Shown one piece after another: positions 1 to 64,000 of a stretch of DNA of 64,000 nt (its first letter is position 1; each line of letters starts with the position of its first letter). The notes under the pieces were generated by a model that searched no databases, was not told the DNA's origin, and was given only the letters and a program-made list of their open reading frames with translations. The translations under genes were made by a program, and so were the position numbers. The stretch is from Acidisarcina sp. GTDB taxonomy: Bacteria; Acidobacteriota; Terriglobia; Terriglobales; Acidobacteriaceae. The stretch is taken from NCBI GenBank assembly GCA_035539175.1, contig DATLIY010000008.1, positions 1-64,000 on the forward strand. The letters are read 5' to 3'.

Positions 1-77
1 TCGGCACCTTCGTCAAGATGCCCGAGGTTATCTACCACCACGCCGTCTACAACCAGTACCTCTGGAACCGCTTCTAG
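1..77 (+). CDS. C-terminal end of an unidentified protein (partial)
   Basis: Only the last 24 codons and the TAG stop are inside the window. The readable tail contains VIYHHAVYNQYLWNRF and ends in an aromatic residue. The frame is open to the window edge and is followed 20 bases later by a strong hairpin, which supports a true gene end. The family cannot be recognised from so short a tail. A terminal Phe is common in outer-membrane barrels but is not enough for a call. Confidence 0.6.
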   Translation, partial: GTFVKMPEVIYHHAVYNQYLWNRF

Positions 78-97
78 AAAACCTGCCTTACACAACA

Positions 98-133
98 GCA
101 AAACGCCCTGACCGTGCGGTCAGGGCGTTTTGC
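98..133 (+). terminator. Hairpin terminator, probably bidirectional
   Basis: A 16-bp perfect inverted repeat (GCAAAACGCCCTGACC and its complement) encloses the four-base loop GTGC. A-rich and T-rich ends on the two arms allow it to work in both directions. It lies between the stop of the partial upstream gene at 77 and the converging fhs gene that ends at 200. Confidence 0.85.
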
Positions 134-199
134 TTTAGGCCAGAAGAATATTTGAAACAGTACTTGTAACTATTGCGGGAATATGGAACCACCACGGTT

Positions 200-1813
200 C
201 TATATTCCCGAGATACATCCTTCAGTGTCGACATTGATCGCGAGGGCGCGGGGTACCTTGGGGAGCCCCGGCATCAACATCATGTTTCCCGCAATCACCA
301 CGACGAAGCCAGCTCCAGCGGAGAGTGCCACGTCCCGCACGTTGAAGGTCCAGCCTGAGGGAGCACCCATAATCTTGGGATCGTCCGTAAAGGAATACTG
401 CGTTTTTGCGATGCAAACAGGAAGATTCGAGTAACCCCAGTCCGAGAGGCGGCGCAGTTGCGCCTTCGCCGCTTCACTAAAGGCCACATCCGAGGCGCCA
501 TAAATCTTGCGCGCAACCTGCAAAACCTTTTCTTCCAGAGAATCCGTCAACGCATAGAGAGGCTGAATCTGCGGATCGGGATTCGCGTCCAACAGTTCGA
601 CCACTTTTGCTGCAAGGTCCGCGCATCCTTCGCCACCCTTCGTAAATGCCTCTGCAAGAGCGCTCTTTACGCCCCGGGAGCAGCAATACTCGCGAAGCAG
701 CTTCAAGTCTTCGTCGGTATCGTGAGGAAAGCGATTGATCGCCACGACAAGCGACAGTCCATACCTCTTCAGATTTTCGAGATGCCGCTCCAGGTTGGGC
801 AGGCCCTTGAGCAGGTCGCCGCCTCCCATGTTCCGCATGCTTTGAACCGTGGTGACGACGACAGCCGCCGCGGGCCGAATTCCAGAGGAGCGCATCACGA
901 TGTCCAGGTATTTCTCCGCACCCAGATCTGCGCCAAAGCCAGCTTCGTTGATTACATAATCTGCAAGACGAAGGCCCGCCTGCTGCGAGAGAACAGAACT
1001 TGTGCCGTGCGCGATATTGCCGAATGGGCCCATGTGGACAAAGGCTGGGGCCCCCTCCGTCGTTTGCACCAGGTTTGGCATGAGCGCCTCATCGAGCAGT
1101 GCCATCATGGCTCCCGTAGCACCCAGGTCGTCTGCGCTGATGGCGCGTCCGCTGCGAGACACGCCGACAATAATCGAGCCCAGCCTGTGGCGCAGGTCTT
1201 CCCGGCCCGAGGCCAGCGCCATGATTGCCATCACTTCAGAAGCGGCTGCAATCACAAAGCCTGTCTTGCGGCTCTCCGCACCGGCCTTGCCTCCAAGGGT
1301 CACGGTGATGTTGCGCAATGCGCGATCATTCATGTCGAGCGTGCGGGGCCAGGTGATCTGTTCGGGATCGAGATCGAGCGCATTGCCATGAAACATGTGG
1401 GAATCAATCATGGCGGCTAGCAGGTTATGGGCTGAGGTTACGGCGTGGAAGTCGCCATGAAAGTGCAGATTGATCTTCTGGCTCGGCTCTACCTGCGAGA
1501 GGCCGCCTCCTGCTGCGCCGCCTTTCAATCCAAAAACCGGGCCAAGAGAAGGCTCGCGCGAGGTGAGGATGGCGCTCTTCCCGAGGAACGTCAATCCCTG
1601 CGTCAGGCCGATGGCTACTACCGTCTTGCCTTCGCCACTCACGGTGGGAGTGGTTGCGGTGACGAGGACAAGCTTGCCGCGAACGGGAAAGCTGCGATCG
1701 TTGAGGAATTCCAGCTTGACCTTGGCTCCGTAGTTGCCAATGGTCTCGAAGTACTTTTCCGGCAGGGCGAGTTTTCTTGCGACCTCGCAAATCGGCAATA
1801 ATGGCTTGCTCAT
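200..1813 (-). CDS. fhs: Formate--tetrahydrofolate ligase
   Basis: This enzyme makes 10-formyl-tetrahydrofolate from formate, THF and ATP, feeding cytosolic one-carbon metabolism. The 537 residues are slightly short for the family (about 555). Near residue 52 there is a P-loop-like ATP site, TPTVSGEGKT, followed by PSLGPVFGLKGGAAGGG and the LHFHGDFHAVTSAHNLL block, all typical of the family. The ATG start has no strong ribosome site upstream. Later genes in the window for SAM synthesis and SAH hydrolysis use the same one-carbon currency but are far away. The identity is secure; no key motif appears to be missing. Confidence 0.95.
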   Translation of the reverse strand: MSKPLLPICEVARKLALPEKYFETIGNYGAKVKLEFLNDRSFPVRGKLVLVTATTPTVSGEGKTVVAIGLTQGLTFLGKSAILTSREPSLGPVFGLKGGAAGGGLSQVEPSQKINLHFHGDFHAVTSAHNLLAAMIDSHMFHGNALDLDPEQITWPRTLDMNDRALRNITVTLGGKAGAESRKTGFVIAAASEVMAIMALASGREDLRHRLGSIIVGVSRSGRAISADDLGATGAMMALLDEALMPNLVQTTEGAPAFVHMGPFGNIAHGTSSVLSQQAGLRLADYVINEAGFGADLGAEKYLDIVMRSSGIRPAAAVVVTTVQSMRNMGGGDLLKGLPNLERHLENLKRYGLSLVVAINRFPHDTDEDLKLLREYCCSRGVKSALAEAFTKGGEGCADLAAKVVELLDANPDPQIQPLYALTDSLEEKVLQVARKIYGASDVAFSEAAKAQLRRLSDWGYSNLPVCIAKTQYSFTDDPKIMGAPSGWTFNVRDVALSAGAGFVVVIAGNMMLMPGLPKVPRALAINVDTEGCISGI

Positions 1814-1894
1814 AATGAATCGTTCAACAGTGTACGCTCAGATCCGCGTGGCTGACCGTGATGCACGTCAGCCAGCCACGCCTTCGCTCGCCGA

Positions 1895-3958
1895 TTATCT
1901 GCCCTGCAGTTCATCTGCCAGATTTGAGGCTCCATATAGCTTGCGCAGTGCCTCGATCATGGCTGCGCTATGCACGGCAACTGCGCGGTTCCTCTCGCCT
2001 TCATATACAAAGTCGCCGGCGAGCGACTCAATGTTGCCATCGAAGATCAGCCCGACAAGTTCCCCTTGCCGGTTCACAACCGGCGAGCCGGAGTTGCCGC
2101 CGATAATGTCGCCAGTGGAAACAAAGTCCAGCGGAGTGGAGAGATCCAGTTTGTCGCGGCCCTCCACATAACGCTTGGGCAGCGCAAAGGGGCCGGCAAG
2201 ATCAAATCCGTTTGCGCGGTCATATAGCCCATAAAACGTGGTCTTCGCTGGAGCCTTGGTGCCGTTCATCGGATAACCTTTCACTGCACCATAGGACAGT
2301 CGAAGTGTGAAAGTCGCATCCGGATAAGCGGACTTTCCGTAGACGAGGAAGCGCGCTTTGCCGAGCTTTTCTCCCGCGGGCTGCTCCACGCTTTCCACGT
2401 TCTCCTGTGTCCATTTCGTCATACTGCGCGAGATCGGATCGAGCTTGCGCGCCAGCACAATCAAAGGGTCTGTGGAGGCCAGAACCGCCGCCTCGCCGCC
2501 AGCGATCAACGCCTGCCGCTCCTTGGGATCGGCCAACCTGGAGCCGCTAATCAGCTCATGCGCTGCCTGTTGTGGAGTGCGCCCGGCCAATACTGCGGCC
2601 ACAAATTCATCGTTCTGTCCCAGTTGTTTCTCCGCCTCGGTCAGCGCTGCCGTGATGCGCGCCTCTTCCATTGCGGGATAGACCGGCGCGGGAGAAAGCA
2701 GTCGATATCGCAACGACTCCAGGCCAGCTTCGTGGAAGGTCGCGAGGCGGTCGCCGTCGGGCTTCTTAATCTCGACTACGTATTGCACGATAAGTTGCGC
2801 AATGCTGGCGAGAGTAGAGTCCATGCGGCGAAATATCTGCTGTTTGACCATCGGACGCAACTTCAACTCCGCAGCATCGATGGTGCTCCATGCTCCACCG
2901 TACTCCGACTGAAGCTCGGGCTTCGCGGCAACCAGACGGCGAAACTCTTCTTCTTCCTTCTGCTTCTTGGCGAGGACGTTTTTGTCCTGCAACGCCTCAT
3001 AACGTCCCTGGTAAGCCTTCTGACTGTTCTGCAACCCAAAGATCAGGCTGCTTGCCTGCCGCGCCTGCTCCGCGCCTTGAGCGGAATAGGCTTGCATGGC
3101 CGCAATGCGAACCTTGAAATACTCCAGCAGAAGCGGCTCACGGAAATCGCGCTCCGTCACAAGCTGCGCCATCGTTTCCTGGCGAGCGGTCGAGCCAGGA
3201 TGCCCGGAGATGAAGATCAGCTCGCCGTCGGCAGCGCCCTTCGCGCTCCACTTCAAGTAGTCGGTCGAATTCAGCGGCTTGCCGTTGTCATACACGCGAA
3301 AGATCGCCATATCCAGGTCGTAGCGCGGATAGGTGAAGTTGTCCGGGTCCCCTCCGAAGAACGCAATCTGTTGCTCTGGCGCGAAAACCAGTCGCACATC
3401 GGTGTACTTCTTGTAGCGGTAGAGCCAATATTCGCTGCCCTGGTAGAGCGGGACCACATCGGAGCGCAGGCCAGTCTTCTTCAGGCTTTCGCTCTCGATT
3501 GCCGCAATCACACTCTGTCGCGCGTCATAGGCTTTCTTTTCGTCGGAGATTCCCTTTGTGGCAGCTTGTACGCGCGCGGTGACGTTCTCCATCGCCTGCA
3601 GAACGTTCACTTCAAGATCCGCCGACTTCAACTCCTGCTCCGGAGTGGCCGCGTAGAAGCCGTCGCGAATGTAGTCACGCTTGGCAGTCGAGGCTTTTTG
3701 CAACTGTCCCCGCGCAACGTGATGGTTGGTGAGCAGCAGACCATTCGGGCTGACGAAGGATCCGGAGCCACCATCGTTGAGCCGCACACTGGAAAGACGT
3801 ATATGGTCCAGCCACTGCTGCGTGGGCGTAAATCCATATTGCTGCTGCAGCAGTTTGGTTGGAGGGTTGTCAAAGGTCCACATCCCCTCCTCGGCATGAG
3901 CACCAGCAACGCTCAAGGACAGCACAAATGCAGAAGTAAGAATCAATCCAGCGCGCAT
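1895..3958 (-). CDS. S46 family dipeptidyl-peptidase (DPP7/DPP11-like), secreted
   Basis: This is a chymotrypsin-fold serine exopeptidase, probably periplasmic, that removes dipeptides from oligopeptides. The N-terminus is a signal peptide (hydrophobic core LILTSAFVLSLSVAGAHA). The catalytic His lies in the LLLTNHHVARG motif and the nucleophile Ser in GGNSGSPVVNRQGELVGLIFDGN near the C-terminus, both signatures of S46. I place the start at 3958, because an AAGGAG site sits about 12 bases before this ATG, whereas the upstream ATG at 3985 lies before that site. The mature size (about 665 aa) is normal for the family. The residue that sets specificity (DPP7 against DPP11) was not resolved. Confidence 0.92.
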   Translation of the reverse strand: MRAGLILTSAFVLSLSVAGAHAEEGMWTFDNPPTKLLQQQYGFTPTQQWLDHIRLSSVRLNDGGSGSFVSPNGLLLTNHHVARGQLQKASTAKRDYIRDGFYAATPEQELKSADLEVNVLQAMENVTARVQAATKGISDEKKAYDARQSVIAAIESESLKKTGLRSDVVPLYQGSEYWLYRYKKYTDVRLVFAPEQQIAFFGGDPDNFTYPRYDLDMAIFRVYDNGKPLNSTDYLKWSAKGAADGELIFISGHPGSTARQETMAQLVTERDFREPLLLEYFKVRIAAMQAYSAQGAEQARQASSLIFGLQNSQKAYQGRYEALQDKNVLAKKQKEEEEFRRLVAAKPELQSEYGGAWSTIDAAELKLRPMVKQQIFRRMDSTLASIAQLIVQYVVEIKKPDGDRLATFHEAGLESLRYRLLSPAPVYPAMEEARITAALTEAEKQLGQNDEFVAAVLAGRTPQQAAHELISGSRLADPKERQALIAGGEAAVLASTDPLIVLARKLDPISRSMTKWTQENVESVEQPAGEKLGKARFLVYGKSAYPDATFTLRLSYGAVKGYPMNGTKAPAKTTFYGLYDRANGFDLAGPFALPKRYVEGRDKLDLSTPLDFVSTGDIIGGNSGSPVVNRQGELVGLIFDGNIESLAGDFVYEGERNRAVAVHSAAMIEALRKLYGASNLADELQGR

Positions 3959-4050
3959 AGACACAAAACACTCCTTATGGAACATCCACCGCGAAGCAGC
4001 AGGCGACGGAACGGGTTCTTTTTGTTTCCTGCGAAAGTATAGTTCGACAG

Positions 4051-5070
4051 TTACGAATTGGGCTTTTCTCCGAGCGGGCTGATGCTGTCAATCCGGGCGA
4101 TCTCCTCCGGAGTAAACGAGAGGTTCGCCAGCGCTGCAATGTTCTGGTCAACCTGCTCCACCTTGCTTGCGCCAATCAGAACGCTGGTGAGGCGCTCGTC
4201 GCGCAACACCCAGGCCAGCGCCATCTGTGCGAGCGTCTGTCCACGCTGCCTTGCGATATCCCCGAGCGCCCGAATCTGTGCCAGCCGCTCCTCGGTAATC
4301 TCCTTGGGCCGCAGAAAGCCCTGTGGCCGGCCCGCACGGGAGTCAGCAGGAATCCCATGCAGATAGCGGTCGGTGAGCAGCCCCTGTGCCAGCGGCGAGA
4401 AAGCGATTCCGCCAACGCCCTCTTTCCCGAGCACATCAAAGAGTCCCCGCTCCGGCGTGCGCTGGAAGATGGAGTATTTCATCTGATGAATCAGGCATGG
4501 CGTGTGCATCTCTCGCAGAATCGCAACTGCCTTTGCCGTTTGCTCCGGATCGTAGTTGGAGATTCCGGCGTACAAGGCCTTGCCGGAGTGCACCGCCGAC
4601 GCCAGGGCCGACATCGTCTCCTCGATCGGCGTGTTCGGATCAGGGCGGTGCGAATAGAAAATATCGACGTAGTCCACGCCCATCCGCTTCAGGCTCTGGT
4701 CCAGGCTTGACAGCAGATATTTGCGGGAGCCCCAATCCCCGTATGGACCGGCCCACATTGTGTATCCCGCCTTTGTCGAAAGCACAAGCTCATCGCGATA
4801 GGCCTGGAAATCGTCGCGGAAGATGCGCCCGAAGTTCTCCTCCGCTGAGCCTGGAGGCGGCCCATAATTGTTTGCCAGGTCGAAGTGCGTGATCCCCTGA
4901 TCGAAGGCTCGACGGAGCATCAGCCGGCCTGTCTCCATCGCATCCACGCCACCAAAGTTGTGCCACAGCCCCAGAGAAATCGCGGGCAACAGCAGGCCAC
5001 TCCGGCCCGTGCGACGATAGCTCATCGCGTCATAGCGTTCGGCAGATGCCGCATACGGTGCTTGATACAA
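4051..5070 (-). CDS. gpr: Aldo/keto reductase, YghZ/Gpr type
   Basis: This NADPH-dependent reductase belongs to the AKR family containing E. coli YghZ (L-glyceraldehyde-3-phosphate reductase), which detoxifies small aldehydes such as methylglyoxal. The N-terminal block MSYRRTGRSGLLLPAISLG, the HFDLANNYGPPPGSAEENFG stretch with the catalytic Asp and Tyr, the Lys in LSTKAGY and the His in IFYSHRPDP are all present. Length (339 aa) matches YghZ closely. The start is a TTG preceded by AGGAG at 8-base spacing, and the N-terminus then aligns in length with YghZ. It lies 92 bases upstream-facing of the S46 peptidase, with no clear functional link. Confidence 0.9.
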   Translation of the reverse strand: MYQAPYAASAERYDAMSYRRTGRSGLLLPAISLGLWHNFGGVDAMETGRLMLRRAFDQGITHFDLANNYGPPPGSAEENFGRIFRDDFQAYRDELVLSTKAGYTMWAGPYGDWGSRKYLLSSLDQSLKRMGVDYVDIFYSHRPDPNTPIEETMSALASAVHSGKALYAGISNYDPEQTAKAVAILREMHTPCLIHQMKYSIFQRTPERGLFDVLGKEGVGGIAFSPLAQGLLTDRYLHGIPADSRAGRPQGFLRPKEITEERLAQIRALGDIARQRGQTLAQMALAWVLRDERLTSVLIGASKVEQVDQNIAALANLSFTPEEIARIDSISPLGEKPNS

Positions 5071-5173
5071 GGGATTTACTCCTGCGCTTGGAATCAGACT
5101 GATTTTGAAGTACTGCTGATTCTATGCGAATCTCCGCAGCGAGGAAAATCACAGCGAGCCAACCCAAAAAGAA

Positions 5174-5198
5174 AAGCCCCGCTGCAGGAGCGGGGCTT
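5174..5198 (-). terminator. Rho-independent terminator of the His/Glu-rich miniprotein gene
   Basis: A 9-bp GC-rich stem (AGCCCCGCT with its complement) has a five-base loop. Read on the minus strand it is followed by a run of T (TTTTCTTTTT). It lies 20 bases beyond the stop of the 68-residue gene, between that gene and the aldo/keto reductase. Confidence 0.85.
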
Positions 5199-5217
5199 CT
5201 TTGTGCGGTCGCTTGAC

Positions 5218-5424
5218 CTATAACTTGGCGATGGCCTTGTGGAGTGCGGTGAGCAGCGCCGCAACCTTCTCTGGATTACTCAACGCAAACTCGCCTGCGT
5301 CCGAGGCAGCAGCAGCGGTAATCTCTGCCGCGGCGTTCAGATTGACCTCGTAAGTATCGATGAGTTCGAAGTCTTCTTCCTCGTGCTCGTGTTCGTGCTC
5401 GTGCTCTTCATTGATGTCATGCAT
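5218..5424 (-). CDS. Small His/Glu-rich protein of unknown function
   Basis: A 68-residue protein starts MHDINEEHEHEHEHEEEDFE and continues as an Ala-rich, probably helical segment ending in a Lys. The alternating Glu-His run at residues 6-16 could bind Ni, Zn, Co or Cu ions, as in histidine-rich metal stores; this is inference. The gene has its own terminator and flanking spacers, and an SD-like AGGAG lies just before the ATG (its complement TCTCCTC is at 5430-5436). No family is recognised. The codon pattern is regular and no longer frame overlaps it, which supports a real gene. Confidence 0.65.
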   Translation of the reverse strand: MHDINEEHEHEHEHEEEDFELIDTYEVNLNAAAEITAAAASDAGEFALSNPEKVAALLTALHKAIAKL

Positions 5425-5537
5425 TGGCAGTCTCCTCTGAGGCGAATTATGTCCGCCTTAGGAGCCTAGCATCCGCTGCGGATGGATGGGTATCCGCTGC
5501 GTGAAATTTCCTTTGCAGCCGCAATCATCAGTCTGCA

Positions 5538-6317
5538 TCAGTGCTGCTCCGCCATCAGTTGACGAAATTCGGGCGTCTCCCTCAGCGCGGCAAATTCCTT
5601 TTCTTCCATCAACCTCTTGCGGTCTCTGAAGCCCTCGCTCAGCGCCATCCGGAGGTATTGCAGGGCCCGGTCGTTCATCCCCACATTGGCATACGTCTTT
5701 GCCAGGGAATAGTTCATCATGGCGCGCTGTTGTGAAGTAACTGCCTCTCCGATACCCATCTGCGCGCTTCGCTCGAAGACATTCGGATCAAGTGAAAAGG
5801 CCATGCGGTATGCCTCGGCACCTTTGCTGGTCTTCCCTTGAACAAAATACAGGGTGCCCAGGTTGCCGTAGATCGTGGCATCGCGAGGAGATAGCTTCAG
5901 GGCTTTCCTGTAGAGCTTCTCCGCCGCTCCGTATTTCTTTTCAGAGTAGAGGGCCGTTGCCAGATTGTTCATTGCCTCTGCGTACTTCGGATCGAGCCGC
6001 AGAGCCTGCTCATAGTGGCTGCGCGCCGCGCCCAGGTTGTACATGTGATGGTAAGCAACTCCAATTTTGTTCCAGATAACGGCGGAGTCCTGAGGCGCCT
6101 GCTGATACTCCTTGATGGCGGCCTCATACTTCTTCTGCGACATCAGGATGTCGCCCTGGGTCTCAGCCTGCGCTTTGGCGGGAGGTGGATTGGCGGTGTA
6201 TTCCCCCGGATCGAGTGTGGACGAGGCAAACAATTCGCTCTTGGCCGGAGCCAACAGGACGACGACCCCGAGCACGCCAGCCATCCATAGCCTTTGTGTA
6301 AAATCTCGCTCGTTCAT
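5538..6317 (-). CDS. TPR-repeat protein, membrane-anchored or exported
   Basis: After a short hydrophobic N-terminus (LWMAGVLGVVVLLAPA) come at least four tetratricopeptide repeats between about residues 55 and 200. Examples are AVIWNKIGVAYHHMYNLGAARSHYEQALRLDP and the following AEAMNNLATALYSEKKYGAAEKLYRKALKLSP units. TPRs mediate protein-protein contacts, so the role is probably as a scaffold in the periplasm. I chose the ATG at 6317 because GGAGG lies about 10 bases upstream; the GTG at 6326 would touch that site. The C-terminal 60 residues (FRDRKRLMEEKEFAALRETPEFRQLM) resemble the tail common in acidobacterial TPR proteins. No specific partner can be named. Confidence 0.8.
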   Translation of the reverse strand: MNERDFTQRLWMAGVLGVVVLLAPAKSELFASSTLDPGEYTANPPPAKAQAETQGDILMSQKKYEAAIKEYQQAPQDSAVIWNKIGVAYHHMYNLGAARSHYEQALRLDPKYAEAMNNLATALYSEKKYGAAEKLYRKALKLSPRDATIYGNLGTLYFVQGKTSKGAEAYRMAFSLDPNVFERSAQMGIGEAVTSQQRAMMNYSLAKTYANVGMNDRALQYLRMALSEGFRDRKRLMEEKEFAALRETPEFRQLMAEQH

Positions 6318-6496
6318 CGTTCGCACCCCCTCCGCGGCTCAACCACTGGGGACATCGAGGAACGAATGCCCCGAACGTAAGGGCTCGCTGCCGAGAGTAT
6401 ACGCCGGCAAAAACATGGTAGAAAACAATGGCGGAACAGCTTAGGAGCCCGCGAAATTCCGTGCTGAAGGGGTTCTACACCTCAGCATTCCGCCAC

Positions 6497-8179
6497 TTAT
6501 TGCTTCTTGCCAAAGAGTCGGCCAAGCACGCCGCTCACAGGGTTTGGCGCATTATTCTTCTGCAGCCTTTGGTTGAGAATCGAAGTCGCCTGATCCTGCA
6601 ACAAGTTACCGCCGATACTCTTCATATCCGCGCTGAAAACGGGATGGCTGGTTGTGCCTCCGATCACCAACGGAATGCCATTTTTGGCCGTAGAGGTGGC
6701 CATGTTCCCTACCCCACCGCCAATCATGCCTATACCCGTCATCGCCATTCCGCCCATACCCTGGTTCGTGGCGAGCTTCACGATAAGCCTGTAGTTCAGG
6801 GCGCCGGAGTCTGAGATGGATCCCGCTCCCGTGGCTTGCCCCAGTGCGGGAACCAGGGCATAAACATTGTCAGTGCGGATGCCGGACGTCGTGTACCTGA
6901 GATCGAACCGCACTTGCCGAATCTCTGTATCGTTTCCTGTCTTGACTCCGGCGAGCATGGCCAGACCGCTAAGATTCGACCCCAGATTGAAGCCAGCCAT
7001 CCGGGTGTTGTTTATCTCTACCGGCCCCTCGACCACCAGGTTGTCGGCTGGCCCCCTGGCAGTGAGATGCACCGTAAGCGTGCCACCCTTGAGCGTCGAG
7101 TTACTTGGCAACTGGATGCCTAGCGCCGGCAAAAGCTGCTCGAGTTGATCGATAGGCAGGCTCTCCCCGGCAAGCCGCATATCGACGCTGGCGCCCGCCG
7201 GAGTGAGGTTGTAGGTGCCGTTTCCATGCGCTCCGACATTGCCGGTCTTCAGAGTTAGATCTTTGACCTGCCCCGTGCGGTGCGCGAGATCGTGCACCAC
7301 GTCATAGGTCAGATCCATGGGCCTTGGAGCCGGAGTTCCATTCTTCACCAGCTTCAATTTATCGGAGTGGATGCTGCCGGTGCTGCTGAGGTCGCGCCCA
7401 TTCGACGTGGCATGGGCGACGATATCCGCCAGCATCGAAAACCCTTGATTCGGCGAAACAAAGCCCCCCGCGACCGGGTCAAGATGCTTCACGTTCAGGT
7501 CTGCGGTAAAGGGGCTGTTGGCAGCATCGTTCGAATCGATCGGTCCGGCTGTCCCCTTCACCGAGAGGTCGCCGCCTCCGGGGAGATTTGCCGTCAGCAC
7601 AAAGGGGAATGCACTGAGGAAGGAGAACTTCTCTACCTGGAGGTTCACCTTGTCATAGACCAGTGGCCCCCGCTCCCGTGGCAGGCTGTCTACCGTGGCA
7701 ACTCCGTCGATGATCTTGAGCAGGCCTACCTTCAGGTCAGGGAAGGCCGATTCCCTCTGTGCCTGGGCGCTTTTGTCCTGATTCGCCTGGCTCTTCGCAA
7801 TGCTGGAAAAATTAAAAGTCCCATTGGCCGCATGAACAATATGAATTCTGGGCCGGTCCACCTTCAGGCTGGTCACCCGTAGAGCATGGTCGAAGATCAG
7901 CGGCTTCATCTCTACGCCAATATGCAGCGACGACGCCTCCAGAAATGGAGTGGGGCTATATGCAGGATCGTCCGAGATCGAAATATCCTTGGCAACCATC
8001 TGCCCGCTGAAGAGAGAGAGGCTTAAATCTCCCAGCTTTATCTGCCTTCCCAGCGCAGTGGAGAGCTGATTCTCCAGCATCGGGCGGAAGGTATTCGCAT
8101 TGACGAACAGAGGAACCGCAATCGCCGCAAGGATTATCGCAGCAACTACACCGATCAGAACCTTACCCCATAGCTTCAT
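6497..8179 (-). CDS. AsmA family protein
   Basis: This is a large inner-membrane-anchored periplasmic protein of the AsmA/YhdP group, which is linked to lipid transport and outer-membrane assembly. The N-terminus MKLWGKVLIGVVAAIILAAIAVPLFV is a signal anchor. It is followed by the hallmark NANTFRPMLENQLSTALGRQIKLGDLSLSLFSG. The rest is the beta-rich repetitive region, and the C-terminal part has the AsmA_2-like segment (NLSGLAMLAGVKTGNDTEIRQVRFDLRYT). The frame is open to 8308, but that would run through the aldA stem-loop, so I use the ATG at 8179 that begins the anchor. About 560 residues, normal for a short AsmA. Confidence 0.85.
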   Translation of the reverse strand: MKLWGKVLIGVVAAIILAAIAVPLFVNANTFRPMLENQLSTALGRQIKLGDLSLSLFSGQMVAKDISISDDPAYSPTPFLEASSLHIGVEMKPLIFDHALRVTSLKVDRPRIHIVHAANGTFNFSSIAKSQANQDKSAQAQRESAFPDLKVGLLKIIDGVATVDSLPRERGPLVYDKVNLQVEKFSFLSAFPFVLTANLPGGGDLSVKGTAGPIDSNDAANSPFTADLNVKHLDPVAGGFVSPNQGFSMLADIVAHATSNGRDLSSTGSIHSDKLKLVKNGTPAPRPMDLTYDVVHDLAHRTGQVKDLTLKTGNVGAHGNGTYNLTPAGASVDMRLAGESLPIDQLEQLLPALGIQLPSNSTLKGGTLTVHLTARGPADNLVVEGPVEINNTRMAGFNLGSNLSGLAMLAGVKTGNDTEIRQVRFDLRYTTSGIRTDNVYALVPALGQATGAGSISDSGALNYRLIVKLATNQGMGGMAMTGIGMIGGGVGNMATSTAKNGIPLVIGGTTSHPVFSADMKSIGGNLLQDQATSILNQRLQKNNAPNPVSGVLGRLFGKKQ

Positions 8180-8271
8180 ATAATCCACCCGCGAGGTAGG
8201 AGGGTAATCTTCACCTAAAAGGTTGGTCAATCCAGGATTCTGTAAATTTATGCGCCAGAAAGCGGGGGCCA

Positions 8272-8312
8272 CCGGGTGAGCACGATCCTCGAAAAGAATC
8301 GCGCTCACCCGG
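8272..8312 (-). terminator. Stem-loop after aldA
   Basis: A 10-bp perfect inverted repeat (CCGGGTGAGC and its complement) sits 10 bases beyond the aldA stop, with a shorter CGAT/ATCG pair inside the loop. No T-run follows on the minus strand, so it may be an RNA-stabilising or Rho-linked structure rather than a classic intrinsic terminator. Confidence 0.55.
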
Positions 8313-8321
8313 CCCTGTATC

Positions 8322-9782
8322 TCACTGCTTCTGCAAGTCGTAGTTCATGTAGACCACGTGTGTCTGGAGATACTCCTCCAGCCCGTGCTTCCCATCGGCG
8401 CCGCCGATTCCGGACTTGCGCCATCCGGCATGGAAACCCTGCATCGCTTCAAAATTCTCACGATTCACATAGGTTTCACCGAACTTCAATTCGTTCGAAG
8501 CGCGCATTGCAGCATCCAGACTTTGCGTATAGATGGAAGAGGTCAGTCCATATTCGCAATCGTTGGCGTACTCCAGTGCCTCGTCCAAAGTCTTGAACGT
8601 GGTGATCGGCAGAACCGGCCCGAAGACCTCCTGCTGCATGATGTCGGAGTCCTGTTTGCAGTTGGTCAGCACCGTCGGCGGATAGTAATAGCCGGCCTTG
8701 CCCTCAGCCTTCTTGCCGCCGCATTTCAACACAGCGCCTTCCTGGATCGCCCGCTGCACTGCCGCATCGACCAATTCAAGCTGCTTCCTGCTCACCAGAG
8801 GTCCCATCTCCGTGGCAGAGGCCAATGGATCGCCGACGACTGTCTGCTGCATCGCCGCGGTCATCTTCTCGATGAATGAGTCTGCAATGGACTCGTGAAC
8901 ATAGACGCGCTCCGCGCAGTTGCAGAGCTGGCCGGTATTGAGAATGCGCGATAGCCGGATGGCCTTGACCGCCAGATCGAGATCCGCATCTGCCATCACA
9001 ATGGCCGGAGCCTTGCCGCCAAGCTCCAGCGAGACTTTCGTCACGTTGTCCGACGCTGCATGCATGACCGCAACGCCACCATCCACACTGCCCGTCATGC
9101 TCACCATGCCGACCTTGGGATGGCTTGCAAGCGCCTTGCCGATGACCGAGCCGGAGCCGGAGACCAGATTGAAGACTCCCTTTGGCAGGGATGACTGGGC
9201 AATGAGCTTGGCAAACTCAAAAGCGTTGTTGGGAGTCTCGCTGCTTGGCTTCACTACGATCGTGTTGCCGGTGACCAGCGCGGGAGCGACCTTGCGCACA
9301 ATAAGAAAGAAGGGGAAATTCCAGGGCAAAATACCGGCGATGACGCCAATCGGCTGCTTATAGAGCAGAATATTTTCCCCAGGGCGATCGCTCTGGATAA
9401 TTTCGCCTTCGTAACGGCGGGCAAACTCCGCCATATAGTCTACGTAGTCAGCGGCGAAATCCACCTCAACCTGCGCGAGGGATAAAACCTTGCCTTGCTC
9501 TTCAGTAATGGTCCGTGCCAGCGATTCACTGTTTGCGCGAATCAGCGTTGCGATCTCCCGCAGGTAACCCGCGCGCCGGATCGCCGGCAAGGCTGCCCAA
9601 CTCTTCTGCGCTTTCTCCGCGGCGAGAACAGCGGAGTTCACATCCTCGACCGTACAACTCGGAACCTCGGAGATGACCTCTTCCGTGGAGGGATTCACGA
9701 CCTGCAACATCTTGTCCGAGGTTACGAACTTACCGTCGATCAACATCTCATAGCGCCTGAGCGCTGCCTGTGTTGTGCTCAT
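8322..9782 (-). CDS. aldA: Lactaldehyde/glycolaldehyde dehydrogenase
   Basis: This NAD-dependent aldehyde dehydrogenase oxidises L-lactaldehyde to L-lactate and glycolaldehyde to glycolate. Long stretches match E. coli AldA as remembered: YVDYMAEFARRYEGEIIQSD, ILPWNFPFFLI, KVSLELGGKAPAIVM with the general-base Glu, GQLCNCAERVYV with the catalytic Cys, and the ending GFHAGWRKSGIGGADGKHGLEEYLQT. The start at 9782 (486 aa) agrees with the family; an AAAGGAA site lies about 8 bases upstream. The longer open frame to 10007 has no family similarity. It is divergent from a larA homologue, so its product L-lactate could be the neighbour's substrate; this is inference. Confidence 0.95.
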   Translation of the reverse strand: MSTTQAALRRYEMLIDGKFVTSDKMLQVVNPSTEEVISEVPSCTVEDVNSAVLAAEKAQKSWAALPAIRRAGYLREIATLIRANSESLARTITEEQGKVLSLAQVEVDFAADYVDYMAEFARRYEGEIIQSDRPGENILLYKQPIGVIAGILPWNFPFFLIVRKVAPALVTGNTIVVKPSSETPNNAFEFAKLIAQSSLPKGVFNLVSGSGSVIGKALASHPKVGMVSMTGSVDGGVAVMHAASDNVTKVSLELGGKAPAIVMADADLDLAVKAIRLSRILNTGQLCNCAERVYVHESIADSFIEKMTAAMQQTVVGDPLASATEMGPLVSRKQLELVDAAVQRAIQEGAVLKCGGKKAEGKAGYYYPPTVLTNCKQDSDIMQQEVFGPVLPITTFKTLDEALEYANDCEYGLTSSIYTQSLDAAMRASNELKFGETYVNRENFEAMQGFHAGWRKSGIGGADGKHGLEEYLQTHVVYMNYDLQKQ

Positions 9783-9942
9783 TGTAAAAATTCCTTTCTG
9801 CGGAGAGGACCCCATGCGAGTGCACAGAATCGCGATAAAAATGTTCCTTACTCTTCTGTGGGAGGAACGAGTCAATACAGTAAAACTCTTGCCCAATGCC
9901 TGTCGATGAAATTTCCGTGACGGACGTACGCTCCGGCAAAAA

Positions 9943-9963
9943 CCATTTCGCCTGTCGAAATGG
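9943..9963. promoter_or_regulatory. Operator-like palindrome between aldA and larA
   Basis: CCATTTCG-N5-CGAAATGG is a perfect 8+8 inverted repeat. It lies 61 bases before the larA start and 160 bases before the aldA start, in the only spacer between these divergent genes. Length and symmetry fit a dimeric repressor or activator site. The regulator is unknown and not evident in the window. Confidence 0.5.
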
Positions 9964-10024
9964 GGGTTGCTCCACATCGCGTACTTGCCTTGTTTCTCCA
10001 GGGTCACAGCACTATAGTTAGCCC

Positions 10025-11371
10025 GTGGAAATCAATTTTGCTTTTGGAAAGAATGGCCTGAAAGTAGAGCTTCCGGAAGGCTACCGGTATCAGGTTCTGG
10101 AATCGCGGTCGGCGGAGCCGCTGACACATCCTGAAGCCGCGATTGAAAATGCCCTCGACCATCCCGTTGCCGGCCCGTCCTTAAAGGAGCTTGCAGCCGG
10201 GAAGCGCTCGGCGGCGATTTCCGTGTGCGACATTACGCGCCCTGTTCCTAACTGGCAGATTCTGCCGCCCATGCTGGTCAGGCTGGAAGAGGCAGGGATT
10301 CCGCGCGAAGCGATTACGATTCTGATCGCCACCGGGCTGCACCGGCCTGCCTCCGAAGCGGAGATACGCGAAATTTGCGGCGAGACGATCGCGGCGCGAT
10401 ACCGCGTGCTCAATCACCATGCACGCGAACTCTCCGAACACCGCAACCTGGGCACCACTGCCTCAGGAACTCCGGTTTACGTGGATGAGCGCTTCGTTGC
10501 CGCCGACCTGCACCTCACTCTGGGCTTTATTGAACCGCACCTGATGCTGGGATTTTCCGGAGGACGCAAGCTGATCGCTCCTGGACTTGCAGCGCAGGAG
10601 ACGATCAAGGTACTGCATAGCCCAAAATTCATGCGCGATCCTCGCAGCATGGAAGGCTCCGTCGACGAAAATCCCCTGCACCACGAGTTGCTGGAGATTG
10701 CCCGGATGGCGCGGCATGATTTCCTGGTGGATGTGGCGTTGACCCGCGAGGACGGGCATCATCGCATCGCTGCGGTTTTCGCAGGCGCTCCCGAGGAGGC
10801 CCACCGCAAGGGCAGGGAGTTTGTATCGAAGGTGATGCTGCAGCAGATGGAGGAGCCGGTGGATGCAGTGATCACCACAGCCGCGGGCTACCCGCTTGAC
10901 CTCACCTTCTACCAGGCGATCAAGGGCATCACCGGCGCGGCGCAGGTCGTGAAGCCGGGCGGAAAGATCCTGATACTTGCCGAGTGTTCCGAAGGCGCCG
11001 GCGGTCCTGAGTTCAGCAGGATGCTTGGGGAGAATCCCTCGGATCGTCTGTTCATGGACAAGATTGCCAGGGATCCTGTCCTGGTGGATCAGTGGCAGCT
11101 TGAGAAACTGGGCCTGGTGACGGCGAAGGTGGGCGTGCTCTATTTCGTCCCGGGGCTGGAACCTGAGTATCAGAGCCGCCTGTGGGGCACGGCCTATCCG
11201 ACGGTAAAAGCGGCGGTCAACGCCCTGACCTCCTCCGTTGCCACCAATGAAAGAATCGCCCTTATTCCCGAAGGCCCCTACGTTCTGGCCAGAGCCCAGG
11301 TCGGCCAGAGCATAGGGGCGCGCGGTTCAGTCAGCCGTGAATCGTCAGCACCGGGCAGGATGCTGTGCTGA
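10025..11371 (+). CDS. larA: LarA-family nickel-pincer racemase/epimerase (lactate racemase-like)
   Basis: LarA enzymes interconvert 2-hydroxyacid stereoisomers by hydride transfer, using a nickel pincer nucleotide bound to a Lys. Family residues are visible: D69 and R72 in CDITRPVP, H106 in TGLHRP, H172 in FIEPHLMLGFSGG, K182 in GGRKLIAPG and H198 in VLHSPKF. The last four lie two positions before H108, H174, K184 and H200 of Lactiplantibacillus LarA. Length (448 aa) is normal with a slightly long tail. The start is GTG with a weak ribosome site. The cofactor-making larB, larC and larE genes are not here. The 3' end overlaps the convergent usp gene by 41 bases. The exact substrate is uncertain because the family includes other 2-hydroxyacid racemases. 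Confidence 0.85.
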   Translation: MEINFAFGKNGLKVELPEGYRYQVLESRSAEPLTHPEAAIENALDHPVAGPSLKELAAGKRSAAISVCDITRPVPNWQILPPMLVRLEEAGIPREAITILIATGLHRPASEAEIREICGETIAARYRVLNHHARELSEHRNLGTTASGTPVYVDERFVAADLHLTLGFIEPHLMLGFSGGRKLIAPGLAAQETIKVLHSPKFMRDPRSMEGSVDENPLHHELLEIARMARHDFLVDVALTREDGHHRIAAVFAGAPEEAHRKGREFVSKVMLQQMEEPVDAVITTAAGYPLDLTFYQAIKGITGAAQVVKPGGKILILAECSEGAGGPEFSRMLGENPSDRLFMDKIARDPVLVDQWQLEKLGLVTAKVGVLYFVPGLEPEYQSRLWGTAYPTVKAAVNALTSSVATNERIALIPEGPYVLARAQVGQSIGARGSVSRESSAPGRMLC

Positions 11372-12191
11372 TTACGTGCGGCACAATCCCCTGGAAGAAG
11401 TGCGTAGTACCGATCGGCATAGGGGCCGCAGCCAGAACCAGAAGATCAGCCTTCAAGTTGCTGGCGGCGGTCACAATATCCGCAGGCACGCTATCGCTCA
11501 AAAAATAGCTGCGAATCAGAGGTTTCCTCGCTTCTTCCTCGGGAAGCGACCTGTCGATAATGGATTGAACCTCCCGCCAGGCACCTTCGTTGTCCGGCTG
11601 CCAGGGGTCTTCCAGGTGGAAGACTGTGTAGTTGGCACCCAGGCTCGTCGCCAGCCGGTATCCATACACGGCTGCTTCCACCTGCCTGGGATCGAGGCTT
11701 AGCGCACACACCACTTCCTTTGGTCTCCACTCGCCAGCTACCGCCTGCTGTGCTGCGGGACCAACGGTCATGACGGCACAGTCTGCATGGCGAAGCACCA
11801 TCTCCGCCGTAGAGCCGAAGAGCAAACGATCCATCCCTTGAGGCCCATGCGTTCCAACTACGATGAGATCGGACTGAAATGTTTTGGAGAGAGCAACAAT
11901 TTCATGCCCGGCGGAGCCCTGGGCACTAACAGCCTCGACGTTGAAACCGTCCGCCCGCATGGTTGCGGCATCGCTCTGCAATTTCTCTCCAATTCTGTTT
12001 TGCGATTCGCGGATGTCGTACCACGCCGCCTCCGACCTGGGCGGCTCATTGACGTGGACAAGCAATAAGTGGGAATGATAGCGCCGCGCGATTGCCTTGG
12101 CATACCCAAGCGCTTTCGTTGAGGCGCTGGATAGGTCCGTCGCGGTCAGGACCTCTTGAAAGGTAACGTTGATGGCAGTGGAAACCTGCAT
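11331..12191 (-). CDS. Tandem universal stress protein
   Basis: The protein has two UspA domains in one chain of 286 residues. Domain 1 starts EVLTATDLSSASTKALGYAKAIA and carries the ATP-binding pattern G-x2-G-x9-GS in GTHGPQGMDRLLFGSTAE. Domain 2 lacks a clear version of this glycine pattern (LAAAPMPIGTTHFFQGIVPHVI), so it may not bind ATP in the usual way. Usp proteins act in the cytoplasm under starvation or low oxygen. I place the start at 12191, where GGAGG lies five to six bases upstream. A second tandem Usp gene is divergent from it, with a CRP-like site centred between them. Confidence 0.88.
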   Translation of the reverse strand: MQVSTAINVTFQEVLTATDLSSASTKALGYAKAIARRYHSHLLLVHVNEPPRSEAAWYDIRESQNRIGEKLQSDAATMRADGFNVEAVSAQGSAGHEIVALSKTFQSDLIVVGTHGPQGMDRLLFGSTAEMVLRHADCAVMTVGPAAQQAVAGEWRPKEVVCALSLDPRQVEAAVYGYRLATSLGANYTVFHLEDPWQPDNEGAWREVQSIIDRSLPEEEARKPLIRSYFLSDSVPADIVTAASNLKADLLVLAAAPMPIGTTHFFQGIVPHVISTASCPVLTIHG

Positions 12192-12317
12192 GACGCCCTC
12201 CGTGGAGCACATTTTGGGATGCTCCTTCCCTTCGTCGCAGGAGCCATTTCCATCGCGGCTGCGACGGCTGGGGAGACACTTCGGCCTATTCTTCTATCCC
12301 CCACATGAAGCCCGCGC

Positions 12318-12333
12318 TGTGATGCACATCACA
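12318..12333. promoter_or_regulatory. CRP/FNR-type operator shared by two divergent usp genes
   Basis: TGTGATGCACATCACA fits the CRP consensus TGTGA-N6-TCACA at all ten fixed positions. It lies 127 bases from the minus-strand usp start and 133 bases from the plus-strand usp start, almost exactly midway. A second dyad, GTCTTCG (12341-12347) with CGAAGAC (12369-12375), lies just to its right. The regulator is not encoded in the window. Confidence 0.6.
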
Positions 12334-12465
12334 GATCTTCGTCTTCGCTGAAAGATTTCCATCCCATCCGAAGACCTCGCTGCACACAACCGGAAACTCC
12401 TTCAAATTCTGTCTACTGCGTTGATTGAGACGAAGCATCCTACAAATAGCGGACAGGGGGATGTT

Positions 12466-13368
12466 ATGGATAAGAACGTAATCCATCGCTGGAGCAATCC
12501 CGACACGATTCTGGTCGCAACGAATCTCGCAGATCGGCCTGCCTTGATGCTGCATTCTATTTCACAAGCCAAAGCCAGCGGTGCACAGGTTCTCCTGGTG
12601 CACGTGATCCGGCCGGCATATCTAAGTGCAAATTCGGAAGAGGGCGTTCCTTTCGTTTTGCCGAGTCCTACAGTCCACGAGGTTCGAGCAAAGTTGAAAG
12701 ACCTGGCGTGTGAGTATCAGCAGAACGGGATTCCCTGCGAGCCAATCGCACTCAAAGGACTGCCTGCCGAAGAGATCCCCGCTCTGGTGAAAGACAGATC
12801 GGTAGACCGGGTGCTGGTTGCCACCAGAAATGCAGATGGTGTCGCACGGTTGATCGAGGGCTCGGTTGCGGAAGATGTGATGACAGGCGTCGATGTACCT
12901 GTGTGCGTGATTGGCCGCCATGTTCGCGCACCCAACCACGACAGCCCCGGCTCTGCGCGGATTCTCTTTGCGACATCCCTTAAGCCGGGATGTGAGGAGG
13001 CAGCCCATTTCGCCTGCAAGGTCGCGGAATTCCTCCAAGCCAATCTCACGCTTCTACACGTAATCTCCGGCAAAGAAGGGGATGCCGAAAGAATTGCTTC
13101 GGAGGATGCCGTTCGCGAGAGGTTGGAGACATTGCTTGAGGAAGAAGTCGATCTCTGGTGCAAACCCAAGATAACCATCCGTCATGGCGATCCAGCCGCG
13201 GAGATCCTGTCCGAAACAAGCGGGCACTTGCAGGATTGGATCATTCTCGGCGCACCGCCCCACTCTTCCGTAGCACGCGTACTCAATGTTGGCGTGGTGC
13301 AAAATGTCCTGGCGGAGGCGCGCTGCCCGGTCATCACGCTGAAGCATACTGCCCTGCTGAACGTATGA
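12466..13368 (+). CDS. Tandem universal stress protein
   Basis: This 300-residue chain has two UspA folds. The first begins NPDTILVATNLADRPALMLHSISQAKASG and the second ARILFATSLKPGCEEAAHFACKVAEFL. The second ends with VLNVGVVQNVLAEARCPVITLK, the usual closing strand. The glycine-rich ATP loop is poorly kept in both halves (VATRNADGVARLIEGSVAEDVM keeps only part), so ATP binding is doubtful. The ATG at 12466 has AGGGGG five bases upstream and is preferred to the TTG at 12421. It is divergent from the other tandem Usp and probably co-regulated through the site at 12318-12333. Confidence 0.85.
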   Translation: MDKNVIHRWSNPDTILVATNLADRPALMLHSISQAKASGAQVLLVHVIRPAYLSANSEEGVPFVLPSPTVHEVRAKLKDLACEYQQNGIPCEPIALKGLPAEEIPALVKDRSVDRVLVATRNADGVARLIEGSVAEDVMTGVDVPVCVIGRHVRAPNHDSPGSARILFATSLKPGCEEAAHFACKVAEFLQANLTLLHVISGKEGDAERIASEDAVRERLETLLEEEVDLWCKPKITIRHGDPAAEILSETSGHLQDWIILGAPPHSSVARVLNVGVVQNVLAEARCPVITLKHTALLNV

Positions 13369-13453
13369 GTTCACAGAGAGAGGAGGGCTGAGTTGCCGGG
13401 TATCTTTGGCGCATATCCAGATAGATGGCTGGCGTGAAGGTGGGTCGTAACGG

Positions 13454-14698
13454 GTGCTTCCAGTGGAAAGAGAGCTCGTTGGTATCGTGATTGCCGCGCT
13501 TGGCGGAGCAGCCGTGGGCGTCGACCGCCAACGCACCTTTAACGACAAAGAACCCGGAGCGATTGGCGGCCTCCGAACCTTCGCTCTTCTGGGCACGGTG
13601 GCTGGAGCATGCGGCTATCTTCTCGCGCATGGACACCATTCCGTTGGGAGCACATTGCTGGGGGCAACTGCTGCCACGGTGCTCTTCGTCCGATTGGCCG
13701 CGGGCAGGATACAGCGCGACGCAACTACAGAAATAGCGGCCATGGCCGTCATCGTCAGCGGCGTTATTGCCGGCTACGGGTTGCTGGGAATTGCCGCCGC
13801 TCTCTATGCCTGGATCGTATTCCTGCTCATTGAAAAGTCATGGCTGCATACGCTCGTCAACCGCATTGGCGTGGTCGAGCTTGAGGCGGCTGCGCGCTTT
13901 TCCGCCATGGCCTTGATCGTCCTGCCGATTCTTCCTGCGGGGAGCTTTGGACCGCGAGGCATCTTCAATCCTCGTGCTGTCTGGATGCTGGTTTTGGTGT
14001 TTTCCGGGCTGAGCTTCTGCGGCTATCTGGCAAGGAAAGCGCTGGGCGCCAAAACAGGTTGGGTCGTTGCCGGTCTGCTCGGCGGATTGATCTCTTCGAC
14101 GCAGGTGTCCTTATCGTTCTCGCGGGATAGCCGCAGCTTTGCGGGAGCGGACACCTCGCTGTTTGGCGGAGTGATGGCAGCAACAGCAATGTCGATCCTT
14201 CGCGTATGCGTGGTTTGTCTTTTCATTAAACCTGCGCTGTTTTTCGCTGTCTTGCCTTACATGGCCGCACCTTTTGCTGTGGGAGCAGCGCTGACTCTCT
14301 ATACGCTCCATCGCGCCTCGAACGCCTCGGCAACTTTTGAGGAGAGGAGCCCGTTGCGGGTTCTTCTTGCCATGCAACTCGCGCTGCTCTTCGTCGTCGT
14401 CCAGTATGGAGTGACCTTTGCCAAGGTATGGTTCGGAACGATGGGACTGATCGGCTCCGCTGCGCTGCTGGGGTCGACAGATATCGATGCGCTGGTGGTC
14501 TCGCTCTTTCCGCTGATCCATCAAGGGATGGACGTGAGCGTAGCCGCAAAGACAGTGGTGGTGGGCGTTATGAGCAATACAGCGGTCAAGCTCGCCATTA
14601 CTTCGATTTACGGCAAGGGAAGCTTCCGCTTAAAATCTGGCCTGGGGCTGGCCTGCGTGATTGCGGCCTTGGCGCTGGGGTTGAAGCTGATCCGCTGA
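13454..14698 (+). CDS. MgtC/SapB-type membrane protein with DUF4010 domain
   Basis: A polytopic inner-membrane protein of 414 residues with around ten to twelve hydrophobic segments. The first 135 residues match the MgtC/SapB pattern: GAAVGVDRQRTF, then GGLRTFALLGTVAGACGYLL and the TEIAAMAVIVSGVIAGYGLL segment. The remainder fits DUF4010 (GLLGGLISSTQVSLSFSR, TDIDALVVSLFPL). MgtC proteins are linked to magnesium homeostasis and F-ATPase control in pathogens; the role of this fused form is unknown. The start is GTG at 13454. It follows the usp gene by 85 bases on the same strand. Confidence 0.8.
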   Translation: MLPVERELVGIVIAALGGAAVGVDRQRTFNDKEPGAIGGLRTFALLGTVAGACGYLLAHGHHSVGSTLLGATAATVLFVRLAAGRIQRDATTEIAAMAVIVSGVIAGYGLLGIAAALYAWIVFLLIEKSWLHTLVNRIGVVELEAAARFSAMALIVLPILPAGSFGPRGIFNPRAVWMLVLVFSGLSFCGYLARKALGAKTGWVVAGLLGGLISSTQVSLSFSRDSRSFAGADTSLFGGVMAATAMSILRVCVVCLFIKPALFFAVLPYMAAPFAVGAALTLYTLHRASNASATFEERSPLRVLLAMQLALLFVVVQYGVTFAKVWFGTMGLIGSAALLGSTDIDALVVSLFPLIHQGMDVSVAAKTVVVGVMSNTAVKLAITSIYGKGSFRLKSGLGLACVIAALALGLKLIR

Positions 14699-14726
14699 CA
14701 AAAAACTGATCTGTTGCAGGCCGTAC

Positions 14727-15107
14727 TTATCCTCGCCCGCGAATCCGATTGAGTTCGCGTCGATCCCGCTTGGAGGGTTTACCTTCCCGCAAGGATTCGA
14801 AGTTCGGCATTGCCTTCCGCTCTTCAGCCAGCTTTTGCCGCAGTTCGCGGCTTGCCTCCGTCTCGCGATAGAGCGTCTGGGCGACCGCGGCCGGACCACG
14901 CACCTCACTCAGGAGCAGAACCTCCACCTGGAAGTCTCCGCTTTCGTTTCTCACTTGCAGCAGGTCGCCAGCACGGACCTCTCGCGCAGCCTTGGCCAGC
15001 TGGCCATTGGACTGAATCCTGCCCAGTTCGCAGGCACGAGCGGCCAGCGCTCGCGTCTTGAAAAACCTTGCGGCCCAAAGCCACTTATCCATCCGAACAG
15101 AAGACAT
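14727..15107 (-). CDS. hslR: S4-domain RNA-binding protein, Hsp15-like
   Basis: Hsp15 binds the 50S ribosomal subunit carrying a stalled nascent chain and helps recycle it. The S4 domain occupies residues 3-65: VRMDKWLWAARFFKTRALAARACELGRIQSNGQLAKAAREVRAGDLL. A basic C-terminal tail (REGKPSKRDRRELNRIRGRG) follows, as in E. coli HslR. The 126 residues compare with 133 in E. coli. It converges with the MgtC-like gene (28-base gap) and is divergent from the large phosphatase gene. The ATG start fits the S4 N-terminus. Confidence 0.88.
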   Translation of the reverse strand: MSSVRMDKWLWAARFFKTRALAARACELGRIQSNGQLAKAAREVRAGDLLQVRNESGDFQVEVLLLSEVRGPAAVAQTLYRETEASRELRQKLAEERKAMPNFESLREGKPSKRDRRELNRIRGRG

Positions 15108-15210
15108 ACTTCATTCTCATATAAAAAGCGGCCCCTTTGGGAGAAGCAGCGCTCGACGCAATCATTGCGCGCATCCGGCATCCGGTCTATACCTAGCGAA
15201 GAAGGACATT

Positions 15211-18012
15211 ATGCCCGAGATTCACGATGACCGGCAGGAGGTTCGCGACCCCGCGCAGGAGAATCCAGCGGTACATGCAGCACGAGCTCTGGCCAATCTC
15301 CAGTCAGTGGTGGCCGATCTTGGACAGCGCGCTCTACGGGGTGCGCCATGGTCCCAGATGCTGAACGATGCAGCGGAAGAGGTTGCCCAGGCTCTCGGCG
15401 TCGATTATTCCGAGATTCTGGAGATGCTGCCGAATCGCGAAGCGCTGTTGATGACAGCCGGAGTGGGATGGAAGCCGGGATACGTCGGTCACGCCACGGT
15501 TGGCCTTGGCAAGGATTCTCAGGCCGGATATACGCTGCTTTCAGACAAACCGGTCGTGGTCGAAGATCTGCAGCAGGAGAAGCGCTTCGCGCGAACTGCC
15601 CTGCTGAGCGAACACGAAGTGGTGAGTGGCGCCAGCGTTGTTATCTCCACCAGCGAGGGCCCTTGCGGCGTACTTGGAGCACTGACTCGTCACCGCCGAA
15701 GTTTCCCTGCGGATGAGATCAGCTTTCTTCAGGCGGTCGCCAATATTCTTGGCTCGGTGATGGAACGTCAGCGGGCGGAGGCGCGGTTGTGGCGCGTCAG
15801 CCAGGCCCAGCGCGTGCTCAGCAAATGCAACCACACCCTTATTCGGGCAACCGAGGAATCCACGCTGCTGCAGCAGATATGCGACATCGTAGTGGACGAA
15901 GCTGGCTATCGGTTGTGTTGGGTCGGCCGTGCTGAGAACGACCTGGAAAAATCAGTAACCGTAATGGCCGAGGCAGGCTTCGAGGCAGGGTACCTGGCCA
16001 GCGTAAACATCAACTGGGCAGAAACCGAGCGGGGCGCCGGTCCCGTCGGTACAGCCATCCGCACACATAAGACAGTGGTGACACAACACATCGCCGCAGA
16101 CCCGGCGATGCTCCCCTGGCGTGCGGAAGCCTTGAAGCGCGGTTATGCTTCCATCGTTGCCATACCTCTCCTTGTCGACGCGGTGACCTTCGGAGCTCTC
16201 GCGATTTATTCAGCGGAGCCGGACGCGTTCGACATTGAGGAAGTGAAGCTGCTGACCGAGCTCGCCAACGATCTGGCATTTGGCATCTCCACTTTGCGAA
16301 CCCGGGCAGAGCAGGCAAAGAGTGCGTTGGCTCTCCTCGAGATGGAAGAGCACATCCGGCTGCTTTTGGACTCCACCGCGGAAGCGATCTGTGGAATCGA
16401 TCTGCAGGGAAATTGCACCTGGGTCAACCAGGCATGCATGAAGATGCTTGGCTATGACGACCCGGGCAGTTTGCTCGGGAAGAGCCTTCATCAACTGGCA
16501 CACTACCAGTTGGCTGATGGAAAGTCGTTGCCGCAGGAGGAGTGCAGGGTGCACCAGGCGCTGGCAAAAGGTGGCTACGCGCACGTGGATGACGAGGTGC
16601 TATGGCGTGCAGATGGGACATCCTTTCCGGTGGAGTACTGGTCCCATCCGATGTACCGCGGCGGAAAAGCGATTGGAGCGGTGATCACATTCCTAGACAT
16701 CACGGAGCGCAAGCGTGCCGAGGCCGAGATCCGCGCGCTCAACGCTGGCCTGGAGCAGCGCGTTGCAGCGCGAACCGCCCAATTGCAGACCGCAAACAAG
16801 GAACTGGAACAGGCCCGGGAGCGGGAAACTGAGATCGGCTCCAAGATCCAGCAGACCTTGCTGCTCGATCAACCGCCCAGGGATATTCCCGGACTTGAAG
16901 TGGCTGCGCTGACAATCCCCTCCATGCGAATCGACGGCGATTTCTACATCTTTCTCCGGCACTCGGACGAGCGCCTGGATGTGATCGTCGGAGACGTCAT
17001 GGGCAAAGGGATTCCCGCGGCGCTTCTGGGAGCCGCCACCAAGAGCGCCTTTCTCAGGGCCTTCAGCGACTTGATGGCCTTGTCCAGGGACAAAAAGCTG
17101 CCGGAACCCAAAGACATCGTGATGCTCGCACATATGGAACTGGTGCGGCACCTGATCGATCTGGAAAGCTTTGTAACCCTGTGCTATGCGCGATTCAACC
17201 TGAACAAGGGCAGCCTCGATTTCGTCGATTGCGGGCACACAGGGATCGTTCACCTGCACGGCAAAACCGGCCGCCATGAGATGCTGCACGGAGACGGCCT
17301 GCCGCTGGGAGTCCGGGAAGGTGAGATCTACGATCAGATCTCCGTTGCTTTCGAGCCCGACGACTTATTTTTCTTTTACTCGGATGGTGTTACCGAAGCG
17401 CGCAGCCCCGCTGGCGAGTTGTTTGGGCCCCAGCGCCTGGAGGAGTGTATTGTGCGCAACGGCCAGCTAGAGCCTGCGCCGCTGGTGGAAGCCGTTCGCC
17501 AAAGCGTCGCGGCCTTCACCGGGACCGAACGGCTGACGGACGACCTGACCAGCGTGGCCATCCGCGTGGAAGAAAGAGAGATTCCCATTGCACGGCGGGA
17601 GTTGGAGATCGCCAGCAGTCTACGGCAACTCCGCAAGGCACGCGAATTCGTGCGCACATTTTGCCGCAGTCTCCCCAGCCCAGCCCTGGACGAAAGCTTC
17701 ATCGGCGCACTCGAACTCGCCGTCAACGAGGCGGCCAGCAACATCATGAAGCACGCCTACCATGGCCGCGAAGATCAGTGGATTCGCATCGAGGCCGAAG
17801 CGTTTCCAGATCGAATCGTGATTCACTTACATCACTTCGGAGATGCCTTTGACTCCAAGACAGCTCCATTGCCACCGTTCGATGGCTCGCGCGATTCCGG
17901 ATTCGGCACATACATCATTTCGAGGAGCGTCGATGAAGTACGGTACTATCGCGATGAGCACGGTAGAAATTGCATCGAGTTGCTGAAGACCCGCCCAGCG
18001 GGAGGAAAGTGA
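15211..18012 (+). CDS. GAF-GAF-PAS-PP2C phosphatase fused to an RsbW-like kinase domain
   Basis: A 933-residue cytoplasmic partner-switching regulator. Order of domains: GAF (about 45-185), GAF (205-355), PAS with DITERKRAEAEI at its end (370-490), a coiled coil (495-540), a SpoIIE-type PP2C phosphatase (545-765) and a GHKL/HATPase domain (790-930). PP2C metal motifs are IDGDFYIF, GDVMGKGIPAAL, DGVTEA and TDDLTS. The kinase has the N box VNEAASNIMKHAY and the G box SRDSGFGTYI. The start at 15211 has AAGGA five bases upstream; the earlier in-frame ATG at 15058 would overlap the divergent hslR gene. The STAS partner follows after three bases, so sensing, phosphatase and kinase functions sit in one two-gene unit. 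Confidence 0.9.
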   Translation: MPEIHDDRQEVRDPAQENPAVHAARALANLQSVVADLGQRALRGAPWSQMLNDAAEEVAQALGVDYSEILEMLPNREALLMTAGVGWKPGYVGHATVGLGKDSQAGYTLLSDKPVVVEDLQQEKRFARTALLSEHEVVSGASVVISTSEGPCGVLGALTRHRRSFPADEISFLQAVANILGSVMERQRAEARLWRVSQAQRVLSKCNHTLIRATEESTLLQQICDIVVDEAGYRLCWVGRAENDLEKSVTVMAEAGFEAGYLASVNINWAETERGAGPVGTAIRTHKTVVTQHIAADPAMLPWRAEALKRGYASIVAIPLLVDAVTFGALAIYSAEPDAFDIEEVKLLTELANDLAFGISTLRTRAEQAKSALALLEMEEHIRLLLDSTAEAICGIDLQGNCTWVNQACMKMLGYDDPGSLLGKSLHQLAHYQLADGKSLPQEECRVHQALAKGGYAHVDDEVLWRADGTSFPVEYWSHPMYRGGKAIGAVITFLDITERKRAEAEIRALNAGLEQRVAARTAQLQTANKELEQARERETEIGSKIQQTLLLDQPPRDIPGLEVAALTIPSMRIDGDFYIFLRHSDERLDVIVGDVMGKGIPAALLGAATKSAFLRAFSDLMALSRDKKLPEPKDIVMLAHMELVRHLIDLESFVTLCYARFNLNKGSLDFVDCGHTGIVHLHGKTGRHEMLHGDGLPLGVREGEIYDQISVAFEPDDLFFFYSDGVTEARSPAGELFGPQRLEECIVRNGQLEPAPLVEAVRQSVAAFTGTERLTDDLTSVAIRVEEREIPIARRELEIASSLRQLRKAREFVRTFCRSLPSPALDESFIGALELAVNEAASNIMKHAYHGREDQWIRIEAEAFPDRIVIHLHHFGDAFDSKTAPLPPFDGSRDSGFGTYIISRSVDEVRYYRDEHGRNCIELLKTRPAGGK

Positions 18013-18015
18013 AGG

Positions 18016-18357
18016 ATGATGGAAATCGCAGTCGAAAGGATAGATGGCATCGCTGTTGCGACGATGCCTGTTGAGGAGCTGGACGCAGGCAACGTTGGAG
18101 ACTTCAAGCGCGCCATTGCACCGATTCTGCAAGACAATAGCATGCTGGTGCTCGATTTAAGCCCGCTGCACTTTATCGATAGCTCCGGGCTGGGCGCTAT
18201 GCTCTCCTGCCTTCGGCAATTGAGCGCCAAGGGCGGAGAGCTGAAGCTCTCCGGCATGTCGAAGCAGGTGCGGGCTCTCTTCGAACTCGTGCGCATGCAC
18301 CGGGTCTTCGATATCTATGACACCAAAGAAGAGGCTGCGCATGCTTTCGCCAAGTGA
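18016..18357 (+). CDS. STAS-domain anti-sigma factor antagonist (SpoIIAA/RsbV-like)
   Basis: A 113-residue STAS protein. The phosphorylatable Ser lies in the typical loop FIDSSGLGAMLSCLRQL near residue 56. Such proteins are phosphorylated by an RsbW-type kinase and dephosphorylated by a PP2C enzyme, and their unphosphorylated form releases a target. Both activities are encoded in the gene immediately upstream (three-base gap, GGAGG at the end of that gene serving as ribosome site), which strongly suggests they act together. The final output (sigma factor or other target) is not in the window. Confidence 0.92.
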   Translation: MMEIAVERIDGIAVATMPVEELDAGNVGDFKRAIAPILQDNSMLVLDLSPLHFIDSSGLGAMLSCLRQLSAKGGELKLSGMSKQVRALFELVRMHRVFDIYDTKEEAAHAFAK

Positions 18358-18366
18358 GTACTTACT

Positions 18367-20589
18367 TCAACGCGCAACCAGAATCACACTGGAGCGAGGC
18401 TGCACGAGGTAGCTAGCGGAGTTAGCAAGCGCAGCCTCTCCTTCGGGGCTGTAGAAACCGGATGGCGTGGGTTGCGCTGTGTCGACAGCAAGGCTCCAGG
18501 AGCCTGAGAGGCGCGACGGAAGGACAAAGGAGACCGCCTCGCCTTCCGCGTTGAACATCAGAAACAGGTCTGCCCCTCCCTCGGCGAGAATCTCGCACGC
18601 CAGGCATCTCTGGCTGGAATCGAACCAGTTCGGGTTCTCCCCGGAAGGATGGAACCAATAGATCTCCTGGCTGGTATAGAAGGCCTCCCGCCGCAATACC
18701 GGGTGCGTCCGCCGAAAGGCAAACATGCCACGCGCAAATTGAAAAACTTCATTGTTGTGTTGCAGCAGGGACCAATCCACCCAACTGATCTCGTTGTCCT
18801 GACAGTAGGCATTATTGTTTCCCTGCTGACTGCGCCGGAACTCATCGCCCCCCAACAGCATCGGCATCCCGCGGGAGACCGCCATCGTCAAAAGAAAATT
18901 CTTGATCTGGCGAACGCGCATGCCTTCTACCGCCGGATCGGCAGATGCCCCTTCGACGCCATAGTTCGCGCTGTAGTTCTCAAAGGATCCGTCTCTGCCG
19001 TTTTCGTCATTCGCATCATTGTGCTTGCGCGAGTAGCTCACCAGATCATTGAGCGTAAATCCATCGTGACTGGTGATGAAGTTCACGCTGCTCTCCGGTC
19101 CCTTGCCCGATCCATCGTAGAGGTCTGAGCTTCCGCCGAGCCGGCTGGCGAACTTGCCCATCATGCCTTCGTCTCCGCGCCAGAAGCGGCGCACATCATC
19201 GCGGAAACGGCCATTCCACTCTGCCCAACGGCAGTCCGAGAAGCTTCCTACCTGATAGGCGCCGGCAGCATCCCAGGCCTCGGCGATCAGCTTCGAGTCG
19301 CGCAGAATCGGATCCTCTGCGATCCGCTCCAGCAGAGGCGAATCCGACAGGACGTGGCCGTTGCGATCGCGGCCAAGCACGGAGGCGAGATCGAAACGGA
19401 AGCCATCGACGTGCATTTCCAGCACCCACCAGCGCAGTGCGTCCAGGATGAGATCGCGCACTACCGGGTGCGCCGCATTGACGGACTGCCCTGTGCCGGT
19501 GAAGTCACGATAGAAGCGCTTGTTGTCATCGAGCCAGTAGTAGATCGCATTGTCGATTCCGCGGAAAGCTACTGTCGGCCCCAACTCATTGCCTTCCACC
19601 GTGTGGTTAAAAACTACATCGAGGATCACCTCGATACCGGCCTGATGAAAGGTACGGATCATCTCCTTGAACTCGAATACCTGCGCGCCTGCTTTCTGCA
19701 CGTGGGCGTACGAGGCCTTCGGAGCGGCGAAGCAGAGAGGATCATACCCCCAAAAGTTTTTGAGCGGTTCGCCTGTGAGCGGATTCACCCGCAACATCTG
19801 GTACTCATTAAATTCCTGAACCGGCATGAGCTCGACGGCGGTCACTCCCAGATCCTTCAAATACGGGATCTTCTCGGCAAGTCCGCGATAAGTCCCCGGG
19901 AATGTAACTCCGGCGCTGGGATGAACTGTGTATCCCCGAACATGAAGCTCATAGATCACCGTCGATTCCGAGGGATGGCGAAGCGGCTGATCGCCCTGCC
20001 AATCGAAATCCGCATGCATGACGATGCACTTGGGCGCAGTGGCCGTATCATCGACTTCGGAAAAAGACAGGTCTTTCTGCGGCGATGAGGAATCATAGCC
20101 AAGCGCGGGTAGAAAGTCGCAGCCCGGAACTAACGCGACCGCCCGCGCATAAGGATCGACCACGAGTTTATCTGGATTGAAGCGATGGCCTTCGTAAGGA
20201 GCATAAGGTCCGGCAAAGCGAAATCCATAAAGCTGGCCGGGGCGAATCCCCTCCAGCCATACGTGCCAGATGTCCCCCGTTTTATTGCGGGAAGAGTCCA
20301 GCAGGATACTTCGCGAAGGCACAGAATCTTCTCGATGATCGAAGAAATCCAGGCGAACCCCGGTAGCATTCCTGCTGAAGATCGCAAAGTTTACGCCATT
20401 GCCCCTCGTATGTGCGCCAAGCGGTAGAGGAGTGCCGGAACGAATGGATTGGACTTCGCTGAGGCTCAGCAACCGCTCCAACTCATCGAGTTGCTCAGTC
20501 CGCGCCGCACCTGACCCGGAAATCCGGGTCTCATGGGTGCCTTGCTCCGGTTGGGAGACCACTTTAGAGGGGCTTGGTTCTTTTGGCAT
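18367..20589 (-). CDS. glgX: Glycogen debranching enzyme / isoamylase (GlgX)
   Basis: A GH13 enzyme that hydrolyses alpha-1,6 branches of glycogen limit dextrins. The N-terminal CBM48-like module (PLGAHTRGNGVNFAIFSRNATGVRLDFFD) is followed by the barrel with the four GH13 regions: I DVVFNHT; II GFRFDLASVLGRD with the nucleophile Asp; III LIAEAWDAAG with the acid/base Glu; IV NFITSHDGFTLNDLVSY. The C-terminal beta domain ends SSVILVAR. I use the ATG at 20589 (740 aa) with GGAG about 12 bases upstream; the residues before it look non-coding. It converges on the STAS gene with a nine-base gap. No other glycogen genes are adjacent. Confidence 0.92.
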   Translation of the reverse strand: MPKEPSPSKVVSQPEQGTHETRISGSGAARTEQLDELERLLSLSEVQSIRSGTPLPLGAHTRGNGVNFAIFSRNATGVRLDFFDHREDSVPSRSILLDSSRNKTGDIWHVWLEGIRPGQLYGFRFAGPYAPYEGHRFNPDKLVVDPYARAVALVPGCDFLPALGYDSSSPQKDLSFSEVDDTATAPKCIVMHADFDWQGDQPLRHPSESTVIYELHVRGYTVHPSAGVTFPGTYRGLAEKIPYLKDLGVTAVELMPVQEFNEYQMLRVNPLTGEPLKNFWGYDPLCFAAPKASYAHVQKAGAQVFEFKEMIRTFHQAGIEVILDVVFNHTVEGNELGPTVAFRGIDNAIYYWLDDNKRFYRDFTGTGQSVNAAHPVVRDLILDALRWWVLEMHVDGFRFDLASVLGRDRNGHVLSDSPLLERIAEDPILRDSKLIAEAWDAAGAYQVGSFSDCRWAEWNGRFRDDVRRFWRGDEGMMGKFASRLGGSSDLYDGSGKGPESSVNFITSHDGFTLNDLVSYSRKHNDANDENGRDGSFENYSANYGVEGASADPAVEGMRVRQIKNFLLTMAVSRGMPMLLGGDEFRRSQQGNNNAYCQDNEISWVDWSLLQHNNEVFQFARGMFAFRRTHPVLRREAFYTSQEIYWFHPSGENPNWFDSSQRCLACEILAEGGADLFLMFNAEGEAVSFVLPSRLSGSWSLAVDTAQPTPSGFYSPEGEAALANSASYLVQPRSSVILVAR

Positions 20590-20739
20590 ATTCGCGCACC
20601 GCTCCAAGCTTAACAATTTCGGGAGCAACCGGGAGAAGCACTTTTGTATTGCAGGAATCGAGTGCGGCACACATCTTTGGAACTTGTTCAACGCTCGCAA
20701 CGAGTGCGTTGCGGATCGCACTCGTTGCCGAAAAACGCT

Positions 20740-20768
20740 TTGCGGGAGAATGGTGAAATACCTATACT
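20740..20768 (+). promoter_or_regulatory. Candidate sigma-70 promoter of the GntR regulator
   Basis: TTGCGG, a 17-base spacer and TATACT lie in order. They give a predicted transcript start near 20775 and a leader of about 20 bases to the ATG at 20795. This is the main reason for preferring that start over the ATG at 20750, which lies inside the promoter. Confidence 0.5.
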
Positions 20769-20794
20769 TAGCGTCAGGCGATAGGATTCAGGGG

Positions 20795-21520
20795 ATGACC
20801 GGGAAAACCAGAAGTATCGGCTCAAACATCGAGCGCGGACAGAGTGTCAGGAAGACCTTCCTGGCGTTACGCGAAATGATCGTCTTTGGTCGCCTCGCTC
20901 CCGGGAGCTGGATCATCGAGGGAGATCTTGCGGAGAAGCTTGGCGTGAGCCGTACGCCGCTGCGCTCCGCACTGCAGTGGCTCGAGCATGAAGGTTACGT
21001 GCTGACGGTAGGATCGGGGCCGAAGACCAAGCTGACCGTGGCTCCTTTAACGCAGAAGGACGCCCGCGAAGTGTACCTCATCGTTGGACAGATGGAGGGA
21101 CTCGCAGGACGCATGGCCGCGTCTTTGCCGCTGGAACTTCGCAAGCCTTTGATTGCGACGCTGAAGCAACTGAACGATCAGATGATGCGAGCGACGGATT
21201 CGCCGGACTCCCTGCCCAACACATTCTTTGATCTCGATACAAAGTTCCACGCAAGCATAGTGGATGCCGGAGCGGGCACGCGCTTCCTCTCGATCTACAA
21301 CGGCATTAAGCCCCACACGGAGCGGTATTGGTGGCTCTATTCGAGTTCCAGCCCGAATGAGCTGAAACTCTCTTTTGAGGAACATAAACCAATTATCGAA
21401 GCCGTTGCCGAAGGCGATGCCGACGCTGCCGAACGGGCTTTGCAGGCCAACTGGGAGCGTGGCGCAGAGCGCCTGGTCAAGGTCATTGCGCGATTCGGCG
21501 AGCGCGGCAGTATCGACTAA
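20795..21520 (+). CDS. GntR family regulator (FadR/FCD type)
   Basis: A winged-helix DNA-binding domain fills residues 15-80 (LREMIVFGRLAPGSWIIEGDLAEKLGVSRTPLRSALQWLEHEGYV). An all-helical FCD ligand domain follows (AREVYLIVGQMEGLAGRMAA, FDLDTKFHASIVDAGAG, EEHKPIIEAVAEGDADAAERAL). The His and acidic residues that usually hold a metal and a carboxylate effector are partly visible (D and H in FDLDTKFHAS, H in EEHKPI). Members often sense sugar acids, amino acids or organic acids. The 241-residue product converges on a long catabolic operon, and a TTGTATACAA palindrome upstream of that operon is of GntR type, so local control is likely. An alternative start is 20750. Confidence 0.85.
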   Translation: MTGKTRSIGSNIERGQSVRKTFLALREMIVFGRLAPGSWIIEGDLAEKLGVSRTPLRSALQWLEHEGYVLTVGSGPKTKLTVAPLTQKDAREVYLIVGQMEGLAGRMAASLPLELRKPLIATLKQLNDQMMRATDSPDSLPNTFFDLDTKFHASIVDAGAGTRFLSIYNGIKPHTERYWWLYSSSSPNELKLSFEEHKPIIEAVAEGDADAAERALQANWERGAERLVKVIARFGERGSID

Positions 21521-21583
21521 CTCGCTCCGCTAACTCTTCGTCTTGTTATGTCCACTTCGTGGCCGGAGTTTTCGTCACGATGC

Positions 21584-23722
21584 CTATTCTGGATTGTCGC
21601 CGTCATCCAAACCAAGCTCCGGCGTTCTCCACACAATATTCTTCTTCATGGCGAGAAAGCCTGTAGGCCGGTAGAGTCTCATCTCGAAGTGAAGAACCTT
21701 TGCGTCGCTGGCGGCCCACTTCGCAATAATCTCCTGGGGAGGTCCGACGGCCGTCAATTCCTGCTCGGAGCCGGCTATCTTCTTGCCATTTTGATCAAGG
21801 ACCACCCATTCCACCCGGTAGTTCTTTAGATCGTAGGATGGCAATTCATTCTCGGCACGACGGCGGATCCCCGCAGTGAACCCGACAGGAGTTCCCTTAT
21901 CGTCGTATCTCCACTTGACCTCGATATGCGCCGGAGAATTCTCCATCTGCCATGCGTAATAGGAGGGTCGGCGTTGGCGATTTTTATCAACTAATCCATG
22001 ATCGACAAAGTCGTCCTGCTGGCCGGGCCGCAGGTTATGAAACGAGTGGTAGTCCTGGTAGCACCAGAACAATGCGCCTGCAATCCAGTCGCGCTGGGCA
22101 AATAAAGCAAGCTGCTTGTGAATGATCTCTACGCGCACCACGTCCGCCGCCTGTGTACTGGTCGCATAAATACCGGGAGTACCAAACTCCGAAACGATGA
22201 CCATCTTCCCCGGATATCCCTTTTCAATCCGGTCCAGCGCGGGGGGCAGCATGCTCTCCGGACCGTCCCAGGATCCAAAGTATTCGTTCCACATAATGAA
22301 GTCTGCCAGGCTGGATGCATTCGTCGCCGGATCGTTTACGAACGCAATCATGTCATCGGCAAAGCTCACAAACCGCCGAGGATCCAATTGCTTCACAAAC
22401 GGATACATCGTCTTGAAATATTCGATTCCGCCTGGCGTATTCGTGGCGCTCTCATTGTCCACGCTCCAGGCAAAGATGCTTGGGTGGTTATAATTCTGCT
22501 CAATCAGTTCCTGCATCTCCCGCTTGGCGAGCGCGATGACTTTGGGATCCCTCATCTGCTTCTCGCTGAACTGCCACATCGGAATTTCCGGAATCATCAG
22601 AATGCCGTTCTTATCGGCATAGTCGTAGATCAGCGGATGCTGCGGGTAGTGAACCGGGCGCGCCAGTGTGGTTTGCAGGTTCTTCAGATCGTCATAGTCA
22701 TGCTTGATCGTTCCCCTGGTCTCGGCAGTCCCCTCCCACGGGGAATCTTCATGGCGAGAGAGGCCGCTCAACCGAACTCGGGCTTCGTTCAGATAAAGTT
22801 TGCGGTCGCGAATCGTTACTGTTCGCACACCAAAGTTATCGCGGATGGAATCGGATTGCTTCCCGTCCCGGCTTTGCAAGCTCGCGTCCATCCGGTAGAG
22901 ATAGGGGTGATCGAAGTCCCACAGATGCGCGTGCTTCAACGTAAGGGAGAGGCTCACATCCTGAGAGCCGGGAGCGATCTGCACCCACTTCTCCACGGTC
23001 GCCTCATCCGCGCTGTCCGTCAGTGAGTGAGCCGCCAGCCGCACGAGCACATCCTGCGTCCTGGTTCCATGATTCTCGACCCGCAGATTGTCGCGTATCT
23101 CTGCATCGCCATTCGATGGAGTCGCGTCGATGTGCTGCCAGCGCAGCACGGTTTCATCGCCCGCCGTCAGCCACACACCGCGAATGATGCCGCCATATGG
23201 CCACCAATCGTAGATGGTTGACTCCGGACCGGACTTCAGGGGAATGCCGGGGATCGTATCCACCTTAGGTTCGTTGTTGATCTCCACGGCCAGAAAGTTG
23301 ACGTCCTTAAGATAGGGAGTGGCGTCGAAATAGTACTCGGTGAACCCGCCCTCGTGCTCTCCAAGCAGGTGGCCGTTCAACCAGACGCGCGACGCATAGA
23401 ATGTCGCCCCAAAGTGGATTTCGATGCGCCTGGTTTGCAGCGCTGGATCTCGTGCAAATGTTTTGAAGTACCAGGCATCGCCCTCGTATCTGTAGTGCTC
23501 GCCAATGTTCCAGGTATGCGGCAGCGACACTTCCTCGGTCTGCGCAGGAAGAGCGTTCGACCAGCCCGTTTGCATCCCTGCTTTGGATGGGTCCACTCGG
23601 AAGTGCCAGTCTTCATTCAGATCGATTCTCGTCGAGCACGCTCCCGCCGCACTCATCGACAGGACGGCGCATAGCACCCCGCATACGAAGAGGCCCTTCC
23701 TGACAGCGGATTGGAAGATCAT
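21584..23722 (-). CDS. Secreted GH2 glycosidase (beta-glucuronidase/beta-galactosidase-like)
   Basis: A 712-residue GH2 enzyme with an N-terminal signal peptide (GLFVCGVLCAVLSMSAAGA). A sugar-binding jelly roll (about 30-190) contains PHTWN and the FGATFYASRVWLNGHLLGEHEGGF motif. An immunoglobulin-like domain (about 195-300) and a TIM barrel with RLSGLSRHEDSPWEG follow. The probable acid/base is E424 in WSVDNESATN and the nucleophile E512 in VSEFGTPG, in GH2 order. The C-terminal 110 residues form an extra beta domain. It is the last gene of the minus-strand operon and overlaps the upstream SDR by four bases (ATGA). Whether it acts on glucuronides, galactosides or another beta-glycoside cannot be told by eye. 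Confidence 0.88.
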   Translation of the reverse strand: MIFQSAVRKGLFVCGVLCAVLSMSAAGACSTRIDLNEDWHFRVDPSKAGMQTGWSNALPAQTEEVSLPHTWNIGEHYRYEGDAWYFKTFARDPALQTRRIEIHFGATFYASRVWLNGHLLGEHEGGFTEYYFDATPYLKDVNFLAVEINNEPKVDTIPGIPLKSGPESTIYDWWPYGGIIRGVWLTAGDETVLRWQHIDATPSNGDAEIRDNLRVENHGTRTQDVLVRLAAHSLTDSADEATVEKWVQIAPGSQDVSLSLTLKHAHLWDFDHPYLYRMDASLQSRDGKQSDSIRDNFGVRTVTIRDRKLYLNEARVRLSGLSRHEDSPWEGTAETRGTIKHDYDDLKNLQTTLARPVHYPQHPLIYDYADKNGILMIPEIPMWQFSEKQMRDPKVIALAKREMQELIEQNYNHPSIFAWSVDNESATNTPGGIEYFKTMYPFVKQLDPRRFVSFADDMIAFVNDPATNASSLADFIMWNEYFGSWDGPESMLPPALDRIEKGYPGKMVIVSEFGTPGIYATSTQAADVVRVEIIHKQLALFAQRDWIAGALFWCYQDYHSFHNLRPGQQDDFVDHGLVDKNRQRRPSYYAWQMENSPAHIEVKWRYDDKGTPVGFTAGIRRRAENELPSYDLKNYRVEWVVLDQNGKKIAGSEQELTAVGPPQEIIAKWAASDAKVLHFEMRLYRPTGFLAMKKNIVWRTPELGLDDGDNPE

Positions 23723-24507
23723 GCGAGCCCTCCGCCATCGACAATCAGGTAGGCTCCGGTAACCCAGGAAGCCATCGGGCTGGCGAGATAGAGCACGGCA
23801 TTCGCCACGTCTTCAGGAGTGCCTAGGCGGGCCAGTGGCCTGTTGGCTGCCTCCCGCATAAACTGTTCTCGATCCTCTCCCAGCTGCTGGCACTCACTGC
23901 GCAACATCGGCGTATCGGTGTCGCCTGGGCATACGCAGTTCACACGGATATTGTGCGGGCCATGATCGATCGCCATAGCCCGGGTAAGATTCAGCACGCC
24001 GCCCTTGGCCGCGCAGTAGGAAGCCGCACGCGCACCACCCTTCAGCGACCAGCCGGACGCGGTGTTGATCACTGCGCCTCCGCCGGCCTGGATCATGTGC
24101 GGAATCACGTGATGCGAGAGCGTATAGATGCCCTTGAGCGTCACGTCCAGCGCAAGATCCCACTCAGCCTCCTCCAGATCTACTACCGATTTGCGAATCG
24201 CGACACCAGCGTTGTTGCAGAGTATGTCAATCTTTCCGAACGATTGGATGACGCTTTCGGTTGCTGCTTTACATGCAGCAACCGATCGCACATCACACTC
24301 GATGAAGCGGGCGTTTTTCCCCGCGTCTCTAAGTTCCGATGCAGCCGCCTCGCCATTGGTTCTGTTGATATCGAGAACAGCTACCGCGGCGCCCATCTCC
24401 GCCAGGCGCGTACAGATAGCCCGGCCAATGCCCGATCCTCCGCCTGTCACTACCCCAACCTTCCCTTCGAGGGAAAGTAACTCGCTTGCCCGATCTTTCA
24501 TTTCCAT
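23719..24507 (-). CDS. Short-chain dehydrogenase/reductase
   Basis: A classical SDR of 262 residues. It has the NAD(P) motif TGGGSGIGRAI, the NNAG motif in ILCNNAGVAI, the catalytic Ser in TASGW, the YCAAK (Y-x3-K) pair, and the ending VTGAYLIVDGGGLA. An Asp in VAVLDINRTNG at the end of strand 2 suggests preference for NAD over NADP. AGGAAG lies upstream of the ATG. Within the operon it sits between the HemL-like PLP enzyme (45-base gap) and the GH2 gene (4-base overlap), so it probably oxidises or reduces an alcohol or ketone intermediate of the same pathway. Confidence 0.88.
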   Translation of the reverse strand: MEMKDRASELLSLEGKVGVVTGGGSGIGRAICTRLAEMGAAVAVLDINRTNGEAAASELRDAGKNARFIECDVRSVAACKAATESVIQSFGKIDILCNNAGVAIRKSVVDLEEAEWDLALDVTLKGIYTLSHHVIPHMIQAGGGAVINTASGWSLKGGARAASYCAAKGGVLNLTRAMAIDHGPHNIRVNCVCPGDTDTPMLRSECQQLGEDREQFMREAANRPLARLGTPEDVANAVLYLASPMASWVTGAYLIVDGGGLA

Positions 24508-24552
24508 GAAGCTTCCTGTCCTTTACTTGCCGCCGCAGTCCGGCAGCGCAGA

Positions 24553-25908
24553 TTAAAAACCGATAGCCCGTAGAGCGCGTTCCGCCGCATCGAGTGTGAG
24601 GGATACATCCTCTTCGGTATGAGCAACGGTCGCGTTGAAGTGCAGCGTAGGTGCGGGCGTCATGTAGATTCCCGATTCGAGCATCTTCTGTACAAATCGG
24701 CGATAGAGGCTCTGGTCCACGTGGCCGCAGTACTCGCGATAATTCGAAATCGATGACCGCTCCGTGAACATGATCTGAAAGAGCGGCCCTACACGCTGAA
24801 CGATCGCTGGAACGGACATCCGCGTGAATAGACCGCTCAAGCCATCGCACATCGCTTCTGCAATCGACAGAGAGTGTTTGATGGCTTCACCGTCGTTGGC
24901 GGTCAGCTTTTTCAGATTTGCGCGAGCAGCGAATAACCCAATGCGCGATCCATTTTGCGTTCCATAATGCAGCACGCCACCCCAGCCGAGAGCATTCATA
25001 ATCTCCGCCCTGCCGACGACAGCCGCAACCGGCAATCCGCACCCCAGAGCTTTCCCCAAAGTGGAGATATCCGGCGACAGCCCGTAATATTCCTGGCAGC
25101 CGCCCGCAGACACGCGAAACCCCGTAACCGTCTCGTCCAGAACGAAGAGGATCCCGTTTTTTCTGGCGAGCTTTTCAACCGATTTTAGATAGCCAGCGGC
25201 CTGGGGAATCACACCCATGTTGCTCATGACGCCCTCGGTGAGAATCGCAGCAATCTGGCCCGGGTGGTTCGCAATCGCTCTCTCCAGAGCCGGCAGATCG
25301 TTCCATGGAACAACGATCGTGTCGTCCTGGGCGTGCCGGTTCAACCCTGAACTGTCGGGTATTTTGACGGGATCGGAAGGAAGGCCCAGAGCATGAACGG
25401 GCATGGGATGGGAGTTGAGGAGAACATCGTCCCACCACCCGTGATAGTGGCCCTCGAACTTCACGATCTTCGCGCGTCCCGTGTAACCGCGAGCCAATCG
25501 CATCGCAGCCATCACAGATTCGGTGCCGGTATTGGTAAAGCGTACACGCTCCGCGGAGGGAACCAGCCGTTGAATCGCCTCCGCCAACTCAACTTCAATC
25601 TCAGTGGCAGTGGCAAAATGAGCTCCTGTGGTAGCCGCATGGTAAATCGCCTCGGTCACCGACGCATCGGCATGGCCGAGAGGAACCACTCCGAAACCCA
25701 TCATCCAATCGACATATTCATTGCCATTCGCGTCCCATATGCGCGAGCCCTTTCCGGATTGCATGTAGAGCGGATACTTGCCGTAATTGGCCGGTCCCCG
25801 CGAAGGCGAACTACTGCCTTCGATCAACAGCTCGAGCGAGCGCTGATAGAGGTCCTTCGACTTCCCGGTGTCCAGCGCAGCATTGCAGTTGTCTATCTGC
25901 GTGATCAT
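24553..25908 (-). CDS. HemL-like class III PLP aminotransferase/aminomutase
   Basis: This fold-type I PLP enzyme resembles glutamate-1-semialdehyde 2,1-aminomutase (451 aa). PLP Lys is K286 in STLGKALGCGLP and the pyridine-N Asp is D258 in VLDETVTGFR. The phosphate-loop region is FTNTGTESVMAAMRLAR. Some stretches differ from true HemL as remembered: TEGVMSNMGVIP replaces the usual VEPVAGNMG. With its place in a catabolic operon, this argues against tetrapyrrole synthesis and for a side-pathway transaminase or mutase. Its ATG overlaps the stop of the preceding dehydrogenase-like gene by four bases, so the two are translationally coupled. The substrate is unknown. Confidence 0.85.
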   Translation of the reverse strand: MITQIDNCNAALDTGKSKDLYQRSLELLIEGSSSPSRGPANYGKYPLYMQSGKGSRIWDANGNEYVDWMMGFGVVPLGHADASVTEAIYHAATTGAHFATATEIEVELAEAIQRLVPSAERVRFTNTGTESVMAAMRLARGYTGRAKIVKFEGHYHGWWDDVLLNSHPMPVHALGLPSDPVKIPDSSGLNRHAQDDTIVVPWNDLPALERAIANHPGQIAAILTEGVMSNMGVIPQAAGYLKSVEKLARKNGILFVLDETVTGFRVSAGGCQEYYGLSPDISTLGKALGCGLPVAAVVGRAEIMNALGWGGVLHYGTQNGSRIGLFAARANLKKLTANDGEAIKHSLSIAEAMCDGLSGLFTRMSVPAIVQRVGPLFQIMFTERSSISNYREYCGHVDQSLYRRFVQKMLESGIYMTPAPTLHFNATVAHTEEDVSLTLDAAERALRAIGF

Positions 25909-27053
25909 CTCATCCTCACTCCCTGTTTTTCTGCATAGGCACGGAAACGCGCCGCGAGCTCTCTGGCCTGCTCGTGAACATCCCGAATGGTGACTCGGTC
26001 TGGGGCATAGCCAATAAGGTCGCGCAACACTTTGGCGCCCTCTTCGCCGATGACCGCTGTCCCGTCTTTGCGGATCTCCTGTATCCCGTCAAAACGGTGG
26101 GATGCTTCGTTGATGGCAAGAGCGGTGTCTTGGGAAATTGGTCCCAGGTCCAGCGAGATTCCGCCGCGGTCCACAGATACCGGATACCCTCCAGCGAGCC
26201 CCGATGGCCCGGGCACATGCAGGCGAGTAGGCGTTTCACCTTGCAGCGCAAGAATCAACCGCACGGTTGCGCTCGCAGTTAGAAAATGTGTCGCAGGCCC
26301 GGTTGGCACAGTAAACCGAGAAAAGAGGAGTGACCGGCAGTCCAACTCATCGGTGATCTCTCTTCCTCTGCATTGAATTTTGAGAAGAAATGGCGGCAAC
26401 TCCTCATTGAGCTCCGGAGATCGTTCGCGAAACACATATCTCTCCAGGGCATGATGCGCAACCAGGGAAACCTGCACGTCGCCCGTTGGAGCCTGCAATG
26501 CCTCCGCTGCAAGCTGCTGCACCTTCGTAGCCATCTCCGCTACATTGCCAATGCCGCAGGTCGGCGCCAGGCCAACTCTGCCGAGCATGCAGTTCACCAC
26601 ATCCGGATAAGGCGCGGTAATGGTGAATCCCGTGTGGCCCGACATCTTCACCGCTCGCATCAACTCCAAAGTTGGCGCAAGATGCACCGGGAGCCAGACG
26701 CCAAAGCCCGCGCCCCGCACCAGCAACGCCTGCTCAGGTGGCAGCAGGTCCGGCAGCCACCAGGTGCTCATCGTGGCAGTGCTGAAGAGGATTGTCGGTT
26801 TTTCCCGGTGGATGGTCTCCGCCGTCTGCTGGATCTGTTCGAGATTTAAGGGAACGACGCGAACCACCGGATTGCATCCTTGCGCCAGCGCTCCCAGGCG
26901 AAGAAGACGGCAGCGGGATTCTGCCTGCTCCGGATTCCGCGAGCCGACCACTATCTCGATTGGGACAGGAATTCGAGCCAACAGCTCAAGAACAATACTT
27001 CCCAGATCGCCCAGACCGATCAACATCAGCTTCGTATTCGGCACAACCTCCAC
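25905..27053 (-). CDS. Rossmann-fold dehydrogenase-like protein (saccharopine-dehydrogenase-like)
   Basis: A 382-residue protein starts with a dinucleotide-binding motif, MLIGLGDLGSIVLELLA, followed by an acceptor strand VVGSRNPEQAE. Segments such as PTILFSTATMSTWWLPDLLPPEQALLVRGAGFG and SGHTGFTITAPYPDVVNCMLGRVGLAPTCGIGNV recall the saccharopine dehydrogenase/homospermidine synthase superfamily, but I do not recognise a characterised family. It is likely a cytoplasmic NAD(P)-dependent oxidoreductase acting on an amino or imino acid; that is inference. It lies 14 bases after the GH63-like gene and overlaps the PLP enzyme, both features of one operon. Confidence 0.6.
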   Translation of the reverse strand: MEVVPNTKLMLIGLGDLGSIVLELLARIPVPIEIVVGSRNPEQAESRCRLLRLGALAQGCNPVVRVVPLNLEQIQQTAETIHREKPTILFSTATMSTWWLPDLLPPEQALLVRGAGFGVWLPVHLAPTLELMRAVKMSGHTGFTITAPYPDVVNCMLGRVGLAPTCGIGNVAEMATKVQQLAAEALQAPTGDVQVSLVAHHALERYVFRERSPELNEELPPFLLKIQCRGREITDELDCRSLLFSRFTVPTGPATHFLTASATVRLILALQGETPTRLHVPGPSGLAGGYPVSVDRGGISLDLGPISQDTALAINEASHRFDGIQEIRKDGTAVIGEEGAKVLRDLIGYAPDRVTIRDVHEQARELAARFRAYAEKQGVRMR

Positions 27054-27067
27054 GGTCCAGTTCTCCT

Positions 27068-29119
27068 CTATCTTGCGCGAATTGGCGCTTCAGTCGGTGG
27101 CGTCAGTCCAGCTTCGATGACGCTGAGGAAGCCCATCAGTGCTCCCCAGGAATGGAACCGATCGCTCGACAAGCGAGGGTCCTCCCCACTTCCTGAAATC
27201 GAAGAGTAATTCTCACAGATCAGACCGTCCTTGCGCCATTGCTGGAGAAACATCTCCCGCGAACTCTCGGCCAGAGCCTTTCTTTCCTTCTCGAAGCCGT
27301 ACTCCCGCAGGCCGAGATAGACGAGAAAATTCAACGGAGGCCAGACAGCTCCTTTCCAATATCGCTGCGCAGGAAAGGAGGGGTCGTTGCGAGCTGCCGA
27401 CGGCAGCATGAACTCCCCATAGAACTCGGCAGGATTCATGTAGTGGTCCTGAATCATACGCCTCGCCTTGTCCTTATCCGGTATTCCGGCAAGCAAGGGA
27501 TAAAACATCGTTGGAGAGAGCCGATGGGACAGCTCGCCCGTATCCGTCCGACGATTCAAATAGAGGGAACTCTTTGCGTCCCAGAGCGAGGCCATCGCCG
27601 TGGAGACCTTAACTCCCCTGGCATTCAACTCCTCCGCTTCCTCTTTGCGGCCGAGCAGAGTGGCAATCTCCTCCAGCGCCTCGCAGTCTGCGACATACAG
27701 ACTGTTGAGCCCAACGTCCTGAAGCTCCAGCACGCCGCGCGATGCATTGAATGGAACTCCTTCGTACATCGGCGAGTCGTCCATGCCGGATTCGTAACCA
27801 GCAGTGATCGCGCTGTGCGCATCCGGGTCCCCGTAGGGATTCTGTGCCACACTTGACCCGTAGCTTAGCAAGCCGCCGTTGAAGCGATCCTTGAACCACC
27901 ATCGGTTCCAGCGCAGAAGATCGTCGAAGGAAGCCTCCAGCAGCCATCTCTCTGGATATCGCTTATAGATCTCCTTCAGCATGAGCGCCCCCACAGGGGG
28001 CTGGGAATGGTCCCATGACTTGGTCCCATTGCCCCGGTCGTCGTTTGGGATGAACCCATCGTCCGTCATACTGCGAAGATGTTCGAGGAAATTCGCGTAG
28101 GCCAGATCGCGGCTGTAAAGAGAAGCCATGTACGAAAGAAAAAAATTATCCCATCCGAACAGGCAAAACCCGCCATACTCTTCGTTCCATAGCCTGCCTA
28201 CCGTCGAGACGACGCGATCATATTTGGGCTCGTAAATGGTGTTCCACGCCAGTCCAGATTCCACCGCCAGGTAGGTCTCCGCCAACGATCCACTGAAGGC
28301 TGCCCGGCTCTCCACCTCGTGCCGTTTGTGCGCAATCAAGCGCTGCATCTCCTCCACTGAGCGAGGTTTGGAGGTGCTCACTCCGATCGGCGCATTCAGC
28401 AGAACCGCGATGTAGGGCGTCCGGGAAGGAACACACGGATCCTCTACCTCGGTTCCTGTAACGTAAAACTCCACGTTGCGCGTGGATAGCTCTCCTTGCA
28501 GCGACCGCTCACTCCGAGAGAGCAATCCGGCGCGATTCCAGAGCATCCCAATTTGCACAACTGCTGTTACAGGATGCGCCGGACGCTTCAGCGGAGAGAC
28601 CAGCATCACAAGTTCCCCTCCGTCAGCCGCGGTTTCGATGCGTGCATCGACGTCACGCCAGTGCAGCTCAAATTCGCTGTAGCTTCCATCGAGAGCATGC
28701 AACCCGGGCCGGATTCGCTCGGCATTCGGGGTGGTGCGCCCGATTAGGGCAGTATCCAGATACTCATTGCCAATCCATGTTGTTTGCTTGAAACCAATCT
28801 GGACAGAGATTCCCTCGGGCAGCAGCACCTGCGAGAGAATATTGCGGCTATCCCAGGTTCCCCACCCCTTTGCCAGACGCTTCTTAGTTTGCAAGTATTC
28901 GGTGCGCTCATACGCCTTGGGCAGCGCCGCACCAAAGAGAACCGGGGGCATGCACGACAAAACAAGCATCACCCCCAGCATCTTCGTCAAACTGCTGTGG
29001 CGGCCAAAGATGCTGCGCGTGCCAACACCTGCGACGGCGCGCGCTTCACCAGTTAGAAAACGCGGTGACAGTCTCCTGGCGAGCCGCAGCGTGACATTGA
29101 ATTTTCTTTCCGTCGTCAT
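27068..29119 (-). CDS. GH63-like six-hairpin glycosidase, membrane-anchored or secreted
   Basis: An (alpha/alpha)6-barrel hydrolase of about 683 residues. GH63/mannosylglycerate-hydrolase-like motifs are GGFCLFGWDNFFLSYMASLYSRDLA, GFIPNDDRG, AGYESGMDDSPMY and RYWKGAVWPPLNFLVYLGLREYG. The conserved Asp of GWDNFF and an acid in the C-terminal part would be catalytic in this clan. The N-terminus carries an Arg-rich stretch and then a hydrophobic segment (MLGVMLVLSCMPPVLFGAALP), fitting a signal anchor. I use the ATG at 29119 rather than the earlier start at 29137. Substrates in this family include glucosylglycerate, mannosylglycerate and oligosaccharides. In the operon it would release a sugar from an imported glycoside. 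Confidence 0.75.
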   Translation of the reverse strand: MTTERKFNVTLRLARRLSPRFLTGEARAVAGVGTRSIFGRHSSLTKMLGVMLVLSCMPPVLFGAALPKAYERTEYLQTKKRLAKGWGTWDSRNILSQVLLPEGISVQIGFKQTTWIGNEYLDTALIGRTTPNAERIRPGLHALDGSYSEFELHWRDVDARIETAADGGELVMLVSPLKRPAHPVTAVVQIGMLWNRAGLLSRSERSLQGELSTRNVEFYVTGTEVEDPCVPSRTPYIAVLLNAPIGVSTSKPRSVEEMQRLIAHKRHEVESRAAFSGSLAETYLAVESGLAWNTIYEPKYDRVVSTVGRLWNEEYGGFCLFGWDNFFLSYMASLYSRDLAYANFLEHLRSMTDDGFIPNDDRGNGTKSWDHSQPPVGALMLKEIYKRYPERWLLEASFDDLLRWNRWWFKDRFNGGLLSYGSSVAQNPYGDPDAHSAITAGYESGMDDSPMYEGVPFNASRGVLELQDVGLNSLYVADCEALEEIATLLGRKEEAEELNARGVKVSTAMASLWDAKSSLYLNRRTDTGELSHRLSPTMFYPLLAGIPDKDKARRMIQDHYMNPAEFYGEFMLPSAARNDPSFPAQRYWKGAVWPPLNFLVYLGLREYGFEKERKALAESSREMFLQQWRKDGLICENYSSISGSGEDPRLSSDRFHSWGALMGFLSVIEAGLTPPTEAPIRAR

Positions 29120-29167
29120 GATTCCTGCAGTCGCCACAAGCGTTGTGTTCCGGAGATCCCGTCGCGT

Positions 29168-30751
29168 TTATCTTCTTCCTGCCTTCTTGCGATAAGCGCG
29201 CCAGGTCATGGCCCACATCGAGGGATCTTCCAGAGGGGCCTGATCGTCGATCCGGTGCGTTGTGCTGTTGTGAGGCGCACGCTTCACCATCTCAGAATCC
29301 GAATATGCCTCGCCCGCAACTTTGCTGAGCACTTGTGCATATTCATCGAGCTCCCGTTGCGAGTACGATTCTGTCGGCTCAATCGTACATGGCTCGGGCA
29401 CTACATGAGGATGATGACTGGTCCAGTAGTGCACGCCATAATCCGCAGCCCGGATTCCGATGTCGTGCGAACCGACGCCTGTAGCCTTCGTCAGCTTCTC
29501 CCAGCTATAGCGAACTTGCTCGATGCGATGTCGCCCCTCGGCAAACGGCGCGGTGAGCCCAGGAATCTTTAGAAGTTTCGACAGCATATAGTTGTTGTTG
29601 AGGACAGCAACCTTAGCCACCTCCAGCAAGCCCTTCGCTCCCAGACTCGCGGCCCACGCATAGGCTCTCAGAACATTCGAGGCGCAGCCATAGGTGAAGG
29701 AGACCTTCCCTATGCTCTCCGGCCTGTTCCAATCCAGGAAGTAGCGCGTGCCGTCAAATTCGACAGTCGGTGTCGGCAGAAAGGGCGCCAGCGCCGCAGT
29801 AACCCCAACGGGTCCGGAGCCTGGGCCTCCGCTGCCATGAGGAATCGAGAATGTCTTGTGCAGATTGAATTGACACAAATCGAATCCTGCCTCGCGGGCA
29901 CGTGTGATTCCAAGGATCCCATTCGCATTCGCCTGGTCATAGCAACAGAGCCCGCCTGCGTCATGCACAATGCGCGTAAAGGTATCGATGTATGGATTGA
30001 AGATTCCAGTATCTTCAGGATTGGTGATGATCATCCCAGCCGTGCGTGAGGAGACGGCGGCTTCCAGCGCCTGCACCGTGGGATATCCGTTGGGACCAAT
30101 GGGCAAGGTGATGACGTCAAACCCCGCCACGCGCGCGCAGGCCGCATCGGAAGGATGAGAGAACAGAGTGGTGATGATCTCCTTCCTCGTCTCGCCTTCG
30201 CCGCGCGACTCGTGATAGGCGCGGATCATGGCTGCATTGGTATAGATTCCCGCTGATCCCGAACGCGGCTGAAAGGAGAAGCGGTCGAGTCCCGACACTT
30301 GTTTCAGCACTTGCTCAAAACGGTAAATCGCGGCAAGCATGCCCTGCACGGTAGATTCCGGCTGGTATGGATGAAGAGCCGCAACTTCAGCGCAGCGCCC
30401 GAACTGCTCATTGACCTTGGGGCTGTACTTCATCGTGCAGGTGCCTTGTCCAATATCGACATTCAAATCCGCGCCGAGATTCTCCTGCGAGAGGCGCAGA
30501 TAATGCCTCACCACCTGCGGCTCCGGAAGCTCTGGCAGTCCGAGCGGAGAGCTCCTGAGCATGCTCGGCGGAATCGCCGACTCAATCGTGCCCACTTCCG
30601 AACGAATCTCTTCTTCAACCTCCGGCAGCAGAGCACCGCGGCTTCCAGCGTCAGACAGTTCGAAGATGATCGGCTCATCCCACTGTGCCTGGTGAAACCT
30701 GCGCAGACGCGGCTTGCCGTTCGCCTGTCGCTTTGACGTTATATCCTGCAT
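29168..30751 (-). CDS. Glycine decarboxylase P-protein subunit 2-like (GcvPB paralogue)
   Basis: The fold-type I PLP subunit of a two-subunit P-protein, 527 residues against about 490 for ordinary GcvPB. PLP Lys is K299 in FNLHKTFSIPHGSGGPGSGPVGV. True GcvPB enzymes, with GcvPA, decarboxylate glycine and pass the aminomethyl group to lipoyl-GcvH. Here some conserved stretches differ: YDQANANGILGI stands where YDGANLNAI is usual, and ITNPEDTGIFNPYI where LTNPNTLGLF is usual. The start has GGAGG five bases upstream and overlaps the GcvPA-like gene by 13 bases. GcvT and GcvH are not nearby. A changed substrate is therefore plausible; family membership is secure and function is not. Confidence 0.85.
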   Translation of the reverse strand: MQDITSKRQANGKPRLRRFHQAQWDEPIIFELSDAGSRGALLPEVEEEIRSEVGTIESAIPPSMLRSSPLGLPELPEPQVVRHYLRLSQENLGADLNVDIGQGTCTMKYSPKVNEQFGRCAEVAALHPYQPESTVQGMLAAIYRFEQVLKQVSGLDRFSFQPRSGSAGIYTNAAMIRAYHESRGEGETRKEIITTLFSHPSDAACARVAGFDVITLPIGPNGYPTVQALEAAVSSRTAGMIITNPEDTGIFNPYIDTFTRIVHDAGGLCCYDQANANGILGITRAREAGFDLCQFNLHKTFSIPHGSGGPGSGPVGVTAALAPFLPTPTVEFDGTRYFLDWNRPESIGKVSFTYGCASNVLRAYAWAASLGAKGLLEVAKVAVLNNNYMLSKLLKIPGLTAPFAEGRHRIEQVRYSWEKLTKATGVGSHDIGIRAADYGVHYWTSHHPHVVPEPCTIEPTESYSQRELDEYAQVLSKVAGEAYSDSEMVKRAPHNSTTHRIDDQAPLEDPSMWAMTWRAYRKKAGRR

Positions 30752-32148
30752 GTCGCCTCCAATACCTCGCTGAGCACGTTTGCCAGCTTGTCGATGTCTT
30801 CTTTTGTATGGATCTCAGTCACGCAGAAGAGAGCCGAATTGCCTAGTTCGGGAAAATCTCGTTCGAGCGACTTGCCTCCAAAAATATCTGCCTTGAGCAA
30901 TTCCTCATTGATCTCGGAGACGCTCTTGCCCGTGTCGTCGAAGTTGACGACGAACTCTTTAAAGAAGGGCGAGGGATACAGAGGGGCGCGCACACCGGGA
31001 ATGCTGGAGAGACGCTGCGCCGCATAGTGGGAGCGGTGCAGGATGCCTTGGCCAAGCTCTCTCATCCCGGTCGGCCCCATCAACGCCAGATAGACGCCGG
31101 CCGTAATGCCCCACAGCGCGGCTGCGGTTCCCACAAACTCAACGCCTTTCTCGCGTTGAGCAAACGAGGTGCGCTCATACGCCACATCGCCAAAGCCGTA
31201 CTCACCCTCGACCGAAGTTGGAACGATGCCGAAGAGCCGGGAGGGAAACTGGTTCACAAACTTCGTCTCGTCGCGCGTTGCGATAAAGCCGCCATGTCCG
31301 CCGCCGAACTGCATGTGAACGCCAAGGCATTGAATGTCGCCGCAAACAATATCGGCGCCATAGTCGGCAGGAGGTTTCAGAATTCCGAGAGAGCTGGGAT
31401 CTGCGCCAACAACCGCCAGCGCACCGCAGGCATGCGCCATATCGACGATCTCTTGTCCCTCTTCAATGGCGCCAAAATAAGTTGGATTGTCGAAATAGAC
31501 TGCGGCGACATCCTTCGACAACATGCTTTGCAGAGACTCGCGATCGAGCAAGCCCGTATCGGCGGAATAAGGAATCACTTCGATGCTATGGTCGGACCGG
31601 CAATAGCCGCGAATGTGGCTCAGCTTGTCCGGGTTAATGCCATGGGAGACCAGAAGTCTGCGCCTGCCCGTAATCCGCCCCGCCATTCGAAGGGACGTCG
31701 CCGCAGCCTGGCATCCATCGTAAGTTGGCACATTCACCACATCCATATTGAGCAGCTCGCCCATCATGCTGGTGTATTCCCACAGCGCCTGGAATCGTCC
31801 ATGGTCTTCGTAGGGCTCACCGGCGTATGCCGTCAGGAACTCACTGCGCGCATTCACCTCATCGCATACTGCGGGAACGAAGTGCTGGTAGCATCCGGCT
31901 CCCAGAAAACTCAAGGCGTGCCTGCAGTGTTGATTCTGTCCCAGCAACCGCTCCATGTGGCGGCGGAGTGCAGCTTCGCTATCGAGGGCAGGAGGAAGTT
32001 GCATCTCCCCGGTGTAGCGGAGGCGCTCGGGAATATCCTGGTATAACTCTTCGATGGCCTCAACTCCAATCTCATCGAGCATGCGCTTCTGCACTGCTGG
32101 ATTGGAGTTCGGGATGTACGGGTGCGGTCGTGTAGGCTGCTGCGGCAT
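30739..32148 (-). CDS. Glycine decarboxylase P-protein subunit 1-like (GcvPA paralogue)
   Basis: The 469-residue partner subunit. The N-terminal PYIPNSNPAVQKRMLDEIGVEAIEELYQDIPERLR and the FLGAGCYQHFVPAV and GADIVCGDIQCLGV blocks mark the GcvPA family. Compared with family features as remembered, two regions have changed. FLTAYAGEPYEDHGR replaces the FLTAYTPYQPEVSQG motif. The Gln-Arg-rich stretch around LTLQxREQHIRR and SNICTN is replaced by YGFGDVAYERTSFAQREKGVEFVGTAAALWG. In true P-proteins these regions shape the glycine site and subunit contacts. The start at 32148 has GAGGA six bases upstream. It is the second gene of the operon, 123 bases after the receptor. Confidence 0.85.
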   Translation of the reverse strand: MPQQPTRPHPYIPNSNPAVQKRMLDEIGVEAIEELYQDIPERLRYTGEMQLPPALDSEAALRRHMERLLGQNQHCRHALSFLGAGCYQHFVPAVCDEVNARSEFLTAYAGEPYEDHGRFQALWEYTSMMGELLNMDVVNVPTYDGCQAAATSLRMAGRITGRRRLLVSHGINPDKLSHIRGYCRSDHSIEVIPYSADTGLLDRESLQSMLSKDVAAVYFDNPTYFGAIEEGQEIVDMAHACGALAVVGADPSSLGILKPPADYGADIVCGDIQCLGVHMQFGGGHGGFIATRDETKFVNQFPSRLFGIVPTSVEGEYGFGDVAYERTSFAQREKGVEFVGTAAALWGITAGVYLALMGPTGMRELGQGILHRSHYAAQRLSSIPGVRAPLYPSPFFKEFVVNFDDTGKSVSEINEELLKADIFGGKSLERDFPELGNSALFCVTEIHTKEDIDKLANVLSEVLEATCRI

Positions 32149-32205
32149 GGATTCCTCTGACTCAGATAGTTGGCCCAACCAAAGCTCTGGGCGATGCGGA
32201 GAGTG

Positions 32206-32246
32206 GTGCGGAGCGGCTCACCCCGAATAGAGGAGCCACTCCGCAC
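32206..32246 (-). terminator. Stem-loop between the receptor and the P-protein genes
   Basis: A 14-bp stem with one mismatch (GTGCGGAGCGGCTC opposite GAGCCACTCCGCAC) and a 13-base loop lies 25 bases beyond the receptor stop. No T-run follows on the minus strand. It could be an attenuating or RNA-stabilising hairpin that lowers downstream expression relative to the receptor, a common design in uptake operons; this is inference. Confidence 0.45.
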
Positions 32247-32271
32247 GTTGTGCGATGAAGGATCCAGAAGC

Positions 32272-35200
32272 TCAGAACTTAACGTTCAGCGCCAACTGGA
32301 GAATGCGTGGAGCGTAGGTGGTTGTGGCCTGCCCGAACGTCGAGCCGTTCAAGCTGGTAGTAACCGCAAGGAACTGCGTGTGGTTGAGAACATTGAATGC
32401 GTCCACACGAAACTCCGTATTCAGGCGCTCAAAGATCTGTGTTGACTTGGCAAGGCTCAGATCGAAGTTCGTTCTCCCCGGCCCGCGGAAGAGGTTGCGC
32501 GGCGTTCCATATGTGCGGAGCGCCGGATTCGATAAGATGCAATCCCGCGATGCGAATTCGTGGCCGGCAACCTGCTGGCTGCATGGCACGCCATTCACCG
32601 GATCATCTAGGAGCGAAACATATTGAGCATTGGTAAATGTTTTGGGGTCGAAGTACGTCAAGTTTGAAGGCGAGAGTTGATGTGTTTTGACGGACTTGAA
32701 TCCGGTGGCAAACAGCGCATTCGTAAGTGCAGGATCTCCTGCGCCCGAGGAGCCAGGATCATTGTCGCCAGTCGACGGATAGGCTGCATTTACCGAGAAC
32801 GGGAACCCGTTGCGGAAGGTTACGATGGGCGAGAGCCTCCACCCATTCGTGATCCGCGACGGCCCGCTTGCCCACAGACGATCGAACGGCAGATCCCATC
32901 CTCCGCTGAAGGCAATCGTGTTCCGCACGTCGAAGTCCGACGATGCCCGGAACACGTTCGGACTGTAGAAGGGCACGAACTGGCTGCGATTCGCTCTGCC
33001 GCTCACGTTATCGATGCTGTGCGACCACGTATAGGACAAGGTGAAGTATGCCTTGCCAAGCTTCGTATCGCCCGACTGCTTGGTCAGCGACGATTGCAGG
33101 CCGCTATAGAGAGCATTGCCGCCATTGGTGTACACCGGGAACTGACCGATGAAGGGGCATTCCGAAGTGGCCGGATCGAGCTGGGAGCACTCCGCCAAAA
33201 TCGTCGGATTGGTCTGGTTCCGCTCAAGAACTCGATTCGTCGTGCCCAGAGTCATCGGATTGAAGTACTTCGCGGCGATCAGCTTTCGCGACATACTTCC
33301 TACATACGCGACGGTCGCAATGAGCGAGGGACGAAGCTCATGCTGAACACTCAGGTTGTACTGGTAGATGTATGGAGTTCTCACGTGCGGATCATCGGTG
33401 GTCGCATTGAACGGCCCAAAGCTCTTGATCCAGTCCGTGATATTCGCTGAGGATGGCGTTGGAAATGCATCGTTAACTCCGCCTACTCCATACGGAACCT
33501 GCAGCGCGGACTTTTGTCCCGGAGCAAAAGTCGGCGTTGAATAGAATCCGAAGTACTCATAGGAAGCAAATGGCTGTGCACCATTCTGGTCAATGTTGTC
33601 GCGCCCGTTCAGCACATCGAAGAAGACTCCTGCGCCGCCACGAATGCTTGTCTTCTCTCCCTTCCACGGACTCCAGGCAAATCCGACGCGCGGCGCGAAG
33701 TTCTCTTGTCAGGAAAATAGAGGCCCGTCGGTGCTCCCTTGTCGCCCGGAAACACCAGCCCCTTCGGCGCCGCGGGAAAGCGCGTCGATTGCAGGCCAGG
33801 GATGATGCCGTCCGTTCTGCCCAGGGTGTCCGTCTTCGGGGAGTTGTACTCGTAACGAAGGCCAACAGTAAGCGTCAGGTGGTTGTTTACGCGCAATTCG
33901 TCCTGACCGAATAGATACGTCGCCTTGGTGCGGATGTTGTTGGGAGCCGATGGCCCCTGCTCAAAGTTGGCGGCATTCCCCAGCAGAAAATCCGCAAACT
34001 GATTTCCGATGCTGTTGGGACGTCCGTTGTCGCCAAACTGGTAGTCTGCATTTGCGGCATACGAGTAACGCAGATTGTCCTGGAAAGCGGAGAAGCCCGC
34101 GCCAAACTTCCAGTTGTTCCGGCCCTTGCTCCAGGTGAAGTTATCGGAGTAAGACCACGTTGTATCGGGCAGAGTCGTAGGCCCATTGAGATTAAATCCC
34201 AGGGCAAGGCCATTGTCGAAGTACACGCTTGAGGGCCCGTAGGTGATGTCGGGATGGATCTGAATCCCCAGCTTATTCGGACCCGGCAGGCTCTGAACGG
34301 CTGTGTCGTTCAGTGCGTAGCTCCGCTGAACCGTAAAGCGGAAGTCATTCAACACCGCAGGCGAAAAGATCTTGAGATAAGCAATGTTCGCAAAATACTG
34401 GTGCTGCTTGGTCGTGTCGTCATAGCCAGGTACATTCGCCGAACCATCGCCAAAGGGCAGCAACTGGTCCACGCGATTTCCGCCCAGACTCACAGTGATC
34501 TTGTCCGAATCCCTGGGCTGAAAATCGAGCTTGATCGACAATTCGTTTCTGTTATCCGTGCTCCCTGCCGATGAGTTGAGAATGCCCGTGGAGGAGGTCG
34601 GAATCAGCTTCGAAGCGAAGTAGGCCGCGGCCACTGGATCAATCTTCGCGGGGTTGATGGTCGCCGGTCCCGCCGCATACTCCGGGTGAGCCTGCAGGAA
34701 GGCCGCTACGCTCGGGTCAGGACCACCTGCGTTGGACTTGGAAAAATCACCCTTCGCCTCGGCCGGAGTGAAGGTCGGAATGTTGGTCTGCGCAACGCTC
34801 TGCACCTGCCGCTGCCCCTGATAGGAGACAAAGAAGAAGTTACGATCTCTGCTGCGCGCAATCCCGGGAAGCAACAGCGGTCCCCCAAGGGTGGCACCGT
34901 ATTGATTGCGCTTTAACGCATCCTTCGGAAGGCCAGCTCGCTTGGTGAAGAAGCTGTTCGCATCGAGCGCGTCGTTGCGCAGGAAGTCATACACGCTGCC
35001 ATGAAGGTCGCGCGTGCCGGACTTGGTCACCACGCTGATAATGCCACCGCCGTTGCGCCCATACTCGGCCGTGTAGTTGCTGCTCAGAATGCGAAACTCA
35101 GCGACCGAGTCCGGGTTCGGGTTGAAAACCACCGAATTGCGCAGCAGATTCGTATTCAGTCCGCCATCCAGCAGATAGGTAACCGCATCCGTTCTGCCTC

Positions 35201-35741
35201 CCGAGACGCTGAATCCGCCGCCGCCGGCATCCGGATTGGATTCTGTGACCCCTGGCTGCAATTGCGCCAACTGAAGGACGTTTCTGCCATTCAACGGAAG
35301 ATTGGCAATTGCGGCGCCAACCACCGATCCGCCAACCGTTGGGTTCACCGTCTCCACACCAGTTACATCCGCATTCACGGTAACTACCTGGCTCGTCTCG
35401 CCCACGTTCAGCTTGATGTCGAAACGCAGAGCATTGTTAATCTCCAGCTTCTGCTCCTGGGTCACGACATTGCTGAATCCCTCGTGCTTCACCGACACCT
35501 TATAGGTGCCGATCGGCAGCGCTGAAACATCGAAATAGCCGTCTTTATTGGTTGTGGCGCTCTCGGTCCTCCCGGTTTCGGCATCGATTACCGATACGCT
35601 TGCGCCTGGAATCACCGCACCCTGCTGGTCAGACACCGTTCCGATCACTCGGCCGGTTGCGGTCTGTGCCCAACTCCGGCCGCACAGCAGAAATACAACC
35701 AGAGCGATAACTCCAAAGATTCTCATGGATTTGTACTTCAT
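32272..35741 (-). pseudogene. Oar-like TonB-dependent receptor, interrupted by one frameshift
   Basis: An outer-membrane receptor of the acidobacterial Oar/CarboxypepD_reg type, about 1155 residues if intact. A signal peptide (GVIALVVFLLCGRSWA) is followed by a carboxypeptidase-regulatory domain (TGRVIGTVSDQQGAVIPGASVSVID), a plug with LPLNGRNVLQLAQLQPGV and FSVSGGRTDAVTYLLDGG, and a barrel ending LQLALNVKF. One base is missing near 33703-33712. In one frame the sequence reads LYFPDK and then loses homology. In the next frame it continues NFAPRVGFAWSPWKGEKTSIRGGAGVFFDVLNGRDN. This is either a sequencing slip or a recent inactivation, since the rest is well kept. The start at 35741 has GGAGG just upstream. 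It is the first gene of the operon. Confidence 0.85.
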
Positions 35742-35847
35742 ATTGCCTCCCAAAATGCCCGTAAAACTGCGGCCAAACGCCGGCCGGCATCCATTCATCC
35801 GTCACCTTCTCGGAGAAGAGGGGAACCGAGCTCGACGAGATCGGTAA

Positions 35848-35877
35848 ACAATATGTGGGATCAAATACCGCTGTCAA
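35848..35877 (-). promoter_or_regulatory. Candidate promoter of the receptor operon
   Basis: On the minus strand a perfect TTGACA (35872-35877) is followed after 18 bases by TATTGT, or after 16 bases by CATATT. The predicted transcript would begin about 100 bases before the receptor start. The TTGTATACAA palindrome lies 19 bases upstream of the -35 box. Confidence 0.5.
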
Positions 35878-35896
35878 TACTTTCTTGCATGTCGTT

Positions 35897-35906
35897 TTGT
35901 ATACAA
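35897..35906. promoter_or_regulatory. GntR-type operator candidate
   Basis: TTGTATACAA is a perfect 10-bp palindrome of the kind bound by FadR-subfamily GntR regulators. It lies just upstream of the predicted promoter of the operon that converges on the GntR gene at 20795. Its position above the -35 box suggests activation, or repression by looping. I noticed no second exact copy near the GntR gene. Confidence 0.45.
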
Positions 35907-36215
35907 TCTCGCCTAGAAGAACCCACTGACAAATTGCCAGCTAACGCTCAGGAATAAATACCGTAGTAGCGTGCTCGCCATGGAGGCAGAGCGCGGCCTT
36001 TGAATTCCCTGTCCGGTGTTCGTCGATTTGAAAAGCCAGAAACTTGTGGATAGCCTTCATCGCAGCACTTGAAAGGCGCTGTTTGGCCTTCGTCTCGCAG
36101 AGTGGCCGTAGGACATTGGACCAGGGACGCGGCGATGAACGAAGATTTATCTGGGGGAAACCAGGAATCCATGAATGAGATCGGGCTAGGAAAGTAAGCC
36201 CCTTGAGGTGAGCAC

Positions 36216-36881
36216 ATGCCGTCAGACCATGAACCAATAAAGCTGGCTTCCGACGCCCTGAACGATGAGGCGCTCGATCAACTGTTTCGCGCGGCGAGGT
36301 CCTTTTCCTACTGGCAGCAGAAGCCGGTAAGCGATGACCTGCTTCGCAGGTTGTACGAACTGATGAAGTGGGGTCCGACAAGCGCGAACGGCAGTCCTGC
36401 CAGGATCCTGTTCCTACGAACGCCCGAAGGCAAGCAACGGCTGATTCCGGCGCTGGCTCCAGCAAACGTCGACAAAGTGCGCACGGCTCCCGTCACGGCG
36501 ATTGTTGGATATGACCTTCGCTTCTACGATCAGATGCCGAAGCTGTTTCCGAACGCTCCTGGGTATCGCGACGTCTTTGCAAACTCGCCGGAGCTTGCCG
36601 AGGTGACTGCGCGCCGCAACTCCAGTCTCCAGGGCGCGTACATGATTCTGGCCGCCCGTGCCCTCGGACTCGATTGCGGTCCCCTGTCCGGTTTCGACAA
36701 TGCAAAGGTAGATAACGAGTTTTTCGGAGCGGGAAAGGAAGTTGGCAACTTCGATCAGGAGTTCTTCCCGTTGACCCATGTTCGGAGCAATTTTCTGTGC
36801 AACATCGGTTATGGAGACCGCTCGCATCTCTACCCTCGGAATCCGCGCTTGAGTTTTGAGGAAGCTTGCGTGCTCTTATGA
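36216..36881 (+). CDS. rutE: RutE-like malonic semialdehyde reductase (nitroreductase family)
   Basis: A flavin-dependent nitroreductase-fold protein of 221 residues. It follows E. coli RutE closely over long stretches: [78 protein letters not shown] and the ending [11 protein letters not shown]. RutE reduces malonic semialdehyde to 3-hydroxypropionate in uracil breakdown. A short insert (around [17 protein letters not shown]) makes it longer than the 196-residue E. coli protein. No other rut genes are nearby, so it may serve as a general semialdehyde reductase. A GAGGTGAG sequence lies just before the ATG. Confidence 0.88.
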
Positions 36882-36956
36882 TGGGTCTGATGGGTACATG
36901 CCTGCGGAGGTGAGTTTCCTGCGCAAGCTATCAGATCTAAGGAAAGAAAACTGAGG

Positions 36957-38540
36957 ATGAAAGACAACGCCGTTTCCCGTAGAGCAGCAATGAAAACACT
37001 CGGCGGTGCAGCTTTAGGTTCTGCACTGCTTCCTCACCTTCAAGCACAGTCAAGGCAATCCAATCCGGTATCGACAGCTCCCCTGAAAGAAAAAGCGCAG
37101 GGGCATTCATCACGCAGGCCAAGTATTCTGTGGATCACCGGTGAGGGCGTCCCAGTGACGGCCTTGAGTTGTTATGGAAGCCAACTAATAAAAACTCCGA
37201 ATATCGACCGGATTGCGAATGAAGGAATGCGTTTTGAAAATAGTTTTACGACAAACGCATTATGTGCTCCTAGCCGGGCTACCTTACTGACTGGAACCTA
37301 CAATCATTTGAATGGAATGGTTGCAAACCCGGCAGACACAACTGGCGGAGAAACATCCCCAACCTTCGATGCTTCGCAACAAACATTTCCTAAATTGCTA
37401 AAGCGTCTGGGCTACCAGACGGGCACCGTAGGCAAGTGGCACCTTCCCGCCAATCCGGGAGAGGCTGGATTTGATTATTTCGTCTTCAAGAACGGGGCGG
37501 GTGGTCCCTATTATGAGCCGAGCGGCTATCTGCAAAACCCAAGCCTCGGCAGTACGGTGATCGAGAAGAGAGTTTATCCCGGATATGAAACAGACAATGT
37601 TACAGACTTAGCCATAAAAGGCATACAGCAGTTCACCGAGCCCTTCATGATGATGGTGCAATACTTCAACGATCATCGGCCATTCGATCCGCCCCATCAG
37701 TACGAGCACCTATACGACAACACAAGAATTCCCGAGCCGGGAACTTTTTGGGATGACTATTCCAGTCGCTCAGCAGCCGCTCGCGAAGCACGCATGCGAA
37801 TTGAGAACATGCCAGACTTCCACCCTCCGGCAGACCTGACAGACCGTCAACGCAAACAGTGGAATTATCAAAAGTTCATGGGCCACTTTTTAGCAACACT
37901 GCGCGCTCAGGATGACAATGTAGGGCGGTTATTAGACTTCCTGGATAAATCGGGACTCGCGGAAAACACCATCGTTGTTTATACCTGTGACCATGGGTTC
38001 TTTCTGGGCGAGCATGGATGGTTCGATAAACGCTTCATGTATGAACCGGCCATAAGGGTACCGTGGCTCATTCGCTATCCAGGAGTAGTAAAAGCGGGAA
38101 GCGTACAAAAGGAATGGGTAGTCAACATCGACAACGCTCCGACAATACTCGACCTCGCAGGCGCTCCGGTTCCTGAAGACATGCAAGGCAGGAGCCTGGT
38201 TCCCATATTCAAGGGAAACACGCCCTCGGATTGGCGTACATCTTTCTACTATCACTATTACGAATTTGCTCCAAACCACTGGGTCTTGCCGCATTACGGC
38301 ATCCGCACCGATCAATACAAGTTGATCAACTACTACACGGTGAATGAGTGGGAGCTATTCGATCTAAAGAAGGATCCGGATGAAATGGAGAACCTGTTTG
38401 AATGGGAGGGTTACAAAGTAAATCCGGCTTATGAGCGAGTTGCCAATGATCTGGTAAGTCAACTCAAGGAGCTTCGAGAAACCTACAAAGATACAACAGG
38501 AAGGCCTGTAAAAATGTGGTCGACAGCTTCTTATGACTGA
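36957..38540 (+). CDS. Tat-exported S1 family sulfatase
   Basis: A formylglycine-dependent sulfatase of 527 residues. The Tat signal SRRAAMKTLGGAALGSALLP is at the N-terminus. The CxPSR motif is CAPSRATLLTG with C103 as the residue converted to formylglycine. Other active-site motifs are VGKWHLPA, NDHRPFDPPH and CDHGFFLGEHGWFDK. Sulfatases usually carry two acidic metal ligands in the first strand (DD or ED); here the strand reads LWITGEGVPVT, so one acidic residue appears to be Gly. The gene looks more AT-rich than its neighbours, a possible sign of transfer. Targets are probably sulfated glycans; the substrate is not predictable. Confidence 0.88.
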   Translation: MKDNAVSRRAAMKTLGGAALGSALLPHLQAQSRQSNPVSTAPLKEKAQGHSSRRPSILWITGEGVPVTALSCYGSQLIKTPNIDRIANEGMRFENSFTTNALCAPSRATLLTGTYNHLNGMVANPADTTGGETSPTFDASQQTFPKLLKRLGYQTGTVGKWHLPANPGEAGFDYFVFKNGAGGPYYEPSGYLQNPSLGSTVIEKRVYPGYETDNVTDLAIKGIQQFTEPFMMMVQYFNDHRPFDPPHQYEHLYDNTRIPEPGTFWDDYSSRSAAAREARMRIENMPDFHPPADLTDRQRKQWNYQKFMGHFLATLRAQDDNVGRLLDFLDKSGLAENTIVVYTCDHGFFLGEHGWFDKRFMYEPAIRVPWLIRYPGVVKAGSVQKEWVVNIDNAPTILDLAGAPVPEDMQGRSLVPIFKGNTPSDWRTSFYYHYYEFAPNHWVLPHYGIRTDQYKLINYYTVNEWELFDLKKDPDEMENLFEWEGYKVNPAYERVANDLVSQLKELRETYKDTTGRPVKMWSTASYD

Positions 38541-38592
38541 TACGTGCAGATCCGAGAGATAGCTCCCGAGACCCAGTGATCTCTGTCAAGAA

Positions 38593-38622
38593 AACGGCTC
38601 TGGCGGTTTCGCCAGAGCCGTT
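38593..38622. terminator. Hairpin after the sulfatase gene
   Basis: A 12-bp perfect stem (AACGGCTCTGGC and complement) with a six-base loop lies 53 bases after the sulfatase stop. A T-rich stretch (TTTTCTT) follows only on the minus strand. It may end the sulfatase transcript or one arriving from the right. Confidence 0.6.
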
Positions 38623-38679
38623 CAACACTGTGCGGGAACACTGAACGTAAAAGTTCCGAACTCGTGCTTTCCATAACTT

Positions 38680-38772
38680 GCAGGTATCGCAGTCAAGATC
38701 AGGAAGCTTAAGGACGGGCTTGAGCGTTCGTTTACGCTTCGTCTTGCTCTTTGCCGATGAAACGGCATCCAA
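38680..38772 (-). pseudogene. Possible remnant of a tyrosine recombinase N-terminus
   Basis: The minus-strand frame begins MDAVSSAKSKTKRKRTLKPVLKLPDLD. From memory this resembles the N-terminal lead of integrases common in Terriglobia genomes (a basic run, then TLKPVLKLPDL and a helix with AVLNSL). Directly after LPDLD the similarity stops and the frame runs through a hairpin into the sulfatase. No catalytic Arg, His or Tyr region follows. This may be a scar of an integrated element; the evidence is a short resemblance only. Confidence 0.3.
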
Positions 38773-39016
38773 TTACTGTGGGAAATAACATGATCCAACT
38801 CTTAGTCTCGTGCCCCATGGTGTTTCAAGGGATTAATCGAGGAAAAGCACAATTCTAATCTCGCAGATCGGGAGAGTGAGCAATTTCGTCGCGGCCGCAC
38901 GCAATCTATTACTGAAGTATACTTATAGATAAGGATTATCTTTCTCGCCTTCAGCCTTTCAGGCTTCGCTCCAGACGAGCACCGTTCAAGTACGCAACGG
39001 CACAACTGGAGCAACA

Positions 39017-39226
39017 ATGAGCCTTATCAAGAAAAGTAACCTTAAGAACCATCTTTCCGCGAAGCGCCTCACCAGTCTTCATGCGATTCATTTGATCGCC
39101 AAACAGCCAGAAGAGAGGTTGGGAGTAATCGATCTCACTTCTACTGACGCGAATGAACTTGGCTTTGAAAGCGATTTCTCGGTGGAGCATTCTTCTCCGG
39201 GGCGGGAACCATCACAGCAGTTGTGA
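39017..39226 (+). CDS. Small hypothetical protein
   Basis: A 69-residue frame starts MSLIKKSNLKNHLSAKRLTS, with GGAG five bases before the ATG. It is polar, with no membrane segment or recognised domain. The beginning resembles short acidobacterial proteins that open with MSLxKK-like sequence and NHLS. It lies in an otherwise gene-free 820-base stretch and ends 138 bases before the glycosyltransferase gene. Reality of the gene is uncertain. Confidence 0.4.
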   Translation: MSLIKKSNLKNHLSAKRLTSLHAIHLIAKQPEERLGVIDLTSTDANELGFESDFSVEHSSPGREPSQQL

Positions 39227-39364
39227 TCGCCACTTCTGAAGATTAGGCGTCCGAATTCCGCCGCGATCCAAGACATAAGGCAGGCGACAATTAGTGTTTG
39301 GAGCGCTCCTCCCGCGATTTCCCTTCGCTGCACTTAGTGTTTTACAAGTTGAAAGTAGGACAAT

Positions 39365-41764
39365 ATGGCTTCTGAAGCTATGCACATAGACCGCATGCTT
39401 GAGGGAACTGCCCAGGCAGTCTCTTCGCCGGTCGGTTTGAAATCCTGCGGCCTTCCGCTGCCCACCAGGATTGCTTTTGTTGGTAACTACCTTCCCAGGC
39501 AGTGCGGCATTGCCACATTCACCACTGATCTGTGTACGGCGCTCGGAGCGGAGTATGGCAGCCAACGCCTTTTCGCGATTCCCGTCAATGATCCGGAATC
39601 GCACTATGAGTATCCGGAACAGGTGCGTCTGGAACTAGCACAGGAAGACCTGAGCTCATACGAGCGAGCCGCCGAGTTTCTCAATTTCAATGGCAATGAT
39701 CTTGTTTGTCTGCAACATGAGTACGGTATCTATGGCGGCCCGGCAGGCCAGCACATCCTGTCACTCCTGCGAAAGCTGAAGATGCCATTGGTGACGACAT
39801 TGCACACGGTTCTTCGCGATCCGGATGTGAATCAACGCGCCGTGCTTGAAGAGATTGCGGGGCTCTCTGATCGGCTGGTGGTCATGACTGAACTGGCTGC
39901 CCAACTGCTTCGCGATGTGTATGCGGTCCCGAGTGGAAAGATCGACATCATTCCCCATGGAGTACCGGATCTTCCGTTCATGGATCCGAACTATTTCAAA
40001 GACAAGTTCGACACCGAAGGAAAATCCGTCCTGCTTACGTTCGGCCTGCTATCTCCGAACAAGGGTATTGAAAACGTGATTCGTGCGCTACCTACGATTC
40101 TGGCGAAACACTCGAACGTGGTCTACATCGTCACTGGCGTGACGCATCCCCATATCCGGCGACGCGAAGGCGAGCGCTATCGAGAACAGCTTTTAGCACT
40201 GGCCAAAGACCTTGGCGTCTCCGATCACCTGATTCTTAATAACCGCTTTGTGAGTACCGAAGAGTTAATTGAGCACATTGGTGCAGCGGACATTTACATC
40301 ACGCCATATCTGCAGGAGGCGCAAGTCGTTTCCGGCACGCTCGCCATCGCCCTGGGAGCAGGAAAGGCAATCATCTCAACGCCATACTGGCATGCCAAGG
40401 AGCTGCTCGCCGAGAAGCGCGGTCTGATTGTTCCCTTTGCAAACCCTGACGCGATCGCTGAAGCGGTCACCCATCTGCTGGAGAATGAAGCCGAGCGGCA
40501 CGCCATGCGGAAGCGCGCCTATCTGCACTCCCGTGGGACGACATGGCAAAAAACGGCCCAGGCCTACATGGAGAGCTTTCAGCGGGCTCGTTTCGAGCGC
40601 TCACTACAGCCCAGACCTGCCCAGCAGGATGGTGCAGGCACCGACCCGGTGGATTGCCTGCCAGTGCTGAACAGCAGCCATATGATCAACATGACCGACG
40701 ATACCGGCATGTTGCAGCATTCAATCTTCTCGGTGCCTAATACGCGCGAGGGATATACAACCGATGACAACGCACGCGCGCTCATTGTTTCGACTTTACT
40801 GGATGAAGACCCGACGTATATTGGACGGCTAGAGCATCAGAATCTTTCCCAGCGCTACCTGACATTCCTATGGCTTGCGTTTAACGACGATACCGGAAGG
40901 TTCAGAAACTTTCTAAGCTACGATCGCAAATGGCTGGAGGATGTGGGATCAGATGACAGCCATGGCCGCGCATTGTGGTCGTTGGGCGAGGTGCTGGGAC
41001 ACTCAAGAAATGCGGGATTGAGAGGCGCTGCGGGGAGGCTCTTTGAAGCTGCTGTGCCTGCAACCCTCACATTCACAAGTCCGCGCGCATGGGCATATTG
41101 CATATTGGGGATGCAGGCCTATCTGGATTGGTTCCCGGGAGATAGAGTTATCCAGAACATTCGCAATGCACTCGCCAATCGCCTGCTGGATATTTATGAA
41201 CGCAGCCATTCCGAAACATGGAAGTGGTTCGAGAAGAGCCTATCCTACGGCAACGCCAGGTTGTCGCAGGCCCTCATTCTGGCGGGCTGGAGAAGTGACA
41301 ACCAGAGAATGATCGAAGCGGGCACGGACTCGCTCAAGTGGCTCGTCGCTGAGCAGCACCGAAATGACAGAGACATATTTGTACCGATCGGATCCAACGG
41401 ATTCTTCATAGAAGGAAACGAAAAGGCCCGTTTTGACCAGCAGCCTGTTGAAGCGTGTGCAACCATTTCAGCATGTCTTGAGGTCTACAGGCTGACCGAA
41501 GAACCACAATGGTTTGAAGAGGCCCAGAAGGTTTTTCGCTGGTTCCTCGGCAAGAACGATCTGCGGGTGCCGCTCTACGATGCAACGACGGGCGGATGCA
41601 GAGACGGGCTTCACCCCGATCGCGTGAATGAAAATCAGGGAGCCGAATCCACACTTTCTTTTTTGATGGCCCTGCTCGACATGCAGGCAGCCAAAGTAGC
41701 AGGGATAGACCAACTTCTTCCTGAAATGAGCATCTCTTTTGAACCCAATTATCCTTCCAGCTAA
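39365..41764 (+). CDS. GT4 glycosyltransferase fused to an (alpha/alpha)6-barrel domain
   Basis: A 799-residue cytoplasmic protein. Residues 30-410 form a GT-B glycosyltransferase of family GT4: RIAFVGNYLPRQCGIATFTTDL, IIPHGVPD, LLTFGLLSPNKGIENVI, and YLQEAQVVSGTLAIALGAGKAIISTPYWHAKELL with the donor-binding Glu region. Residues 425-790 are helical and resemble six-hairpin glycosidase-like folds (MLQHSIFSVPNTREGYTTDDNARALIV, WKWFEKSLSYGNARLSQALILAGW, ENQGAESTLSFLMALLDM). The 3' end overlaps the GH130 gene by 26 bases. Such a pair suggests a route for making or turning over mannose-containing oligosaccharides; donor and acceptor are unknown. Confidence 0.85.
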   Translation: MASEAMHIDRMLEGTAQAVSSPVGLKSCGLPLPTRIAFVGNYLPRQCGIATFTTDLCTALGAEYGSQRLFAIPVNDPESHYEYPEQVRLELAQEDLSSYERAAEFLNFNGNDLVCLQHEYGIYGGPAGQHILSLLRKLKMPLVTTLHTVLRDPDVNQRAVLEEIAGLSDRLVVMTELAAQLLRDVYAVPSGKIDIIPHGVPDLPFMDPNYFKDKFDTEGKSVLLTFGLLSPNKGIENVIRALPTILAKHSNVVYIVTGVTHPHIRRREGERYREQLLALAKDLGVSDHLILNNRFVSTEELIEHIGAADIYITPYLQEAQVVSGTLAIALGAGKAIISTPYWHAKELLAEKRGLIVPFANPDAIAEAVTHLLENEAERHAMRKRAYLHSRGTTWQKTAQAYMESFQRARFERSLQPRPAQQDGAGTDPVDCLPVLNSSHMINMTDDTGMLQHSIFSVPNTREGYTTDDNARALIVSTLLDEDPTYIGRLEHQNLSQRYLTFLWLAFNDDTGRFRNFLSYDRKWLEDVGSDDSHGRALWSLGEVLGHSRNAGLRGAAGRLFEAAVPATLTFTSPRAWAYCILGMQAYLDWFPGDRVIQNIRNALANRLLDIYERSHSETWKWFEKSLSYGNARLSQALILAGWRSDNQRMIEAGTDSLKWLVAEQHRNDRDIFVPIGSNGFFIEGNEKARFDQQPVEACATISACLEVYRLTEEPQWFEEAQKVFRWFLGKNDLRVPLYDATTGGCRDGLHPDRVNENQGAESTLSFLMALLDMQAAKVAGIDQLLPEMSISFEPNYPSS

Positions 41765-42767
41765 ATCTCTTGAACCTGTCACTCTGGAACAGGCCAATCC
41801 GAATGCGTGCATTGAGGCTCCCCTGCTTACGCGCTATCCGGGCAATCCGCTCCTCAGTCAGGAACATTGGCCCTACCGGATCAACAGTGTCTTCAATGCC
41901 GGAGCCGTGCGACTAGCGGACGGAGACACTTTACTGCTCTGCCGCGTAGAAGAGCGGACCGGCCTGTCGCATCTGTGCGCGGCACGATCGGCGAATGGAA
42001 TTGACAATTGGCGTATCGATTCGCAACCCACGTTTCCGGCGAATCCTCGCGATTACCCAGAAGAAATTTGGGGCATCGAAGATCCGCGGATCACGTATGT
42101 TCCGGAACTCGACCAATACGCCATCGCGTATACATCGTATGCGCGTGGAGGCCCGGGTGTTTCCCTGGCGCTCACGAGTGACTTCAAAAGCTTTGAGCGA
42201 TTCGGCGTAATCATGCCGCCGGAAGATAAAGACGCGGCACTGCTGCCCCGCAGGATCGACGGCCGCTGGGCCATGATTCATCGCCCCGTGACCGCGTTAG
42301 GCGCTCACATGTGGATGTCATATTCGCCGGATCTGCGTCATTGGGGAAGCCACAAGATCATGCTTGAGGCTCGGCGTGGTGGATGGTGGGATGCCAACAA
42401 GATAGGGCTGTGTTCTCCACCAATCGAAACAGACAAGGGATGGCTCGTGATTTATCACGGCGTACGGCAGACCGCTTCAGGGAGCATCTACCGGTTGGGA
42501 CTTGCGCTCTTCGATCTGGAGAGTCCGGACATTTGCCTGCAGCGGGGAGATTCCTGGGTTTTTGGCCCGGAGACCAGCTACGAACGCGTGGGAGATGTCA
42601 ACGATGTGGTGTTTCCGTGCGGGCAGACGATCGGCGTGGATGGGGACACAGTGAATGTCTATTACGGCGCAGCCGATTCCAGCATAGCTCTCGCCACCGG
42701 CAGCATACGGTCTATGCTGGCATGGCTGGATTCCAATTCGAGTCCTATAGAAAAGCGCGCAATTTAG
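41739..42767 (+). CDS. GH130 family beta-mannoside phosphorylase-like protein
   Basis: A five-bladed propeller enzyme of 342 residues. GH130 phosphorylases split beta-mannosides with phosphate to give mannose 1-phosphate. Supporting motifs are NSVFNAGAVRLADGDTLLLCRVEERTG, IWGIEDPRITYV with the catalytic Asp region, DKDAALLPRRIDGRWAMIHRPV with Lys/His/Arg residues that bind phosphate, and WLVIYHGVRQT. The start is TTG at 41739 inside the end of the GT4 gene, without a strong ribosome site, so coupled translation is likely. Linkage preference (beta-1,4 or beta-1,2) and whether it is a phosphorylase or hydrolase are open. Confidence 0.85.
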   Translation: MNPIILPAKSLEPVTLEQANPNACIEAPLLTRYPGNPLLSQEHWPYRINSVFNAGAVRLADGDTLLLCRVEERTGLSHLCAARSANGIDNWRIDSQPTFPANPRDYPEEIWGIEDPRITYVPELDQYAIAYTSYARGGPGVSLALTSDFKSFERFGVIMPPEDKDAALLPRRIDGRWAMIHRPVTALGAHMWMSYSPDLRHWGSHKIMLEARRGGWWDANKIGLCSPPIETDKGWLVIYHGVRQTASGSIYRLGLALFDLESPDICLQRGDSWVFGPETSYERVGDVNDVVFPCGQTIGVDGDTVNVYYGAADSSIALATGSIRSMLAWLDSNSSPIEKRAI

Positions 42768-42800
42768 CGGCGAGCGGTATAACTGCGAAAGACGTGAACG

Positions 42801-43013
42801 ATGAAAAGTGAAGGCCTCAATTGGCCCGGTTGGCTGCCACATCCTCTTGGGATCAGCCGGATATGTCCGAGTTGTAATTCGGTCAAATTCAAGCAAGCGG
42901 AGCTACGTTCGATCGATGGCCTGCTGAGTCTGTTCTTCCTGCGGCCTGTTCGCTGCATGTTCTGCTGGCGGCGATATTACTGGCTCGCCTTGCACGATGC
43001 GAAAGCAGGGTGA
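42801..43013 (+). CDS. Zinc-ribbon-like small protein
   Basis: A 70-residue protein has two Cys pairs, C22PSC25 and C52MFC55, separated by 26 residues, the layout of a small zinc ribbon. The stretch RSIDGLLSLFFLRPVRCMFCWRRYYWLAL is basic and hydrophobic and could touch a membrane or nucleic acid. No function is known to me. It starts 33 bases after the GH130 gene on the same strand and may be cotranscribed. The ribosome site is weak. Confidence 0.6.
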   Translation: MKSEGLNWPGWLPHPLGISRICPSCNSVKFKQAELRSIDGLLSLFFLRPVRCMFCWRRYYWLALHDAKAG

Positions 43014-43094
43014 TTCGCCTACATAAAGTAAAACGTGTACTCTGCATCAACTTCGCTTGGAACGCACAATGGAGCTGGAACCATGCAGTAGGTA

Positions 43095-43550
43095 TCAATT
43101 CCTGGGTGCACGCTTCCAACGTAGATAAGAATTGACTTCTTTCCCGCCCGATTGGATGGGGCTTGCTGTGCTTAGATGAAGATCGTCGCCATCGATCTTC
43201 ACCACGCGCGGCTGCGTCTGCCCGATCCAGTTCGGAAACAGGGAGATAAACATGGAATGCGTCAGCGTCTTCGCCTCCTCGTTCACGTGAAATTCGCCGG
43301 TATACGCAATGTAAGTCGATGCTTCCTGTTTGTAGTCGTCGTCCGTGCCTTTGAACCAATCCCCGGAGGCAAACGTCTTGCGGTTCGGCTGACTCAATTG
43401 CGCCGACATGTAGCCATCCGGTGTGTACATAATGATGCCCTTGGGCTGCTCGCTCATAGGATAGAACGATGGCGAACCGTCCACTGGACGCTCTTCATAA
43501 GAAACGAGCATCCATGCTCCGATCAGTTGTTCACGAAGTCCTTTAGCCAT
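43095..43550 (-). CDS. Lipocalin-like domain protein
   Basis: A 151-residue cytoplasmic protein of the Lipocalin_5 type: LIGAWMLVSYEERPVDGSPSFYPM, GIIMYTPDGYMSAQLS and LFPNWIGQTQPRVVKIDGDDLHLST. These beta-barrel proteins are thought to bind small hydrophobic molecules, often beside oxidoreductases. AGGAGG lies nine bases before the ATG at 43550, which I prefer to the longer frame. The gene follows an SDR after 22 bases, so the two form an operon and may share a ligand or substrate. Confidence 0.8.
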   Translation of the reverse strand: MAKGLREQLIGAWMLVSYEERPVDGSPSFYPMSEQPKGIIMYTPDGYMSAQLSQPNRKTFASGDWFKGTDDDYKQEASTYIAYTGEFHVNEEAKTLTHSMFISLFPNWIGQTQPRVVKIDGDDLHLSTASPIQSGGKEVNSYLRWKRAPRN

Positions 43551-43572
43551 GACATTGCTCCTCCTAATGCGG

Positions 43573-44334
43573 TTACGCAGCCTTGAGAGCACCATTATCA
43601 ATCGGGATGACCTGCCCCGTGATCGACTTGCCCGCGTCCGAGGCCAGGAAGACGCAGAGCGCAGCGATGTCCTTCGGGTCTACGAACTGCTTGATGTCCT
43701 GGATGCTTAGCGCGGACGCTCGCTCTTCGTCCACGCTCTTGCCTTCGGTCTTTGCGCGGCCTTGAAGGACGTTTTCGATGCGCTGCCCGCCCACAGCTCC
43801 AGGGGCAACCGCATTGGAACGAATGTTGTGATCGCCTAATTCAATCGCGAGCGTTTGCGCGAAGCCAATCAGGCCTGCCTTCGCGACGTTGTAAGGACTA
43901 CGGTTGGGATAGCCGAAGCGTCCTCCCACGGAGGACATCGTGATAATGCATCCCGCCGACGATTTCTTAAGATGTGGAATAGCGAGGCGGGTCACGTTGA
44001 AGGTGCCGATCACATCGACTTTCATCACCTCTTCCCACTTGTCTGGATCCACGGTTTCGACAGGGGCAGTGGGGCCCGAGATGCCGGCGTTATTCACCAG
44101 TACGTCGAGACCTCCCAGTGCCTTAATTGCTTCGGGAACCATCCGCTCGATATCGGAGCGCTTCCCGTTGTTGCACAATGTTGCCAGCAAGCCGGGAATC
44201 TCCTTCTTTGCGGCTTCGATCGCTTGTTCATTGATATCCGTGATGAATACAGTCGCACCGGCTGAAGAAAATGCACGAGCAATTTCAAGTCCGATACCAG
44301 ACGCCGCCGCGGTAATAAGTACCTTCTGAGCCAT
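43573..44334 (-). CDS. Short-chain dehydrogenase/reductase
   Basis: A classical SDR of 253 residues. The cofactor motif is TAAASGIGLEIAR with ITDINEQ at the end of strand 2 (an Asp, favouring NAD). NNAGISG, the Ser in TMSSVGGRFG, YNVAK and the closing GQVIPIDNGALKAA complete the family pattern. Unusually, the cofactor loop starts TAAASGIG rather than TGxxxGIG, so the first Gly is Ala. AGGAGG lies five bases before the ATG at 44334. It is cotranscribed with the lipocalin-like gene. Substrate unknown. Confidence 0.88.
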   Translation of the reverse strand: MAQKVLITAAASGIGLEIARAFSSAGATVFITDINEQAIEAAKKEIPGLLATLCNNGKRSDIERMVPEAIKALGGLDVLVNNAGISGPTAPVETVDPDKWEEVMKVDVIGTFNVTRLAIPHLKKSSAGCIITMSSVGGRFGYPNRSPYNVAKAGLIGFAQTLAIELGDHNIRSNAVAPGAVGGQRIENVLQGRAKTEGKSVDEERASALSIQDIKQFVDPKDIAALCVFLASDAGKSITGQVIPIDNGALKAA

Positions 44335-44502
44335 AATGCCTCCTGCCTGTGACAGGTGCGATGTCATTCAAGATGCAGGTTGACGCCACTTTGTTGCAAG
44401 TTGTCCCCTTGCCCACAAGAGTGAGAACAGCCTTGCTCATGCAATTTGCCGCTCACGCACCCCACCCAACCAACCACCACCAATTCGCAAGCTGCCCATT
44501 CC

Positions 44503-47500
44503 TTAAGAGCAGCCTGAGGTAGAACCGCAGCTCATGCAGCGGTAGCAGCTTCCGTTGCGAACCATGATCGCTCCGCAGGTCTGGCAGCTGGGTGCGTCTC
44601 CCATATCCATGTACTCCCGCATAGCGTCAGCAGCATGGATCAGGCCACGATCCTCCATCTTCAACTCAGAGTGCGGCTCGGTTGACGCAGCCATTTCGGG
44701 CATTATCCCGCCTTGCGGAGCATAGGAGGCACCCATCCCCCGGCTGGGCGAATGCTGCTCGGGCGCAAGGTGAGCCTCAAAAGGACTCGGCTCTCCCGTA
44801 CCCGAACTTGCACCCGGTGCCAGCCCTGCGAACAGCGACAGTTGTTGCCCGGAGAGGAAGCGCAGTTGCAGCCAGCGGAAGATATAGTCCATCAGTGATT
44901 TGGCATAGCCAATCTGCTCATTGCCAGTCCAGCCAGAGGGCTCAAAGCGCGTGTGAGCGAACTTCTCGCAGAGCACCCTCAGCGGAACTCCATGCTGCAG
45001 CGAAAGGGAGATCGCGGTAGCAAAGGCATCCATCAGCCCGGAGACTGTCGAGCCTTCCTTCGCCATCTTGATGAAGATTTCGCCCGGCTGTCCGTTGGGA
45101 TACAAACCAACCGTGATATATCCCTCGTGTCCCGCGATCGAAAACTTATGCGTCAAGGAGGCGCGTTCTTCCGGCAAGCGATGCCGCACCGCTCTGGGCG
45201 GAGCGTTCAGATCCTGCCCATCCTCTCCCGGCACCGCGGAAGCAGATAGCTGCATGGCTAAGAATGCCTTGGCCGCTGCTGCCAGATCACGCGCGCTGAT
45301 CTCCAGCTTCTCCGCGACCTTGGCTTCGAGTGACTTTACGTCCGCATCCGCAGCCTGCTTGCCTCCGGCAAGCGCAGTCAGCACGCGATCGGCGGTCTGG
45401 TTCAGCGCATCGTCTCCATTGGCGTTCCGGATGGCCTTAGCCTTGTTGCCGTCGGAGACGTTCAGCGGCTGAGCGCCCTTCGAACCATCGCGATAGACCG
45501 CGACGGCCTTCAGACCCTGGCGCCAGGATTCGGCATAAGCCTCGGCGATATCTTCCGCGGTGCAGTCATGCGGCAGATTCACCGTCTTGGAGATCGCGCC
45601 GGAAAGGAATGGCTGTGTCGCAGCCATCATCTTGATGTGGCCCATGTAGTGGATCGACCGCGTTCCCTTGGATGGCTTGAAGGAGCAGTCGAAGCACGCC
45701 AGATGCTCTGCCTTGATGGCCGGCGCTCCCTCAATGGTGCCCGTCGCATCAATGTAGCTGACGATGGCGTCCACCTGATCATTCGTGTAGCCAAGCTTGA
45801 AGAGCGCCGCAGGAACCGTGTTGTTCACGATCTTGATCATGCCGCCGCCCACCAGCTTCTTATACTTCACCAGCGCCAGATCCGGCTCAATGCCAGTCGT
45901 GTCGCAATCCATCATGAAGCCGATGGTTCCCGTTGGCGCAAGCACCGTCACCTGCGAGTTTCTGTATCCGTACTTCTCGCCGTGAACCAGAGCTTCATCC
46001 CAGCACTGCTTGCTGGATTCAATCAGTGCATCCAGCTGAGGAACGGCAAACGGCTCCGCGGAGCTGCGGCTCTTGCCGATCTTGTTGACCTCTGCGCGAT
46101 GCATGCGAATCACGTCGAGGAATGGCTCACGGTTGACGTAGAAGCCGGGGCAGGCGCCGCCCTTGTGCTCCACCGACTGGGTTAGCGGCGTGGCCGAAGC
46201 CAGCGAAGGGCAGCTTGCGGCGATGCGCGACGACTGCAGGTAAGCCTCACCGCACATGATCGCGGTAAGCGTAGCGGCAAAATCACGCCCGGCATCGGAG
46301 TCATACGGCAAACCGAACGACATCAGCAATGCGCCAAGATTTGCATAGCCCAAACCCAGCGGGCGGTAATCGTGCGAATTCTTCGCGATTGCCTCGGTCG
46401 GATAGCCGGAGTTATCGACCAGAATCTCCATCGCCGTCAACATGACATCGATCGCATGACGATAGAGCGCGATGTCAAATGTACCTGCAGCGGTTACAAA
46501 CTTCAGAAGGTTGAAGCTGGCCAGGTTGCAGGCCGAATTGTCGAGGAACATGTACTCCGAGCAGGGGTTCGAAGCATTGATGCGACCCGAGTTCTTCGAC
46601 GTATGCCACTTGTTGATCGTGGTGTCGTACTGCATGCCGGGATCGCCGCACTGCCAGGTGGCTTCCGCGATCTTCGTCATGATGTCGCGTGCCTTGTATG
46701 TCTTAACCGGCTTGTGATCCTTGACCGTATGCGTAGTGAACTCGCCATCGTTTTCGTACGCGCGCATAAACTCATCCGTCACACGCACGGAGTTGTTGGC
46801 GTTCTGAAAGAAGATGGAGCTGTAGGCTTCCGAGTCCGGCCCGCTGGAGCCGTCATAGCCCTCGCGCATCAAGGCCCAGGCCTTCGCCTCCTCCTTCGAC
46901 TTGCACTCGATGAAGTCCACAATATCCGGGTGATCCACGTTCAGGATCACCATCTTGGCTGCCCGGCGCGTCTTGCCGCCGGACTTGATGACGCCGGCGA
47001 AGGCGTCAAATCCACGCATGAAGCTCAACGGCCCGGAGGCGGTGCCGCCACCCGAGAGCAACTCCATCGATCCCCGAATGGCGGAGAGATTGGTGCCCGT
47101 GCCGGAACCCCACTTGAACAGCATTCCTTCTGTCTTTGCCAGCGTCAGAATCGCATCCAGCGAGTCATCCACGGCGTTGATAAAGCAGGCCGAGCACTGC
47201 GGATTGCGATAGCCGGTGACCGAAAACTCCACCGCGCAGGTATGCGGATTCCAGTGCCAGTTCTGCGCGTCGGAATTGGGCTCCAGGCGGTCACAGCCAA
47301 CGTTGAACCACACCGGCGAATTAAACGCAGCCTTCTGCGTCACCAGCAGGTGGGCGAGCTCATCGTGAAAGATGCCGGCATCTTCTGCGGTGACGAAGTA
47401 GCCTCCCTTAAGGCCCCAATCCCGAACCGTTTCCGCAACGCGGCTCACCAGCTGGCGCACGCCGGTTTCCCTCTCCGGGGTGCCGATCTGGCCATGCAGA

Positions 47501-47787
47501 TATTTGCTGGCAACGATGTTCGTTGCCGTCATCGACCAGTCGACGGGCACCTCAACATCCTTCTGCTCAAAGATCGATTTGCCGGTTGCATCCGTGATGG
47601 AGGCGGTACGGTACTCCCACTGCACCTCGTCGTAAGGAGAAACGCCGGGCTTGGAGAACAAACGCTGCAAGCGGATTCCACGGGCGGCTTTGGCCGCCGA
47701 GCCATTCATGTCCGCGTCTTTGGCGGTGGTTCCAGCGACTTCTTTGGTGGCAGCGATATTGGAATTTTTCTGGGTGGCCTCGGCCAT
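44503..47787 (-). CDS. nrdJ: Adenosylcobalamin-dependent (class II) ribonucleotide reductase
   Basis: This enzyme reduces ribonucleotides to deoxyribonucleotides using coenzyme B12, with or without oxygen. The 1094-residue chain has the family's AAFNSPVWFNVG, the NPQCSACFINAVDDSLDAI segment, GSGTGTNLSAIRGSMELLSGGG, the finger-loop region NASNPCSEYMFLDNSACNLASFNL, and LAPTGTIGFMMDCDTTGIEPD. The C-terminus has a zinc-ribbon pattern (CQTCGAIMVRNGSCYRCMSCG) that also supplies the redox cysteines. AAGGAG lies six bases before the ATG. A 13-of-16 match to the NrdR box lies 250 bases upstream. Length is normal for the long NrdJ form. Confidence 0.95.
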   Translation of the reverse strand: MAEATQKNSNIAATKEVAGTTAKDADMNGSAAKAARGIRLQRLFSKPGVSPYDEVQWEYRTASITDATGKSIFEQKDVEVPVDWSMTATNIVASKYLHGQIGTPERETGVRQLVSRVAETVRDWGLKGGYFVTAEDAGIFHDELAHLLVTQKAAFNSPVWFNVGCDRLEPNSDAQNWHWNPHTCAVEFSVTGYRNPQCSACFINAVDDSLDAILTLAKTEGMLFKWGSGTGTNLSAIRGSMELLSGGGTASGPLSFMRGFDAFAGVIKSGGKTRRAAKMVILNVDHPDIVDFIECKSKEEAKAWALMREGYDGSSGPDSEAYSSIFFQNANNSVRVTDEFMRAYENDGEFTTHTVKDHKPVKTYKARDIMTKIAEATWQCGDPGMQYDTTINKWHTSKNSGRINASNPCSEYMFLDNSACNLASFNLLKFVTAAGTFDIALYRHAIDVMLTAMEILVDNSGYPTEAIAKNSHDYRPLGLGYANLGALLMSFGLPYDSDAGRDFAATLTAIMCGEAYLQSSRIAASCPSLASATPLTQSVEHKGGACPGFYVNREPFLDVIRMHRAEVNKIGKSRSSAEPFAVPQLDALIESSKQCWDEALVHGEKYGYRNSQVTVLAPTGTIGFMMDCDTTGIEPDLALVKYKKLVGGGMIKIVNNTVPAALFKLGYTNDQVDAIVSYIDATGTIEGAPAIKAEHLACFDCSFKPSKGTRSIHYMGHIKMMAATQPFLSGAISKTVNLPHDCTAEDIAEAYAESWRQGLKAVAVYRDGSKGAQPLNVSDGNKAKAIRNANGDDALNQTADRVLTALAGGKQAADADVKSLEAKVAEKLEISARDLAAAAKAFLAMQLSASAVPGEDGQDLNAPPRAVRHRLPEERASLTHKFSIAGHEGYITVGLYPNGQPGEIFIKMAKEGSTVSGLMDAFATAISLSLQHGVPLRVLCEKFAHTRFEPSGWTGNEQIGYAKSLMDYIFRWLQLRFLSGQQLSLFAGLAPGASSGTGEPSPFEAHLAPEQHSPSRGMGASYAPQGGIMPEMAASTEPHSELKMEDRGLIHAADAMREYMDMGDAPSCQTCGAIMVRNGSCYRCMSCGSTSGCS

Positions 47788-48020
47788 GGAGTCTCCTTCG
47801 ACTACAAAAAAATGAGATGCGTACCTGGCCCATTCGACAAAATAGGATCGAAAACCGGGACAGCAACTGAAAAAAGTTCAGGAAGATTCTTCTTCCGTTT
47901 TGGATGTCTTGAAACGATTCTGGGCCGTCACGTGCGGGCAGAAAGTACCACAGATTTCCCTCTAGCCGTGCATCCCTTCAGTGGGGCCGCAAGTGGGAAA
48001 GTACCGCTCTGTATGGTACA

Positions 48021-48026
48021 TGTCAA
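48021..48026 (-). promoter_or_regulatory. -35 element of the probable nrdJ promoter
   Basis: A perfect TTGACA on the minus strand, eight bases downstream of the NrdR-like box. The -10 box is weak: TACTTT after 17 bases. It implies a leader of roughly 210 bases before nrdJ. I saw no cobalamin-riboswitch features in that leader. Confidence 0.4.
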
Positions 48027-48033
48027 GCGGGAA

Positions 48034-48049
48034 CCACTACATCTTGTAT
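48034..48049. promoter_or_regulatory. NrdR-box-like site upstream of nrdJ
   Basis: CCACTACATCTTGTAT matches the remembered NrdR consensus ACACTATATCTTGTGT at 13 of 16 positions. NrdR represses reductase genes when dATP is high and usually needs two boxes about 30 bases apart. The best second candidate (48004-48019) matches only 8 of 16. Confidence 0.45.
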
Positions 48050-48368
48050 TTTACGCTCCTCGAGTGGTCCCTGGTTGGGAAATGGCGGGATTCCGCTGTG
48101 GAGAACTCAAATAACCGCGCGGTCACTGGCGCATCGGGCGGGCAAAGTTTGAGACTACGTCGGCCGTCAGTCTCCCGCAAGGCGCAGAACTGGTGCAATT
48201 TCTGTGCAGGGGTGTGCAAATTCAGGAAAACCTGGTCGGCTATCGCCTGCAACAGGGCCCGGGAGAGGAGAGCCGGGCGGATATAGGGGGATCAATATTC
48301 GTTCAAAATTGATGCCATCTTGCGCCAGAAATGACGGATGCATTCCCAGCGGGCGCGGTTGGCGGTTT

Positions 48369-48400
48369 GAGCTGGTGCACGTGGAGGTATGCACCAGCTC
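48369..48400 (-). terminator. Hairpin after the MerR gene
   Basis: An 11-bp perfect stem (GAGCTGGTGCA and complement) with a ten-base loop lies 16 bases beyond the merR-type stop. No T-run follows on the minus strand. The remaining stretch from 48050 to 48368 holds no gene I can support. Confidence 0.5.
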
Positions 48401-48415
48401 GATGGGAGAGCTTGC

Positions 48416-48931
48416 CTAACGGCTTGCCGCACGAATGGAAGCGATCTCCCGCGCCGGAATATGGAGGAATTGCAGAAATTCCTGGTGCTCTTCCGGTGCG
48501 TTTTTCTCGAACTCGTGGTGCCACCGCTGCATATCCTGCTCCGTGAACCCCGCCGCTTTCATGATGGAGACCCACTTTTCCTTGTTGATCATTTCTGTCC
48601 TCGATGCAAACTCCTCAGCTCGAAGGAGCTGGAGGATTGCTTTTTGATTTTGGCGTAAATGCTCTATCTCTTCATCCAGTTCGAGCAGGCGGCGCTTGAG
48701 AATGGCAGCAGCATTCGTCTCCTTCTGCTGCAGCAGGGAGCGGATGCTGGCGAGCGACAGGCCGGCTGTGCGGTAAACGCAGATCTGTTTTAAGCGATCC
48801 AGATCGGCGTCAGTGTACTGGCGGTAGTTGCCGGGGGAGCGCGACGCCACACGCAGCAGTCCGATCGACTCGTAATACAGAACCGTCGTCCGAGAAAGGG
48901 AGCAGCTTCGAGCTAGTTCAGAGATAGTCAT
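48416..48931 (-). CDS. MerR family transcriptional regulator
   Basis: A 171-residue activator-type regulator. The N-terminal winged helix reads MTISELARSCSLSRTTVLYYESIGLL, then SPGNYRQYTDADLDRLKQI. The dimerisation helix spans about residues 78-115 (LLQQKETNAAAILKRRLLELDEEIEHLRQNQKAILQLL). The C-terminal part (KWVSIMKAAGFTEQDMQRWHHEFEKNAPEEHQEFLQFLHIP) resembles the TipAS/antibiotic-binding-like or DUF-type extension and lacks metal-binding Cys residues, so a metal sensor is unlikely. An operator-like MerR promoter lies directly upstream, which suggests autoregulation. The leader would be only a few bases. Confidence 0.88.
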   Translation of the reverse strand: MTISELARSCSLSRTTVLYYESIGLLRVASRSPGNYRQYTDADLDRLKQICVYRTAGLSLASIRSLLQQKETNAAAILKRRLLELDEEIEHLRQNQKAILQLLRAEEFASRTEMINKEKWVSIMKAAGFTEQDMQRWHHEFEKNAPEEHQEFLQFLHIPAREIASIRAASR

Positions 48932-48945
48932 GTTCACCAGAAACT

Positions 48946-48976
48946 ACTTTGAACCCGTCACCTCTAGACAGGTCAA
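48946..48976 (-). promoter_or_regulatory. MerR-type promoter/operator
   Basis: On the minus strand TTGACC (48971-48976) and CAAAGT (48946-48951) are 19 bases apart, the long spacing typical of MerR-controlled promoters. Within the spacer lies the dyad ACCT-N6-AGGT (48960-48973). The start codon is 15 bases after the -10 box. Confidence 0.55.
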
Positions 48977-49239
48977 GGATCCATTTATCGCCATTCTGCC
49001 TACTCTCCGACCCGTGAGCCGCAGCACGCCCCCAAAGAGCGATTCCAACGCAACCCCTTCCCAAAGCGGACAGGAGCTCCGCACAACGTTCTTTTGCTAC
49101 GCAGAGCCTTCGCCTGATGGACTTCGCCTGATGGCAGGCCATTCCCTGGCCCCCTACATCAACCAGAATGGGGATGAAATGCTTTACGTATCCGTGACTG
49201 ACACAATATTTCTAGAGCAAACACGCCGATTTTTGCAGC

Positions 49240-49281
49240 ATACAGAAGGGCCGCAGCGAAAACGCTGCGGCCCTTCTGTAT
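49240..49281 (-). terminator. 19-bp perfect hairpin after the pyrophosphatase gene
   Basis: The arm ATACAGAAGGGCCGCAGCG is repeated exactly as its complement around the loop AAAA. It starts 35 bases beyond the hppA stop. No U-run follows outside the stem, though the far arm ends in pyrimidine-rich TTCTGTAT. The spacer from 48977 to 49239 shows no supported gene. Confidence 0.75.
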
Positions 49282-49315
49282 ATACGTCACTGAAGTTGCT
49301 ACAAATACAACAAAG

Positions 49316-51475
49316 CTATTTCAGGAACAGCGGAGCCATTACAAATGCGACGGTGCAAAGCAGCTTGATAAGCACGTGGATCGACGGACCGGCAGTGTCC
49401 TTGAAGGGATCGCCGACCGTGTCTCCTACGACGGCTGCCTTGTGGGCCTCCGAGCGCTTGCCGCCATACTGGCCGGTTTCAATAAACTTCTTTGCGTTAT
49501 CCCATGCGCCGCCGCCGTTGTTCATAAAGGTGGCAAAGAGGATACCTACAATGGTTCCAACCATGAGCAGTCCGGCTACAGCCTCGGCTGCCAGGGTTGG
49601 ATCTTCAGGGCTGATGAACAGGCGGAAGGTGACGCCGACCACGATTGGCACGCCGACAGCCAGCAGGCCGGGAGCGACCATCTGCTTGAGCGCGCCTTTG
49701 GTCACCAGGTCGACGCAGGCGCCGTAGTCTGGCTCTTCCGTGTTCTCCATGATGCCGGGATGTTCACGAAACTGGCGGCGAACTTCCTGGATAACGGTTT
49801 GCGCGGCAGCGCCGACGGCCTTGATCGCCAAGGAGCTGAAGAGGATAACCAGCGCTGCGGCAATCAGGCAGGCGACAAAGACAGCCGGCTTGGAAATATC
49901 GACCTTGGTCAGCAGAAGGGATTCATCCACCACTTTTACGCCAAGTGCATTGAGCTGCCCATACTTCTGGGTAATGAGCTCGTTGATTTCATCGATATAA
50001 GCAGAGAAAAGAAGGAATGCGGCCAGCGCAGCGGAGCCGATGGCATATCCCTTGGTGAGGGCCTTGGTGGTATTACCGACGGAGTCAAGACGGTCGGTGC
50101 GGGTGCGGACTTCTTCCGGCGCGCCGGACATCTCAATGATGCCGCCAGCATTATCGGTGATGGGCCCAAAGGTATCCATCGCCAGGATGTACGCAGCAGT
50201 GGCCAGCATGCCCATGGTGGCGATCGCGGTGCCAAAGAGACCTGCTCCGCGCACCCCAGGCAGCCCATGCAGCCCGCAGTAATATGACCCGAGGATTGCC
50301 GCAGAGATAGCAATCACCGGAGCCGCAGTGGACTCCATGCCGACGGCGAGCCCAGTGATGATGTTGGTTGCCGGGCCGGTCAGCGAGGACTTGGCAATCG
50401 ATGCCACAGGACGGTAGCGATACTCGGTGTAGTACTGCGTGATCCAGACAAATACGTAGCTGTTGGCCATGCCGATAACGCCCGCGGCAAAGAACCACAG
50501 ATTGTTATGCAGCAGGAAGCGCACCGCCACGTAGAAGCCGATGACAGCGAGGCAGGTGGTGACCAGGTAACCGCGATTGAGAGCGGACATCGGGTCCTCC
50601 TCTTCGTTCTTGAGGCGAACGGAGAGAATGCCAAGGATCGATGCGATGAGGCCGAAGGCGCGAGCCACGAACGGGAAGAAGATGCCCAGGATTCCGAATT
50701 TGCCAAAGAGCGCAACAGAGAGAATCATGGCGCCGATGTTTTCCGCAGCGGTGGATTCGAACAGGTCCGCACCGCGGCCCGCGCAGTCGCCCACGTTATC
50801 GCCAACCAGATCGGCGATCACAGCAGGATTGCGGGGATCGTCTTCCGGAATACCGGCTTCCACCTTGCCTACGAGGTCGGCGCCTACATCAGCGGCCTTG
50901 GTGTAGATTCCGCCACCGAGCTGCGCAAAGAGCGCGACAAAGCTGGCGCCGAAGCCGAAGCCGACAATCTGGTAAGGAACCGTCTGCGGATTCTTCATGC
51001 CGCCGAAAGCGAGAAAGATAAGGCCAACGCCAAGCAGCGAGAGCGCGACGACGGAAAGGCCGGTGACCGCACCGCCACGAAGCGCAAGCTGCATAGCACG
51101 ATTGACGGAAGAGCGAGCCGCCGCCGCCGCGCGCAGATTGGCGCGGATGGAGACGAACATTCCGGAGAAACCAGCAAGACCGGAGCAGATGGCGCCGGCG
51201 AAGAAGGAGACGGCCATCTTCCATGCCAGGCCGAAACCCTTCTCATAGAAGTAAAGCGAAAAGAGCAGGATGGCGAGAACGACGCTGAAGCTGTAAATGG
51301 TGGTGTATTGGCGGCGAAGGAAAGCTTCGGCTCCCTTTTTAATCGCGCTTGCGATTTTTTGCATTTCGGGAGTGCCAGAATCGGCGGCAAGAACTTCACG
51401 TGTGAACAACCAGGCGACAACAAGCGATAGGGCACTTACTGTCAAAAAGAACCATACCCATGCAGCTACGGACAC
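49316..51475 (-). CDS. hppA: K+-independent proton-pumping membrane pyrophosphatase
   Basis: An integral membrane protein of 719 residues with about 16 helices that couples pyrophosphate hydrolysis to proton export. The signature loop KAADVGADLVGKVEAGIPEDDPRNPAVIADLVGDNVGDCAGRGADLFES holds the acidic Mg-PPi ligands, and the last loop has GDTVGDPFKDTAGPSIHVLIKL. The segment GNTTKALTKGYAIGSAAL has Lys at the position that marks K+-independent enzymes; K+-dependent ones have Ala there. The start is GTG with GGAGG upstream. A strong hairpin follows the gene. It would save energy from PPi made in biosynthesis. Confidence 0.93.
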   Translation of the reverse strand: MSVAAWVWFFLTVSALSLVVAWLFTREVLAADSGTPEMQKIASAIKKGAEAFLRRQYTTIYSFSVVLAILLFSLYFYEKGFGLAWKMAVSFFAGAICSGLAGFSGMFVSIRANLRAAAAARSSVNRAMQLALRGGAVTGLSVVALSLLGVGLIFLAFGGMKNPQTVPYQIVGFGFGASFVALFAQLGGGIYTKAADVGADLVGKVEAGIPEDDPRNPAVIADLVGDNVGDCAGRGADLFESTAAENIGAMILSVALFGKFGILGIFFPFVARAFGLIASILGILSVRLKNEEEDPMSALNRGYLVTTCLAVIGFYVAVRFLLHNNLWFFAAGVIGMANSYVFVWITQYYTEYRYRPVASIAKSSLTGPATNIITGLAVGMESTAAPVIAISAAILGSYYCGLHGLPGVRGAGLFGTAIATMGMLATAAYILAMDTFGPITDNAGGIIEMSGAPEEVRTRTDRLDSVGNTTKALTKGYAIGSAALAAFLLFSAYIDEINELITQKYGQLNALGVKVVDESLLLTKVDISKPAVFVACLIAAALVILFSSLAIKAVGAAAQTVIQEVRRQFREHPGIMENTEEPDYGACVDLVTKGALKQMVAPGLLAVGVPIVVGVTFRLFISPEDPTLAAEAVAGLLMVGTIVGILFATFMNNGGGAWDNAKKFIETGQYGGKRSEAHKAAVVGDTVGDPFKDTAGPSIHVLIKLLCTVAFVMAPLFLK

Positions 51476-51684
51476 ACTTCCTCCATTGCGGGGCTCTTGT
51501 CAAAGAGCCTCGGTCGATCCTGACCTCACTCCACTTAGGGGAAACACAGAACGATAGCACGTCGACTATTCCATGCGCCAACGAAAATCTGATCTGTGTG
51601 CTCCTACGTACATGGTCTTCCCTCGCCTTACTTGAATGCCGCGTAACTTTACCCCAGGTGGCACTCAAAATGGAAGAGAGAATC

Positions 51685-53202
51685 CTACTCAATGGGAACG
51701 CGAATCAGGTCAGCAACGTCGGGATTATCGGCGGGCCGTGGATGGAGCTTGAAGAGGACCAGTTGATTGCGGTCAGAGTCGTCAAAGGCAGGAAAAGTGG
51801 CGACCTGCTCCAGCCAGTACTGGGTATGCAGATCTTCGAGGGTACCTGGATCGAGGTCGTTCCATGCTGCGTAATATCCAGGCTGATACTTCTGCAGCCG
51901 GCTGGGCAGATCGAGCGTGCCGAAGTCATCGCAGATGCTGGGCAATCCGGTGATTAATGTGATGTCGTTTCCGCTGATCGACAGCAGGAGGCGATTCCCG
52001 TTGGGATGCGCGTCCATATAACGCGTCAGGTCGCGGGCAGCGTTCACAAAGGTGAACTCGGGTTGACGGACAAAGCGGATCGTCTCCTGCGCATTTCTCA
52101 CAAGAGAGAACACGATGACAGCGACGGCAACGCTCCCGATGGCCCGGTTGGCACGCAGCAACGCTGCTGCCGCTAGCGCCACAATAAAGAACACGAAGAC
52201 CGCCACCACAGCGTAGTACCGGGGCTGCATGTTGTTATGGAAACCAATAAAGAAGAAGTAACCCGCCACGGCAAGCAGAGACGAAACAAACAGCGGGTTG
52301 CTCCAAAGCGAGCGCGCAATCAATAGAGAGGTCACCACCATGGCCAGGGCCAGCAGCACCAGGGTTCGATCCACCCAGAGAGCACCGTGAACGGAGTAAT
52401 AGAAGGTGACGATCCAGCCGAGGATTGTGGTGGGCTTGGTATAGACGTTGACCAAAAAGAGATAGCGGTAATCCTGCAAATAGTTGTGCCGCACCACCAT
52501 CGCGAAGTATGCGCTGAACAGCAAGCCGGCAGTGGCACCCATGGCCGCGGCGGAGCGAAGGAAGTTCGCAAGGTTCTTCCGCTGCGGATACCACAGTGCA
52601 TAGAGGATCGCGGGCAGAAGAAAGAGAGCGGTCGTCTTGGTAAGGACCATGAGGCAATACAGCACGCCCATGAGAGCCGCCAGACCCAGCCTGCGGCCCT
52701 GAGCAGTTGTCGCGGCGGCACGGCCGGCGATGAGCAGGCTGAGGAGTGTAAGGCAAATAAGCAGCGGCTCCAGAATGGCAAGACGGCTGAAGCAGAAGAA
52801 GAAGGAGCTGGCAGCAATCAGCGATGTGCCGAGCAGCGCAACCCAGCGCTCCGAATTGGCGCGCAACAGCGCATAGGCGAGTACGAGATTGCAGACAAAG
52901 AGCGAGACGGCAAGGGCACGCGCTGCCTGAAGGCTGACTCCGGTGAAGTGAAACAGAATCCACTCCAGAAAGGGCCAGACGGGAAGGGCCGCAGCACAAT
53001 TAAAGTCTCCGGGAACGAACCATGAGCCACGGACGAAGTATTCGATGGCGGCATTGCCATACCATCCTTCGTCGGTGTACTTCGACCAGTCCATCCAGCG
53101 CGAATAATTGGGAAAGTCCGCGCGGAGATTGGAGAAGTGCATGCTGGCGAAAATTGCGATCGCGGCTATCCAGGAATACAGCAGTAGTTTCTTAAACTTC
53201 AT
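51685..53202 (-). CDS. GT39/ArnT-like membrane glycosyltransferase
   Basis: A polytopic protein of 505 residues with roughly eleven to twelve hydrophobic helices and a C-terminal periplasmic domain of about 110 residues. The first periplasmic loop has the acidic motif YTDEGWYGNAAIEYF, matching the DE site of GT-C enzymes such as PMT and ArnT. Such enzymes move a sugar from a lipid carrier onto lipid A, protein or another lipid. Later loops carry LAILEPLLICLTL and HNNMQPRYYAVVAVF. There is no strong ribosome site. No partner genes for a specific sugar are nearby, so donor and acceptor are unknown. Confidence 0.75.
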   Translation of the reverse strand: MKFKKLLLYSWIAAIAIFASMHFSNLRADFPNYSRWMDWSKYTDEGWYGNAAIEYFVRGSWFVPGDFNCAAALPVWPFLEWILFHFTGVSLQAARALAVSLFVCNLVLAYALLRANSERWVALLGTSLIAASSFFFCFSRLAILEPLLICLTLLSLLIAGRAAATTAQGRRLGLAALMGVLYCLMVLTKTTALFLLPAILYALWYPQRKNLANFLRSAAAMGATAGLLFSAYFAMVVRHNYLQDYRYLFLVNVYTKPTTILGWIVTFYYSVHGALWVDRTLVLLALAMVVTSLLIARSLWSNPLFVSSLLAVAGYFFFIGFHNNMQPRYYAVVAVFVFFIVALAAAALLRANRAIGSVAVAVIVFSLVRNAQETIRFVRQPEFTFVNAARDLTRYMDAHPNGNRLLLSISGNDITLITGLPSICDDFGTLDLPSRLQKYQPGYYAAWNDLDPGTLEDLHTQYWLEQVATFPAFDDSDRNQLVLFKLHPRPADNPDVADLIRVPIE

Positions 53203-53303
53203 GGAATATGGAAGAGCCCAGCGCGCGTAGTTATGCGTTCGAGAGCCATGGGCGCTGGGATCCTGCGTCTAAGTATAGCGAAGCAAAGGCGCTGAGCCTA
53301 TTC

Positions 53304-54407
53304 CTATTCGTATGCCAGGGCGTCGATCGGATCCTTGTGAGCAGCCTTGAGTGCGGGGTAGACCGCGCCAATCAGGGCTCCGGCAAAGGCAATCGCGGCC
53401 CCTTTCAGCATCCACCCGGCGGTGAGTTGGAAGCTGAAGGTTGGATTGCGATAGCTGAGAAAGGCACGCAGGACGAAGGCCAGCAGAATTCCCAGAAGAA
53501 CGCCTGCGACGGACAAGACCAGGGTCTCCCGCAGCACTACGCGCACAATGTAGGTCTTGGACGCACCGAGAGACTTGAGAATGCCAATCTCCCGGGTGCG
53601 CTCCATCACCGCGGTATACATCGATTGAAAGATGACGAGGAAGCCGACGATAACGGCGATCCAGATGACGGTATAGAGCGCGGTAGTGAACGCGGGGAGA
53701 TGCGCCGGAGTCATCAGGGAGAGCCACTCGTCCATGGTCTGCACCTGATATTCCGACATTCCTGGCAGCGCCTTGATCTCTTTGCGGATGAGTTCCTGGT
53801 TGGCGAGGTTATCGCTCTTCAAATAGAAGAGGGTTGCATGTCCGTCGGAGCCCATCAGAGATCCCAGCGTATCGAGGCGCAAAAATTTGCGGCCTCCCTT
53901 GCCATGCTCCACGATGCCCGAAACCCGGAAATCGTGATTGAGGATCTTGATCGTGTCCCCGACCTTGTGGCCATTGTCCGCCCGGGCGTAGTAGTCGTCG
54001 ATAATGGCATCGTTGGGGCCTTGAAACGGGCCGCCTGCAATAAATTCGAAGGGCTTGAGGGCGTTGTAGCTCGCGTAATCGATGCCCCAGATGGTCTCAA
54101 CCGATCCGGCAGTACTAAGGTTCGTGATGACCGGGGCGACGACTTGAATATGAGGAACCTTGCGGAGCACATCGGCCACGCGAACCGGCGCCGGAGCACC
54201 GCCGACGCCGCTGAGGAAGCTGGCGTTGGCCGGACGCACGATCATGTCCGCGCCGATGCCGCTGACGCGCGTCTTCTGATCGTTGAGCATGCCAAACATA
54301 ATGGCCACGATGGAAAGGATCATGACGACTTCAATCGCGACGGCGAAGATGCTGATGGCAGTACGCAGGGGCCGATGCAGCAGATTGTTGAGGACCAGCT
54401 TATTCAT
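53304..54407 (-). CDS. ABC transporter permease, FtsX/MacB fold
   Basis: A 367-residue inner-membrane subunit. TM1 is at about 15-40 (LRTAISIFAVAIEVVMILSIVAIMFG), followed by a MacB-type periplasmic domain (about 45-245) and the FtsX domain with three helices (TALYTVIWIAVIVGFLVIFQSMYTAVMERTREIGILKSLGASKTYIVRVVLRETLVLSVAGVLLGILLAF, and a last helix before ALKAAHKDPIDALAYE). TREIGILKSLGAS is the usual coupling segment for the ATPase. The ATP-binding subunit is not adjacent, so this gene is orphaned in the window. The start at 54407 fits TM1; the longer frame encodes a tandem repeat (KIAFQFKIAFQF). Confidence 0.85.
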   Translation of the reverse strand: MNKLVLNNLLHRPLRTAISIFAVAIEVVMILSIVAIMFGMLNDQKTRVSGIGADMIVRPANASFLSGVGGAPAPVRVADVLRKVPHIQVVAPVITNLSTAGSVETIWGIDYASYNALKPFEFIAGGPFQGPNDAIIDDYYARADNGHKVGDTIKILNHDFRVSGIVEHGKGGRKFLRLDTLGSLMGSDGHATLFYLKSDNLANQELIRKEIKALPGMSEYQVQTMDEWLSLMTPAHLPAFTTALYTVIWIAVIVGFLVIFQSMYTAVMERTREIGILKSLGASKTYIVRVVLRETLVLSVAGVLLGILLAFVLRAFLSYRNPTFSFQLTAGWMLKGAAIAFAGALIGAVYPALKAAHKDPIDALAYE

Positions 54408-54426
54408 TCTTGCGACAACCTTCCCA

Positions 54427-54462
54427 AATTGAAACGCGATCTTGAATTGAAACGCAATCTTT
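54427..54462. repeat. Tandem 18-bp repeat in the ABC-permease leader
   Basis: Two adjacent 18-base units, 54427-54444 (AATTGAAACGCGATCTTG) and 54445-54462 (AATTGAAACGCAATCTTT), differ at two positions. They lie 20 bases upstream of the permease start on the minus strand. They may be a duplicated regulator site or simple slippage. Confidence 0.7.
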
Positions 54463-54603
54463 ATCCCGGAGGCCTCTCGGAGGCGCACATCCGGTTCGAT
54501 AAGCCTGCTAAACAGGTTAGCATCCGCACCGGGGTTGCGCTTTCCCGGGGGCTTGCGGGAGACTAGGGAGAGAATCCGCTCCTGAGCTTGGGCTGGCCGA
54601 CCT

Positions 54604-54636
54604 GGTTACCCCGCACCATATTTGGTGCACGTAACC
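54604..54636. promoter_or_regulatory. Nested palindrome with GGTTAC/GTAACC ends
   Basis: GGTTAC, three bases, GCACCA, four bases, TGGTGC, two bases, GTAACC form a nested inverted repeat of 33 bases. It lies about 100 bases before the RodZ-like gene, on the upstream side of its likely promoter. The same GTAACC/GGTAAC pair recurs at 54686-54716. Confidence 0.55.
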
Positions 54637-54677
54637 CGTTAGTGTTATGAAAATAAAGGTTAAATCGCATTTTTCTT

Positions 54678-54716
54678 TTGACGTTGTAACCACATCGCCT
54701 TATGGTAGCGGGTAAC
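54678..54716 (+). promoter_or_regulatory. Promoter of the RodZ-like gene with an overlapping inverted repeat
   Basis: TTGACG (54678-54683), 17 bases and TATGGT (54701-54706) form a good sigma-70 promoter. GTAACC (54686-54691) and GGTAAC (54711-54716) bracket the -10 region as an inverted pair, so a protein bound there would block the promoter. Confidence 0.55.
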
Positions 54717-54739
54717 GACCTGGATTACAGGATCTGTAC

Positions 54740-55249
54740 ATGGAGCATTTCGGCGAAGAACTGAAACGAGAGCGGGAATCCCGCGGTATCGGACTGCAGG
54801 AGATCACGGCGGCTACCAAGATTAGTAGCCGGCACTTGGTGGCTCTGGAGGACGAAAAGTTCCGTCAACTCCCCGGCGGCGTCTTCAACAAGGGCATCGT
54901 GCGCGGCTATGCGCGCGTTGTGGGCCTGGATGAGGACACATGGGTGAATCGCTACCTCACCGCCTATCAGCAGAGCGGCGCTATCTGCGACGACGATATC
55001 AGTTGGTTTGCCTTTGCCGAGAATGTCAGCAAAGCACGCCCAGGAAAGCGGGATCGCTCTGCGGAGAGGCTTCGCTGGGCTGGCGTATTTGTGTTGTTGA
55101 CGGTGCTGGCTGTCGCAGCCTATTTCGTCTATGGATATGTACACCAGCGCCTGACGGCGCTGCCGGTGCACGCTGCCGAGCAAAGCACCTTAGTCCTGGG
55201 CGACGGCCACCTTTCGCGGATCGCGACGTTTCCTGGTTGCCGGGCGTAA
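54740..55249 (+). CDS. RodZ-like helix-turn-helix membrane protein
   Basis: A 169-residue protein. Residues 1-75 are an HTH_25/XRE domain as in RodZ (FGEELKRERESRGIGLQEITAATKISSRHLVALEDEKFRQLPGGVFNKGIVRGYARVVGLD). A basic linker (KARPGKRDRSAERLRW) and one membrane helix (AGVFVLLTVLAVAAYFVYGYV, about 112-132) follow. The periplasmic part is only about 37 residues, so the beta domain of full RodZ is missing. It may link cytoskeleton and membrane, or act as a membrane-bound regulator. AGGA lies eight bases before the ATG. Its upstream region has the GGTTAC palindromes. Confidence 0.8.
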   Translation: MEHFGEELKRERESRGIGLQEITAATKISSRHLVALEDEKFRQLPGGVFNKGIVRGYARVVGLDEDTWVNRYLTAYQQSGAICDDDISWFAFAENVSKARPGKRDRSAERLRWAGVFVLLTVLAVAAYFVYGYVHQRLTALPVHAAEQSTLVLGDGHLSRIATFPGCRA

Positions 55250-55369
55250 TCGGCCCTGTTAGCGGCTCCCCTGTCCCAGGCAACGCCAGCCCATCGTGAT
55301 TCCTATATCTAAAGGCAGGTTCTTTCTGTGTAGAATGGTGGCGCAAATCAGGAAGGAACTGTTGCCATC

Positions 55370-56020
55370 ATGTCTAAATTTATCCATGCGACGCTTGTCG
55401 TGACATTTGCGATGACCAGTTGTCTGGTTCCTCGCCATTCTGCAGCGGAGGCTGCGGCATCCGCGCCTGCAGATCAATCCTATGATCGTTCCGATCTGAA
55501 TATGACCTACCATCCGCCCGCCGGCTGGACTACGCAGGATGTAGCACAGGTAAAGGCGGAGGGGCCCAATGCCAAGGCTGCGGAATGTATGAAGATTCTC
55601 TTCTCGTCGACACCGCCAAATGTCGGGGAAGGCGCAGAGGGCCTTAGCCTTGGTGTAACGGTCGTCGATGCGGTGCGCAGTTGCGTACCCAAGGACATGA
55701 CTCCCGAAGCACAATTGCAATCGATGGTAGAGAACACGGGCAAGATGCCGGGCCTGAAGACCGTGAAAAATCCGAGTGCCTACTTTATCGACGGGCGCAC
55801 CTTCTGGGGGACGGTGGCGAAGGGCAAGCCGCAGCTAGCCTCGGGGAGCACCAGCAACACGGAGGTCTACGTGGCCATGGTGGGAGCCGTGGTGAAAGAT
55901 CACGTCATTCTGTGGGAGATGACTGCGGCCGATATCCCGATGTTGCAGCAGATGGCGACTTCGACCATCCAATTTACCGGCAAGCAGCCGCACATCCTTT
56001 ATAAGGTCAACATCAAATAG
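55370..56020 (+). CDS. Exported protein of unknown function
   Basis: A 216-residue protein with a signal peptide (FIHATLVVTFAMTSCLVPRHSAAEA). The Cys at residue 18 could be lipidated, but the lipobox is poor. The mature part has NMTYHPPAGWTTQDVAQVKAEG, then GLSLGVTVVDAVRSCVPKDMTPEAQLQSM, and a beta-rich end (NTEVYVAMVGAVVKDHVILWEMTAAD). This resembles acidobacterial exported proteins of unknown role; I know no tested function. AGGAAGGA lies about ten bases before the ATG. A long hairpin and a terminator follow. Confidence 0.7.
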   Translation: MSKFIHATLVVTFAMTSCLVPRHSAAEAAASAPADQSYDRSDLNMTYHPPAGWTTQDVAQVKAEGPNAKAAECMKILFSSTPPNVGEGAEGLSLGVTVVDAVRSCVPKDMTPEAQLQSMVENTGKMPGLKTVKNPSAYFIDGRTFWGTVAKGKPQLASGSTSNTEVYVAMVGAVVKDHVILWEMTAADIPMLQQMATSTIQFTGKQPHILYKVNIK

Positions 56021-56043
56021 CCCAATCCAGCGGCCGTTCTATT

Positions 56044-56112
56044 GGTTCGGTAACTTCTGGTCCTGCCTCCCGGCGTGGCATTGCAGGCATGGGCCAGAAG
56101 TTGCCGAGAGCC
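56044..56112 (+). other. Long imperfect hairpin of unknown role
   Basis: Bases 56044-56060 pair with 56094-56112 to form 17 base pairs with only a two-base bulge. Inside, CCTGC and GCAGG can pair again. It begins 24 bases after the upstream stop codon and is followed directly by a separate terminator. It is too long for an ordinary terminator and has no U-run of its own. It could be a structured RNA or a repeated palindromic element. Confidence 0.5.
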
Positions 56113-56151
56113 AAGTTCCTCCGAGACTTCCGAGCGTCTGAACTTTTTTTT
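56113..56151 (+). terminator. Rho-independent terminator upstream of metK
   Basis: AAGTTC pairs with GAACTT and, inside, AGAC pairs with GTCT across an asymmetric internal loop. Eight T follow (56144-56151). It probably ends the transcript of the exported-protein gene. The 280 bases from there to metK hold its leader; no known SAM-riboswitch pattern was recognised there. Confidence 0.7.
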
Positions 56152-56431
56152 GACTGGATCATAAATCGTGCAGCACTCGGTCTTTTCCGTGGGTGTTGTC
56201 TGGGCTGATGGCCCGTTCGCTGCGCTCCAGCGCCCACTCGCACAGGGTTTCTGCCATCTGGCTGAAACTTTTTGCTCTTGCTGTTCGGCTCTGCTACCGT
56301 TTTGATAGACGCTTGCGGCCCATTGGGGTCCTGGCTGCCTGAGCCCGCTTATCAAGCAAATTCGCGCAGTTCCTTCCAGAGAGAAACAGCGACAGCGGCA
56401 GGGCGAGAAATCAAACAGGGAGGAAACTGGC

Positions 56432-57607
56432 TTGTCTTCAAAAGACCGCTTTTTGTTTACATCTGAATCGGTAACGGAAGGTCATCCTGACAAAATTGCC
56501 GATCAAATCTCGGATGCGATTCTGGATGCCTGTCTCGAGCAGGACAACTATAGCCGAGTAGCCTGCGAAACTCTGACCGCGACCGGTCTGGTAGTGATCG
56601 CCGGCGAGATTACCACCAAGGCTTATGTCGATTTACAGTCGCTGGTTCGCGGTGTCGTGGCTGCTATTGGCTACGACAATGCACTTTATGGATTCGACTC
56701 CAACACCTGCGCAGTCATCTCGACGATCAATAAGCAGTCTGGCGATATTGCGCAAGGCGTGGATACAGGCGGCGCAGGCGATCAGGGCATGATGTTCGGC
56801 TATGCCTCCAACGAGAATGAAGACTACATGCCGACGCCCATTGCGCTGGCTCACGCGTTGACGCGGCGCCTGACGGAAGTTCGCAAGAGCGGCCTGCTCT
56901 CCTACCTGCGGCCCGACGGCAAGAGCCAGGTAACGGTGGAGTACGACGAGAACAACAAGCCGGTGCGCATCGACGCTGTGGTTATCTCTTCGCAGCATTC
57001 GGACACGGTGACGAACGAACAGCTTCACGCCGATATTCTGAAGCACGTTATTCAGGCAGTTCTGCCCGCGAAGCTTCTGGACGAGAACACGAAGTATCAC
57101 ATCAATCCCACGGGCCGATTTGTGATTGGTGGCCCCATGGGCGACACCGGTCTGACAGGCCGCAAGATCATCGTCGACACCTACGGCGGAATGGGCCGTC
57201 ACGGTGGTGGCGCATTCAGCGGCAAGGATCCGACAAAGGTGGATCGCTCCGCGGCCTACATGGCGCGCTATATCGCGAAGAATATCGTGGCTGCCGGCCT
57301 GGCCGAGCGCTGCGAAGTTCAGCTTGCCTATGCCATCGGCGTAGCGGAGCCGGTGAGCGTGCTGGTGGAAACATTCGGCACCGGTAAGCTGGAATCAACG
57401 CAACTGCAGGAGCTGGTACGGGCAAACTTCAGCCTGACACCAAAGGGCATTATCGAAAGCCTGAACCTGCGTCGCCCCATTTATCGCCAGACCGCTGCCT
57501 ATGGCCACTTCGGCCGCAAGGGACCTGATTTTACCTGGGAAGCAACCGATAAGGTCGCGGCACTGCGGGAGCAGGCTGCGCTGAAGGCGGGAGCAGCAGC
57601 GAAGTAA
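56432..57607 (+). CDS. metK: S-adenosylmethionine synthetase
   Basis: MetK makes SAM from methionine and ATP in the cytoplasm. The 391 residues include [25 protein letters not shown] at the N-terminus, [12 protein letters not shown], the ATP-binding loop [21 protein letters not shown] and [19 protein letters not shown]. The start is TTG with AGGGAGG about eight bases upstream. A terminator follows. With ahcY 2.2 kb downstream and the SahR-like regulator between them, SAM making and SAH removal are grouped here. The 5' leader is long (about 280 bases). Confidence 0.96.
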
Positions 57608-57625
57608 TCCAGAAGTCGGAGCAGT

Positions 57626-57660
57626 AAGGGGGGCAGGCTCGCGATGAGCTTGCCCCTTTT
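57626..57660 (+). terminator. Rho-independent terminator of metK
   Basis: A stem of about 14 bp with one wobble pair (core GGGCAGGCTC with GAGCTTGCCC) and a five-base loop is followed by T-rich sequence. It lies 18 bases after the metK stop. Confidence 0.85.
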
Positions 57661-57759
57661 GCTTTGGCGATTTTCTTTTTGACCGCAAGAATCGGAGTGT
57701 GGCCAACGACACCCAGGCGCCAAGCTGTGTGGAGGTGCTATTTTGCTTGGAGGTGCATC

Positions 57760-58827
57760 ATGGGCGTCTCGTCTGGAGTATGGGAACAGGCATGGAAGAT
57801 GGTAGAGGCGCGCAGCGCGGCAGCGATGTTTGTCTACGCCGTGCGGACGACGGGAATCTACTGCCGGCCTTCATGCCCCAGCCGCCGCCCGCTCAAGACA
57901 TCGGTGCGCTTCTTTGCTACCAGCGAGTTGGCGGAGCGCGCCGGCTACCGCGCCTGCAAACGGTGCCGTCCTTCCGAGAATCATCCTCAGCACCAACTGC
58001 TGACTGCCGCCTGCGAATACCTGGAAGAGCACATGGAGGAGACGGTGAAGCTCGAAGCGTTGGGGAAGCTCCTAAGCTTAAGCCCATTTCATGCGCAGCG
58101 GCTCTTTCGGCAGGCACTGGGGATTACGCCGAAGCAGTACCAGCAGGCTCGCCGGATGGAGCGCTTTCGCGAACAACTGCTGCTCAAAGACAGCGTGACC
58201 GAAGCTGTGTACGAGGCGGGATTCAGTTCCAGCAGCCGCGTCTATGAGCAGGCCACGGCGCAGATGGGCATGACCCCGACTACGTATCGAGAGGGAGCCA
58301 AGGGAATGGCGATTCGCTTCTGCATTCACGATTGCACGCTGGGCAAGATCCTGGTCGCCGTGACTCCCGTGGGAATCTGTTCGATCGCCCTTGGCGGGCT
58401 GGAGAGTGAACTGGAAGAGGCTCTGCGCGAGCGCTTTCCCCGGGCCGAGTTAGCTCGCGACGATGCCGGGCTGGGGAACACGGTGATCCAGGTGCTGTCG
58501 CAGATGAGCGAGCATCCGCTGACGCTGTCACTGCCGCTGGATATCCGCGCGACGGCTTTCCAGACTCGCGTGTGGCAGGCGCTGCAGCGGATTCCGCGAG
58601 GCGAGACGCGCAGCTATGCGGAGGTTGCACGCGAGATCGGACAGCCAACCGCAGTGCGTGCGGTGGCGCGGGCCTGCGCTTCCAATCCGGTCGCGCTGGC
58701 CATTCCCTGCCACCGCGTCGTGGGGAGCGACGGCAAATTGACGGGATATCGCTGGGGGGTGGAGCGCAAGCGGAAACTGCTCGAAGCCGAGCGCTCTGCC
58801 GCTGTATTGGCGCACTCGCGAATTTAG
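57760..58827 (+). CDS. ada: Bifunctional Ada: methylphosphotriester sensor and O6-methylguanine methyltransferase
   Basis: This adaptive-response protein repairs methylated DNA and, once methylated on its N-terminal Cys, activates repair genes. The N-domain has the zinc/acceptor cysteines in TTGIYCRPSCPSRRP and ACKRCRP. An AraC-type HTH follows (LEALGKLLSLSPFHAQRLFRQALGITPKQYQQARRM). The C-domain has the methyl-acceptor Cys in ALAIPCHRVVGSDG. All parts are present in 355 residues. GGAGG lies six bases before the ATG at 57760; the same TGGAGGTGC string also occurs 22 bases earlier. It lies between metK and the SAH-sensor gene, possibly because excess SAM is itself a source of DNA methylation damage; that link is conjecture. 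Confidence 0.93.
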   Translation: MGVSSGVWEQAWKMVEARSAAAMFVYAVRTTGIYCRPSCPSRRPLKTSVRFFATSELAERAGYRACKRCRPSENHPQHQLLTAACEYLEEHMEETVKLEALGKLLSLSPFHAQRLFRQALGITPKQYQQARRMERFREQLLLKDSVTEAVYEAGFSSSSRVYEQATAQMGMTPTTYREGAKGMAIRFCIHDCTLGKILVAVTPVGICSIALGGLESELEEALRERFPRAELARDDAGLGNTVIQVLSQMSEHPLTLSLPLDIRATAFQTRVWQALQRIPRGETRSYAEVAREIGQPTAVRAVARACASNPVALAIPCHRVVGSDGKLTGYRWGVERKRKLLEAERSAAVLAHSRI

Positions 58828-58846
58828 CCCCCTGCTGGCACCAGCA

Positions 58847-59800
58847 TCAGGACGCGGGCTTGTCTCCAACAGCAAGAATGGTTTGGAAGTGCGGCGCTTC
58901 AGCCTCCTTATGAACAATGGAGGTAAGCACACTCTGGAAGCCGGCCTTGTGCAGCAATGCCTCCAGTTCCACCTCGCTGAAGCCCAGCCAGAGATCGGCG
59001 TATAGTTCGCGGGCTTCCTCAAAGCGATGCTTGCCCAGGTCCAGCACGACGATACGGCCCTGTGGCTTGAGGATGCGGAAAGCCTCGGCAATTGCGCGCT
59101 CGGGGTGAATGGCGTGATGCAGCGACTGGCTGAAGAGCGCGAGATCCATGGAGGCATCCGCGATGGGCACATCCTCAAGATCCCCCTGGCGATATTCGAG
59201 AGTCTTCGCTCCCTGGCGGCGGCCGAGCTGGGTGCCAAACTCCACCATCTTCTGCGAGTTGTCGACGGCGATCACCTGCGTGGCACGCTGCGCCAGAAGC
59301 AGCGAAAAGGTTCCCTCCCCCGCTCCAAGATCGGCGATTCGCATCGGCGGCATCAGGAGCAACAGCGCTTCGGCAAATCCTTTCCACGAGCGGCCGGGGA
59401 TGTATTCGCGGCCAAAGCGGCCAGCCATCTCATCAAAGAAGGCACGGGTCTTATCCTGCCGCTTGCGCAACACGAGTTTGAGCGCAGCGCTGTCCTGGCG
59501 AGACTCGGGAACTTCGCGGGCAGCCTGCTTGAGGAGCGGAATCAACTGGCTCACGACATCGGCTTTGTCGGCAGCGCCATTCTCCTGCTTCAGGCGGTAG
59601 AGAATGTTCTTCCCGGTGCGACGGTCTTCCACAAGACCTGCCTGCTTGAGCTGGGAGAGATGCGTGGAAAGAGTGCTCTGGCCCATGCCGAGGATCTCCT
59701 GCAACTCCGCGACAGAGAGCTCTTCGCGTTCGACCAGGAGCAGGACGCGGAGGCGGTTCGCGTCGGAGAGAATTCGCAGGGACTTGAGAATTGACTTCAT
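58847..59800 (-). CDS. sahR: ArsR-family regulator fused to a SAM-dependent methyltransferase fold (SahR-like)
   Basis: A 317-residue protein. Residues 1-85 form an ArsR winged helix ([63 protein letters not shown]). Residues 145-260 are a class I methyltransferase fold with motif [17 protein letters not shown], acidic D in [10 protein letters not shown], and [35 protein letters not shown]. SahR, known from Proteobacteria, has this layout: its methylase-like domain binds SAH and releases DNA, switching on SAM-cycle genes. Here the gene is divergent from ahcY and shares a perfect palindrome, so it probably controls ahcY and itself. An ATG at 59798-59800 is preferred to the adjoining GTG; there is no SD site. 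Confidence 0.82.
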
Positions 59801-59826
59801 CACGGGGTAGAACTAATCTATCAAAA

Positions 59827-59844
59827 TATCGCGATATCGCGATA
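59827..59844. promoter_or_regulatory. 18-bp palindromic operator between sahR-like gene and ahcY
   Basis: TATCGCGATATCGCGATA is a perfect palindrome and also a direct repeat of ATCGCGAT. It lies 13 bases before the ahcY start and abuts its AGGAGG ribosome site, and it is 27 bases from the divergent regulator start. Binding would cover the ahcY leader and probably both promoters. Confidence 0.7.
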
Positions 59845-59856
59845 GGAGGGTTTTAC

Positions 59857-61287
59857 ATGGCAACCGCAACCGCGGATCGCACGAACACCGAATTCAAGGT
59901 GGCCGACCTGGCGCTGGCCGATTGGGGCCGCAAGGAAATAACGATTGCCGAGCAGGAAATGCCCGGACTGATGTCGATTCGGCGGAAGTATGCCGCGGCC
60001 AAGCCCCTGGCTGGCGTGCGCGTGACCGGATCGCTGCACATGACGATCCAGACAGCGGTGCTGATTGAGACGCTGGTGGAGCTGGGCGCGACCGTGCGCT
60101 GGGCGAGCTGCAACATCTTCTCGACACAAGACCATGCGGCGGCGGCGATCGCGGCGGCTGGCGTGCCGGTATTTGCGTGGAAGGGTGAATCGCTCGAAGA
60201 GTACTGGTGGTGCACCTATCAGGCGCTGAGCCACAGCAGCGGCAAGGGACCGGAACTGGTCGTGGACGATGGCGGCGACGTAACGCTGCTGATCCACAAG
60301 GGCTATGAACTGGAAGACGGCGATGGCTGGGTAAACACGGCATCTTCCAACCATGAAGAGCAGGTAATCAAGGACCTGCTGAAGAAAGTGCATGCGGAGG
60401 ATCCGCAGCACTGGCACAAAGTCGTGAAGGAGTGGCGCGGCGTTTCGGAAGAGACGACGACAGGCGTTCACCGGCTTTACAAGATGAAGGAGCAGGGCAA
60501 GCTGCTGGTTCCGGCAATCAATGTAAATGACTCGGTGACGAAGTCGAAATTCGACAACCTGTATGGTTGCCGCGAATCCCTGGTAGACGGCATCAAGCGA
60601 GCGACGGATGTGATGGTGGCGGGCAAGGTTGCGGTGATCTGCGGCTATGGCGATGTGGGGAAGGGTTCGTCACAATCGCTGCGTGGTCTGGGTGCGCGCG
60701 TCGTGGTCACGGAGATTGATCCCATCAACGCGCTGCAGGCAGCGATGGAGGGCTACGAAGTTGCCAGGGTGGAGGACACTCTGGGACGAGCCGATATCTA
60801 CGTAACCTGCACCGGGAACGTGGATATCCTGACGCTGGAACACATGAAGGCGATGAAGGATCAGGCGATCGTCTGCAACATTGGCCACTTTGATAATGAA
60901 ATTCAGATTGACCGGCTGAACAACGAGGCAGGTGTCGTCAAGACGACCATCAAGCCACAGGTGGATCAATACACCTTCCCTGACGGACACAGTATTTTTG
61001 TGCTGGCGGAAGGCCGGCTGGTGAACCTGGGCTGCGCGACCGGGCACCCCAGCTTTGTGATGAGCAACAGCTTTTCCAACCAGACGCTGGCTGCGCTGGA
61101 TCTGTGGAAGAACAAAGATACTTACAAGGTGGATGTGTATACGCTTCCGAAGAAACTGGATGAGGAAGTCGCTCGTCTGCATCTGGAGAAGATCGGCGTT
61201 AAGCTGACGACACTGTCCGAGAAGCAGGCCGAATACCTCGGCGTTCCAGTAGAGGGGCCTTTCAAGGCAGAGACTTACCGCTACTAG
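59857..61287 (+). CDS. ahcY: S-adenosylhomocysteine hydrolase
   Basis: AhcY splits SAH to adenosine and homocysteine, relieving product inhibition of methyltransferases. The 476-residue protein has [39 protein letters not shown], the [13 protein letters not shown]-type substrate loop ([16 protein letters not shown]), the NAD motif [18 protein letters not shown], and the C-terminal [17 protein letters not shown]. The ATG at 59857 has AGGAGG seven bases upstream; the longer frame to 59791 runs through the operator. It is probably controlled by the divergent SahR-like gene. A terminator follows. Confidence 0.96.
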
Positions 61288-61318
61288 GACCGCAAACCGG
61301 ATTACAAATAGAATAACG

Positions 61319-61355
61319 AAGAGCCCGGCAGGAAGTAGCCGGGCTCTTGTGTTTT
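61319..61355 (+). terminator. Rho-independent terminator of ahcY
   Basis: An 11-bp perfect stem (AAGAGCCCGGC and complement) with an eight-base loop is followed by TGTGTTTT. It lies 31 bases after the ahcY stop. Confidence 0.88.
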
Positions 61356-61432
61356 GCGGATGACGGCATGGTTTACTTTTCGTGCCAGCAACGCATCCAT
61401 TTCTTCAGAAGAGTGTCGAATAGGAGTATGAG

Positions 61433-62821
61433 GTGCAGTTTCGGGGAATGAGGAATCTGGGCAATAGCTTGAGGCGGTTTCGGACGGAACTGATGGTTGC
61501 ATTTTGCGCTGTGGGGCTCGCAGCCACAACCCTGCATGCGGTAGCGCAGCAGGATCAGTCACCTACCCCACCCAGCTCGTTACCCGTGCTTGGAGCGCCG
61601 ATTGCCAAAACGGGTTCCGAGCCGGAATCGGTGAATTATGGGGTCAAATCCGACTCGCCTCAGCCGGTGCAGAGCGTGGGGAAGCATGCCACCCCGGTTG
61701 AGATAATTCCGCTGACGCCGCGGACAACGACTGTCGGGCGGAAATCGAGCTACTCCTTCAAAGTAAACAGCAGCGATTGGGTGGACACGGGCGTGACGCT
61801 GAACGCAGGCGACCATGTGGAGTGGAGTTCGAGCGGTACGCTGAAGATCAGCGACGGGCGCGAGGTAACGCCTGAGGGCGTCACACGCGGCTGGAAGGAT
61901 ATGATCCGGCAGTTTCCAGTAAACAGCGCCAACATTGGAGCCGTGGTCGCCCGCATAGGCGATACTGCGGCGGTTCCTTTTTTAGTGGGAGAAAAGAAAG
62001 ACGCGAACCTGGCACAGGGAGGACGTCTTTACCTGGCAGCGAACCTGAGCTCGGACCTGACAGCGGACGGAGATTTTGAGGTCAAGATCAAGCTGCAGCC
62101 GGGAGCGAAGGTGGAGAGCTCGACAGCCAAGGCCTCGGCCACGAAGGCGAAGAATGCCGGCACAACTTTGTTGCCCGCACCCGCCGGATCTCCCCGCACG
62201 CCCGCAGCGGCGGCGGAGATGAAGAGCGAGCTGTCTCCTGCTCTTTTCGCCGATATACCCCGGCGAGTGGGAGATCAGCAGGGCAACCCCGGAGATATGG
62301 TGAACTTCTCGCTGATTGGCACAGAGGATCAGGTGCTGAACGCCTTCAAGACCGCAGGTTGGACGCAGGTGGACAGGTCCACCGGACAAGCAGTTGTCCA
62401 CGGCCTGCTGGCGACGCTGGAGCACCAGGCTTATGTAGAAATGCCAATGAGCACGCTCTATCTCTTCGGACGCCCACAGGATCTTTCGTTTGCGCGTGCC
62501 GCTCCGATTGAGGTTGCCGCAGTTCGCCATCATCTTCGCGTGTGGAAGACGGACAAGACGGTGGATGGAAAGCCCATGTGGGTAGGCTCTGCTACGCACG
62601 ACAACGGATTTGAAAAGGATCAGCGTACCGGCGGGGTAACACACCACATCGACGCCAACATCGACGAGGAGCGCGACTTTATCGAGAAGAGCTTTGCCGC
62701 GGCGGGCGTGATTGAGGGTGCAGCCTATGTGCTGCCGGATAACCCGCTGCGCACCGCAAAGACGGCTACCGGAGGCAGCTTCAACTCGGATGGGCGGGTT
62801 GTCGTCATGGAGCTGAAGTAG
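61433..62821 (+). CDS. Exported protein with LecA-like and LssY_C-like domains
   Basis: A 462-residue protein with an N-terminal signal segment (MVAFCAVGLAATTLHAVAQ). Residues 100-215 (SSDWVDTGVTLNAGDHVEWSSSGTLKISDG and VPFLVGEKKDANLAQGGRLYLAANLSSDLTADGDFEVKIKL) resemble PA-IL/LecA-type lectin folds. A low-complexity Ala/Ser/Thr-rich linker (about 220-260) follows. Residues 285-440 (DMVNFSLIGTEDQVLNAFKTAGWTQVD, PIEVAAVRHHLRVWKT, HHIDANIDEERDFIEKSFAAAG) fit LssY_C. LssY_C often sits on PAP2 phosphatases; here no phosphatase domain is present. The GTG start has AGGAG six bases upstream; an ATG at 61448 is an alternative. Function unknown. Confidence 0.7.
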   Translation: MQFRGMRNLGNSLRRFRTELMVAFCAVGLAATTLHAVAQQDQSPTPPSSLPVLGAPIAKTGSEPESVNYGVKSDSPQPVQSVGKHATPVEIIPLTPRTTTVGRKSSYSFKVNSSDWVDTGVTLNAGDHVEWSSSGTLKISDGREVTPEGVTRGWKDMIRQFPVNSANIGAVVARIGDTAAVPFLVGEKKDANLAQGGRLYLAANLSSDLTADGDFEVKIKLQPGAKVESSTAKASATKAKNAGTTLLPAPAGSPRTPAAAAEMKSELSPALFADIPRRVGDQQGNPGDMVNFSLIGTEDQVLNAFKTAGWTQVDRSTGQAVVHGLLATLEHQAYVEMPMSTLYLFGRPQDLSFARAAPIEVAAVRHHLRVWKTDKTVDGKPMWVGSATHDNGFEKDQRTGGVTHHIDANIDEERDFIEKSFAAAGVIEGAAYVLPDNPLRTAKTATGGSFNSDGRVVVMELK

Positions 62822-62889
62822 CGAGTCAACAAGGTTAGCAGCAGCGAGCAAGAGCAAGCCTGAGTGGGCCTGGAGCTGCCCGAGGACAG

Positions 62890-63876
62890 ATGTCTACCGC
62901 GCGTCTATTGTCGCTGACGGCCTTGCTGCTGGGACTGATAGCGGCCTGGCCCGGCACAACGCCGATCCTTAGCTCTGCCTTGGGCTCTGACTTGGGTTCG
63001 GACTCGGGCTCTGACGCGACTGCAAGCCTGCTCTCCGCTACGGATATTCAAGTCCAGCATGTTTTTCTCGTCGTGCTGGAGAATCATTCCTATTCAAGTG
63101 TGATTGGTAATCCCAGCATGCCATATCTGAACTCGCTGGCGAAGACTTATGCCCATGCGAAGTCCTATTACGCCAATACACACCCATCCATCGGCAACTA
63201 TTTTGAACTGACCACCGGCCAGATCATCAGCAACAATGACAGTTACACTCAAACGGTGACCGCCGACAACATCGTCCGGCACCTGATCTTCGCCCGGAAG
63301 ACCTGGCGAGAGTACTCGGAAGGACTTCCCTACACCGGCTACATCGGCGGCAACAGCGGGGAGTATACACAGCACCACAATCCTCTCTCGTATTTTTCCG
63401 ATGTGCGCTACAGTACGGCCCAGCGGCAGAATCTGGTTCCGTTTACGCGGTTCTCGACCGACCTCTCCAACCACACATTTCCGCAATACTCCTTCATCGT
63501 TCCAGACGATGACCACAATGGTCACGATTGTCCCGACACGATCCCAAGTTGCACCGATAATGAGAAGCTGGCCGCCGCGGATAACTGGCTCCAGGCGAAT
63601 CTTGAGCCCCTGATCCTTAGTTCCAGCTTCAACGCGACCCATGGAGGCTTGCTCGTGATTGTTTTTGACGAGTCCTTCTCATCGGACACGGCCTATGGCG
63701 GTGGTCATGTGGCGTGGGTGGCCGTGGGCCCCGACGTCAGGAAGGGTTATACCTCCACCACGCTATACCAGCACCAGAGCACCCTGAGGTTCCTGTCGGA
63801 GGCTATTGGGCTCACCACCTTTCCGGGCAGCGCGGCAACAGCACCAGACATGGAGGAGTTCATCGCCGGGGATTAG
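62890..63876 (+). CDS. Secreted phosphoesterase family protein (acid phosphatase/phospholipase C-like)
   Basis: A 328-residue enzyme of the phosphoesterase superfamily. A signal peptide (LLSLTALLLGLIAAWPGTTP) is followed by a short Ser/Gly/Asp run (LGSDLGSDSGSDATAS) coded by imperfect DNA repeats at about 62972-63020. Family motifs are VFLVVLENHSYSSVIG, NTHPSIGNYFELTTGQ (metal and nucleophile region), FIVPDDDHNGHDC and VIVFDESFSSDTAYGGGHVAWVAVGP. These enzymes hydrolyse phosphate monoesters or phospholipids outside the cytoplasm. It begins 68 bases after the LssY_C-like gene, and the two may be cotranscribed. Confidence 0.82.
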   Translation: MSTARLLSLTALLLGLIAAWPGTTPILSSALGSDLGSDSGSDATASLLSATDIQVQHVFLVVLENHSYSSVIGNPSMPYLNSLAKTYAHAKSYYANTHPSIGNYFELTTGQIISNNDSYTQTVTADNIVRHLIFARKTWREYSEGLPYTGYIGGNSGEYTQHHNPLSYFSDVRYSTAQRQNLVPFTRFSTDLSNHTFPQYSFIVPDDDHNGHDCPDTIPSCTDNEKLAAADNWLQANLEPLILSSSFNATHGGLLVIVFDESFSSDTAYGGGHVAWVAVGPDVRKGYTSTTLYQHQSTLRFLSEAIGLTTFPGSAATAPDMEEFIAGD

Positions 63877-63916
63877 GAGCAACTTTCACCGCAGGCCTCA
63901 AACGCAGCCCTTTGCA

Positions 63917-63932
63917 AGTGATGGCGATCACA
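63917..63932. promoter_or_regulatory. CRP-like site at the right end of the window
   Basis: AGTGATGGCGATCACA fits TGTGA-N6-TCACA at nine of ten fixed positions. It lies inside a larger inverted repeat, TGCAAGTG (63913-63920) with CACTTGCA (63934-63941). It follows the phosphoesterase gene, so it may serve a gene beyond the window. Confidence 0.4.
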
Positions 63933-64000
63933 CCACTTGCACGTCGTTACGCCGCGCAATGTCCTGTAATTTCCATCTATTACAAAACTAAAACGGTCGC

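Follow-up and report, generated by a model that had tools for sequence, protein, structure and literature searches.

In the pathway of the mycobacterial 3-O-methylmannose polysaccharide, ManT, a GT4 GDP-mannose transferase, works together with MmpH, an (alpha/alpha)6 endomannosidase, on a polymer of mannose (PMC9883506). ManT forms an alpha-1,4 linkage, and loss of its second EX7E glutamate abolishes activity (PMC9883506). In the GT84/GH94 system, the GT84 transferase elongates, the middle domain cyclises and the GH94 phosphorylase adjusts the length (PMC10834661). Leishmania has an intracellular mannan, mannogen, with synthesis and phosphorolysis arranged around mannose-1-phosphate by GT108 enzymes (PMC8950772). 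In the literature searched, including searches for GH130 with a glycosyltransferase family 4 operon, no description was found of a module that joins a glycosyltransferase/barrel fusion to a GH130 protein. Here we describe such a module in Acidisarcina sp., in a window of 64,000 nucleotides (the whole stretch of DNA that was analysed).

Organisation of the locus

The features of the locus are as follows:

39365..41764, + strand: GT4-like glycosyltransferase / (alpha/alpha)6-barrel fusion, 799 aa, coordinates including the stop
39455..40640, + strand: GT-B domain, spanning roughly residues 31-425, with H147 and K233 kept and Q320-X7-(Y/I)328 in place of EX7E
40658..41761, + strand: (alpha/alpha)6 barrel domain, residues 432-799; invariant D467, D468, D531, E623, D691, D747 and E761
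41739..42767, + strand: GH130 mannoside phosphorylase-like protein, type A, 342 aa, TTG start
41739..41764, + strand: overlap of the fusion and GH130 reading frames, 26 bases

Both open reading frames were confirmed at the coordinates of an earlier, sequence-only reading, and its description of a fusion gene overlapping a GH130 gene by 26 bases was borne out by the reading frames, the Pfam matches and the predicted fold. The TTG at 41739 is the sole ATG, GTG or TTG start upstream of the conserved region of GH130, and a TTG start at -26 was also found in two relatives (L044 and L103). Translational coupling of the two genes through this overlap is likely. Hydropathy revealed no signal or membrane segment in either protein (maximum 19-residue means of 1.51 and 0.89), and both look cytoplasmic, in agreement with the intracellular location proposed earlier.

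Transferase, barrel and phosphorylase-like GH130 follow the same three-part logic as the GT84, cyclising domain and GH94 system (PMC10834661). However, membrane helices are absent by hydropathy, the families differ throughout and no exporter gene recurs in the 81 loci described below; we regard a direct three-part analogue as improbable.

Conservation and gene neighbourhoods

A GH130 gene was located just downstream of the fusion in 70 of 81 loci from about a dozen phyla, within 200 bp of the fusion stop in 67 of these 70, while the other 11 loci had no close GH130 on the same strand. The fusion was likewise present in every one of the 13 relatives' genomes that had a strong type-A GH130. The distances of the GT and the type-A GH130 co-varied (Mantel r 0.72, 0/2000 permutations). 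The pairing is conserved far beyond chance, and the lack of conservation that would have spoken against the earlier reading did not occur. Two GH130 types were distinguished, type A (window-like) and type B (about 480 aa), and their distribution tracks the phylogeny of the fusion itself. One 1352-aa ORF (L145), in which the barrel lies behind what reads as a sortilin-like repeat, was excluded because it probably arose through assembly or recombination. The long upstream extension in L146 contained no Pfam domain and probably reflects a wrongly chosen start.

On plasmids, the pair was kept in 24 of 27 loci examined. ManA (mannose-6-phosphate isomerase), ManC (mannose-1-phosphate guanylyltransferase) and/or phosphomannomutase were contiguous with it in 16 of these 24, and the complete order ManC-ManA-fusion-GH130-phosphomannomutase was present in five. 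GDP-mannose is therefore indicated, and a mannose pathway is likely for the pair. Among the loci examined, mannose genes next to the pair were confined to plasmids of Alphaproteobacteria, several of them near-identical, and the window has none beside it. The window genome encodes a mannose-1-phosphate guanylyltransferase-like protein (319 bits, below the bifunctional cut-off of the model). The second GH130 of this genome is of the BT3780 type.

No neighbour family recurred across the 81 loci, and the commonest Pfam family was found in only 5 of the 148 neighbouring proteins scanned. These were drawn from 217 candidate ORFs, with loci L043-L052, ORFs of at least 900 aa and a random remainder omitted. 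This result bears on a salvage route, in which GH130 would phosphorolyse imported beta-mannosides, mannose-1-phosphate would be converted to GDP-mannose and the fusion would spend GDP-mannose on an envelope glycan. Such a route has been proposed for Thermoanaerobacter, where the GH130 phosphorylases Teth514_1788/1789 share a locus with a glycosyltransferase of family GT4, a guanylyltransferase and an ABC transporter (PMC4264767). Neither a transporter nor a secreted mannanase was recurrent next to the pair in the same loci and scan, and we consider salvage unlikely here.

The GT-B half

The fusion matched PF00534 with 71.7 bits (cut-off 26.4), PF13439 with 39.1 bits (cut-off 28.5) and, also over its cut-off, PF13692. 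Its GT-B half matched the folds of MshA (3c4q, Z 36.4), PimA (2gej, Z 34.7) and ManT (7qsg, Z 32.1, rmsd 2.9, 335 aligned). The nearest sequence matches in the PDB were GDP-mannose transferases, namely PimA (E 8e-8) and, more weakly, PimB'. The PimA alignment spans K233, which corresponds to the pyrophosphate lysine (PimA Lys202) and was kept in 80/80 aligned fusions. H147, which we take from its motif to be the catalytic histidine (PimA His118), was kept in 79/79.

The EX7E motif was changed in every aligned fusion. At the position of PimA Glu274, Q320 was present in 81/81, and residue 328, at the position of PimA Glu282, was Y in 65, I in 13, F in 2 and W in 1. The replacement of the ribose-binding Glu by Y/I/F/W and of the mannosyl-binding Glu by an invariant Gln would fit a GT-B domain that is not a nucleotide-sugar transferase. 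Such a domain would use mannose-1-phosphate from GH130 in the manner of an alpha-phosphorylase, or would only bind, and beta- and alpha-mannosides would be interconverted without GDP-mannose. Several rhizobial modules, which carry mannose-6-phosphate isomerase only and no guanylyltransferase, point the same way. However, His147 and Lys233 are kept in all aligned sequences and ten plasmid loci have a guanylyltransferase gene next to the pair, and we give this possibility little weight.

GT4 enzymes normally form alpha-mannosides, while GH130 enzymes cleave beta-mannosides. The sequence-only reading had suggested that the two proteins make and break one glycan. Its mannose/GDP-mannose side is supported by the plasmid operons, but breakage of the GT product by GH130 is in doubt because of this difference in linkage and because both EX7E glutamates are lost.

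The barrel half

Residues 432-799 were predicted as an (alpha/alpha)6 barrel (pLDDT 91.1, pTM 0.90), so the earlier "six-hairpin" label is correct, and the fold prediction it had called for gave a confident answer. The acidic residues are invariant, and a decayed pocket, the outcome that would have counted against the earlier reading, was not found. No Pfam or NCBIfam model covers the barrel, NCBIfam matches being at chance level only. The uncharacterised protein YPO2471 (7tem) was the top fold match (Z 39.2), no other protein gave a credible sequence match (E 7.6e-14 for YPO2471), and no paper on it was found in the literature searched.

After 7tem, the best fold matches were not MmpH but 2-epimerases including RmCE (Z about 31); mannan hydrolases were also among the structural matches. 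AGE-type 2-epimerases have a catalytic His pair and are functional partners of GH130 in mannan breakdown, and a mannobiose or cellobiose 2-epimerase would fit the fold. On two Rhizobium plasmids a separate AGE gene lies after the pair, and its product matched PF07221 in the one case scanned. This gene is consistent with an epimerase role, but these modules thereby already encode an AGE protein. In addition, PF07221 was absent among the families matched by 15 barrel sequences at E up to 10. The most conserved barrel residues are acids and not a His pair; the candidate histidines by conservation are H452 (80/81), H533 (74/81) and H750 (75/80). We rejected the AGE assignment, and an epimerase role appears very unlikely. 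GH76 and GH9 were also rejected; the folds match (4v1r, Z 28.8; 6gdt, Z 30.3), but Pfam GH76 reached only E 0.078, and the barrel acids coincide with those of GH9, GH76 and MmpH only by rough range counting.

MmpH (7qsj) matched with Z 25.4, rmsd 2.9 and 285 aligned residues. D467/D468 and D691/E696 lie near the catalytic Asp47, Asp50 and Glu262 of MmpH, by residue range only. Of the earlier suggestion that the barrel trims or binds the product, the parallel with MmpH makes trimming plausible.

The GH130 protein

The assignment to GH130 rests on PF04041 (179.6 bits, cut-off 26). D115, aligned with the candidate catalytic Asp142 of BT3780, the preceding E114, and K164 (Lys199 of BT3780) were each present in 58/58 type-A sequences. 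The Glu-Asp pair and the Lys are marks of beta-1,2-specific enzymes; in TM1225 and RaMP2, which are beta-1,4 enzymes, the corresponding residues are Tyr-Asp and Arg. Basic residues of a putative phosphate site, as judged by alignment, were R182 (58/58), K221 (K/R in 56/57, plus one X) and H240 (56/57). A BT3780-type hydrolase was rejected because R182 replaces BT3780 Glu227 and no Glu pair was seen. The NCBIfam beta-1,2 equivalog models scored below their cut-offs (217.6 bits against 550 and 186.4 against 450). The best sequence score was to the beta-1,4 enzyme TM1225, and the protein also has a longer, beta-1,4-like loop.

Proposed role

We propose, with the odds slightly against us, that the pair is a portable two-gene set by which the cell turns over an internal glycan containing mannose, in a make, cut and recover scheme. 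The GT-B half would lengthen a mannoside acceptor, with GDP-mannose as the most likely donor. Its fused barrel would cut or rearrange the product and so set chain length or give new primers, the part that MmpH plays for ManT. The co-translated GH130 would act with phosphate on beta-mannosyl ends, releasing or consuming alpha-mannose-1-phosphate; this could be turned back into GDP-mannose, saving the ATP that a fresh sugar phosphate would cost. For the linkages to agree, the atypical GT domain would make beta-mannosides, or GH130 would act on a different (capping) linkage. We infer the donor, the enzyme activities, the product, the direction in which GH130 works and a role as a reserve or under stress; the storage glycan suggested earlier may be such a reserve.

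A broader and more tentative reading is that a mannose polymer of the cytosol, the bacterial equivalent of mannogen, is shared by many bacteria of soils and sediments and perhaps by some archaea. The QX7(Y/I) GT-B domain would make it, the fused barrel would recut it and GH130 would recover mannose-1-phosphate, as a two-gene unit moving between lineages. That so tight a pair persists in about a dozen phyla implies that these have a mannose glycan or solute in common. GH130 is usually taken for a family of mannan foraging and here gains a candidate biosynthetic or reserve role, and the module defines a barrel domain new to Pfam and NCBIfam. It would be a self-contained system for how bacteria make, cut and recycle mannans internally, possibly under stress.

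Comparison with known systems

The fusion resembles ManT and MmpH in its two folds. Neither system conserves the donor-pyrophosphate Arg of PimA, and both have acids near the first barrel helix. In contrast, ManT and MmpH are separate proteins, their cluster partners are methyltransferases instead of GH130, and ManT retains EX7E. Of the 158 neighbour families in 148 proteins here, the 25 most frequent included no methyltransferase. YPO2471 has the DD...GAEST motifs in common with the barrel but is annotated as exported and stands alone. The window GH130 is like the beta-1,2 enzymes Teth514_1788/1789, Lin0857 and the synthase Uhgb_MS in its Glu-Asp pair, Lys and basic phosphate-site residues, and differs from them in the TM1225-best score, the loop and the sub-cut-off NCBIfam scores. 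The GT84/GH94 system also places a transferase, an (alpha/alpha)6 domain and a phosphorylase on one glycan, but there it is a membrane protein of other families acting on a beta-glucan (PMC10834661). The proposed turnover around mannose-1-phosphate is like that of mannogen; in Leishmania one GH130-like fold (GT108) does both jobs (PMC8950772), whereas here a GT-B protein would take one and a GH130 protein the other.

Gene pair and its overlap

Two overlapping genes form the pair:
39365–41764, + strand, fusion of a GT4-like transferase and an (alpha/alpha)6 barrel, 799 residues
41739–42767, + strand, GH130 enzyme, 342 residues

Pfam assigned the N-terminal half of the larger protein to GT4-type transferases and the smaller protein to GH130. 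The 26-base overlap proposed in the sequence-only reading was confirmed at the sequence level: the TTG at 41739 was the sole ATG, GTG or TTG start upstream of the GH130 conserved region, and relatives L044 and L103 also had a TTG start at −26. Among 70 paired loci, drawn from the window and the best 80 of at least 589 relatives, the GH130 start overlapped the fusion stop by four bases in 33 and by one base in 4, with other arrangements in 33. Since overlapping starts were frequent among these loci, translational coupling appears to be a common trait of the pair and is no proof of a special mechanism in the window. A sulfatase gene of the N-sulphoglucosamine sulphohydrolase type (PF16347, PF00884; 36957–38540) was located 0.8 kb upstream on the same strand.

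Conservation of the pair

In the close set of 61 genomes (the window's own and 60 relatives), a near-full-length fusion was found in 18, split over two contigs in G058, and one further genome had only part of the fusion, at the end of a contig. The fusion was present in each of the 13 genomes that had a strong type-A (window-like) GH130. Type B, of about 480 residues, adjoined the fusion in 4 of the 18, and the contig ended there in 1 (G050). Relative G016 carried two complete pairs on separate contigs (L035, L036). In a phylum sample of 199 genomes, 38 had a fusion-profile match with an E-value of 1e-100 or lower (37 with both halves, 1 a fragment), spread over 23 of 120 genera; such a patchy distribution fits a trait that is mobile or frequently lost.

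A scan of species genomes provided a wider set of 81 loci, the window and the best 80 of at least 589 relatives. Records of these 80 were labelled Acidobacteriota, Chloroflexota, Deltaproteobacteria, Planctomycetota, Verrucomicrobiota, Ignavibacteriae and others, with two archaeal bins that may be contaminated. The pair was conserved, as had been expected: a same-strand GH130 started within 1.5 kb of the fusion in 70 of the 81 loci (59 type A, 11 type B) and within 200 bp in 67. Among the other 11 loci, no more than 103 bases of contig remained in 3, a type B lay on the same strand at a distance of about 3 kb in 2 and in convergent orientation in 1, and Edaphobacter L099 had a shortened fusion; the genomes of all 8 not at contig ends held a GH130 elsewhere. 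In this same set, transferase and type-A GH130 distances were correlated (r 0.72, 55 pairs, 0 of 2000 permutations), also outside the window clade (r 0.63, 33 pairs, 0 of 2000), and the GH130 type agreed with that of the nearest neighbour by transferase distance in 69 of 69 cases.

The fusion, type A and type B were consecutive in L100. A third GH130 form, scoring about 265–273 bits to type A, followed type B in some relatives (L041, L123, L124); no fusion gene was found in the L123 stretch.

Barrel domain

No Pfam model exceeded its cut-off over barrel residues 432–799, and an NCBIfam search with 66 barrel members gave no credible match. The predicted six-hairpin fold was borne out by an AlphaFold2 model of these residues, an (alpha/alpha)6 barrel (pLDDT 91.1, pTM 0.90). 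The top match among solved structures was 7tem (YPO2471; Z 39.2, rmsd 2.7, 335 aligned). Next came 2-epimerases (Z about 31), GH9 exo-enzymes (Z about 30) and GH76 mannanases (Z 24–29); MmpH, the mycobacterial methylmannose polysaccharide endomannosidase, scored Z 25.4 (rmsd 2.9, 285 aligned). A shared fold alone tells no function. YPO2471 has the fold and end motif of the barrel and an unassigned function, which would inform the family; no paper on it was found in the open literature.

Among the window and the best 80 of at least 589 relatives, D467, D468, N469, R471 and D531 were invariant in 81 of 81, D691, D747 and E761 in 80 of 80 aligned and E623 in 79 of 79, and position 530 was Glu or Asp throughout. 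Since these residues sit at inner-helix ends in 81 sequences spanning many phyla, the barrel looks like a working enzyme rather than a spent pocket; the loss of any catalytic or binding pocket, which would have spoken against the original proposal, appears unlikely. MmpH requires Asp47, Asp50 and Glu262, according to the available text of PMC9883506. Matching model range 1–347 to MmpH chain 15–332, by counting only, placed D467/D468 near Asp47/Asp50 and D691/E696 near Glu262. Croceicoccus plasmids carried the barrel without its fusion partner, so it is able to stand by itself. In L145 (2331–6386), a 1352-residue ORF joined a sortilin-like repeat region to the barrel, followed by a type-B GH130; it is probably a recombination or assembly product.

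Transferase half

The transferase half matched MshA (Z 36.4), PimA (Z 34.7) and ManT, the mycobacterial GT4 transferase acting with MmpH (Z 32.1), in fold, and PimA, MshA and PimB' in sequence. Among the window and the best 80 of at least 589 relatives, H147 and K233 were invariant, the position aligned with PimA Arg196 was Leu228 in 80 of 80, the first EX7E Glu was Gln in 81 of 81, and the second was Tyr, Ile, Phe or Trp. The available text of PMC9883506 names only a Gly and a Lys as pyrophosphate-site residues kept in ManT, and reports that loss of its second EX7E Glu abolished activity. With both glutamates replaced and the second needed in ManT, this half is GT4-like yet fails a defining motif, EX7E, so its stereochemistry is not to be assumed. 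The full-length model had a pTM of 0.54, too low to fix the mutual placement of the two domains.

GH130 enzyme

Glu114-Asp115 and Lys164 of the window GH130 aligned with Glu141-Asp142 and Lys199 of BT3780; Lys199 is the beta-1,2 determinant according to the available text of PMC4599007. In the beta-1,4 enzymes TM1225 and RaMP2, these positions are occupied by Tyr-Asp and Arg. R182, at the BT3780 Glu227 position, K221 and H240 were kept where phosphorylases are basic (type A, window and best 80 of at least 589). Three features speak against a plain beta-1,2 assignment: TM1225 gave the best PDB score, a beta-1,4-like loop was present, and the protein fell far short of the NCBIfam cut-offs for beta-1,2 enzymes. 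Type B retained Glu-Asp, Lys, Arg and His in its 11 loci, but the residue lying close to position K221 was Gln in 7 of them and Lys in 4.

The window genome encoded a second GH130 (L033, 8978–10153, minus strand of contig G000:C7), closely related to the beta-1,2-mannosidases BT3780 and BACOVA_03624 (about 407 bits), beside genes resembling a TonB-type receptor and a TPR protein. It likely serves extracellular mannan use, separately from the pair.

Plasmid modules

The barrel was found in 28 plasmid records, and the 27 covering at least 80% of its length were examined. GH130 adjoined the fusion in 24 of 27; in Deinococcus, another GT4 gene lay between. Genes for mannose-6-phosphate isomerase, mannose-1-phosphate guanylyltransferase and/or phosphomannomutase were contiguous in 16 of the 24. 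On five Sphingomonas/Sphingobium plasmids, groEL was followed by a row of guanylyltransferase, isomerase, fusion, GH130 and then phosphomannomutase; on five others, guanylyltransferase, fusion and GH130 occurred close to grpE and dnaK. Since several plasmids were near-identical, the number of independent lines of evidence is perhaps three rather than sixteen. The fusion frame was broken in L156, L158 and L159, and L156 also had no GH130. In the wider set of 81 loci, no other neighbour recurred beside the pair. A link of the pair to mannose metabolism of some kind is likely.

The sphingomonad modules (L139, L150–L153; L132, L148, L149, L154, L155) adjoined groEL or grpE/dnaK, with Dps, BON and universal stress protein genes also present in L132; this setting is suggestive of a transferable island for stress survival. 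A low-oxygen theme is possible for the modules in L138, L136 and L156, whose surroundings included acetate kinase, phosphate acetyltransferase, pentose-phosphate genes or cytochrome bd and Crp/Fnr regulators. An Ilyobacter plasmid (L131, 4318–10044) had a four-gene row of stand-alone GT4, type-A-like GH130, type-B GH130 and fusion.

Proposed function and comparison with known systems

The transferase half would build a mannoside from GDP-mannose, the barrel would cut or reshape it, and GH130 would move beta-mannose in or out through Man-1-P. Such a self-contained make-and-break cycle, which we propose only tentatively, is the simplest account of the fusion and GH130. However, a retaining GT4 enzyme would form alpha bonds, and GH130 enzymes do not break these. 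The mismatch would be resolved if the changed motif accompanied transfer in the beta configuration, or if GH130 instead capped or trimmed a linkage other than the one formed by the transferase. The mannose part of the cycle originally suggested gained from the plasmid mannose-activation genes, whereas cleavage of the transferase's product by GH130 was weakened by this mismatch.

Among titles and abstracts of the open literature (excluding subscription papers and CAZy), no recognisable paper on the fusion or the pair was found. In the available text of PMC9883506, cooperation between a transferase and a barrel of this kind is illustrated by ManT and MmpH, where the barrel enzyme supplies the transferase with primers. 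The closest published idea, in the available text of PMC4264767, is a Thermoanaerobacter cluster of two GH130, GT4 and guanylyltransferase genes, read there as salvage.
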